Origin: an uncultured Bacilli bacterium
GTDB lineage: Bacteria > Bacillota_I > Bacilli_A > RFN20 > CAG-826
DNA: 38,749 nt
Reading direction: 5' to 3'
Assembly (NCBI GenBank): GCA_944351395.1
Contig: CALVPP010000006.1
Span: forward strand, 1 to 38,749
Shown here: positions 1 through 38,749 of the stretch, one piece after another
How positions within the stretch are numbered: position 1 is the first letter of the stretch
How the letters are laid out: the number at the start of each line of letters is the position of its first letter
Position numbers and translations under genes: made by a program
Notes under the pieces: model-generated
What the model saw: the letters and a program-made list of their open reading frames with translations, nothing else
Told to the model about the DNA's origin: nothing
Database searches by the model: none

Positions 1-11
1 TATTTTTGAAA

Positions 12-34
12 AAGCAAAGCTTTTGCTTCTTTTT
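12..34 (+). terminator. Probable terminator of the upstream gene
   Basis: A 7-bp stem (AAGCAAA / TTTGCTT) with a 3-base loop is followed by CTTTTT. It lies 40 bases before truB, so truB probably begins a new transcription unit. The stem is AT-rich, so strength is uncertain. Confidence 0.5.
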
Positions 35-67
35 GCCGTATCTTTTTGTAAAAATTTATAAGATAAT
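33..67 (+). promoter_or_regulatory. truB promoter, near-leaderless
   Basis: A TTGCCG box (33-38) is followed after 18 bases by TATAAG (57-62), overlapping a second -10-like GATAAT (62-67). The truB ATG at 74 lies 6 bases after GATAAT, and no Shine-Dalgarno site fits in between. The transcript would start at or within about 5 bases of the start codon. Confidence 0.45.
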
Positions 68-73
68 AGTTGT

Positions 74-934
74 ATGGTTAACGCTATATTTTTAGTGAAC
101 AAAGAAGTCGGCCCGACTTCTAGAGATATTGTGAATGTTTTAAACAAAACTTTAGGTACGAAAAAATTAGGACATGCTGGATCTCTAGATCCTTTCGCTA
201 GCGGGCTATTAATTATTGGTATGAATCAAGGTTTAAAGCTTGTTCCTTACATTGAAACGCTACCTAAAACGTACATTGCGTCATTAAAATTAGGCATCAA
301 AACTTCAACAGGTGATAGTGAAGGCGAAATTTTAGAAAAAGCAAATATTCCCTCATTAGAAAAAGAACAAGTGGAAAAAGTATTACAATCTTTTTTGGGT
401 GATGTTGAACAAATTCCACCTATGTATAGCGCTCTTAAACACGATGGAGTGCCTCTTTATCAATATGCTAGAAAAGGTGTTGAAATAGAAAGAAAGCCTA
501 GAATCGTTCAAATTTTTGATATAAAGCTTTTATCATTAGACATAGATAATATAATTTTCCTCGTAGAATGTTCTAAAGGCACTTATGTTAGAACTCTAGG
601 CGAAGATATTGCTACAAAATTAGGTACGATTGGCTATCTAGAACATCTAATGCGTACTAAAATTGGTGAATTTAATGTTAAAGATGCTAAGTCGGTAGGT
701 GATATATCGTTAAAAGACGCTATTAGGATAGAAGATGCAACTTACTTCATTCCGTCCATTACCGTCAAAGGCGATGAAGAAAAGAAAGTTAAAAATGGTA
801 TGAAAATGCATTTCAGATGCAATTTTAAACAAGTTAGAATCTTATCTAGTGTCACTGGTGAACTAATTGCTATTTATGAATTAGGTAGTGATGGTGTATA
901 TTATTCAAAAAGGGGTTTCTATGAAAGTAATTGA
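74..934 (+). CDS. truB: tRNA pseudouridine(55) synthase TruB
   Basis: TruB converts U55 of the tRNA T-loop to pseudouridine in the cytoplasm. The 286-residue product has the usual family length. The N-terminus (MVNAIFLVNKEVGPTSRD) matches the family start. The catalytic-aspartate motif GHAGSLDPFASGLL spans about 33-46, with Asp39 as the nucleophile. YSALKHDGVPLYQYARKG (about 118-135) and the GTYVRTLGEDIA block (about 169-180) are also family hallmarks. The C-terminus is a short PUA-like tail. It overlaps ribF by 14 bases, the conserved truB-ribF pair of Bacilli. No Shine-Dalgarno site precedes the ATG, and -10-like hexamers sit just upstream, so a leaderless or near-leaderless mRNA is likely. 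Identity is secure. Confidence 0.96.
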   Translation: MVNAIFLVNKEVGPTSRDIVNVLNKTLGTKKLGHAGSLDPFASGLLIIGMNQGLKLVPYIETLPKTYIASLKLGIKTSTGDSEGEILEKANIPSLEKEQVEKVLQSFLGDVEQIPPMYSALKHDGVPLYQYARKGVEIERKPRIVQIFDIKLLSLDIDNIIFLVECSKGTYVRTLGEDIATKLGTIGYLEHLMRTKIGEFNVKDAKSVGDISLKDAIRIEDATYFIPSITVKGDEEKKVKNGMKMHFRCNFKQVRILSSVTGELIAIYELGSDGVYYSKRGFYESN

Positions 935-1835
935 TATCGATTCATTAAAACGCATAAAAAAATTAGATAATCACCTTGTATTATGTCTTGGTTCTTTTAT
1001 GACTCTACATTTAGGTCATCAAGCTTTAATAAAAGAAGCGACAAAAAATAAAAATAAAGCCGTAGGTGTTTTATCATTACGTCCTTCACCGCGTGTTTTC
1101 TTCGGCCAAGAAAATGATAAGGTTTTGCTCACTGATGGAGATAGAGCGCGGATTCTAACTTCTCTAGGAGTAAATTATCAGATAAATATCAAATTCGATG
1201 AAACTTTAAGTGAAGTTAAAGCGCGAGATTTTATCGAAAAATATTTGTTGCCTTTAGGCACGAAAGAAATATACATTGGTGAAGATTTTCATTTTGGATT
1301 TAAAAGAGAAGGGGATATTAAATTATTATCAGAATATTTTGATGTCCATGTCGTTCCGATGGTAGAAGATGACGAAGATAAAATTTCTTCATCTCGTATC
1401 TATTCTTTAATTCAAAATGGCGACATGGAAAAAGTTACGAAATTATTAGGTCGATATTATGAAGTTTCTGGTACAGTTATTCATGGTCGCGGTAACGGAC
1501 AGAAACTTGCTTTTCCGACTGCTAATATTGCCTTTGACGTACCTTTCCTTCTACCAGAAAAAGGGGTATATCTCGTTCGTGTTTTCGTGAAAGGTGAACC
1601 GCATTTTGCGATGGCAAACGTCGGTGTTCATCCTACTGTTGGCGAATTAAGTTCTCCCATATTAGAAGTTCATATTTTAGACTTTGATGGTTTGATATAC
1701 GATTGGCATCTCTACGTTCAATTTTTTAGAAAAATCAGAGACGAAATTAAGTTTACCTCGACTAAAGAACTCGTCCATCAACTTGAAACAGACAAGAAAA
1801 AAATAAGAGATATTATCTCAAACGAAGTATTTTGA
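921..1835 (+). CDS. ribF: Bifunctional riboflavin kinase / FAD synthetase RibF
   Basis: RibF phosphorylates riboflavin to FMN and adenylates FMN to FAD. The ATG at 921 is chosen over an in-frame ATG at 888 because AAGGGG lies 5 bases before it and the protein then starts like the family. The N-terminal adenylyltransferase domain (about 1-185) carries LGSFMTLHLGH, where the family usually has G-x-F-D-G-x-H-x-G-H, so Asp-Gly is replaced by Met-Thr. The SSSRI block that helps bind nucleotide is kept. The C-terminal kinase domain carries GRGNGQKLAFPTANI, a NVGVHPT motif and LEVHILDFDG with the expected catalytic Glu. The kinase half looks intact. The adenylyltransferase half may be altered in activity. 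It is translationally coupled to truB by overlap. Confidence 0.93.
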   Translation: MKVIDIDSLKRIKKLDNHLVLCLGSFMTLHLGHQALIKEATKNKNKAVGVLSLRPSPRVFFGQENDKVLLTDGDRARILTSLGVNYQINIKFDETLSEVKARDFIEKYLLPLGTKEIYIGEDFHFGFKREGDIKLLSEYFDVHVVPMVEDDEDKISSSRIYSLIQNGDMEKVTKLLGRYYEVSGTVIHGRGNGQKLAFPTANIAFDVPFLLPEKGVYLVRVFVKGEPHFAMANVGVHPTVGELSSPILEVHILDFDGLIYDWHLYVQFFRKIRDEIKFTSTKELVHQLETDKKKIRDIISNEVF

Positions 1836-1846
1836 TAAAATTTCAA

Positions 1847-1874
1847 TTGATTATATATACGAAAAACGTATAAT
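1847..1874 (+). promoter_or_regulatory. rpsO promoter
   Basis: TTGATT (1847-1852) and TATAAT (1869-1874) are separated by 16 bases. Transcription would start near 1881, giving an rpsO leader of about 84 bases. Confidence 0.7.
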
Positions 1875-1880
1875 TTTAGA

Positions 1881-1964
1881 TGCGACTCATCCTTGGTCTA
1901 GCGATTAATATCCTCTAAAGCTAAACTAGGGTTGAGCTAAGAAAAAAGAAATGGAGGAAAAAAG
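1881..1964 (+). promoter_or_regulatory. Candidate S15-binding autoregulatory leader of rpsO
   Basis: The leader can fold into two stacked stems: CTCATCCTT (1886-1894) with AGGGTTGAG (1928-1936), one mismatch, and inside it GTCTAGC (1896-1902) with GCTAAAC (1920-1926), one mismatch. The apical loop holds TCCTCT (1911-1916), complementary over 6 bp, with one G-U pair, to the Shine-Dalgarno GGAGGA (1953-1958). That would make a pseudoknot that hides the ribosome site. S15 is known to repress its own mRNA through unrelated structures in different phyla. The fold here was built by eye. Confidence 0.55.
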
Positions 1965-2234
1965 ATGGCTTTATCTAAACAAGTTAAGCAAGAAATCATT
2001 GCTAAGTACGGTAAAGACGCTAAAGACAGCGGTTCAACAGAAGTACAAATTGCTCTTCTTACCGAACAAATTAGAAATCTTACCGAACATCTTAAGCAAA
2101 ATAAGAAAGATCATTCCTCACGTCGTGGATTATTGATCCTCGTCGGCAAGAGACGTGATTTACTCGATTATCTTGCACGCAAAGACCGTGATAGCTACCT
2201 CAAATTGCTAGCAAGTCTCGAATTACGTAAATAG
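1965..2234 (+). CDS. rpsO: 30S ribosomal protein S15
   Basis: S15 is a primary binder of the 16S rRNA central domain. The 89-residue protein is full length and carries the hallmarks [21 protein letters not shown] and [28 protein letters not shown] at 1953-1958 gives a good ribosome site 6 bases before the ATG. It has its own promoter, a structured leader and a strong terminator, so it is a single-gene unit. It sits between ribF and pnp as in Bacillus. An alternative frame from 1951 is a shadow. Confidence 0.98.
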
Positions 2235-2249
2235 TTATCCAGGAAATTT

Positions 2250-2279
2250 CCCTCGCTAGTCGAGGGTTTTTCTTTTTTT
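2250..2279 (+). terminator. rpsO terminator
   Basis: CCCTCG (2250-2255), a CTAGT loop and CGAGGG (2261-2266) form a perfect 6-bp GC-rich hairpin, followed by TTTTTCTTTTTTT. This is a typical intrinsic terminator placed 15 bases after the rpsO stop. Confidence 0.93.
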
Positions 2280-2292
2280 GACGTGCTTAAAT

Positions 2293-2301
2293 TGTTATAC
2301 T
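2293..2301 (+). promoter_or_regulatory. Extended -10 promoter of the 34-residue ORF
   Basis: TGTTATACT is an extended -10 (TGn plus TATACT, 2296-2301). The ORF's ATG follows 6 bases later at 2308 with no Shine-Dalgarno site, which predicts a leaderless transcript. The -35 position holds only a T-run. Confidence 0.45.
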
Positions 2302-2307
2302 AATTTT

Positions 2308-2412
2308 ATGAAACAAAAGATTAGTTTTTTAAGTCCCGTCCTTGCTTTAGGCGTTTTATTTTCTATTGTTCCAGCCACTACTTTCATAGCTTTTAAGATG
2401 AAAAAGAGCTAG
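2308..2412 (+). CDS. Hypothetical 34-residue single-span membrane micropeptide
   Basis: This ORF lies between the rpsO terminator and the pnp promoter. It encodes 34 residues: a short basic start (MKQKISF), a hydrophobic segment at about 7-29 containing LALGVLFSIVPATTFIAF, and a basic end (KMKKS) before TAG. The layout, with positive ends flanking one membrane helix, is typical of small bacterial membrane proteins. I do not recognise a family. Its start is 6 bases after an extended -10, matching the spacing seen at plsC, rarA, fmt and lepA in this window, which supports expression. There is no Shine-Dalgarno site. It could instead be a chance ORF. Confidence 0.45.
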   Translation: MKQKISFLSPVLALGVLFSIVPATTFIAFKMKKS

Positions 2413-2432
2413 CGATAATTTCTAAAATTTCT

Positions 2433-2473
2433 ATAACTATTACTAGTTATTCATCTTCATTCTATGCTATCAT
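2433..2473 (+). promoter_or_regulatory. pnp promoter with overlapping inverted repeat
   Basis: TGCTATCAT (2465-2473) is an extended -10. The -35 position (2445-2450) falls inside the right arm of a perfect 7-bp inverted repeat, ATAACTA (2433-2439), TTAC, TAGTTAT (2444-2450). The repeat has no following T-run, so an operator is as likely as a terminator. Confidence 0.4.
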
Positions 2474-2520
2474 ATTGTTAGTTTTAAATTGTTTGAAAGA
2501 GGTAAAAGAAGAAAAAGAAT

Positions 2521-4701
2521 ATGAAAAAGACATTTGAAATGAATTTCCACGGTAAAAAGTTAGTCGTGGAAGTAGGCGAAATTGCAAAGCAAGCTGATGG
2601 TGCAGTTCTCGTTAGATTAGATGACACTGTTGTCTTATCTACTGCTTGTGCATCAAACGAACCTAAAGATGGTGATTTTTTTCCGCTCACCGTCGGTTAT
2701 GAAGAAAAACAATATGCAGTCGGAAAAATTCCTGGTTCTTTTTTAAGAAGAGAAGGGCGTGCTAGTGAACACGCTACATTAACTGCTAGACTCATCGACC
2801 GTCCGATTCGACCGATGTTCGCTGATGGATTCCGTAACGAAGTACAAATCGTCAATACAGTCATGAGTGTCGATCAAGACGCAACACCAGAGATGTCAGC
2901 GATGTTTGGTGCTTCTCTAGCACTTGGCATTTCTGATATTCCATTCGATGGTCCTATTGCTGGTGTTTATGTCGGCAGAGTAGATGGAAAATTTATCATT
3001 AATCCTAGCGTCGAAGAAAAAGAAAAATCTGATATGTTCGTCGCTGTCGCAGGTACTAAGCAAGCTATTAATATGGTGGAAGCTGGTGCGGCGGAAGTGA
3101 GTGAAGAAGATATGTTAGACGCGCTCATGTTCGGCCACGATGCTATCAAAGAATTATGTGCTTTCCAAGAGAAGATCGTTAAGGAAGTTGGAAAGCCAAA
3201 ACGTGAAATCGAATTATACCAAGTCGATGAAGATATTAAAAAAGATATTTACGACCGTAGTTATGATCGACTTATTAAGGCAATTTCTATTTTTGATAAA
3301 TTGGAAAGACAAAACGCCATCGACGCTATCGAACAAGAAATAATCGATTCTTATGAAGCAAAAAAATATGATGACGAAAAGACGCATCGTAAAACGATGA
3401 CGATGGTGAAAGATACGTTAGAAACGATCGTTGCTGATGAAGTAAGAAGGCTTATCACCGAAGATAAGATACGTCCAGATGGTCGTAAAGTCGATGAAAT
3501 TCGTCCTTTAGATGCTCAAATCGATTTATTGCCTCGTGTTCACGGTTCTGCTATGTTCACTCGCGGTCAAACACAAGTCATATCTTCTTGTACATTAGGC
3601 GCTCTTACTGATGAACAAATCATCGATAATTTGACGGAAGAAGATCATAAACGATTCATGCATCATTATAATTTCCCACCTTATTCAGTAGGTGAAGTGG
3701 GTCGTATGGGTTCGCCTGGTCGTCGTGAAATTGGTCATGGTGCATTAGGTGAAAGAGCGTTATCTTACGTCATTCCAAGCGAAGATGTGTTCCCTTATAC
3801 GATAAGAGTTGTGAGTGAAGTCGTAGAATCAAATGGTTCAAGTAGTCAAGCATCTATTTGTGCCTCATGTATGGCTCTTATGGCAGCGGGCGTTCCGATT
3901 AAAGATATGGTGAGCGGTATAGCAATGGGTCTTATTACTAGTGGACCATTGGATGGCAAACATCCGTATACGATTCTAACCGATATTCAAGGTCTTGAAG
4001 ATCATTTTGGTGATATGGACTTTAAAGTAGCTGGTACAAAAAATGGTATTACCGCACTACAAATGGATATTAAAATTAAAGGTGTCACTAAAGAGATTTT
4101 ACGTGAAGCTTTAGCCCAAGCACATGGTGCAAGAGCAAAGATTCGTGAAGTGATGTCTGGTGCTATTAGTGAACCACGTAAAGAAGTATCTAAGTGGGCT
4201 CCTAAGATGGAAACGATGCAAATTGATGTCGATAAGATTCGTGAAGTCATCGGTACTGGTGGTAAAGTCATCAATGATATTATCGCTAAATGCGATAACG
4301 TGAAAATAGACATCGATGATGATGGAAAAGTCGTCATCTATCACACCGATAAAGAAGCTATTCTTAAAGCGCGCCAAATGATTGAAGATATCGTTCGCGA
4401 AGCTAAAGTTGGTGAAATTTATGATGGCGAAGTAACGCGTGTCGAAGATTACGGATGCTTCGTCAAATTATTCGGTGATACTGAAGGATTATGTCACGTC
4501 ACTCGTCTTGGTTGGGGATATATTGAAAAGGTGAGCGATGTTGTTAAAGTTGGTGATAAATTGCGTGTCCGTGTCACGGAAATTGATGAACGTGGCAAGG
4601 TGAAGGTCTCTCATCGAGAATTTGAACCAAAACCAGAAAATTACGTCGAAAAAACTGATAATAATTCCAAAACTTTAAAAAAGAATAATCATCGTCGCTG
4701 A
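2521..4701 (+). CDS. pnp: Polyribonucleotide nucleotidyltransferase (PNPase)
   Basis: PNPase is a phosphorolytic 3'-5' exoribonuclease of mRNA decay that also adds tails. The 726-residue product has two RNase PH cores (about 1-220 and 310-540). The second holds [15 protein letters not shown], the conserved active-site block. A KH domain follows with the GxxG signature in [11 protein letters not shown] (about 577-587), then an S1 domain ([22 protein letters not shown], about 630-651). The tail is short and basic. An AGAGG site lies about 18 bases before the ATG, further than usual, and an in-frame stop rules out an upstream start. An RNase J2-like protein is encoded two genes downstream, so two RNA-decay genes share the block. 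Confidence 0.97.
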
Positions 4702-4728
4702 TGATTTACTTAGGAGGCTTACTAGGTT

Positions 4729-6612
4729 ATGAAAAAGAAACAACGATTGAACTTTTTAGGACTTTTGTTAATTTCTTTAGTTACGAGTTGTGCTACGCCT
4801 AGCGTTCCTCCTAAACTTACTAGTTTTTCTTTAAATCCTGAGGAAGTAACAGTGGAGGTAGGCGACAAAATCGTCTACACTCCTAATTTCTATCCTCTTG
4901 GTGCAGAAGCTGATAAAGTACATTATCTCGTTGCTTCTGGTAGCGAACATCTCATCGAACAAGATGAAGCGAATTTAAATACATTTACCGCGATTGGGAC
5001 TGGCGAAGCACAAGTTAGTGCATACATCGATAAGAGTGAGGATCATCCGCAACTTTTCGCTCTTGCTGATATTCATATCTTAGCTGCTGGTTCTATCGTC
5101 GATGTGACAAAAATTGAAATAAGAACTGATAAAAGTGAACTTAAGGTTGGCGAGACTACTAAAGTTGAAGCGCTTATCTTTCCAAGCAATGCGACGATTA
5201 AAGATATCGCTTGGACATCATCTAACCCTAATGTCGCTAGCGTAGATGATAATGGTACTATTACCGCCATTAGTTTAGGTACTACAGATGTTTATGCTAG
5301 TGCTAAGGATGGAAGCGGTGTTATTTCTAACAAGTTACGCATCGAGGTGAAAGATGAAAATATTGGTGGTGATGAGGATGGCTTAATTACTTCCATCGTC
5401 ATAAGTGGTCCGACTAGTTTACCTATCGGTTCATTTGCTACTTATAACGCTACTGTTACACCAGCAAATAAAGCTCATGAAATCACTTGGTCTACGTCTA
5501 ACGATTTAATCGCAAGCATCGATTCTAGTGGCAATCTCGTCGCTATTAAAGAGGGTGTAGTCGAAGTAAAAGCAGTTGCGAGTGATGGTAGCGGTATCAC
5601 ATCTAATATCATCACTCTCACTATTTCAAAACAGGCTGCAATTCTTATCCAAGAAATAAATATTTCTTGTTTATATTCAAATGTCAATGTCGGTGGTAAA
5701 GCTACTATTAACGCTGCATTAGTTCCTTCTAACGCTACTAACAAGAATCTTAATTGGTCCTCGTCTAATACAAATGTAGCTACCATCGATAGCGAAGGAG
5801 TCTTAACAGCATTAAATGAAGGTTCTACTAACGTTCAAGCTTTCGCTAAAGATGGTAGTGGTGTTTCTTCTAACATCATCACTATTAACGTCGTTACAAG
5901 TGGTGGTGGCGGTACGTATGAAGGATATTACGCGAGCATTAATGAAAGTATGAACGGCACGACTTTACTTAACGCTTTACGCTCCTTAAATAGCCAAAAG
6001 CGAAGAAGCACTGTCGGCTATGGAAACATGTTAGTTAGTGGTGGCAGCAGCAAGAGTAGTGCTTTCTATAAAACGGATTATGACCCTAATCATCCAAATC
6101 AGATCATGACATTCTACTCTGGTAAATTTAGAAACTCAGGCTTAAATAGAGAACATGTTTGGCCTAGTTCACGTGGCGGGGATTACGTCGATAATGATAT
6201 CCATATGCCACGTCCTACCATCACATCTGAAAATGGAAATAGAGGTAATTCTTTCTACGTCGAAGGTAAAAATTCTAGTTCAGGCGGCTGGGATCCTGCG
6301 ATGACTGATTTCGGTTTAGAAAGTTATCGTGGTGATTCGGCACGCATCATCTTCTATTGTGTCGTCGCAAGTTCTAGGTTATCGCTTGTAGATAAAACAA
6401 ACGATAGTACGGGCAATAATACGATGGGCAAATTGAGCGATTTAATTAGATGGCATTTAAGTTACCCAGTGCAGGATAGAGAATTAAGAAGAAATGATGG
6501 AGCGGAAGATTTACAAGGTAACCGCAATCCATTTATCGACCATCCTGAACTCGTCTGTAAGATTTGGGGTAATACGAATTCATCGACACAAAGTTTATGT
6601 GGTTTACGTTAA
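4729..6612 (+). CDS. Secreted lipoprotein endonuclease I with N-terminal Ig-like (BIG2) repeats
   Basis: A lipoprotein signal (lipobox LVTSC, Cys21) would anchor this 627-residue protein outside the cell membrane. Four Ig-like modules follow (about 31-117, 126-208, 222-302, 307-394). The last three share the BIG2 pattern of W-(S/T)-(S/T)-S-N, then VASVD or similar, then a DGSG turn. The C-terminal domain (about 398-627) is endonuclease I-like, with the catalytic NREHVWPSS (His476), GDSARI and the metal-binding-type GNRNPFIDHPE. It probably degrades external DNA or RNA. AGGAGG lies 11 bases before the ATG, and the gene starts 27 bases after pnp and ends 15 before rnjB, so it appears to be in their operon. 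It is an addition to the Bacillus order. A second endonuclease I is at 20344. Confidence 0.9.
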   Translation: MKKKQRLNFLGLLLISLVTSCATPSVPPKLTSFSLNPEEVTVEVGDKIVYTPNFYPLGAEADKVHYLVASGSEHLIEQDEANLNTFTAIGTGEAQVSAYIDKSEDHPQLFALADIHILAAGSIVDVTKIEIRTDKSELKVGETTKVEALIFPSNATIKDIAWTSSNPNVASVDDNGTITAISLGTTDVYASAKDGSGVISNKLRIEVKDENIGGDEDGLITSIVISGPTSLPIGSFATYNATVTPANKAHEITWSTSNDLIASIDSSGNLVAIKEGVVEVKAVASDGSGITSNIITLTISKQAAILIQEINISCLYSNVNVGGKATINAALVPSNATNKNLNWSSSNTNVATIDSEGVLTALNEGSTNVQAFAKDGSGVSSNIITINVVTSGGGGTYEGYYASINESMNGTTLLNALRSLNSQKRRSTVGYGNMLVSGGSSKSSAFYKTDYDPNHPNQIMTFYSGKFRNSGLNREHVWPSSRGGDYVDNDIHMPRPTITSENGNRGNSFYVEGKNSSSGGWDPAMTDFGLESYRGDSARIIFYCVVASSRLSLVDKTNDSTGNNTMGKLSDLIRWHLSYPVQDRELRRNDGAEDLQGNRNPFIDHPELVCKIWGNTNSSTQSLCGLR

Positions 6613-6627
6613 AGAAAGGAGCGATAT

Positions 6628-8304
6628 ATGGCAAAAATTCAAATTGGTGCATTGGGCGGATTAGATGAGAATGGTAAAAATCTCTATCTCGTCATCATCA
6701 ATGGAGATATTTACATTTTAGAATGTGGTTTATCTTATCCGGATAGAACGACTCCTGGAGTCGATTTCATCATTCCTAATGTCGATTTTCTAAAAGAAAA
6801 TAAAGAACGCATCAAATGTTACATCATCACTCATGGACACGATGAGCAATATGGCGCTTTACTTTATCTTTATCCAGAATTACCTGCTCCTGTCTATTTG
6901 AGCGAGACGACTAAAGGAGCCATTGAATTATTTGCTAAAAGTTACGATATGGATATCGAAGGAATTGATTTTCACGTCGTAAAACCTACTTCTAAACAGA
7001 AGATAGGTCGTGTTGACGTAAGTTTCTTTCAAACTGCACATTGCATTGCCGAATCATTTGGTGTCGTCTTTCATACAGAAGATGGTAATGTCGTCTATTC
7101 TGGCGATTTCATCACTGAATATACAACCGTTTCGCCTTATCATTTAGATCTGCGTGCTTTAAGTGAATTAAGTGAAGAAAAAACTCTTCTTCTCATGTGC
7201 GAATCGCCTTTAAGTGATAGACAAGGTTATACCTCGCCAGCACATCACATTACCCCTTTCTTAGAATCCTCTTTTAGAGATGCGAAAGGTCGTCATTTTA
7301 TCGCTATTTATTCACAAAACATGTACCACATGCACGAGATTTTTCATCTCGCTATTAAGTATCGTAAGCGCATCGCGCTTTACGACGAGACGACGAAAGA
7401 CATGTATGATCTCATGCTCAAAACTTCTCCTGAACTCGACAAACAGATGAAAATTTTAGATTTAGAAGATTTAGTTCGCGTGAGGGAACAAGACATTATT
7501 ATTCTCATGTGCGGTATGGGTGAAAAACTATACCATAAAATCGATAAATTAATTCATAAGACTAACGCTGATAAACGCTTATTCATCAAGCCGAGCGATA
7601 CTTTTGTCTTCGCTTGCCCGCCATCATTCACTAATGAGATTAAAGCTACTAATACGATTGACGATTTATATCGTACTGACGCTGATGTCATCAATATTTC
7701 ACGCAAGTCCTTGCTCACCATGCATGCAAGCGAAGAAGATATTAAGATGCTACTTTCCATTCTAAAACCAAAATATTATTTGCCAATACGTGGGGAATAC
7801 CGTGCCCTCATGGCTAATGCACGTATTGCCGTCTCGATGGAAATTAATTTAGGACATCAAAATGTCTTCCTCTTAGATAATGGCTCGATGTTAGAAATCG
7901 ATGGCGGAAATTTAAGAAATATTCAAGATAATTACATGCCTGTTGGCGAGACGTTAGTCGATGGTATCGGTGTCGGTGATGTCGGAAGAAGAGTCATCGA
8001 CGAACGTTTCCAACTTTCAAAAAACGGCGTCATCGTTTTAAGTATCGCTATCGACATCGTCCACGAAAAGATACTTACTTATCCAAGCGTCGCTATTAAA
8101 GGTTATACGACATCTCGTAATTTAGATCTCGTGAAGAAAAATGTTAACGCTCTTTTCCTCGATGAGGTGAATAAAGCCTTGAATGAGCACGTCCACGATG
8201 TGCAAGAAATATCTGATAGTGTTCGCGATCGCGTCAAATTTTTCCTCCGTCATGATAAGGGCTACGTCCCACAAATCATCACTATGATTCAAACTAATGT
8301 TTGA
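6628..8304 (+). CDS. rnjB: RNase J2-like protein with degraded metal site
   Basis: RNase J enzymes are beta-lactamase/beta-CASP ribonucleases of mRNA decay and rRNA maturation. The 558-residue product has the expected length and order, but key ligands differ. The family HxHxDH motif reads THGHDEQ: His69 and His71 are kept, Asp is Glu73 and His is Gln74. The PVHGEYR motif reads PIRGEYR (Arg388 in place of His). His138 and Asp160 (YSGDF) remain. In B. subtilis, rnjB lies close upstream of spoIIIE, as here, and RNase J2 is the weakly active partner of J1. So a J2-type scaffold is likely, with an active J1 elsewhere. AAAGGAG precedes the ATG; the previous stop is 15 bases away. Confidence 0.88.
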   Translation: MAKIQIGALGGLDENGKNLYLVIINGDIYILECGLSYPDRTTPGVDFIIPNVDFLKENKERIKCYIITHGHDEQYGALLYLYPELPAPVYLSETTKGAIELFAKSYDMDIEGIDFHVVKPTSKQKIGRVDVSFFQTAHCIAESFGVVFHTEDGNVVYSGDFITEYTTVSPYHLDLRALSELSEEKTLLLMCESPLSDRQGYTSPAHHITPFLESSFRDAKGRHFIAIYSQNMYHMHEIFHLAIKYRKRIALYDETTKDMYDLMLKTSPELDKQMKILDLEDLVRVREQDIIILMCGMGEKLYHKIDKLIHKTNADKRLFIKPSDTFVFACPPSFTNEIKATNTIDDLYRTDADVINISRKSLLTMHASEEDIKMLLSILKPKYYLPIRGEYRALMANARIAVSMEINLGHQNVFLLDNGSMLEIDGGNLRNIQDNYMPVGETLVDGIGVGDVGRRVIDERFQLSKNGVIVLSIAIDIVHEKILTYPSVAIKGYTTSRNLDLVKKNVNALFLDEVNKALNEHVHDVQEISDSVRDRVKFFLRHDKGYVPQIITMIQTNV

Positions 8305-8351
8305 AACACTAATTATTAAAATAACCCCACATTTATAGGAAACAAATCATT

Positions 8352-11120
8352 ATGCAAGAACAAAAGAATTCCAAGAAAAAAGTATTCAAAATAGCTTACG
8401 TTTATTTCGCTATCGGCCTATTTTTAGCCTTGCTCGCTATTTCGATGTGTCTTAATGTCGGTCCTATCGCTCAATACGTCAATTATGGCGTCGGTTATCT
8501 TTTCGGTAATTTTTTCTTTTTGCCTTGGGCTATCTTATTAATGCTTGGCTTCTATTTCATGTTTTTCATGAAAAATAGAAAAATTCCTCATAAAATTCTC
8601 AACTTTATTTCCTCTTTTTTAATAATTCTAGGCATCCTTACTTTATTATCTCTATTCGCATATTCTTTTGGGGAAGTGCCATATACTTTGGATAATTTTG
8701 TCGAAGTGTTCAATATGATTATCGGCGACGTTAATTCTGGTCCTATTAAACTTAGCACCTCTTTAGGTGGTGGTATCATCGGACACTCTCTCGCTAGCGT
8801 ATTTATTAACTTTCTCACATTAGGTGGAGCCTACGCTGTTACCTCTTTATTGATTTTAATTGGCTTAGTAATATTATTCATACCTCTCATCATTAAAGTT
8901 ATTAAAAAATCTCGTATGAATAGAAACGAAGATAAAAAGCAATCTTTACGTGAAGATAATTATCAAGACGTTAAAGATGATTCATTCACCTTTCCTACCA
9001 CATTAGGAGAAAGATTTAAAGAAGAAACAAATATTCATCAAACTTCTTATGATCTAAAACGTGAGATAGAAAATGATGAAAGTAATACTCCTATCACGAT
9101 GAAAGAAGATACTTTAAATCTCACATCTGATGAAAATATAATCACCCCCGTTTATAACCGTGCGGACGTCGATATGATTAATCGTCCATACATCATACGT
9201 GATGACCGTGGTCTAATCAAAGCACATCTCATCATTCCCGGGGCGAATAAATCAGTCTATGAGCCAAATAGAGTAAAAGAAGATGCGATAGTTGCTACGC
9301 CTAAAGTAGATGAAAATACTAATCTACATAACGAGATTAAAAATGATGTGATGAATGATCAATTTACACCAGATTTCATCACCCCATTAGCGAATCCTCA
9401 AGTAGAAGAAAATAAACCTTCCATTGAACGACCTGTCGAACACCTATTTACGAACGAGACGCGCGAAGCAGAAATAAAAATTGTGAATAAAGTAGAAGAG
9501 AATGTTACGCAAAATGAAACATATCTTACTCCTCCTCAACCCAAGGCTAAGCCACGTAAACCATACGTCTTCCCTGATGATAGTCTATTGAACGATTATG
9601 AAGTTGAAGATGCTTTGAAACAAAATCAAGAAGTAGCGGATTTACGCGTAGAGAAGATAAATGAAGTCTTTAATGATCTTCACGTCGGTGCACAAGTAGT
9701 GGGTTACACTATCGGTCCTAGCATCACTCGTTATGACGTTCTTACAAATCGAGATGTAACGGTCAATAACGTCGAAAAAGTCGTAAGAGATATCGCGATT
9801 AGATTAGATGGAACACTCGTGCGTTTTGAAGCTATTGTACGAGGTAAATCGACTTCCGGTCTTGAAATACCTAACGCTGTGACGACGACAGTGGCTTTTA
9901 AAGATGTATTTAATGCATTGAAACCTATCGAAGGGGACAAAAATAAATTATTCATTCCGTTCGGTAAAGATATATCTGGTAACGTCATCGGTGCTGATAT
10001 CGCTGAATTCCCTCACTTCCTCGTCGCAGGTGGTACTGGTTCAGGCAAGTCCGTCTATATTCATAGCGTACTTTTATCGTTACTCATGCGCAATAGACCC
10101 GAAGATTTAAAGATCATTTTAGTAGACCCTAAGCGTGTTGAAATGTCTAAATATAAAGATTTACCACATTTACTTTGTCCTATCGTCACCGAACCTGGTA
10201 AAGCTAAACTCGTCCTCGATAAATTAGTCGATGAAATGGAAAGACGTTATGATTTATTTACCGATGTCGGCGTGTCCGATATGGGACAATATAATGAATA
10301 TGCTCGAGAGAATGGTTTAGAACCTTTACCTTACATTCTCATCGTCGTCGATGAATACGCCGATTTAGTGCAAACGGTAAAAGAAGTACAAGCACCTATC
10401 ATGCGACTTGGACAAAAATCTCGTGCCGCTGGTATCCATATGCTCATCGCTACGCAAAGACCTTCCGTCAACGTCATCACTGGCGATATTAAAGCAAATA
10501 TTCAAGTGCGTGTCGCTTTAGCGACATCTAGTGCAACTGATTCGGTGACAATTTTAGGTGAAGGTGGGGCTGAATTACTATTAGGTAAAGGTGATATGCT
10601 CGTCGACTGTGCTCTCATTTCACGTGCTGGTCTAACGCGTCTACAAAGTGCTTTTGTCTCTAATCAAGAGATTTTAAGAGTAGTTAAATTTATTAAAGAT
10701 CAGATGGAACCTCAATATGATGAACGCTTCTTAAATCTCAAAGAGAAGAGCGTCGACACTAACGATTATAGCACTGCCTTCATGCAAGGCGGACGAAGTG
10801 GTGGATCACAAGAAAGAGATGAGATGTACGACATCGTCAAGGAAGCCGTGCAAGCTAGAGATTTTTGTTCGATTTCTTGGATTCAAAGAGAATTTGGTTT
10901 TGGATTCCCTCGCTCAGGTCGTATTTTTGCACAACTTAAACAAGATGGTATCGTCGCTAATGAACCAGATTCACCATCTTCTAATAAAGGTAGTCGTGTT
11001 CTCATTAAATCTAGTAATGTCATCAATATGGATGAACATCCTAATAATGAGGGGTTATCACCTATTAAGACATTAGATGATGATGATTCTTTTGATGATA
11101 TGAAGGGTGGAACGTATTGA
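8352..11120 (+). CDS. ftsK: DNA translocase FtsK/SpoIIIE
   Basis: This septal DNA pump clears and sorts chromosomes at division. The 922-residue protein has an N-terminal membrane region with about four helices (roughly 11-35, 50-73, 82-106, 150-182), then an acidic, Asn- and Glu-rich linker (about 190-410). The motor domain follows, with Walker A GGTGSGKS near 559-567, DEYADL near 666, and ATQRPS with a conserved arginine region. The C-terminal gamma winged helix (FGFGFPRSGRIFAQLKQDGIV) reads KOPS/SRS-like guide sequences. Placement after rnjB copies the Bacillus rnjB-spoIIIE order. The window cannot show whether the organism sporulates. AGGAAA lies about 10 bases before the ATG. Confidence 0.95.
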   Translation: MQEQKNSKKKVFKIAYVYFAIGLFLALLAISMCLNVGPIAQYVNYGVGYLFGNFFFLPWAILLMLGFYFMFFMKNRKIPHKILNFISSFLIILGILTLLSLFAYSFGEVPYTLDNFVEVFNMIIGDVNSGPIKLSTSLGGGIIGHSLASVFINFLTLGGAYAVTSLLILIGLVILFIPLIIKVIKKSRMNRNEDKKQSLREDNYQDVKDDSFTFPTTLGERFKEETNIHQTSYDLKREIENDESNTPITMKEDTLNLTSDENIITPVYNRADVDMINRPYIIRDDRGLIKAHLIIPGANKSVYEPNRVKEDAIVATPKVDENTNLHNEIKNDVMNDQFTPDFITPLANPQVEENKPSIERPVEHLFTNETREAEIKIVNKVEENVTQNETYLTPPQPKAKPRKPYVFPDDSLLNDYEVEDALKQNQEVADLRVEKINEVFNDLHVGAQVVGYTIGPSITRYDVLTNRDVTVNNVEKVVRDIAIRLDGTLVRFEAIVRGKSTSGLEIPNAVTTTVAFKDVFNALKPIEGDKNKLFIPFGKDISGNVIGADIAEFPHFLVAGGTGSGKSVYIHSVLLSLLMRNRPEDLKIILVDPKRVEMSKYKDLPHLLCPIVTEPGKAKLVLDKLVDEMERRYDLFTDVGVSDMGQYNEYARENGLEPLPYILIVVDEYADLVQTVKEVQAPIMRLGQKSRAAGIHMLIATQRPSVNVITGDIKANIQVRVALATSSATDSVTILGEGGAELLLGKGDMLVDCALISRAGLTRLQSAFVSNQEILRVVKFIKDQMEPQYDERFLNLKEKSVDTNDYSTAFMQGGRSGGSQERDEMYDIVKEAVQARDFCSISWIQREFGFGFPRSGRIFAQLKQDGIVANEPDSPSSNKGSRVLIKSSNVINMDEHPNNEGLSPIKTLDDDDSFDDMKGGTY

Positions 11121-11121
11121 T

Positions 11122-11436
11122 ATGGTAGGTATTGATATCACGCATATATCACGTTTTGAAAATCACCTCGATTTATGTATTAAAATTTTATCGTCTGAAG
11201 AAATATTAGAATTTAATGAGTCGCATAAACAAGCACAATATCTCGCTTCTCATTTTGCTTTAAAGGAAGCTTTTTTAAAAGCTAATAAATTAGGATTGGG
11301 CGGGATTGATTTGACAAAAATTAGCATTAAACATCATCGTTCAGGTGCACCATATATCGAAGTAGGAGGAGAAAGGTTTGAAGATTGTTCCCTAAGTCAT
11401 GATGGGGACGTCGTCATCGCTATTGTAAACATATGA
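11122..11436 (+). CDS. acpS: Holo-[acyl-carrier-protein] synthase AcpS
   Basis: AcpS moves 4'-phosphopantetheine from CoA onto acyl carrier protein. From the ATG at 11122 the protein is 104 residues and begins MVGIDITHISRFE, matching the family start with the magnesium-binding Asp in GIDIT. The second signature, HFALKEAFLKA, supplies the conserved Glu. A GTG at 11107 in frame would add five residues and overlap ftsK; the ATG fits the family better, with AAGGGTGG about 11 bases upstream. The gene begins one base after the ftsK stop and overlaps pulA by four bases (ATGA). It probably loads the housekeeping ACP, and possibly the carrier domain of the ligase at 31357-33372. Confidence 0.92.
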   Translation: MVGIDITHISRFENHLDLCIKILSSEEILEFNESHKQAQYLASHFALKEAFLKANKLGLGGIDLTKISIKHHRSGAPYIEVGGERFEDCSLSHDGDVVIAIVNI

Positions 11437-13580
11437 AAGATACATTTTTTAAAGCTAAACTCATCGCATGGAATAGAATAAGAGTCGTTTTATTCACTTC
11501 TTCGTTGATGGATGAAGATATGCGTTTTTGGATCGTCAAAGATTTTCATGAAGTCATCAATCTTAAATTAGAAAAAAGAACGTCTTTAAGTGGTGTTTCT
11601 TATTTTGAATTATCGCTTAAAAATGATTTAGAATTAGGTCATTTTTACAACGTTCACATCACCCAGTTTGGTTCTGATGCACTCGATGTGAGCGAAGCCT
11701 TAGATTTTGAAGATTTCGATGAAAAATTCCATTATGATGGGGATGATTTAGGCGCAATTTACCACGAAAATTATACGACATTCCGCGTCTATGCCCCGTT
11801 AGCGAATTCTTTATTTTTAAAATATCGAAGAAAAGATGAAAAAGAATGGTCTTTTCAATTGATGAATCGCGATGTAGGCGGCACTTATTTTACACGTCTA
11901 GAAGGCAATCAAGACGAGCTAGTTTATCGTTACATCGTCACGAATAATGGTGTGGTCAATGAAACGATTGACCCTTATGCCTTTAGTTCCTTAGCTAATG
12001 AAGATAGTAGCGTAGTCGTTAACATGAATAAATATATTCCTAATTTTCACGACGATAAATTACCACCATGTCCTCATTATACCGATGCGATAATTTATGA
12101 AGCACATGTAAGAGATCTAACATCCTCTAAAATGACCGATGTCGTGCATAAAGGAAAATTTAGGGGACTCATTGAAAAAGGTAGAAAAACGTTAGGCGGA
12201 CATCCTGCCGGATTCGATTATTTAATTAACTTAGGTTTTACGCATTTACAGCTTCAGCCAATTCAAGATTATAAAACGGTCGATGAATTAGAAACGGATC
12301 GACTATATAATTGGGGTTATGATCCAAGACAATACTTTGCTTTGGAAGGATCTTTTGCAAGCGATCCGAATGATGCGTACGCTCGCGTGAACGAATTTAA
12401 AGATGTCGTCAGTGCATTCCATCAATTAGGGATAAGAATTAATATTGATGTCGTCTATAATCACATGTTTGAAGATAGTTCTACTTCATTAGAAAAACTT
12501 GTCCCAAACTATTACTTTAGAAGGTACACGAATGGAAAATTAGCCAATGGGTCAGGATGTGGTAATGATTTTAATTCTAAGCGCGTAATGGCTAGAAAAC
12601 TCATTCTTGATTCTATAAAATTCCTCATCAAATATTATCATATTGACGGATTAAGATTTGATTTGATGGGCTTAATTGATATCGAAACGATGAATATGGT
12701 CGTGAAGATGTGTAAAGAAATGAAAAAAGACTTCATGATTTATGGTGAAGGTTGGAACATGATGACTGCACTTAAAGATGAAGAAAGAGCACATCACGAT
12801 AACGCTAGTATGATGCCTGATATTGCTTTCTTTAATGATGCCTTCCGCAATATTGTCGGTGGTGGTATAGGATATGATTTAAGAAGGCGCGGCTATGCTT
12901 TAGGTGAAGAAAGTTATCGCGAAGGATTTAAGTACGCTTATCTTGGTTCGACTTTAGATTATACTTATGCAAAACGTTTTCTAAACGCAAATCAATCATT
13001 AAATTATGTCGAATGTCACGACAACGAATGTTTTTACGATAAATTAGTCGCATGTTTAAAAGATGAAGATGAAGATGAGAATCATTATTTAGACCGCATT
13101 AAGATGACTAACGCTATTATAGCTTTATCATTTGGTGTGCCATTTTACCATATGGGGCAAGAAATTGGTCAGACCAAAAGAGGTAATGGGAATACTTATA
13201 ATGCTGGTGATAAATTTAATAGGCTCGATTATAAACTCCTCGATGAAAGATGGGAGATGATCAACCATTTTAAATCCATTAACTACATACGTAAACTCAT
13301 CAACGAATTACGAGTTTACGATCCAAAAATTATCGAAGAAATGGTCGAATTTGAAGATCTTCCTAATGGAGCGCTTATCGTAGATTATGGAAACCATATT
13401 CCACAATTTACCTCCTTCAAAGTTTTTATAAATCCGAGTGATGAAACGATTTATCATGAACTTGATGATTATCATCAAGTTTTACTTACTACTTCTGGGT
13501 ATGTTAAAAAGAGCGATATTCATATGAAACATATCATAATCACACCTCGTTCATGTACAGTTTTAGTACGCTATAAATAA
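11433..13580 (+). CDS. pulA: Type I pullulanase (alpha-1,6 debranching enzyme)
   Basis: This glycoside hydrolase 13 enzyme cuts alpha-1,6 branches of glycogen, pullulan or maltodextrins. The 715-residue protein has N-terminal beta modules (about 1-210, including a CBM48-like part) and a TIM barrel. It shows the type I signature YNWGYDP (292-298), DVVYNH (339-344), GLRFDLMG with nucleophile Asp410, YGEGW with acid/base Glu439, and ECHDN (about 527-531). There is no signal peptide, so it works inside the cell, probably on stored glycogen or imported maltodextrins. It overlaps acpS by ATGA, so it is coupled to a functionally unrelated operon. No other glycogen genes are in the window. Confidence 0.95.
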   Translation: MKDTFFKAKLIAWNRIRVVLFTSSLMDEDMRFWIVKDFHEVINLKLEKRTSLSGVSYFELSLKNDLELGHFYNVHITQFGSDALDVSEALDFEDFDEKFHYDGDDLGAIYHENYTTFRVYAPLANSLFLKYRRKDEKEWSFQLMNRDVGGTYFTRLEGNQDELVYRYIVTNNGVVNETIDPYAFSSLANEDSSVVVNMNKYIPNFHDDKLPPCPHYTDAIIYEAHVRDLTSSKMTDVVHKGKFRGLIEKGRKTLGGHPAGFDYLINLGFTHLQLQPIQDYKTVDELETDRLYNWGYDPRQYFALEGSFASDPNDAYARVNEFKDVVSAFHQLGIRINIDVVYNHMFEDSSTSLEKLVPNYYFRRYTNGKLANGSGCGNDFNSKRVMARKLILDSIKFLIKYYHIDGLRFDLMGLIDIETMNMVVKMCKEMKKDFMIYGEGWNMMTALKDEERAHHDNASMMPDIAFFNDAFRNIVGGGIGYDLRRRGYALGEESYREGFKYAYLGSTLDYTYAKRFLNANQSLNYVECHDNECFYDKLVACLKDEDEDENHYLDRIKMTNAIIALSFGVPFYHMGQEIGQTKRGNGNTYNAGDKFNRLDYKLLDERWEMINHFKSINYIRKLINELRVYDPKIIEEMVEFEDLPNGALIVDYGNHIPQFTSFKVFINPSDETIYHELDDYHQVLLTTSGYVKKSDIHMKHIIITPRSCTVLVRYK

Positions 13581-13653
13581 TTTAAGACTTATTCCATTTT
13601 CTCCATTTTAAAATAAGTTTTGTCTACTTAATGTTTGAAATGGAGGAAGAACT

Positions 13654-13935
13654 ATGTTATGTAACATCATCATGTGCGGTAGGCTTGGGGAAGTCTTTCG
13701 CGAACATTTTCGTTTTTTAGAATTTGATCGTCTGCTCATGAGCGGGAGAACACCAATCATCGACAAGATACCAATTGCCAGTTGGGATTTATCTAAAGAT
13801 TCATTTCTTTTCAAAATGAAGACAGGCGCTCTTGTCATCGTGAGTGGAAGATTACAAAGGGAAGAGGAAATTGGATTATATGTCGTAAGTGAATCGCTAC
13901 ATTATCTTGGCGAAAGAAATTTAAAAGAGATATAA
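13654..13935 (+). CDS. SSB-like OB-fold mini-protein
   Basis: This 93-residue protein resembles a shortened single-stranded DNA-binding protein. It has an SSB-like first strand (NIIMCGRLGEV), the block IPIASW..., then FKMKTGALVIVSGRLQREEE and GLYVVSESLHYLGE. The last part mirrors the SSB pattern of a conserved Trp, K-G-(S/A)-L-V-x-V-x-G-R-L-Q, and V-x-x-S-x-x-x-L. The middle beta hairpin is reduced and there is no acidic C-terminal tip for partner proteins. A good GGAGG lies 7 bases before the ATG. It could bind single-stranded DNA in transformation or repair, or be a degenerate paralogue. The plsC promoter overlaps its stop codon. The SSB likeness is by motif only. Confidence 0.65.
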   Translation: MLCNIIMCGRLGEVFREHFRFLEFDRLLMSGRTPIIDKIPIASWDLSKDSFLFKMKTGALVIVSGRLQREEEIGLYVVSESLHYLGERNLKEI

Positions 13936-13936
13936 T
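13907..13936 (+). promoter_or_regulatory. Leaderless promoter of plsC
   Basis: TTGGCG (13907-13912), an 18-base spacer and a perfect TATAAT (13931-13936) lie inside the end of the SSB-like gene. The plsC ATG at 13943 is 6 bases after the -10, so transcription should begin at or next to the start codon. No ribosome site is present. Confidence 0.65.
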
Positions 13937-13942
13937 AATGCC

Positions 13943-14707
13943 ATGTGGCGTTATATTAAAGGTCTATTAGTCTGTGGTCCAATCATCATCTACGCTTACT
14001 TTGCTTGGATGATAAGGTATGCTAGGCATCCAGAAAAGTACCCACTTGAAAAAAGATATTATAAAGCACGTAAACTTATACGTCTCGTTTCTAAATGGTT
14101 AAGAGTTGATTATCAAATTAAGAACTATGAATTACTTAATAGTTTTGATAAACCTTTTATTTTAGTCGGTAATCATCGCAGCGATTATGATGCTTTGCTC
14201 TACATCGCCTTAAGCGAAAAACCTATTACGTTTGTCGCCAAAAAAGAAATTAAAAAATTTCCATTCATTGGTAAAATCGTAAAAGCGATCGGTGGCGTCT
14301 TCATCGATCGTGAAGACATTAGACAACAACTTAAAATAATTAAACAAGTGGAAGAGTCTTTAAATGTCGAAAAAAATCTTTCATGGGTCATTTTCCCAGA
14401 AGGTACACGTAATAAGAATCCTGATGAAACACCTCTACTAGATTTTCACCCTGGATCTTTTAAAATTTATCAAAAGACCGACGCACCTTTGCTTTATTGT
14501 GCACTTTATGGAACGGAAAGGGTATTTAAAACAAAGCATTACAAAAAATATCCTTGCACTGGTGAAGTATTTGGTCCGATGGAAGATGAATTTAAAAATT
14601 TATCGACTGTCGAAATGGCTAAAACTATCCAAAATTCCATCTTGGAACATCTCCCAATTTTAAAAGAAAGAGATGAAAACATTTTAAAAAGTTTTAATAA
14701 GAAATAA
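13943..14707 (+). CDS. plsC: 1-acyl-sn-glycerol-3-phosphate acyltransferase (PlsC family)
   Basis: PlsC adds the second acyl chain to lysophosphatidic acid at the membrane. The 254-residue protein starts with a membrane segment (about 7-23). It carries the catalytic HX4D motif in GNHRSDYDALLY, then VFIDRED, then FPEGTRNK for glycerol-phosphate binding. Length and order fit the LPLAT/PlsC family. It starts 7 bases after the SSB-like stop but has its own TATAAT with no Shine-Dalgarno site. The 3' end meets the convergent methyltransferase gene four bases away. Acyl donor specificity (acyl-ACP or acyl-CoA) cannot be read from the sequence. Confidence 0.92.
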   Translation: MWRYIKGLLVCGPIIIYAYFAWMIRYARHPEKYPLEKRYYKARKLIRLVSKWLRVDYQIKNYELLNSFDKPFILVGNHRSDYDALLYIALSEKPITFVAKKEIKKFPFIGKIVKAIGGVFIDREDIRQQLKIIKQVEESLNVEKNLSWVIFPEGTRNKNPDETPLLDFHPGSFKIYQKTDAPLLYCALYGTERVFKTKHYKKYPCTGEVFGPMEDEFKNLSTVEMAKTIQNSILEHLPILKERDENILKSFNKK

Positions 14708-14711
14708 TTTT

Positions 14712-15947
14712 TCAATATTTTTTTCTTAATCCTTTGGGGTAAAGATTTTGCATCTTACCTTTTTTTATCTTAGCTAATCCTAAAGGAATATTTTGGTAGG
14801 TAAATACGATATCACCATCGATGTTTAAACAAGGAAAAGTTTGACCTTCTAAATACTGTTTAGTTTTTTCTAATGATAGGGGAATACGTATCAATTCATC
14901 ACTTGTCTTTGCGTAATGATGCGCTAGACGATAGACTTTATTAATTTTTTCTTCTTTGAGGACATTAGGTCTAACGATGTGAAAATATCTTTGAACTAAT
15001 TCAATTCTTTCATCGGTTAAATAAATATTGTCGTTCATCTTAAATGATACGAGTTTTGCGGGCTTTTCTTTCTTTAAAATACCATCTTTTACGAGTTTAG
15101 CGATGAAATGTCCCTCACCAAGATGATGTTCATAGAAGATGTGAATGGCTTCTTTCATATTTGTATGATGATAAAATTTATTTTCTTTATCTATCATGAC
15201 TAGATGCATGTCATCATGTTTATTTAAGAACGTTAAAACCCGATCTTCGTCTTCTTCATAATCAAAAGAACAGGTCGAGTAGATAATCGTACCGCCTGGC
15301 TTTAATAATTGGTACGCTTTATCAAGAAGAGCGTCTTGTAAAGGCAAAAGTCTTTTTACCTTATTGATAGTAAAATCGTCTTGCATTTTCTTTTCTTTTC
15401 TAAACATGCCGGTACCAGAACATGGTGCGTCTAATATTATTTTGTCAAATTGAATATTTTTAGTTTGTTCTTTTGTTAAATCGTCACAAGTAATAATAAT
15501 GTTTGATATTCCTAGACGTTCGACGTTTTTCATCATCTCTAAAGTACGCGATAACGATACGTCATTACTCACTATAAGTCCCTTGCCTTGCATCTTTATT
15601 GAGGTAGCAATGCTTTTTCCACCTGGAGCAGCACACATATCGAGAATTAAATCATCAGGTTGTGCATCTAAAAAATATGGGACGAGTAAAGCACTAGGAT
15701 CAAGAATATAAAACGCACCAATATCGTGTAAGATTGTTTTACCTAAAGATAATTTAGATTTTTCATCTATAAGAGCGTTAGTACAAAAAGGATGTTCCTT
15801 GAGAGACGGAAATAAAGATTTTAAATATTCTTTATCGATCTTTTTATCATCAAAAACGATTGCACGATTCGGAGGTAGAGCTAAATCTTCTTCTAATCGT
15901 TTGATAACACTATCTTCGTATTGTCCTTTTAAAAATTCATAAATCAT
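14712..15947 (-). CDS. rsmF: RsmF/NOP2-type rRNA cytosine-C5 methyltransferase
   Basis: This SAM-dependent enzyme probably makes m5C in 16S rRNA. The 411-residue product has an N-terminal NOP2/Sun region (about 1-100), the SAM motif LDMCAAPGGKS (about 103-113), DAPCSGTGMFRKE with one catalytic Cys, and STCSF with the second Cys. The C-terminal part (about 330-411) ends in NIPLGLAKIKKGKMQNLYPKGLRK, the RsmF-type PUA-like RNA-binding tail. The closely related RsmB is less likely because that tail is present and the NusB-like N-terminus is absent. It is divergent from pdp and convergent with plsC. The start has no Shine-Dalgarno site. Confidence 0.88.
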   Translation of the reverse strand: MIYEFLKGQYEDSVIKRLEEDLALPPNRAIVFDDKKIDKEYLKSLFPSLKEHPFCTNALIDEKSKLSLGKTILHDIGAFYILDPSALLVPYFLDAQPDDLILDMCAAPGGKSIATSIKMQGKGLIVSNDVSLSRTLEMMKNVERLGISNIIITCDDLTKEQTKNIQFDKIILDAPCSGTGMFRKEKKMQDDFTINKVKRLLPLQDALLDKAYQLLKPGGTIIYSTCSFDYEEDEDRVLTFLNKHDDMHLVMIDKENKFYHHTNMKEAIHIFYEHHLGEGHFIAKLVKDGILKKEKPAKLVSFKMNDNIYLTDERIELVQRYFHIVRPNVLKEEKINKVYRLAHHYAKTSDELIRIPLSLEKTKQYLEGQTFPCLNIDGDIVFTYQNIPLGLAKIKKGKMQNLYPKGLRKKY

Positions 15948-15963
15948 ACACTATTTAAATTCT

Positions 15964-15991
15964 ATTATAAGACATAACAATTTGGTATAAT
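15964..15991. promoter_or_regulatory. Divergent promoters between rsmF and pdp
   Basis: On the plus strand TGGTATAAT (15983-15991) is an extended -10 for pdp. On the minus strand TATAAT (15969-15964) lies 16 bases before the rsmF start. The two -10 boxes are only 16 bases apart, so RNA polymerase probably cannot occupy both at once. Confidence 0.55.
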
Positions 15992-16014
15992 TTAAGACGA
16001 AAGAGGTATTTTAT

Positions 16015-17319
16015 ATGCGCATGGTTGATATTATCATCAAAAAACGTGATGGACACATTTTAAGCAAAGAAGAAATTCATTTTTTTATAAAAGGATATGT
16101 CGATGGTGCAATTCCAGATTATCAAGTTAGTGCCTTGTTGATGGCTATTTTAGATCACGGAATGAACATGGAAGAAACCGTTACATTAACTGATGAAATG
16201 CTTCATAGCGGCGATGTTATGGATTTAAGTGCAATTGCTGGCCACAAAGTGGATAAACATTCGACAGGTGGTGTAGGTGATAAAACTTCTTTAGTCTTAG
16301 GACCATTAGTCGCTTCAAGAGGCGCAAAACTAGCCAAAATGAGCGGTAGAGGCTTAGGACATACTGGCGGAACGCTCGACAAAATGGAATCCATTCCAGG
16401 CATGCGTATTTCTGTTTCTAACGAACATTTTATTCGCCAAGTAAATCAAATTGGTATCGCTATCGTCGGTCAAACGGGATTACTCGTACCTGCTGATAAA
16501 AAACTATACGCGTTAAGAGATGTAACTGGTACAGTTGAATCATTGCCTCTCATTGCAAGTAGCATCATGTCAAAAAAACTCGCCAGTGGAAGCGATTCCA
16601 TTTTACTCGATGTCAAATTTGGCCAAGGTGCATTCATGAAGACTTTAGATGACGCTCGCGAATTAGCGAAGACGATGGTTGCGATTGGTCATAATTTAGG
16701 TCGCGACACGCGTGCTATTCTCACTGATATGGATCAGCCTCTAGGCTATGCTGTTGGAAATGCTTTAGAAGTGAAGGAAGCAATTGATACTTTAAAAGGA
16801 CACGGTCCTAAAGATTTAGTCGAATTGTGTTTAGAAGCTGGCGCTATTATGCTCATGCAAGCTGGAGTTTATAAAGACCACGATAGTGCGATTAAAGCAT
16901 TACAAGAATCATTAGATAATGGTGATGCCTTTAATAAATTAAAAGAGATGGTCGATTGGCAGGGCGGCGATGTTAGTTATATCGAAAATCCTAATAAATT
17001 CCCTCTCGCAAAACATATCGTCGAAGTAAAATCTGATGTCGCAGGACATATCGCTAGAATTGACGCTTTGATGATTGGTGAAAGCGCTATGCGCTTAGGT
17101 GCAGGCAGAGAAAAATTAGAAGATAAAATAGATATGAGTGCTGGTATCGTCTTAAATAAAAAGATCGGTGATACTATCGAAGTTGGTGAGACCTTATGTA
17201 CGATCCATACGAATATCGAAAATTATGATTCTATCATTGAAGATGTGAAAAAGGCGTTCATCATTAAAAAAGAGGTAGTAAAAGTACCTCCTATCATTCA
17301 CGAATATATCGCCAAATAA
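16015..17319 (+). CDS. pdp: Pyrimidine-nucleoside phosphorylase
   Basis: This enzyme splits uridine, deoxyuridine or thymidine with phosphate to give a free base and a sugar 1-phosphate. The 434-residue protein fits the thymidine/pyrimidine phosphorylase family. The signature SGRGLGHTGGTLDKMES lies near 110-126, with DKHSTGGVGDKTS near 83-95 and a C-terminal PYNP-type domain after about residue 340. AGAGG sits 8 bases before the first ATG (16015) and 14 before a second (16021), favouring the first. The substrate range may be broad, as in Bacillus Pdp, or thymidine-specific. With the two secreted nucleases in this window it would suit nucleoside salvage. It ends one base from the convergent rarA. 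Confidence 0.95.
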   Translation: MRMVDIIIKKRDGHILSKEEIHFFIKGYVDGAIPDYQVSALLMAILDHGMNMEETVTLTDEMLHSGDVMDLSAIAGHKVDKHSTGGVGDKTSLVLGPLVASRGAKLAKMSGRGLGHTGGTLDKMESIPGMRISVSNEHFIRQVNQIGIAIVGQTGLLVPADKKLYALRDVTGTVESLPLIASSIMSKKLASGSDSILLDVKFGQGAFMKTLDDARELAKTMVAIGHNLGRDTRAILTDMDQPLGYAVGNALEVKEAIDTLKGHGPKDLVELCLEAGAIMLMQAGVYKDHDSAIKALQESLDNGDAFNKLKEMVDWQGGDVSYIENPNKFPLAKHIVEVKSDVAGHIARIDALMIGESAMRLGAGREKLEDKIDMSAGIVLNKKIGDTIEVGETLCTIHTNIENYDSIIEDVKKAFIIKKEVVKVPPIIHEYIAK

Positions 17320-17320
17320 T

Positions 17321-18583
17321 CTATTTTTTCTCTTTTCTTAATTCACGTAAATTAGAACTACGTCCAGTCTTATTTAAGCGGTCGTAGTTTTCTTTTAAAG
17401 CTTTTTCGTAACTACTTGTAAGCCAAGGTTCATAAAAATGAACATCTTTTAATATATTAGGCAAATATTGCATCTTAGACCAAAGGTCAGGACGATCATA
17501 AGGATATTTATCTTCCTCTTTCACATTTACTGGTGTAAGTTTTAAATAATCTAAAACATCAAGCGGTTTATCTTCGATTTGCGCCATCGCTTTTTGCACA
17601 GCAAGAGTAGCAGATTTAGATTTAGGAGATAATGCTAAATCGACTGTTACCATTGCGAGTGGAATGATTGCTTCTGGAAAACCAACTTGCTTAGCTGCTT
17701 CGATAGCGATATAAGTTCTTAACGATGCATTAGGATTAGCAAGTCCGACATCTTCATAAGCCGTCACCAGTAAGCGTCTAGCAATAGAATCTAGATCGTT
17801 TGATTTTGCTAAACACGCTAAATAGTATAGACTAGCATCGACGTCCGATCCTCTTATCGATTTTTGTAGTGCACTTACGTAATTATAATGAGCGTCATCA
17901 TCTTGATCGGCGATGAGATTAGGAACTCGAATGACATTTTTGACGTCATCTTCATCAATAATATCTTTTCTTTCTAAAGAAAGAATTTCTAAATAATTTA
18001 GTGCATAACGCATATCACCAGCAGAATTTCTAGCGATACGCTTTAACGCTCCTTCGGTAAAGTTTTTTCGATTATTTAATCCATCTTTGCTCGTAATGGC
18101 TCTTTTTAATCCCGCTATAATATCATTTTCATCTAATCTTTTCACTTCGAGAAGATGAGTTCTTGAGCGTAAAGCCTGATTAATAGCGATATATGGGTTA
18201 GAAGTAGTACACCCTAAAAGATAACATGATCCATCTTCTATAAAAGGAAGTAAAATATCTTGTTTATCTTTATTGAGACGATGTACTTCATCCATGATGA
18301 TAATAGTGGGGTGAAATATTTTTGCTTCCTCGATAGCTTGTTCCATCTCTTTTTTATTGCTCGTAACAGCGTTTAATTTGATGAAATGAATGCCTAATGA
18401 TTTAGCATATGCTTCAGCAATAGTCGTTTTTCCAGTACCTGGGGGACCATAAAAGATGATGGAAATAGGAACTTTAGCTTCTATTGAACGCGTTAAAAAT
18501 CCTTTTTCACCGACGAGGTGAGACTGTCCTATGACATCATGAATGTCTTTTGGCCTTAAACGGAATGCAAGTGGAGAAATCAC
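17321..18583 (-). CDS. rarA: Replication-associated recombination protein RarA (MgsA)
   Basis: RarA is a clamp-loader-like AAA+ ATPase acting at stalled replication forks. The 420-residue protein begins PLAFRLRPKDIHDVIGQSHL after only three residues. It has Walker A GPPGTGKTT (about 46-54), Walker B IIMDEVHRL (about 95-103), a sensor-1 TTSNP motif and an arginine-finger type ALRSR. The C-terminal MgsA tetramer domain follows. The start is a GTG at 18583. A perfect TATAAT lies 6 bases upstream on the minus strand and there is no Shine-Dalgarno site, so the mRNA is probably leaderless with a GTG start. Confidence 0.94.
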   Translation of the reverse strand: MISPLAFRLRPKDIHDVIGQSHLVGEKGFLTRSIEAKVPISIIFYGPPGTGKTTIAEAYAKSLGIHFIKLNAVTSNKKEMEQAIEEAKIFHPTIIIMDEVHRLNKDKQDILLPFIEDGSCYLLGCTTSNPYIAINQALRSRTHLLEVKRLDENDIIAGLKRAITSKDGLNNRKNFTEGALKRIARNSAGDMRYALNYLEILSLERKDIIDEDDVKNVIRVPNLIADQDDDAHYNYVSALQKSIRGSDVDASLYYLACLAKSNDLDSIARRLLVTAYEDVGLANPNASLRTYIAIEAAKQVGFPEAIIPLAMVTVDLALSPKSKSATLAVQKAMAQIEDKPLDVLDYLKLTPVNVKEEDKYPYDRPDLWSKMQYLPNILKDVHFYEPWLTSSYEKALKENYDRLNKTGRSSNLRELRKEKK

Positions 18584-18589
18584 AATTAA

Positions 18590-18595
18590 ATTATA
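18590..18595 (-). promoter_or_regulatory. Leaderless -10 of rarA
   Basis: A perfect TATAAT on the minus strand is separated from the rarA GTG start by 6 bases (18584-18589). No convincing -35 box was found at the usual spacing. Confidence 0.5.
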
Positions 18596-18663
18596 GAAAA
18601 AACGTTAAATCATTGCTATAGCAAGATTTATATCCTTTTCTTTCATAGATATATTTTTGTAAT

Positions 18664-18679
18664 TATGATTAAATATAAT
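18664..18679 (+). promoter_or_regulatory. dtd promoter region, little or no leader
   Basis: TATGAT (18664-18669) and TATAAT (18674-18679) overlap the last bases before the dtd ATG at 18682. The perfect TATAAT is only 2 bases away, too close for a start at the ATG, so TATGAT, giving a leader of about 6 bases, is the better candidate. There is no ribosome site. Confidence 0.4.
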
Positions 18680-18681
18680 GT

Positions 18682-19134
18682 ATGAGAATAATCGTTCAAG
18701 TAGTAAAAAATGCAAAAGTAGAAGTTGAAGATAAAATCCTAAGTAAAATAAATAAGGGTTTTCTTTTATTTGTTGGTTTTAAAGACGATGATGATTATCA
18801 AGTTATTGACAAAATGATCGAAAAACTTTTAAAATTACGCATTTTTAGCGATATGAATGGTAAAACAAACTTATGTCTAAATGATGTGAATGGTGCAATT
18901 TTATCGATATCACAATTTACTTTGTATGCTTCCTTAAAAGATGGTAATAGACCAAGCTTCGTCAAAGCTAAAAAATATGATGACGCTAAAGAATGTTATA
19001 ATTATTTCTTAAATCAATTAAAACAAAGACATCCTAACTCTTTTGATGGTCTTTTTGGCGCGGATATGCAAGTGTCATTGACGAATGATGGTCCTGCTAC
19101 CTACATCCTTGATAGTGAGGTTTTGTTCGCATGA
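18682..19134 (+). CDS. dtd: D-aminoacyl-tRNA deacylase Dtd
   Basis: Dtd removes D-amino acids (and Gly from tRNA-Ala) wrongly attached to tRNA. The 150-residue protein starts MRIIVQVVKNAKVEVEDK, which fits the family start, so the ATG at 18682 is firm. It carries the first active-site motif SISQFTLYA (family S-Q-F-T-L) and NDGPATYIL in the place of the N-x-G-P-V/A-T motif. It overlaps mnmA by four bases (ATGA). It is divergent from rarA, sharing a 98-base region packed with promoter elements. No Shine-Dalgarno site precedes it. Confidence 0.95.
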   Translation: MRIIVQVVKNAKVEVEDKILSKINKGFLLFVGFKDDDDYQVIDKMIEKLLKLRIFSDMNGKTNLCLNDVNGAILSISQFTLYASLKDGNRPSFVKAKKYDDAKECYNYFLNQLKQRHPNSFDGLFGADMQVSLTNDGPATYILDSEVLFA

Positions 19135-20270
19135 AAGAAAAAGTTTTATTAGGATTATCAGGTGGTGTGGATTCTGCAGTTGCACTTTATCTATTAAAAA
19201 ACGATGGATATGATGTCGCCTCTTGTTTTATGCGCAACTGGGATTCTTTAACTAACAATGATGAGTTAGGCAATCCGACAGTAGATGATGATATATGTCC
19301 ACAAGAAAAAGATTATCAAGATGCAAAAAAAGTGGCTGATATGTTAGATGTGAAACTCTATCGCAAAGATTTCATTAAAGAATATTGGGATGATGTTTTT
19401 AAAAACTTTATCGATGAATATTCACATGGTCGAACTCCAAACCCTGATGTGCTATGCAATAAATATATCAAATTCGATGCTTTTTTAAATTATGCTAAAT
19501 CATTAGGTTACGATAAGATCGCTATGGGTCATTACGCTAAAAAAGTTGTCATTGATAATTTATCTTATTTAATGAAACCAAAAGATCATGCAAAAGATCA
19601 AACCTACTTTCTAGCAAGATTAAATAGAGAGCAATTGGATTATGCTATATTTCCTTTAGCAGATTTTAGCAAGCAAGAAGTGCGAGAAATCGCTCATAAT
19701 TTAAAGTTAAATATAGCAGATAAAAAGGATTCGACGGGAATTTGCTTTATTGGCGAAAGAGATTTTAGAAAGTTTCTTAACAATTATATTCCTATGAAAA
19801 AAGGCGATATTATAGATTTAGCCACTAATAGGAAAATAGGTGAACATAATGGTGTATTTTTCTATACTATCGGTCAAAGAAAAGGACTTGGCATAGGTGG
19901 AATTAAGGGTATATCCTCACATGGTTGGTTCATCGTCAAAAAAGATGTCATCAACAATATACTTTATGTTGCAAATGGTGATGAAGATTTACATCTATAT
20001 AGCGATGAAGTCTTGATCGAAGATCTCAATATTTTAGCACCAGAATTATTAGATGAAACTAAAACATATCAAGTCCAATTTAGATATCGTGCTAAAGATG
20101 TTTTATGTCGTGTGAAACTTGATGGAAATAGAGCAAGAATATACGCTATTGAAGAAAAATTTAAAGCTGTTGCTCCAGGTCAATTAGCGTGTATTTACAC
20201 TTTAGATGAAAGGGTACTTTTAAGCGGGACGATTGCTGTTTCTTTTCGTAACGGCAAGCAACTTACGTAA
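19131..20270 (+). CDS. mnmA: tRNA 2-thiouridylase MnmA
   Basis: MnmA puts sulfur on U34 of Lys, Glu and Gln tRNAs. The 379-residue protein has the PP-loop SGGVDSAVALYLL (about 10-22), the first catalytic Cys in NPDVLCNKYIKFD, the acceptor-binding GHYAK, and the second catalytic Cys in DSTGICFIGER. The C-terminal beta-barrel (about 285-379) ends in a typical SGTI block. The gene starts inside the dtd stop (ATGA), so translation is coupled. In Bacillus mnmA lies near alaS; here only the surface nuclease separates them. Confidence 0.96.
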   Translation: MKEKVLLGLSGGVDSAVALYLLKNDGYDVASCFMRNWDSLTNNDELGNPTVDDDICPQEKDYQDAKKVADMLDVKLYRKDFIKEYWDDVFKNFIDEYSHGRTPNPDVLCNKYIKFDAFLNYAKSLGYDKIAMGHYAKKVVIDNLSYLMKPKDHAKDQTYFLARLNREQLDYAIFPLADFSKQEVREIAHNLKLNIADKKDSTGICFIGERDFRKFLNNYIPMKKGDIIDLATNRKIGEHNGVFFYTIGQRKGLGIGGIKGISSHGWFIVKKDVINNILYVANGDEDLHLYSDEVLIEDLNILAPELLDETKTYQVQFRYRAKDVLCRVKLDGNRARIYAIEEKFKAVAPGQLACIYTLDERVLLSGTIAVSFRNGKQLT

Positions 20271-20310
20271 CTTTAGATTAAATTATTTTATTAAATTTTA
20301 AGTTTTAAAG

Positions 20311-20329
20311 TATAATTAATTTGCAAATT
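20311..20329 (+). promoter_or_regulatory. Promoter and palindromic operator candidate of the surface nuclease
   Basis: TATAAT (20311-20316) is directly followed by the perfect 12-bp palindrome AATTTGCAAATT (20318-20329), which covers the predicted start of transcription near 20323. A repressor bound there would block the promoter. No clear -35 box was seen. Confidence 0.45.
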
Positions 20330-20343
20330 GCGAGGACATGATT

Positions 20344-23310
20344 ATGAAAAAGAAAAGGTTTGTTATTTTATCTATTTTAGGCTCACTTCTTATGAGTAGT
20401 GCGACTTTTTTCGCTGTTTATGAAAGTCGACATCTTTCTCGTTTAGAAGTTGATGCTGCTGCACATCCAGATAATTATGAACCTTATACATATAGTGGGA
20501 GTTATTATGATAATCTTTCAACTAATTTAAGTGATGGTTTAACAGGTTCTTTAAGACAAGAACTCACAGATTTAATTCATCCAACTACTGTACCAACTTA
20601 TGGCGGCGATGTCACAAACGGTTTAAGTTATGTTCTTCAAGAAGCAGATGAAGATCCTTTAAACTCAAGCAACATGATCATGTTCTACACTCGTAATTCT
20701 CGCACTAAAATTGTCGCTAATGGAGACAAGAACTGGAATAGAGAGCACGTGTGGCCTCAATCACTTTCTAATAATTGTTGGGGTCAGAGCAAAGCCGGGG
20801 CAGATTTATTGCACTTAAGACCAACTTATAAAACTACGAATAGCACACGCGGAAATAATAAATTTGGTGAAGTAAGCCATTCTGGTTCTACTTTAAAAAC
20901 TTATGAAGGTATGGATTATGGTTGGCTTAGTGGCGGAACTTTCGAACCATTAGATAGCGTTAAAGGTGATGTCGCACGTATTTTAATGTATGTTTGGACT
21001 GCTTACTATGATGAATATGGTACTAGGCTGCCAAGTATTACTAATGTCATCTCTTATCAAACTCTTCTTCAATGGCATATGGAAGATATCCCAGATGAAA
21101 TGGAAGGAGTAAGAAATGATTACGCTATTACGAGCATGCAAAAAAATCGCAATCCTTATGTTGATCATCCTGAATATGGATGTCGTGTTTTTGGGGCGTC
21201 AGCAGGAAGCGATTTAGAAAGACAATGTTTAGAAATTTATGATGGTTCTTCTTCAAATGTTGCTCCGACAAATATCTCTATTGAATCATCTACTAATAGT
21301 TTAGTCGTCGGTGAACAAAAAGCGTTAACGTTAAACGTTACTCCTTCGAACGCTTCAAAAGATGTAACATGGTCTTCTTCTAACTCTTCAATCGTTAGTG
21401 TCGACCAAGATGGTGCCGTCTTCGCTCATAGCGTCGGTAATGCGACGATAAGTGTAGTTTCAAATCTTGATAATAACGTTCGTGCTTCTATCACATTTAC
21501 AGTTAAGAAATTAGATAGCATTTCGTTATTAGGCACACCAAATAAAGTTATCTACAATGCAGGTGAAAAATTTAATCCTTTTGGATTGACTGTTAAAGCG
21601 ACGTATAGCGATAATTCGACATCTCCCGTCGATGTAAATGATTGTACATGGCTTGATTCTAATACAGGCACAGAAGCATTGAGTGAAGGTACGACGAGTG
21701 TCACCTGTTATTATGGTGACGCTAGTGCATCATATGTTGGTATTACTGTTAATGAAGCAGCAGTGCCCACAACTATGACATATAATTTCACCGATAAGAG
21801 TTGGAACACTAGTGAAGGCGATGAGTGGACCGGCGATGATGCTTTTGGATACGATGGTTCTGGCCGTGGTGTTCAAACAAATGGCAATACAGGATTAACT
21901 GTTACATCGCCTGTTGAATTCACCAATGTAACAAAAATTACGATTGGAACATGCACGAATGGAAGTGGTTCAATTGCTCTTTCGGTTGGCAACACTAGTG
22001 TAGACGCGATAACTCCTTCTAGCGGTTCAATTGCTGCAAAATCATTAGAAGTTGATGGCTTATCAGGCTATGTTAGTTTTAAAATTACCAATAGTAATAA
22101 ATCCGTCTATATCAAATACATCACTATCGAGAGTAATTCCTCTAGCGGAGGCGATACTCCTGAACCAACGATTAATAGAATTGAAGTTACTAGCATGCCT
22201 AAGAAAACGACTTACACTTTAGGCGAACCACTTGATCTTACCGGTATCGTCGTTCAATCAGTCAATAGTAATGGAGATAAGAATGATGTTACTACATCAT
22301 GCGAATTTAGTCCTAATGATGGAAGTATTTTAAACGAAGTCGGTAATGTAGCGATAACTGTATCTTATCAAGGACTAGTCACGAGTTTTAATATAACGGT
22401 TAGTGAAGAAAGTGGCGGAGGAGATAATCCTAATCCACCTGTAGGAGAAGCGACTTTTAATAAGGTTACTTCTTCTAAGGACGATTGGACTGGGACTTAT
22501 TTAATTGTTAATGAAGAAGCAAAAGTTGCTTTAGATGGGTCTTTAGCGGAAATAGATGTTATGAATAATGTTATTGATGTTACTATTACCAATTCATCAA
22601 TTGAATATAGTGAAAATTTATTTACTTCAACATTTACTATAGAAGCGATTAGTGGCGGTTATGCAGTTAAATCCAATAGTGGATCTTATATTGGAACGTC
22701 TTCAGACAACAACGTTTTAGAAACATCTTCTTCTAATGTTACATTCGTTCATTCCATTTCCATGAGTGATGAAAATGTTAATTTAACCATTCCAAGTTTC
22801 TCTCGTTCGTTGCGATATAATAGTGACACAAGTACTGGCAATAGGTTCAGGTATTATAAATCGACTTCACAAAAACCAGTTCAACTTTATGAACTAATAG
22901 AGCCAACTGTTAGTCCAGTTGAAGAGGCTAATAATTTTGCCTCTACGTTCTTATCCGCTAATTTATGTGATGGTGGTAATACTGCTCCTAGTGTCACCTT
23001 ATGGAATGAATTAGCAGAGCAATTTAATACGCTTAGTAACGAAGCTAAAGATATATTTAAAACCGCACAAGTAACAGATGGAAATACTATTGCTCAAGCA
23101 GTAGAAAGATATGATTACATTATCAATAAATATGGCATTGATACTTACTCTAATTTTATGGGGCGTAATGTCGATTTATCAAATGTACCATCTATCGATA
23201 ATTTCATTCATGAGAACTATCTAATCATTGTAGGTGTCATCTTGACCTTAGCAATTTTAACTATTTTCTCTTCCTATTTTATTAGTCGACGTAGTCGTAA
23301 AGGTCAATAA
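20344..23310 (+). CDS. Surface-anchored endonuclease I with C-terminal Ig-like modules
   Basis: This 988-residue protein is a predicted surface nuclease. The ATG at 20344 is preferred to 20338 because GAGG then lies about 8 bases upstream. A signal segment spans about 5-26. The endonuclease I-like domain (about 50-290) has NREHVWPQS (His135), GDVARI and KNRNPYVDHPE. Then come a BIG2 module (WSSSN...VSVDQDG), a BIG3-like module starting SISLLGTPNKVIYNAGEKF, a beta-sandwich, a second BIG3-like module (IEVTSMPKKTTYTLGEPLD), and another beta region. A helical block (about 885-945) contains ERYDYIINKYG. The end is a membrane helix (about 957-980) and a basic tail, RRSRKGQ. It probably releases nucleotides from external DNA. 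It has its own promoter and interrupts the usual mnmA-alaS pair. Confidence 0.88.
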   Translation: MKKKRFVILSILGSLLMSSATFFAVYESRHLSRLEVDAAAHPDNYEPYTYSGSYYDNLSTNLSDGLTGSLRQELTDLIHPTTVPTYGGDVTNGLSYVLQEADEDPLNSSNMIMFYTRNSRTKIVANGDKNWNREHVWPQSLSNNCWGQSKAGADLLHLRPTYKTTNSTRGNNKFGEVSHSGSTLKTYEGMDYGWLSGGTFEPLDSVKGDVARILMYVWTAYYDEYGTRLPSITNVISYQTLLQWHMEDIPDEMEGVRNDYAITSMQKNRNPYVDHPEYGCRVFGASAGSDLERQCLEIYDGSSSNVAPTNISIESSTNSLVVGEQKALTLNVTPSNASKDVTWSSSNSSIVSVDQDGAVFAHSVGNATISVVSNLDNNVRASITFTVKKLDSISLLGTPNKVIYNAGEKFNPFGLTVKATYSDNSTSPVDVNDCTWLDSNTGTEALSEGTTSVTCYYGDASASYVGITVNEAAVPTTMTYNFTDKSWNTSEGDEWTGDDAFGYDGSGRGVQTNGNTGLTVTSPVEFTNVTKITIGTCTNGSGSIALSVGNTSVDAITPSSGSIAAKSLEVDGLSGYVSFKITNSNKSVYIKYITIESNSSSGGDTPEPTINRIEVTSMPKKTTYTLGEPLDLTGIVVQSVNSNGDKNDVTTSCEFSPNDGSILNEVGNVAITVSYQGLVTSFNITVSEESGGGDNPNPPVGEATFNKVTSSKDDWTGTYLIVNEEAKVALDGSLAEIDVMNNVIDVTITNSSIEYSENLFTSTFTIEAISGGYAVKSNSGSYIGTSSDNNVLETSSSNVTFVHSISMSDENVNLTIPSFSRSLRYNSDTSTGNRFRYYKSTSQKPVQLYELIEPTVSPVEEANNFASTFLSANLCDGGNTAPSVTLWNELAEQFNTLSNEAKDIFKTAQVTDGNTIAQAVERYDYIINKYGIDTYSNFMGRNVDLSNVPSIDNFIHENYLIIVGVILTLAILTIFSSYFISRRSRKGQ

Positions 23311-23314
23311 AGTC

Positions 23315-23342
23315 TTTACATTCGTTATCGTTTTGTTATAAT
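23315..23342 (+). promoter_or_regulatory. alaS operon promoter
   Basis: TTTACA (23315-23320), a 16-base spacer and TGTTATAAT (extended -10, hexamer 23337-23342). Transcription would start near 23349, at the beginning of the T-box leader. Confidence 0.75.
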
Positions 23343-23348
23343 CGAATT

Positions 23349-23558
23349 AACTCGATGAAGGGAACTCATCTTTATTGTTCTTCCTTAAAGCGAAGGCCTA
23401 GCGGTGAAAAGGGTCTAGGAAGAGATGAAGAATTGCCACTCCCAGAGAGCGATAATAATCGCCGTCATACCGCGTTAAGGTGAAATTGAGGTGCGTTACT
23501 TTGTAACGAATAAGGATGGTACCGCGAATGTTCTTCGTTCCTTAGGAACGATTTTTTT
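23349..23558 (+). promoter_or_regulatory. T-box riboswitch for alanine, controlling alaS
   Basis: T-box leaders sense uncharged tRNA and let transcription pass the terminator. The core T-box AAGGATGGTACCGCG (23512-23526) includes TGGT, which pairs with the ACCA end of tRNA-Ala. Stem I has a terminal hairpin CCTAG/CTAGG with a GGTGAAA-type loop (about 23399-23419), a CATC/GATG upper helix and a GGGA/TCCC base. The internal loop between them holds GCC (23435-23437), an alanine codon followed by A, as expected for the specifier. The 3' end is a strong terminator. Assignment to alanine agrees with the next gene. Confidence 0.93.
23535..23558 (+). terminator. T-box terminator before alaS
   Basis: TCGTTCC (23535-23541), loop TTA and GGAACGA (23545-23551) form a perfect 7-bp stem followed by seven T's. 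Its 5' arm would be displaced when the T-box antiterminator pairs with uncharged tRNA-Ala. Confidence 0.92.
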
Positions 23559-23579
23559 ATGTCATAGGAGAAAAAAGTT

Positions 23580-26189
23580 ATGAAAAAGATGACAGGTCAT
23601 GAAATTAGAAAGATGTGGATCGAATTTTTTGAGACGAAAGGACATCATTTCCAAGAAGGTGTCAGTTTGATACCAAAGAATGATCCAACATTGCTTTGGA
23701 TAAATTCTGGCGTCGCTGGTTTAAAACATTATTTCGATGGAACGATGATTCCTAAATATCGTCGAATTGTCAACGTCCAAAAATGTTTAAGGACTAACGA
23801 TATGGAAGAAGTTGGTTTAACTGCTAGACATCAAACCTTTTTCGAGATGCTTGGCTGTTTTTCAATTGGTGATTATTTTAGAAAAGAAATCGTCTCTTGG
23901 GCTTATGAAATTTTGACGAGTCCTCGTTGGTTTGCGTTTGAAAAAGATAAACTTTATTTTACTTATCATCCGAGTGATTTAGAAACGAAAGAATTATGGA
24001 TGAAAGAGGGTGTAGAAGAAAGTCATCTCATCCCTTTAGAGTCAAATTATTGGCAAATTGGTGAAGGTCCTTGTGGTCCAAATACTGAGGTCTTTTATGA
24101 TCGTGGTTTAGAATACGATAAAAAAAGGCGAGGAGTCGAATTATTAAAAGACGATGTCGAAAATGATCGTTATATTGAAATATGGGGTATCGTCTTCTCT
24201 CAATTTAACGCAGTTAATGGCGTCGATAGAAAAGATTATAAAGAATTACCTGCTAAAAATATTGATACAGGGGCAGGGCTAGAAAGAATTGCATGTGTCA
24301 TGCAAGGAGTGGAAACAAACTTTGACACTGATCTTTTCATGCCTTTAATTCGTGCGACCGAAAAAATTGCTAAGATTCCATATAAAGATAAACCGATGCC
24401 ATATCGTGTCATCGCTGATCATGTCCGTGCTTGTACTTTTGCTCTTAGCGATGGCGAATCGTTCTCAAACGAAGGCAGAGGTTACGTTTTAAGAAGATTA
24501 CTTAGACGTGCGATGGTTTATGCTAGACACATCGGGATTGAAAAGCCATTCCTTCATCAATTAGTGCCTGCTGTCGTCTTAATTATGCACGATTTTTATC
24601 CTTACTTAGATGATAAGGCAGAAATGGTACAAAAAATGATGAAAGCAGAGGAAGAAAAGTTCTTAAGAACTTTAGCAAATGGCGAACACATGCTGAAGAA
24701 GATGGTCGTCACTGGTACGAAATTGAGTGGTCAAGATGCCTTTAAACTCTACGATACATTCGGTTTCCCGCTGGAATTAACTCGTGAGCTTTGTGATTAC
24801 ATGGGTGTTGAAGTTGATGAATTAGGTTTCCAAAGCGAGATGGAAAGACAAAAAGAAAGAGCCAGAAGCGCAAGAAAAGTAAGCGAAAGCATGTCCAAAC
24901 AATCTGCCGATCTCATGAATTTTAAAGAATCTTCTTCGTTCGATTATGAACATATGACTCTAGAAGGCAAAATTATTGGTCTATTCAAAGATGGTGTCAA
25001 AGTCGACATGATTGACGAAGAAGGGGATGTAATCCTAGATAAAACATGTTTCTACGCTGAAAGTGGTGGTCAAGTTTCTGATGTCGGAGAAATGAATAAT
25101 GATCATACATCTGTACACGTTACCTATGTTTATCACGCGCCAAATGGACAAAATTTACATCACGTACAAGTTCAATATGGTGAATTAGTAGTCGGTGATA
25201 AATTAGAACTTAAAATTGACAAGAAGAAAAGAATGCTTACGATGCGTAATCATTCGGCGACGCATTTACTCCAACAAGCTTTAACACAAGTATTAGGTGA
25301 TCACATTAGGCAGGAAGGATCTTTCGTCAACGACGAATATTTGCGTTTTGACTTCTCTCATCCTAATAAAATTGAAGCCTCAGATTTAAAAGAAATTGAA
25401 CGTCTCGTGAACGATTGGATTAGTGACGCTATCGAAGAAAAAACGTATATTTTGCCATTAGAAGAAGCGAAGAAGATTGGTGCGAGAGCGTTCTTCGACG
25501 AAAAATATGGTGATTTAGTAAGAGTTGTCACATTTGGTGATGTTTCTAAAGAATTCTGTGGTGGGACACACGTTTTAAACAGCGAAGATATCGGGTTATT
25601 TAAAATCGTGAGTGAAGAAAGTATCTCAAGTGGTGTTAGAAGAATTGAAGCTGTCACCTCCCTAGGAGCGTTAAATTTCATCGATAAAGAAGAAAATATT
25701 ATCTATCGCGCAAGGAAAGATTTGAACGCTAAGTCATCATTTGAAGTAAACGATCGTTTAAAAGCTACATTAATCAATTTAGAAAATGTTAAAGAACATA
25801 ACGAATATCTAGAGACCGAAATCGCTAAAGTTATGGCGGAAGTTTTAAAAGAAGAAAAAGTAGTTTTTGAAGGATATAATCTTTTGCTTAGGTATCTACC
25901 TAAAGTTAAGCGAAATGGATTATTACCACTTTACGACGAACTTAAAAAAGATGATGATGAACATTTCATCATCCTCATCGGTCACGAAGGAGATAGTTAT
26001 CCTTTCTTAGTAGGTCTAGGTGATAAAGTGATTAAAGACGGGATTGAATCTCGCCAAATCGTCGATATATTGAAACAAAAACTAATTGGTTCAGGCGGCG
26101 GCAAACCGAAAATGGCGATGGGTTCTTTTAAAAACATTGACCGTCTTGACGAAGCGTTTGAATTAGTGAAGAAAGGCATTCATAACTAG
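23580..26189 (+). CDS. alaS: Alanine-tRNA ligase
   Basis: AlaS charges tRNA-Ala. The 869-residue protein has the class II catalytic core (about 1-235; FFEMLGCFSIGDYF, GEGPCGPNTE) and the tRNA-recognition helices. The editing domain has HSATH near 558 and CGGTH near 660, both zinc or editing motifs intact. A C-terminal DHHA1-type region ends in SGGGKPKMAMGS. AGGAG lies before the ATG at 23580. It is controlled by the alanine T-box upstream. It leads the unit alaS-ruvX-DUF1292 (gap of one base, then a 17-base overlap), the same order as in Bacillus. Confidence 0.98.
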   Translation: MKKMTGHEIRKMWIEFFETKGHHFQEGVSLIPKNDPTLLWINSGVAGLKHYFDGTMIPKYRRIVNVQKCLRTNDMEEVGLTARHQTFFEMLGCFSIGDYFRKEIVSWAYEILTSPRWFAFEKDKLYFTYHPSDLETKELWMKEGVEESHLIPLESNYWQIGEGPCGPNTEVFYDRGLEYDKKRRGVELLKDDVENDRYIEIWGIVFSQFNAVNGVDRKDYKELPAKNIDTGAGLERIACVMQGVETNFDTDLFMPLIRATEKIAKIPYKDKPMPYRVIADHVRACTFALSDGESFSNEGRGYVLRRLLRRAMVYARHIGIEKPFLHQLVPAVVLIMHDFYPYLDDKAEMVQKMMKAEEEKFLRTLANGEHMLKKMVVTGTKLSGQDAFKLYDTFGFPLELTRELCDYMGVEVDELGFQSEMERQKERARSARKVSESMSKQSADLMNFKESSSFDYEHMTLEGKIIGLFKDGVKVDMIDEEGDVILDKTCFYAESGGQVSDVGEMNNDHTSVHVTYVYHAPNGQNLHHVQVQYGELVVGDKLELKIDKKKRMLTMRNHSATHLLQQALTQVLGDHIRQEGSFVNDEYLRFDFSHPNKIEASDLKEIERLVNDWISDAIEEKTYILPLEEAKKIGARAFFDEKYGDLVRVVTFGDVSKEFCGGTHVLNSEDIGLFKIVSEESISSGVRRIEAVTSLGALNFIDKEENIIYRARKDLNAKSSFEVNDRLKATLINLENVKEHNEYLETEIAKVMAEVLKEEKVVFEGYNLLLRYLPKVKRNGLLPLYDELKKDDDEHFIILIGHEGDSYPFLVGLGDKVIKDGIESRQIVDILKQKLIGSGGGKPKMAMGSFKNIDRLDEAFELVKKGIHN

Positions 26190-26190
26190 T

Positions 26191-26628
26191 ATGAGAGTAA
26201 TTGGATTAGATTTGGGTAGTAAAACTTTAGGTGTTGCTATTGCAAGTGATGAAGTATCTTTTGCGCGTGCATACGCTAATTTAAACTTTAGGCGTGGCGA
26301 TTATAAATTCGCAGTCAATGCGGTAAAAAATATCGTCGATAAAGAAGAGATTGATACGATTGTCATCGGCTATCCTTTGAATATGAATGGCACGCCATCA
26401 GAAGGAACGAGAACTGTAGATGAGTTCATTGAACTCATGAAACAAGAAGGTATTGATCTACCAATTTTTAAAATAGATGAACGCATGACTACGATCATCG
26501 CCCAGCAAGAATTACACGCTTCGAATTATCATCTAAAAAATATGAAAGGTAAGATCGATATGGTCGCGGCGACAAAAATATTAGATACTTTTCTAGAAAG
26601 GAAGAAAAATCATGTCCTTAAAAGATGA
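26191..26628 (+). CDS. ruvX: YqgF/RuvX family RNase H-fold nuclease
   Basis: RuvX/YqgF is an RNase H-like nuclease linked to 16S rRNA 5' processing and Holliday-junction cutting. The 145-residue protein carries GLDLGSKTLGVAIAS with the first catalytic Asp, the block TIVIGYPLNMNGTPSE, and the DERMTT motif. All three acidic positions appear present. It begins one base after the alaS stop, so it is expressed with alaS. The synteny matches Bacillus yrrK. Confidence 0.94.
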   Translation: MRVIGLDLGSKTLGVAIASDEVSFARAYANLNFRRGDYKFAVNAVKNIVDKEEIDTIVIGYPLNMNGTPSEGTRTVDEFIELMKQEGIDLPIFKIDERMTTIIAQQELHASNYHLKNMKGKIDMVAATKILDTFLERKKNHVLKR

Positions 26629-26881
26629 TGAAATTCTCATCGAAAAAGATGATGGAAATGAAGAAATTCATAAAATTTTATTCACCTATGAGAATGCCAC
26701 TCGTGGTAAAAAATATGTCTTCACTTATTTAGAACACACACCCGAAGATGTTTACATTTTCTCTTATGATGAGTCATCACATTCTTTAGAAATTGTTAGT
26801 GATGAGAAAGAGTTTTTAGAAGCCGAAGAAATATTAGATGCTTATTTAGAAGATCAAGAAGTGGAAAGAAAAGATGTTTAA
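26612..26881 (+). CDS. DUF1292 family protein (YrzB-like)
   Basis: A small acidic protein of 89 residues that matches the DUF1292 pattern: an N-terminal DDEILIEKDDGNEE, then a beta-rich middle (KKYVFTYLEHTPEDVYIFSYDE) and an acidic helix (FLEAEEILDAYLEDQE). Its molecular role is not known. It overlaps ruvX by 17 bases, with AAGGAAG before the ATG, and follows alaS-ruvX exactly as YrzB does in Bacillus. That position is the main support for the assignment. Confidence 0.85.
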   Translation: MSLKDDEILIEKDDGNEEIHKILFTYENATRGKKYVFTYLEHTPEDVYIFSYDESSHSLEIVSDEKEFLEAEEILDAYLEDQEVERKDV

Positions 26882-26954
26882 GAGGGCATAATATCTTTAC
26901 ATTTTTGAATTTTTCTATAAAATAGAATAGCAACTTAAGAAAGGATGAATCAAA

Positions 26955-27431
26955 ATGGCTAATCAATATAAACTTACCAAAGCTGGTATCGAAGAACTTC
27001 AAAAAGAATATCGACATCTAATTGATGTCGTTAGACCTGACGTCATCGAACAGTTATCGAACGCTAGAGCACAAGGCGACTTAAGTGAAAACGCTGATTA
27101 TGACGCAGCTAGAACTAGACAAGCTGAGACAGAGGGAAGAATTAAAGAGATTGAAAATATTTTAGACCACGTCGTGCTCATCAGCGATAAAGATAAGGCC
27201 AACGAAAAGAATGTTCGTGTTTCAATTGGTGATATCGTAACGGTAGAAAAAGAAGATGGGAAAACCGCTTATTACCGCATCGTTGGTACGATTGAAGCAG
27301 ATCCAATTAATAATAAAATTAGCGACGTGTCTCCTCTAGGTTCTAAACTTATCGGAAAACGCGTCAATGATGTCGTCTCCGTGACGATTCGTGACCGTGT
27401 AACTAAATATAAAATCGTCAGTATCGCTTAA
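26955..27431 (+). CDS. greA: Transcription elongation factor GreA
   Basis: GreA rescues backtracked RNA polymerase by stimulating RNA cleavage. The 158-residue protein has the N-terminal coiled coil, with the catalytic tip ARAQGDLSENADYDAAR (acidic pair Asp and Glu), and the C-terminal FKBP-like domain (SPLGSKLIGKRVNDVV). AAAGGATG gives a ribosome site. The 73 bases upstream contain TTTACA (26896-26901) and several -10-like runs, but none at a good spacing. A strong terminator follows, so it forms a separate or terminal unit. Confidence 0.97.
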   Translation: MANQYKLTKAGIEELQKEYRHLIDVVRPDVIEQLSNARAQGDLSENADYDAARTRQAETEGRIKEIENILDHVVLISDKDKANEKNVRVSIGDIVTVEKEDGKTAYYRIVGTIEADPINNKISDVSPLGSKLIGKRVNDVVSVTIRDRVTKYKIVSIA

Positions 27432-27458
27432 TATCCAATTTGAATTTATTACTAATAT

Positions 27459-27480
27459 AGGTCCCCAGGGACCTTTTTTT
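27459..27480 (+). terminator. greA terminator
   Basis: AGGTCC (27459-27464), loop CCAG and GGACCT (27469-27474) form a perfect 6-bp stem followed by T's to 27480. The comEA ribosome site is 16 bases further on, so comEA probably starts from readthrough or a promoter hidden here. Confidence 0.9.
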
Positions 27481-27511
27481 GTGTATTGAAATGGTAGGAG
27501 GTGAATTTCTG

Positions 27512-28039
27512 ATGTTAAAAATCATAGGCATCATCGTCGTCGGTGTGATAGGCGTTATCGGAGCGTTTCTTTTCATGTCAGGATCATTTTCTTCAGATCC
27601 GAATAACATATTAAATACTGGGGAATATCTTACTATTACAGTTGAAGGTGAAGTAGAAAAACCAGGCACTTATGCTTTAGATTTAGGAGCGACGATGAAT
27701 GATTTAATCGAAAAAGCAGGAGGAACGACAGATAATGCTGATCCTTTAGCGTACTTTGATGACGCTATGCTTAGCGAAGGCATGACTTATTATATCGCTC
27801 CAAAGTACGATTTAACTGATATTTGTGCAACTGAACCAATCGAAAAAGTAAATGTCAACACCGATTCACAAGAAAAAATACAAGAAATTGATGGCGTATC
27901 TTCTAGCGTGGCTAGTTCTATCGTTTCATATCGTGCGGGTGGAAATAGAATTGATACGTTAGAAGAATTACTCGAAGTATATGGAATAGGTAATGCTACC
28001 TATACAAAGATGCGCAATTATGTCACTTTGCACGCATGA
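27512..28039 (+). CDS. comEA: Competence DNA receptor ComEA
   Basis: ComEA is the membrane-tethered receptor that binds external DNA and passes it to ComEC. The ATG at 27512 is chosen because a near-perfect AGGAGGTG (27496-27503) lies 8 bases before it; an upstream TTG is ignored. The 175-residue protein has an N-terminal membrane helix (about 3-24). A soluble SLBB-like domain follows (TITVEGEVEKPGTYAL...LIEKAGG, about 40-75). The C-terminal tandem helix-hairpin-helix (VNVNTDSQEKIQEIDGVSSS ... YGIGNATYTKM) is the DNA-binding part. It overlaps comEC by four bases (ATGA). Confidence 0.94.
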   Translation: MLKIIGIIVVGVIGVIGAFLFMSGSFSSDPNNILNTGEYLTITVEGEVEKPGTYALDLGATMNDLIEKAGGTTDNADPLAYFDDAMLSEGMTYYIAPKYDLTDICATEPIEKVNVNTDSQEKIQEIDGVSSSVASSIVSYRAGGNRIDTLEELLEVYGIGNATYTKMRNYVTLHA

Positions 28040-30054
28040 TTTTTCTTAGTTTTCTTTGCATAGTTTTAGGGCTCATCTTTCGAAAGGTGAGCCTTCTTTT
28101 TCAAATAATTTTACCTGTTGTGACATTGGTGTTACTCATACGTAAATGTAATTTTAAAAAGATGGTTATTTGTATAGGAATATTTGGTTTAGGACTAGGT
28201 TTATCTTATTTAAACTTTGCCGATACAAATAAAGAAAATGTAACGATAGAAGGAATAGTTATTGAAAGCAAAGAAAATTATTTTCTCTTTCAAAGTGGAA
28301 TATATAAATATTATGTGTATGAAGAAAAAACTGATGTAAATGCCGGAGATATTTTAAAATTAGAAGGAGCAGTTGATAAATTAGAATTTAATCATATAGA
28401 ATCGCAATTCGATTTCGCTAGTTATTTAAACGACAAAGGTGTATTTAATTCTTTCCAAATTAAGGAAAAATACGTAATATTTGAAAATTTTTTACATCAA
28501 AAAGATAAAATTGAGTTATTTTTGTCTCATTTCGATGAAAACGGTCAATTAGTATTAAATGCTTTGCTCTTCAATGTTCGCGATTACGATAGCGTTTTAA
28601 ATAAAAATTTTGAGCAATTATCACTGATACATCTATTTGCTATAAGCGGCATTTATATCCATCTTTTTATGAATGTCTTAAATTATTTTTTCACTATGTT
28701 TATTAAGCCGAAATATAGTGAAGTTTTATCGATATTGATTACTTTTATCTTATCATTATTCGTTTTTCCAAATTTTAGTTTCATGCGCGTCGTTCTCATA
28801 AAAACTATAAGTTATCTGAATCATCAATTCTTAAAAGATAAATTTTCAAGAAGTGACGTATTAGCAATGAGCGCTTTTGTTTTTATATTAATTGATTATC
28901 GTTTCGTCTATCAAAATGGTTTTAAGTATGGATATCTAGCATCATATTTCATTAATTTCTTATCGATAAAATTGCGTGGAACAAGCGGTATAAAAAAGAG
29001 ATTTCTCATCGTCTTCTTATTAAGTTTTTTGTTTTTGCCATTTCAAATCGCTTCTTCTGGTAAGGTTAACGTCTTTTTCTTGTTCATCCAGTTATTAATT
29101 ACTCCTTTAGCTTCAACTATATTTTCGTTCAACTCTATTTTCTTTTTAACGTATCCGTTTTTTCCTCCTTTAATAAATATTTTTAGTTATTTTTTCATCA
29201 ATTTAATCAACTCTATAAGTAATTTTACTTTTTCGATAAATTTTGCTCCTTTTAGCAATCTAGCATTAATGACATATTACGCCATTTTCTTCTTGTTAAT
29301 TTATGCTTCAGAAATAAAACATCATCGCCTATTTAAAATGTCTTGCATAATAGTGGTAGCGTTTAATTGTTTACGTGCTTTGCCAGTGGAAAATCTCTTA
29401 ATTTCTAGCGTCCATTTTATAAATGTTGGTCAAGGCGATTCAACGCTCATCATCCATCGTGGAAAGAGTGTTTTGATAGATACTGGCGGTATATATAATG
29501 TCGATGTTGCAAACGATAGTTTAATTCCTTATTTTAGAAAACAAAAATTATATAAGTTAGATTATCTCATCATCACGCATGATGATTTTGATCATGATGG
29601 TGCAAAAGAAGATTTAATAGATAATTTTCCAGTAGGGAAAGTCATAGAAGACTATAATTATTTTCCATTAAATATTAATGGACTCATCATCGAAAATTTT
29701 AATGAATCTAATTTAGATAGAGGGGAAAATGATGCTTCATTCGTCTTAAAATTCATTTTATCAAACGTGAAGTTTTTATTGATGGGTGATGCATCTAGTG
29801 AAATTGAGAACATGTTATTAAATGAAGGATATGATGTCGATTGCGATATTTTAAAAGTAGGCCATCATGGTTCCAAATCGTCTTCCTTGTATGAATTTTT
29901 AAAAGCGACGAGCCCAGATGAAGTCATCATATCTGCTGGAAAAAATAATCGGTATGGACACCCGAGTCTGGATACATTATCAAGACTAGAAAGTCTAAAT
30001 ATACCTTATAAAATTACATACGAAGAAGGGACGATTAAATATACATTTATTTGA
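28036..30054 (+). CDS. comEC: Competence DNA-import channel ComEC
   Basis: ComEC moves single-stranded DNA across the membrane. The 672-residue protein has hydrophobic N-terminal helices, an OB-like soluble part (about 75-150), the Competence domain with many helices (about 180-450), and a C-terminal metallo-beta-lactamase domain (about 455-672). The last carries INVGQGDSTLII, LIDTGG, THDDFDHDGA (the HxDxDH metal motif intact) and VGHHGSKSS. It is somewhat shorter than Bacillus ComEC. ComEB, present in Bacillus, is absent between comEA and comEC. The gene looks complete, so DNA uptake is possible if pilus genes exist elsewhere. Confidence 0.94.
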   Translation: MIFLSFLCIVLGLIFRKVSLLFQIILPVVTLVLLIRKCNFKKMVICIGIFGLGLGLSYLNFADTNKENVTIEGIVIESKENYFLFQSGIYKYYVYEEKTDVNAGDILKLEGAVDKLEFNHIESQFDFASYLNDKGVFNSFQIKEKYVIFENFLHQKDKIELFLSHFDENGQLVLNALLFNVRDYDSVLNKNFEQLSLIHLFAISGIYIHLFMNVLNYFFTMFIKPKYSEVLSILITFILSLFVFPNFSFMRVVLIKTISYLNHQFLKDKFSRSDVLAMSAFVFILIDYRFVYQNGFKYGYLASYFINFLSIKLRGTSGIKKRFLIVFLLSFLFLPFQIASSGKVNVFFLFIQLLITPLASTIFSFNSIFFLTYPFFPPLINIFSYFFINLINSISNFTFSINFAPFSNLALMTYYAIFFLLIYASEIKHHRLFKMSCIIVVAFNCLRALPVENLLISSVHFINVGQGDSTLIIHRGKSVLIDTGGIYNVDVANDSLIPYFRKQKLYKLDYLIITHDDFDHDGAKEDLIDNFPVGKVIEDYNYFPLNINGLIIENFNESNLDRGENDASFVLKFILSNVKFLLMGDASSEIENMLLNEGYDVDCDILKVGHHGSKSSSLYEFLKATSPDEVIISAGKNNRYGHPSLDTLSRLESLNIPYKITYEEGTIKYTFI

Positions 30055-30064
30055 TAAAATAAGT

Positions 30065-30070
30065 TATAAT
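30065..30070 (+). promoter_or_regulatory. -10 of holA, near-leaderless
   Basis: TATAAT ends 9 bases before the holA ATG at 30080, with no ribosome site in between. Transcription should start 0-3 bases before the ATG. No good -35 box was found. Confidence 0.45.
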
Positions 30071-30079
30071 CTTTCTAGT

Positions 30080-31036
30080 ATGCTATATTTAATTTTTGGT
30101 CCACAAAGCGCAAGAAATAAAGTAAAAGTGCAAAAACTCGCTAAAGAGAACTTAGACGAGATTAATGACTTAAACTTCATCAAATTTCAATATAGTGAAG
30201 AAAATTTAGCGGATATCATCTACGCAGTTGGTTCAATTTCTCTCATGTCAGATAAACGTTTCATCGTCGTAGAAAACGCTAATTTTATGTTGAAGGGTAA
30301 TGATAAAAATGATCGTATCTCGCGCGCTATCATCGAAACTTATGAAGAATCACCTACGAATGATGTCGTCTTCGCTTTGACAAGTGAAGAAATTGACAAG
30401 AATAATGCACTTTACAAATATATTAATGAACACGGAAAAATATTTGAATTGCTCGATATTAGCGATGAAGAATGGTCTGCTTACATAAAACAGTATTTTA
30501 TCAAATCATTAAATTGTGATATTGAGCGACCTGCAATAGAAGAATTAAAAAGAAGAGTGCACGGTGATTTAACTTTATTTCAAAACGAGGCACAAAAATT
30601 GAGTTTATATTCTAAAAAAATAACGTTGGATGATGTAAAATTGCTCGTCACTAATCCTTTAGAAGAAAAGACGGGTGATTTATTCTATTCTTTATTAAAC
30701 AAAAATAAAGCAAAAGCTATAGCTACTTTTCGTGACTTAAAAATTCAAAGTGAAGAACCAGTACGTATCATCGCTATGCTCGCTAATCAATTTAGATTGT
30801 TAAATGATGTGCGCTTTTTAGCAAAATGTGGAATGAGTGATGATGAAATCGGACGCGAACTTCACATCCCAATTAATCGAGTAAGAACGATGCAACGAAT
30901 GAAAGTGAAGATTACACGTCAAAAAATAGAGGACACATTATTAGATTTGTACGATTTAGATTGCAAAATAAAAAGCGGTCTTATCGATCGCTTCTATGGT
31001 TTTGAGTCTTTCTTATTACGCTTTAAAGCGTATTGA
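30080..31036 (+). CDS. holA: DNA polymerase III delta subunit
   Basis: HolA is the clamp-loader wrench that opens the beta clamp. The 318-residue protein starts MLYLIFGPQSARNK, matching family starts that read M-x-x-L-x-G-x-(D/E). It has the block FIVVENANF, a central lid, and a C-terminal collar helix bundle (RIIAMLANQFRLLNDVRFL). It sits between comEC and rpsT, the same neighbours as in Bacillus. Its end overlaps the convergent rpsT by 14 bases. It is probably read from its own leaderless promoter as well as from comEC. Confidence 0.93.
   Translation: MLYLIFGPQSARNKVKVQKLAKENLDEINDLNFIKFQYSEENLADIIYAVGSISLMSDKRFIVVENANFMLKGNDKNDRISRAIIETYEESPTNDVVFALTSEEIDKNNALYKYINEHGKIFELLDISDEEWSAYIKQYFIKSLNCDIERPAIEELKRRVHGDLTLFQNEAQKLSLYSKKITLDDVKLLVTNPLEEKTGDLFYSLLNKNKAKAIATFRDLKIQSEEPVRIIAMLANQFRLLNDVRFLAKCGMSDDEIGRELHIPINRVRTMQRMKVKITRQKIEDTLLDLYDLDCKIKSGLIDRFYGFESFLLRFKAY
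30965..30993 (-). terminator. Possible rpsT terminator inside holA
   Basis: On the minus strand AAGCG, an 11-base loop and CGCTT are followed by TTTATTTT. The hairpin lies 30 bases past the rpsT stop, inside holA. The stem is short. Confidence 0.35.
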
Positions 31037-31283
31037 CAAGACGGCGTAAATTAGCTTTTTGACGGCTGGCGGTACGTTTATGTTGGATGCCACGAGCAGC
31101 AAGTTTATCAGCTAGACGTTCGGCTTTGCTAAGAAGAATAAGAGCGTTTTCTTTATCTTTCTTTTCAACTGCTAGACGGACTTTCTTCATCGCGGTGCGA
31201 AGTTCGCTACGAGCGCTAGCGTTTCTCTTACGAGCTTTTTCATTCTGTTTGTTACGTTTAATCTGTGATTTGATATTTGCCAT
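31023..31283 (-). CDS. rpsT: 30S ribosomal protein S20
   Basis: S20 binds the 5' domain and the end helix of 16S rRNA. The 86-residue protein begins MANIKSQIKRNKQNEKARKR and has the helical, Lys/Arg/Ala-rich pattern of the family, including the HKRTASRQKANLRRLV end. A GAGGTGA ribosome site lies about 9 bases before the ATG on the minus strand. It converges on holA with overlapping 3' ends, as in Bacillus neighbourhoods. It has its own promoter. Confidence 0.97.
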   Translation of the reverse strand: MANIKSQIKRNKQNEKARKRNASARSELRTAMKKVRLAVEKKDKENALILLSKAERLADKLAARGIQHKRTASRQKANLRRLVNTL

Positions 31284-31316
31284 CTTTATGATTCACCTCA
31301 CTTGACGTTCTTTTAG

Positions 31317-31345
31317 ATAATAGCAAAAATAAATAACTCTATCAA
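31317..31345 (-). promoter_or_regulatory. rpsT promoter
   Basis: On the minus strand TTGATA (31345-31340), a 17-base spacer and TATTAT (31322-31317) form a near-consensus promoter. The -10 is extended by TGC. The leader before rpsT is about 25-30 bases and includes a ribosome site. Confidence 0.7.
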
Positions 31346-31356
31346 TGAAAATATTT

Positions 31357-33372
31357 TCATTTATTTAATAAATACATGGCAAAATCATGAATGTTTACTA
31401 GTTTACCATAATTTTCTTCTTCAAATGTGATATGAAAGGTATCTTCTATCTCTTTAACTAGTTCGACATAGGACATGCTATCACCACCTAAATCATCAAT
31501 CCAATGACCTTCATCACTTATTTTGTAAGTTGGTAGTAATAATACGCGAGCAAAAATCTCTCTTAAACTTTTTAGTATGTCAACAACTTTTGCTTCTTCA
31601 AATCCTTGATAATTGTTGACATCAACTTCTCTTTCTAAAGGAGTGTAGCGATTGGGTTTATCTAAGATACGCTTTTTTACATCGTTGCGTTTAATTTTGC
31701 GATTAGATGATAGAGGTAGTTTATCAAGAGAAATATAAACTTTATTTACGGAATATTTTAATCCAATCGATTTATTGCGATCGTGAATGAGTTTTTTTAA
31801 GGTGATAAATTTATCATCGTTTACATCGTCCTTCGTCTCGATGACTAAGACGACATCTTCGTCGTTAGACTTATTTTTCTTCATACCGATGACACAAAGA
31901 TTTTGTATACCTTCGATGTCGTGGAACTTTTCTTCAATTTCCTCTGGGAAAATGTTTTCTCCGTTAGCGTTTATGATAAGTTCTTTTACACGACCTTTGA
32001 TAAAATATCTCCCTGTTTTATCACTTTTTACTATATCTCCGGTATGGAAATATCCTTCATCGTCTAATTCAGTATGCTTTTCTTCGCCGTTTACGATCAT
32101 CTTCGTATGAATGTAGGGACTTTTAACGAGTAATTCACCGATGTTTTCATCTTGTTTCTTCTTCATTAAATTGTCGATGGGTGAAATTTTATAAGTGACA
32201 CCGTATAAAGGTTTTCCAATGCTTCCTTTTAATCTTTTAGCGACATCTTCACTATATTCAACAGAAGTGATACCAATTTCAGTCATACCATACCCGTTAC
32301 TTAGCGGATAGTTTAACCCGTTTATTACATTTAATGTATCTTTATAGATAAAACCTCCTCCAGTGATGGCAAAACGCACATTTGTGCCTAATATCGTATT
32401 TTGTACACTTGCGAGACTAAAGCGATAGGCAGCGTTACCAGCATCGGCTTTTGAAATTTTGCCAGTGTTAAAAAGAAGTAGTTTATTTAACATATCGAGA
32501 CGATTTTTGCCCTCTAATTCGGCACTTCTTCGGGTCGCTTTAGCAATGTAATCCCAAAAAAGAGGAACAGAATAGATGTGAGTTACTCTTTGCTTTTGAG
32601 CGATGTAAGCGACATCGTTTGGCGCTTTTGAATGTGGGAAAACGAGTACTTTATTGAAAAAACTATACCAAAGAAAATTAGCGACAAAACCGAAGATGTG
32701 ATGGAATGGAAGGACGACGAGAACTTTTAATTCGCCCATAGAATTAGGATAGATGATATCCCTAGTTCTTTCTGGCAATGCTTGAGCTGCATTTATTTGA
32801 TGGCATAATGCATTTCCATCAAAAACGACTAATTTCACTTCTCCCATCGTTCCAGAAGTGCAGAACACGACTTCATTTTCCCAACTTTCAATGAACGAAT
32901 AATCGCTTTTTTCTTCATTTATTTCACCAGCGTTAAAGACGAGAAACGGATAATCTTTTCTTTCATTAGTGATGAGTGCGACAGCATTAGATTTTAAGAT
33001 GATGTTAGTCGTCATCGCTACGTCAAGTCTTGGATCTAGTAGCAATGGCTTAAAACCACACATGAGAATGCTATAGAAGAAAAGCATCCAAAGAGGACTC
33101 GTTTCTAATTTCAAAGCCACTAATGAGCCTTTCGGTAGTGTGTAAAGAAATTTATGAAGTTTAGAAGCAGTGTTATATGTCTTTGAACGAAACTCGCTAT
33201 AAGACATTTTCGTCATTTTCTTTTTTTCATTAGTGTATATAGCAAAAGTTTTTAGATTGGACATCTTAAAGGACATTTCAAAAATGTCTTGTATCGTCAT
33301 ATTTGTCTTCAATAATTCTTTCGTTTTATCGACGAAAGCTTGTACTTGTTGATATTCTGGATATAAGGCCAT
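31357..33372 (-). CDS. Adenylate-forming acyl ligase fused to an acyl carrier domain
   Basis: This 671-residue protein activates a carboxylic acid as acyl-AMP and probably passes it to its own carrier domain. The ligase half (about 1-560) has the AMP-binding loop CTSGTMGEVK (171-180, family TSGTTGxPK), the A5-type YGMTEIG, GYFHTGD and GRVKELIINANGENIFPEEIE with the catalytic-type Lys near the end. The C-terminal PP-binding domain (about 595-671) has DDLGGDSMSYVEL, where Ser632 is the predicted phosphopantetheine site. Fatty acid is the likeliest substrate, given plsC and acpS in this window, but an NRPS-like or other acid cannot be excluded. GAGG precedes the ATG. It stands alone on the minus strand, divergent from fmt. 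Confidence 0.85.
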   Translation of the reverse strand: MALYPEYQQVQAFVDKTKELLKTNMTIQDIFEMSFKMSNLKTFAIYTNEKKKMTKMSYSEFRSKTYNTASKLHKFLYTLPKGSLVALKLETSPLWMLFFYSILMCGFKPLLLDPRLDVAMTTNIILKSNAVALITNERKDYPFLVFNAGEINEEKSDYSFIESWENEVVFCTSGTMGEVKLVVFDGNALCHQINAAQALPERTRDIIYPNSMGELKVLVVLPFHHIFGFVANFLWYSFFNKVLVFPHSKAPNDVAYIAQKQRVTHIYSVPLFWDYIAKATRRSAELEGKNRLDMLNKLLLFNTGKISKADAGNAAYRFSLASVQNTILGTNVRFAITGGGFIYKDTLNVINGLNYPLSNGYGMTEIGITSVEYSEDVAKRLKGSIGKPLYGVTYKISPIDNLMKKKQDENIGELLVKSPYIHTKMIVNGEEKHTELDDEGYFHTGDIVKSDKTGRYFIKGRVKELIINANGENIFPEEIEEKFHDIEGIQNLCVIGMKKNKSNDEDVVLVIETKDDVNDDKFITLKKLIHDRNKSIGLKYSVNKVYISLDKLPLSSNRKIKRNDVKKRILDKPNRYTPLEREVDVNNYQGFEEAKVVDILKSLREIFARVLLLPTYKISDEGHWIDDLGGDSMSYVELVKEIEDTFHITFEEENYGKLVNIHDFAMYLLNK

Positions 33373-33423
33373 ATTTTACCTCTTCTTCATCGGAATTTAG
33401 ATGAAAATATACATAGTTAAGCG

Positions 33424-33453
33424 TTGAAAGGTTACCCTTAATAATATTACAAT
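33424..33453 (+). promoter_or_regulatory. Leaderless promoter of fmt
   Basis: TTGAAA (33424-33429), an 18-base spacer and TACAAT (33448-33453) are followed after 7 bases by the fmt ATG at 33461. There is no Shine-Dalgarno site. This is the cleanest leaderless arrangement in the window. Confidence 0.65.
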
Positions 33454-33460
33454 ACAAGTT

Positions 33461-34429
33461 ATGATAGATTCCACACATATTAGAAAACTTAATTTAAATT
33501 ATCGCGATGTCCGTATCGCGTTTCTTGGCTCACCTTTGATGTCCGCAAGGCTCATGCAAAAATTACACGATGAGGGATTTAACATCGTTTTAAGTGTCGC
33601 CCAACCTGCAAAGGCAAAAGGGAGAGGTAATAAGGTTATCGTTTCAGAAGTAGAAGCTTTATCAAAGAAATTATCTATTCCTTGTTTTACTCCGAGAAAA
33701 ATTAGGGAGGATTATTCTTTTATTAAAGATTATGACATCGACCTCATCGTCTGTTTAGCATATGGTCAAATCATTCCACAAGGACTCATCGATTCTGCGA
33801 AACTTGGAGCGTTAAATTTTCATGGTTCCATCCTTCCTAAATTACGCGGTGCCGATCCTATTAGGCGTTCGATTATCGAAGGTTTTAAGACGACGGGATT
33901 TTCTTTGATGGAGATGGTAGATAAAATGGATGCTGGTGCAGTTTATGATACGTTTGAGATAGGTATAGAAAATTTAAATTACGATGAACTAGTTGACTCT
34001 TTAACAAGTTCGTTATTAGAATTTGCTCCAAAAAGTTTGAAAAGATTTATCGCCGGTGAATTAATTCCTCGTCCCCAAAAAGAAGAGGAAGTCACTTTTG
34101 CACCGAAGATAAAAAAAGAAGACGAAAAATTAGATTTATCTTTAGATACCATGACATTTTTAAGATGGGTTTTAGCCTTATCTTATCATCCAGGAGGTTT
34201 TCTTATCTTAGATGATGAGCCTCTTAAAATCTTAAAAGCAACGTATCATAGTGAAGAGATTGATTCTCCTGTAGGAATGATAAAAGCTATAGCAAAAGAT
34301 CATTTCATCTTGCAATTAAAAGATGGCGATATTTCCATTTACGAAATACAAAAAGCAGGTGGCAAAAAAATGGATGTTCGAGCGTTTTTAAACGGCCATA
34401 AAAATCTTCTAGGAAAAATATTGCGATAG
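33461..34429 (+). CDS. fmt: Methionyl-tRNA formyltransferase
   Basis: Fmt formylates initiator Met-tRNA. The 322-residue protein has the Rossmann-like catalytic domain, with RIAFLGSP near 18-25, LNFHGSILPKLRGADPIRR carrying the catalytic Asn and His, and VDKMDAG with the catalytic Asp. The C-terminal OB-like domain is present (about 215-322). The N-terminus is about 16 residues longer than the usual start. No closer in-frame start fits, and the promoter places the mRNA start at this ATG. It forms a unit with the helicase gene 4 bases downstream. Confidence 0.95.
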   Translation: MIDSTHIRKLNLNYRDVRIAFLGSPLMSARLMQKLHDEGFNIVLSVAQPAKAKGRGNKVIVSEVEALSKKLSIPCFTPRKIREDYSFIKDYDIDLIVCLAYGQIIPQGLIDSAKLGALNFHGSILPKLRGADPIRRSIIEGFKTTGFSLMEMVDKMDAGAVYDTFEIGIENLNYDELVDSLTSSLLEFAPKSLKRFIAGELIPRPQKEEEVTFAPKIKKEDEKLDLSLDTMTFLRWVLALSYHPGGFLILDDEPLKILKATYHSEEIDSPVGMIKAIAKDHFILQLKDGDISIYEIQKAGGKKMDVRAFLNGHKNLLGKILR

Positions 34430-34433
34430 AGTT

Positions 34434-36773
34434 ATGTCTAAATCACTTTCTTTATCTGTGCATGACTTAGTCGACTTTTTGTTAAGAAAAGGTGATATCA
34501 ATTCTTTCATCTACTCTAACGAAACGATGCAAGAAGGAACTAGACTTCATTCTTCTTATCAAAAAAATCAAGACACGAATTACGTGAGCGAATATTTTTT
34601 AAAAGAAACTTTTTATGTGGAAGATTATGAAGTTACTTTAGAAGGTCGAGCAGATGGAGTAATATTTGGCGATGTCGCAACGATTGAGGAGATAAAGTCT
34701 ACCGTTATCGATTTAGATCAGTTTAAGGAAGAACAAGAAGAATGGCATCTAGGGCAGGCAAAATGTTACGCTCTCATGCTCGCTCATTCGTTAAACGCCG
34801 AAAGAGTGAACGTGAATTTAATCTACATCTCGCAAATTTCTAATTCGCACATGAAGAAATTCACTTATTCTTTTAATGTCCATGAATTGGAATTTTTCGT
34901 CACTTCACTCATTGAAGAATACTTATCTTTTCAATCAATTATGACAAGGCACGTTTTCAAACGTGACGAATCGATAAATAAGCTAGAATTTCCTTTTTAC
35001 GAATTACGCGATGGTCAAGAAGAAATGATGCTCGCAGTTGATAAAACTATCAAAAATAAAAAGCGACTATTCATCGAAGCGCCTACTGGCATTGGTAAGA
35101 CGATGGCCTCTATTTTTCCATCGTTAAAGAGTCTTTACCAGGGCGAGATTGATAGAATTTTTTATCTCACCGCTAAAGGAAGTGGTAAGGCTAGTGCGAT
35201 GAATGCTTTGAATGTATTAAGAAATGAAGGATTACATATCACTAGTGTTACTTTGACGGCGAAAGAAAAAATATGTCCTAATGATATAAAAACATGTGTT
35301 CCGAGCAAATGTCCTTTTGCTAGAGGATATTATTCTAAAATTTTTAATGTTTTAAAAGAAAGTTTTTCTACATATTCTAATTTTGATTTAGAGACAATTT
35401 TAAAAATAGCCCACACTCACGAAGTTTGTCCTTTCGAACTACAATTAGATATTTCGACATTTGTTTCCTTTATCATCGGTGATTACAATTATTTTTTTGA
35501 TCCAGGTGCTTATTTGCGTCGCCATTTTGATGAAGATAGTGCATATCATTTAGTTTTAGTAGATGAAGCACACAATTTAATCGATAGAAGTAAAGAAATG
35601 TATAGTGCGTCTTTTGATTTAAAAGATTTTTTAGATGCAAAAGATGACATGAAGAAATGGGGCAGAAAAAAGTTAAATAGCGCTTATTTATCATTAGTTA
35701 AATATTTAAAAACATTAAAAGAACAAATAGGTGAATTAAATGAATTAAAAGTTGATTTTTTACCAAGTGAGTTATACGTTCATATTAACGCTTTTAAAGA
35801 AGCGATGGTTTATTTTCTTACAAAATATGAAGAAGACGCGACTGAAAAAATGCTCGATATCTATCATAATTTGTTGACCTTTTCTAGCGTTGATGACGCT
35901 AAAGATGATACTTATATCACCTATTATGAAAACTACGGCAAGGATCATTTTATAGTGCATCTTTATACGATAGACGCACATGCATATTTAGTAAATATGC
36001 TTTCGAGGGTTAATACGACCATTTTTTATAGCGGTACTTTAACACCTATGGACTATTACGTGCGTTCATTGGGAGATGATGACGATAATATGACAATAGC
36101 GTCTCCTTTCCCACAAAATAATTTTTTATTCATCGCTTATCCTTCTTTATCCTTACGATATCAAGATAGATCGAATACTATATTAGAAGTAAAAAATATA
36201 ATCATCGAAGCTTGTTCTCATAAAATTGCCAATTATCTCGTCTTTGCACCAAGTTATGAATATTTAAATCAGTTGAAAGAAGTATTTAATCACGTCGACA
36301 ATTTGAATATTCTTTTCCAGAAGAAAGACATGGGCGTAGACGAAGTGGATGATTTTTTAAGCAATTTCGAAAAAAATCCGCAGGTGACCACAATTGGCTT
36401 TGCAGTTTTAGGAGGCGTGTTTGCTGAAGGAGTGGATTTAGCAGAAGACCGCCTGAGTGGTGTCATCTGTGTGACGGTAGGACTACCTAAACCATCTTTA
36501 CCTCGGGAAGAGATGAAAAAATATCACGACGAAAATGAAGAAAATGGCTTTGCTTTTGCTTACTTTAATCCAGGCATCATGCGTTTATTACAAGCCTTTG
36601 GGCGAGTCATCCGTTCACCTTATGATCGTGGCTTTGCTCTTTTAATTGATCATCGCGCCGTATGGAAATCTTATTACGATGTTTTTAAAAATAAGTATCA
36701 AAATGTGCGTAGAGTGGATAATGTTAGGCAATTAAATTATGTCATTAATAATTTTTGGAAAGAGAAAAAGTAA
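34434..36773 (+). CDS. PD-(D/E)XK nuclease fused to an XPD/DinG-like Fe-S helicase
   Basis: This 779-residue protein joins a RecB/Cas4-like nuclease to a superfamily 2 helicase. The nuclease (about 1-170) shows His39, Asp74 (GRADG), EIK (Glu86, Lys88) and QAKCY (Gln108, Tyr112), the full PD-(D/E)XK set with the QxxxY motif. The helicase has Walker A APTGIGKT (216-223), DEAH (377-380) and a conserved end motif QAFGRVIRS. Four cysteines (281, 288, 293, 332) between Walker A and DEAH form the predicted iron-sulfur cluster of the XPD/DinG family. It probably unwinds and trims DNA in repair or R-loop removal. It follows fmt by four bases. The exact pathway is unknown. Confidence 0.88.
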   Translation: MSKSLSLSVHDLVDFLLRKGDINSFIYSNETMQEGTRLHSSYQKNQDTNYVSEYFLKETFYVEDYEVTLEGRADGVIFGDVATIEEIKSTVIDLDQFKEEQEEWHLGQAKCYALMLAHSLNAERVNVNLIYISQISNSHMKKFTYSFNVHELEFFVTSLIEEYLSFQSIMTRHVFKRDESINKLEFPFYELRDGQEEMMLAVDKTIKNKKRLFIEAPTGIGKTMASIFPSLKSLYQGEIDRIFYLTAKGSGKASAMNALNVLRNEGLHITSVTLTAKEKICPNDIKTCVPSKCPFARGYYSKIFNVLKESFSTYSNFDLETILKIAHTHEVCPFELQLDISTFVSFIIGDYNYFFDPGAYLRRHFDEDSAYHLVLVDEAHNLIDRSKEMYSASFDLKDFLDAKDDMKKWGRKKLNSAYLSLVKYLKTLKEQIGELNELKVDFLPSELYVHINAFKEAMVYFLTKYEEDATEKMLDIYHNLLTFSSVDDAKDDTYITYYENYGKDHFIVHLYTIDAHAYLVNMLSRVNTTIFYSGTLTPMDYYVRSLGDDDDNMTIASPFPQNNFLFIAYPSLSLRYQDRSNTILEVKNIIIEACSHKIANYLVFAPSYEYLNQLKEVFNHVDNLNILFQKKDMGVDEVDDFLSNFEKNPQVTTIGFAVLGGVFAEGVDLAEDRLSGVICVTVGLPKPSLPREEMKKYHDENEENGFAFAYFNPGIMRLLQAFGRVIRSPYDRGFALLIDHRAVWKSYYDVFKNKYQNVRRVDNVRQLNYVINNFWKEKK

Positions 36774-36799
36774 ATAGTGAACTAAAGTTCATCATTTTG

Positions 36800-36805
36800 T
36801 ATAAT
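36800..36805 (+). promoter_or_regulatory. Leaderless -10 of lepA
   Basis: A perfect TATAAT ends 7 bases before the lepA ATG at 36813, with no ribosome site in the gap. Transcription should begin at or just before the start codon. The -35 region is weak. Confidence 0.6.
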
Positions 36806-36812
36806 GTAATGC

Positions 36813-38627
36813 ATGCAAGATTATCGTCAATTGATTAGAAATTTCTCTATCATCGCTCATATTGATCACGGTAAATCGACTTTAGCCGATAGGCTTTTAG
36901 AATACACGGGAACCGTTTCTAAAAGGGAAATGAAGGATCAATACTTGGATTCCATGGAATTGGAAAGAGAAAGAGGTATCACTATTAAATTGAATGCTGT
37001 AACCTTCCCATATCGAGCAAAAGATGGCATGACTTATCTATTCAATCTCATAGACACTCCCGGGCATGTCGACTTTACTTACGAAGTATCTCGCTCTCTT
37101 GCTGCGTGTGAAGGAGCGCTTCTCGTCGTCGACGCGACGCAAGGAGTAGAAGCACAAACGCTCGCCAATGTCTATCTAGCAGTAGACCAAAATTTGACGA
37201 TTATTCCAGTTATCAATAAAATTGATTTGCCAAGCGCAGATGTCGAAAGAACGTTAGATGAAATTGAAAAGAAAATTGGTTTAGATAGAAACGATGCCAT
37301 TTTTGTCTCTGCTAAAACTGGAGAAAACATCGAGGAGGTTTTAGAAGCTATCGTTTCCAAAATTCCTTCTCCAAGTGGAAATATAAACGCTCCATTACGA
37401 GCGCTGATATTTGATTCTTTTTACGATTCATATCGGGGCGTTATTTTGCAAATTCGTGTAAAAGATGGTGAGATTAAGACTGGCGATAAAATTTACTTAA
37501 TGGGTATTCAAAAAGAGTATCAAGTGACGGAAGTAGGACTCAGAAACCCAAAAGAGACGAAAGTTGATAGTTTAAAAGCAGGTGAAGTAGGTTATATTGC
37601 GGCACAAATTAAAGATATAAAAGATGTTAGACCAGGTGACACTATCACCTTAAAAGATAATATGGCAAATGAACCGCTAGTGGGATATCGTCATGTCACG
37701 CCACTCGTATTTTCTGGTATCTTTCCTAGCGATTCAAAAAAATATAACGATTTAAAGGAAGCATTGGAAAAACTCGCATTAAACGACGCTAGTCTTACAT
37801 TTGAAATGGAAACATCAAAAGCTTTGGGATTTGGCTTCCGTTGTGGTTTTTTAGGTCTTTTGCACATGGATATAATTCAAGAAAGATTAGAGAGGGAATA
37901 CGGATTAGATTTAATACTTACCGCTCCTAGCGTCATTTATCACGTCAATCTCACTAATGGCGAACAAATTTCTTTGGACAATCCTGCTAAAATGCCAGAT
38001 CTGACGCGTATAAAATCGATTGAAGAGCCTTTTGTTGAAGTTAATATTATGACTCCTCAAGAATTCGTCGGTCCAATCATGACTTTATGCGAAGATAAAA
38101 GAGGAATATATAAGTCCTTAGATTATTTTGATGAAACGAGGATGCAAGTCGTCTATCTTCTTCCTCTAGCTGAAATCGTCTACTCTTTTTACGATCGCTT
38201 AAAAAGTGTTTCAAAGGGCTATGCTTCGTTAGATTATCATTATGATAGTTATCGCGAAGAAAAATTAGCAAAAATGGATATTTTACTCAATGGTCAAGTA
38301 GTGGATGCGCTTTCATCTATCGTCTATAAGCCAAATGCCTATCAACGCGCATTAAATCTCGTCACAAAACTAAAAAACGTCATTCCTCGTCAGCAATTTG
38401 AAGTTCCTATTCAAGCTAGCATTAATGGTAAAATTATCGCCCGTGCTGACGTAAAAGCTGTAAGAAAAGATGTTTTAGCAAAATGTTATGGTGGCGATAT
38501 TTCACGAAAGAAAAAATTATTAGAAAAACAAAAACAAGGTAAGAAACGTATGAAAGCTGTTGGCAACGTCGAACTTCCACAAGAAGCTTTTATGTCTGTC
38601 TTAACTTTAGATGATGAAGATAAGTGA
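36813..38627 (+). CDS. lepA: Elongation factor 4 (LepA)
   Basis: LepA is a ribosome-dependent GTPase linked to back-translocation and 30S assembly. The 604-residue protein starts [29 protein letters not shown], which includes the G1 loop and closely matches the family start, so the ATG at 36813 is firm. It has DTPGHVDF (G3), NKID (G4), the LepA-type domains III and V, and the C-terminal [15 protein letters not shown] tail. The Bacillus order places lepA downstream of holA-rpsT, as here, with three other genes inserted. It has no Shine-Dalgarno site. Confidence 0.97.
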
Positions 38628-38749
38628 TTTTTTCTTATAGATGAACATAGCATATTTTGCCATAAAAAAATGTTGTTAATTGAAAAACAAAATGCAACAA
38701 ATGTTTGAAATATATTTCATTTAATAAAATCAAACAAATTGAAAGGACA
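38628..38749 (+). promoter_or_regulatory. Intergenic region before the next gene, with a palindrome
   Basis: These 122 bases hold no ORF. They end in GAAAGGA, a ribosome site for a gene just past the window (in Bacillus, hemN/hrcA would follow lepA). A perfect 14-bp palindrome, TGAAATATATTTCA (38706-38719), overlaps TTGAAA (38705-38710), and -10-like TAAAAT lies at 38725-38730, though the spacing is short. An operator is possible. No CIRCE (HrcA) element was seen. A clear lepA terminator was not found. Confidence 0.3.

Follow-up and report, generated by a model that had tools for sequence, protein, structure and literature searches.

Leaders of the gene for ribosomal protein S15 are a textbook example of how one regulatory problem has been solved by unrelated RNAs, and the rpsO leader of an uncultured Bacilli bacterium raises the question of whether it is a further such solution or a variant of a known one. 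The window, which is the whole stretch of 38,749 nucleotides that was analysed, belongs to a genome of 1.05 Mb and carries truB, ribF, rpsO and pnp in that order. From the letters of the DNA, the original prediction had read positions 1881-1964 as a candidate new S15 autoregulatory pseudoknot, and its coordinates are correct. We consider it probable that this leader serves as an S15-responsive operator of Firmicutes type (Geobacillus kaustophilus/stearothermophilus), in which a switch between an apical loop and the Shine-Dalgarno (SD) sequence would repress S15 translation. The features on which this reading is built are as follows.

1847-1852, + strand: putative -35 box TTGATT of the rpsO promoter (10 of 12 matches together with the -10 box, spacer 16)
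1869-1874, + strand: putative -10 box TATAAT, which sets the transcript start at about 1881
1883-1903, + strand: 5′ arm of the hairpin, pairing with 1919-1941 (covariation; match of covariance model R1 at 1881-1943)
1892-1896, + strand: CUUGG, the 5′ side of the conserved GU/GC core (covariation analysis; motif invariant in Bacillaceae)
1904-1918, + strand: apical loop, 15 nt in the window and 9-10 nt in most relatives
1911-1917, + strand: UCCUCUA, 5′ pseudoknot strand (supported by the SD-swap permutation and by compensatory changes)
1919-1941, + strand: 3′ hairpin arm, in which A1939-A1940, just ahead of G1941, form a conserved bulge (covariation)
1942-1951, + strand: 10-nt linker joining the hairpin and the 3′ pseudoknot strand (81 of 83 relatives have 9 nt or more)
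1952-1958, + strand: 3′ strand of the pseudoknot helix, including the SD sequence GGAGGA (1953-1958)
1965-2234, + strand: rpsO, ribosomal protein S15 (89 aa; PF00312, E 2.0e-33)
2250-2276, + strand: intrinsic terminator downstream of rpsO

The position of the -10 box, together with its spacing in relatives, where it ends 7 nt ahead of the G of a conserved GCGAC in 47 of 85 leaders, places the probable start of the rpsO mRNA at about 1881, so that the structured element would make up essentially the entire 5′UTR. A promoter at equal distance is enriched across the leaders of the GTDB order (score of at least 9 in 68%, versus 17% of shuffles). Read from the promoter sequence, transcription would thus begin at the hairpin, and rpsO appears to be monocistronic. 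Elsewhere in the window, one protein encoded at 4729-6612 on the + strand joins three Big_2 (bacterial Ig-like) repeats to an endonuclease I domain and is possibly a surface or extracellular nuclease.

Folding prediction returns the stem at 1886-1936 as it had been drawn (-18.4 kcal/mol, loop left open). The paired region stands, but the description of it as two stacked stems does not: the leader holds a single continuous, interrupted hairpin of about 20 bp, which extends from 1883 to 1941 and closes with C1883-G1941 beyond a 2-nt AA bulge. Above this closing pair, the lower stem consists of G1884-U1938, C1886-G1936, U1887-A1935, C1888-G1934 and A1889-U1933, with an A1885·C1937 mismatch, and is followed by a U·U mismatch directly below C1891-G1931. 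The core then pairs C1892-G1930, U1893-G1929, U1894-A1928, G1895-U1927 and G1896-C1926. In the upper stem, U1897-A1925 and a C·A mismatch precede U1899-A1923, A1900-U1922, G1901-C1921 and C1902-G1920; the window has G1903 and A1919 where the consensus of the order has the last G-C pair of the apex. The minimum free energy of the hairpin is no lower than that of shuffled sequences (z -0.51), and the case for the element therefore rests on comparison. The same value favors the view that this is a functionless chance stem whose pyrimidine-rich loop happens to fit a common SD sequence.

That view, to which we assign almost no weight, is refuted by covariation of both the hairpin and the loop:SD pairing in 85 leaders. 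These are the non-redundant members of a set drawn from 110 genomes of the order, aligned without reference to structure and scanned across all column pairs (G-test/APC). The top 13 column pairs all fall in one hairpin, 12 on the antidiagonal from 1884-1938 to 1903-1919, plus C1883-G1941. In a well-aligned subset of 37 leaders (alignment A3), two-sided changes occur at 17 of the 21 hairpin pairs, 82.8% of cells are paired versus 67.6% in shuffles and 26-37% with slid partners, and the covariation score is 0.400 versus 0.149 in shuffles. The C-G and G-C pairs of the core are nearly invariant in this subset and the U-G/G-U wobble is kept; for example, pair 1893-1929 is U-G in 23, G-U in 8 and U-A in 4 of the 37. 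Against a chance stem there is also the match of R1 to the window (E 1.6e-10), described below.

The third helix had been proposed between loop TCCTCT (1911-1916) and the SD sequence GGAGGA (1953-1958). The complementarity is as claimed, with one G-U among the pairs, and A1917-U1952 lengthens the helix to seven pairs. By itself this match would be unconvincing, because the SD sequence is a common one. Across the 85 leaders, the duplex between each loop and its own SD averages -7.82 kcal/mol, versus -6.73 kcal/mol when SDs are swapped among leaders (z -8.6, 0 of 20,000), in a permutation that does not preserve relatedness. Among 34 divergent representatives (at most 65% identical) the corresponding values are -8.06 and -6.51 kcal/mol (z -6.9, 0 of 20,000). 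Register-shifted or compensated variants recur across several genera (L011/L013, L022/L027, L029/L050/L096, L052, L068, L074/L083, L077 and L107). Examples, given as loop/SD, are CCCC/GGGG in L011 and L013, UUCCC/GGGGA in L029, AUUUACCC/GGGUAAAU in L027, UUAAUCC/GGAUUAA in L074 and L083, GUUUCC/GGAAAC in L077 and AGCGUUUC/GAAACGC in L107. Loop and SD thus co-vary as a third helix, and a linker of at least 9 nt should be long enough to span a 20-bp helix. Covariation among the rpsO leaders of relatives, which the original prediction had named as its check, is found in all helices by the structure-blind scan and the SD-swap permutation, confirming that the observation is more than chance.

We propose that the rpsO mRNA begins with a hairpin of about 60 nt that acts as the S15-responsive operator. 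When in excess over free 16S rRNA, S15 would bind this hairpin, probably through contacts with the GU/GC core (1892-1896/1926-1930) and with the helix base and its bulge. Bound S15 would stabilize pairing of loop 1911-1917 with 1952-1958, hiding the ribosome-binding site and repressing S15 translation. S15 binding, its favoring of the pseudoknot and the resulting repression are all expected here from the form of the leader, and S15 is very likely the ligand, given a single copy at rpsO and the presence of the GU/GC motif. The window S15 retains the RNA-recognition positions G22, Q27, H41, D48, S51, R64, Y68 and R71 named for the Geobacillus protein in PMC4684408, and has S at position T21 of that set; these residues are weak support for leader binding, since 16S rRNA binding needs them too. 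One possible alternative is a structured attenuator that answers temperature, ribosomal protein S1 or general translation through loop:SD pairing alone and without S15. The evidence at hand is all structural and SD sequestration by itself lowers translation, as this explanation would have it, but simple sequestration needs none of the strongly conserved elements of the helix (the invariant C-G, the U-G wobble, the G-C, the AA bulge and C1883-G1941), and the element occurs at rpsO alone. We regard an S15-independent attenuator as very improbable.

Is the fold new? A Firmicutes family of S15 leaders is already recognized in PMC4137082. Autoregulation was proven experimentally for the G. kaustophilus rpsO mRNA, where PMC4684408 describes a GU/GC motif plus a junction; the leader mimics the three-way junction of 16S rRNA, and G. 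kaustophilus S15 (Gk-S15) requires this mimicry. In Geobacillus, S15 is thus established to bind a leader of this kind and to repress its translation, and a 2024 review (PMC10931766) describes repression that competes directly with ribosome binding. For comparison we used 80 Bacillaceae-type rpsO loci, 3 from Geobacillus and 77 others; the Geobacillus loci were chosen by genome name, because protein searches for this genus at class and phylum level gave nothing closer than 70% identity. The 80 leaders have arms of 19-20 nt, a CGA-N9-ACG apex and a CUUGG/CU[AC]GG core that is invariant in 30 Bacillaceae leaders. Their loop UCACC (or ACUCC) is complementary to SD GGUGA (or GGAG), with UCACC:GGUGA in Geobacillus.

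The likeness to the window is extensive. Both elements lie in the rpsO 5′UTR, overlap the ribosome-binding site and form an interrupted hairpin of about 19 bp; the window core CUUGG/CUAGG is the very one that Bacillaceae commonly have, and its GU/GC motif is formed by the first two and last two core pairs (C1892-G1930, U1893-G1929, G1895-U1927 and G1896-C1926). The C-U-N-x-G core is equally far from the apex in the window's order and in Bacillaceae, and the CGA-N9-ACG apex with its SD-complementary loop is common to the order consensus and Bacillaceae. The differences lie in the stem base, GCGACU...YUAAG with the AA bulge in the window's order versus ACC...GG-GGU with a bulged base in Bacillaceae, and in the loop, mostly CUCC/CCUC in the order versus UCACC in Geobacillus and enlarged to 15 nt in the window. 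The Geobacillus operator is also described, in PMC4684408, as a three-way junction. Model searches between the two groups give weak scores. R1 matches 70 and a class-wide covariance model, R3, 59 of the 80 Bacillaceae-type loci, which are related to one another, and the individual matches are weak (E 0.012-10 for R1, best E 0.0069 for R3). All matches of R1 and R3 lie at the rpsO leader on the right strand, with none elsewhere in 181 kb. In the reverse direction, the Bacillaceae model R2 finds leaders of the window's order weakly; searched on the window, it did not find the leader and gave a single off-target match at 23831 (E 0.42). Within Bacillaceae, the loop:SD permutation is not significant (z -1.6) and is uninformative, since loop and SD vary little there; a structure-blind scan of these leaders gave no clear third helix.

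These weak reciprocal scores and the different lower stem are what would be expected if S15 operators had evolved independently in the class and in Bacillaceae and had converged on a hairpin and loop:SD design through their contacts with S15. Such convergence has precedent, as at least four unrelated S15 operators from other phyla are described in PMC4137082 and S15 aptamers arise readily in selection (PMC5100602). It would have to account for arms that match in length, a core motif in the same register and a common CGA-N9-ACG apex, and for apparent lower-stem intermediates in other families of the class, such as CGCGCC...UCGAUUCCUCAACG...GGUAAG in L115 and GGUACCUUAUUCUUGG...CUAGGAUUGAGGAA in L123. 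We therefore consider convergence unlikely, if less so than an S15-independent attenuator. Since hairpin length, core, apex and loop:SD pairing are shared, Geobacillus included, the claim of a new fold does not hold, and the window leader is most plausibly a divergent form of the S15 leader already known from Firmicutes. Given the weak cross-model E-values and the miss by R2, 'diverged variant' is the fitting term, rather than formally proven family member. More tentatively, the Bacillaceae operator and that of the whole class could be one ancient H-type pseudoknot family, in which a 9-nt loop on a hairpin of about 20 bp captures the SD; the published Geobacillus three-way-junction model might then omit or mis-assign the loop:SD helix.

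An Rfam scan of the window at gathering thresholds returned nothing. We rejected this silence as evidence of novelty, because the Firmicutes rpsO leader, despite its demonstrated regulation, is not modelled in Rfam release 15 and the Geobacillus locus (L152:850-1100) is likewise unmatched. The E. coli S15 leader (RF00114), which has in common autogenous S15 control by a pseudoknot at the start of rpsO and the GU/GC motif, was rejected as an identity: it scores 31.1 bits, under its gathering score of 39.5, of which 17.8 bits come from conserved coding sequence alone, and the match begins within the apical loop (1913), leaving out the 5′ arm of the hairpin. The actinobacterial/mycobacterial rpsO element is also a 5′UTR pseudoknot, required there for S15 repression according to PMC4137082 and PMC8470358; it is set apart by the description in the former of a kissing-loop type, with the pseudoknot closed ahead of the regulatory sequences. 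No alphaproteobacterial, actinobacterial, Thermus, chlamydial, flavobacterial or archaeal S15 leader family was matched in the Rfam scan of the window.

R1, from whose training set the window's genus was left out, matches the window at 1881-1943 with 48.3 bits. Within the order, 130 of 245 genomes have an R1 match at E<=0.01, a lower bound, as GCAGCUU...GCCAAG variants can be seen by eye in unmatched divergent genera (g4 and g9, for example). At E<=1 R1 matches 107 of 296 genomes of the class, other families included. Matches nearly always sit immediately upstream of rpsO: those class matches below about E 0.05 that were compared by hand with S15 positions all lie directly 5′ of it, and some weaker ones do not. 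A leader type known experimentally only from Geobacillus can thus be traced through a class of reduced-genome bacteria on explicit covariation, pseudoknot helix included, and with Rfam lacking a model for the type, our leader alignments could seed a family. Additionally, the natural compensatory loop/SD variants are ready-made tests of S15 mRNA shut-off.

The hairpin is so nearly palindromic that the covariance model picks up the opposite strand as well (window 1886-1936, minus strand, E 0.28). Antisense matches likewise occur in L051, L058, L061, L083, L096 and L105, and alignment A4 was discarded because it held such matches. Automated scans will report spurious antisense copies of this hairpin, contaminating alignments. 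Families f11 and f22 (0.6-1.6 Mb, mostly single contigs) yield almost no R1 matches (a single listed one, at E 0.29), which suggests that the class's most reduced lineages have lost this S15 leader control or replaced it. In families f16 and f21, six loci (L118, L119, L121, L132, L137 and L150) unmatched by R1 carry another rpsO leader form, GACGCNAACAAGG...GCCG[AC]CC...CUUUAGU..GCGA, which is possibly a further S15 operator type.
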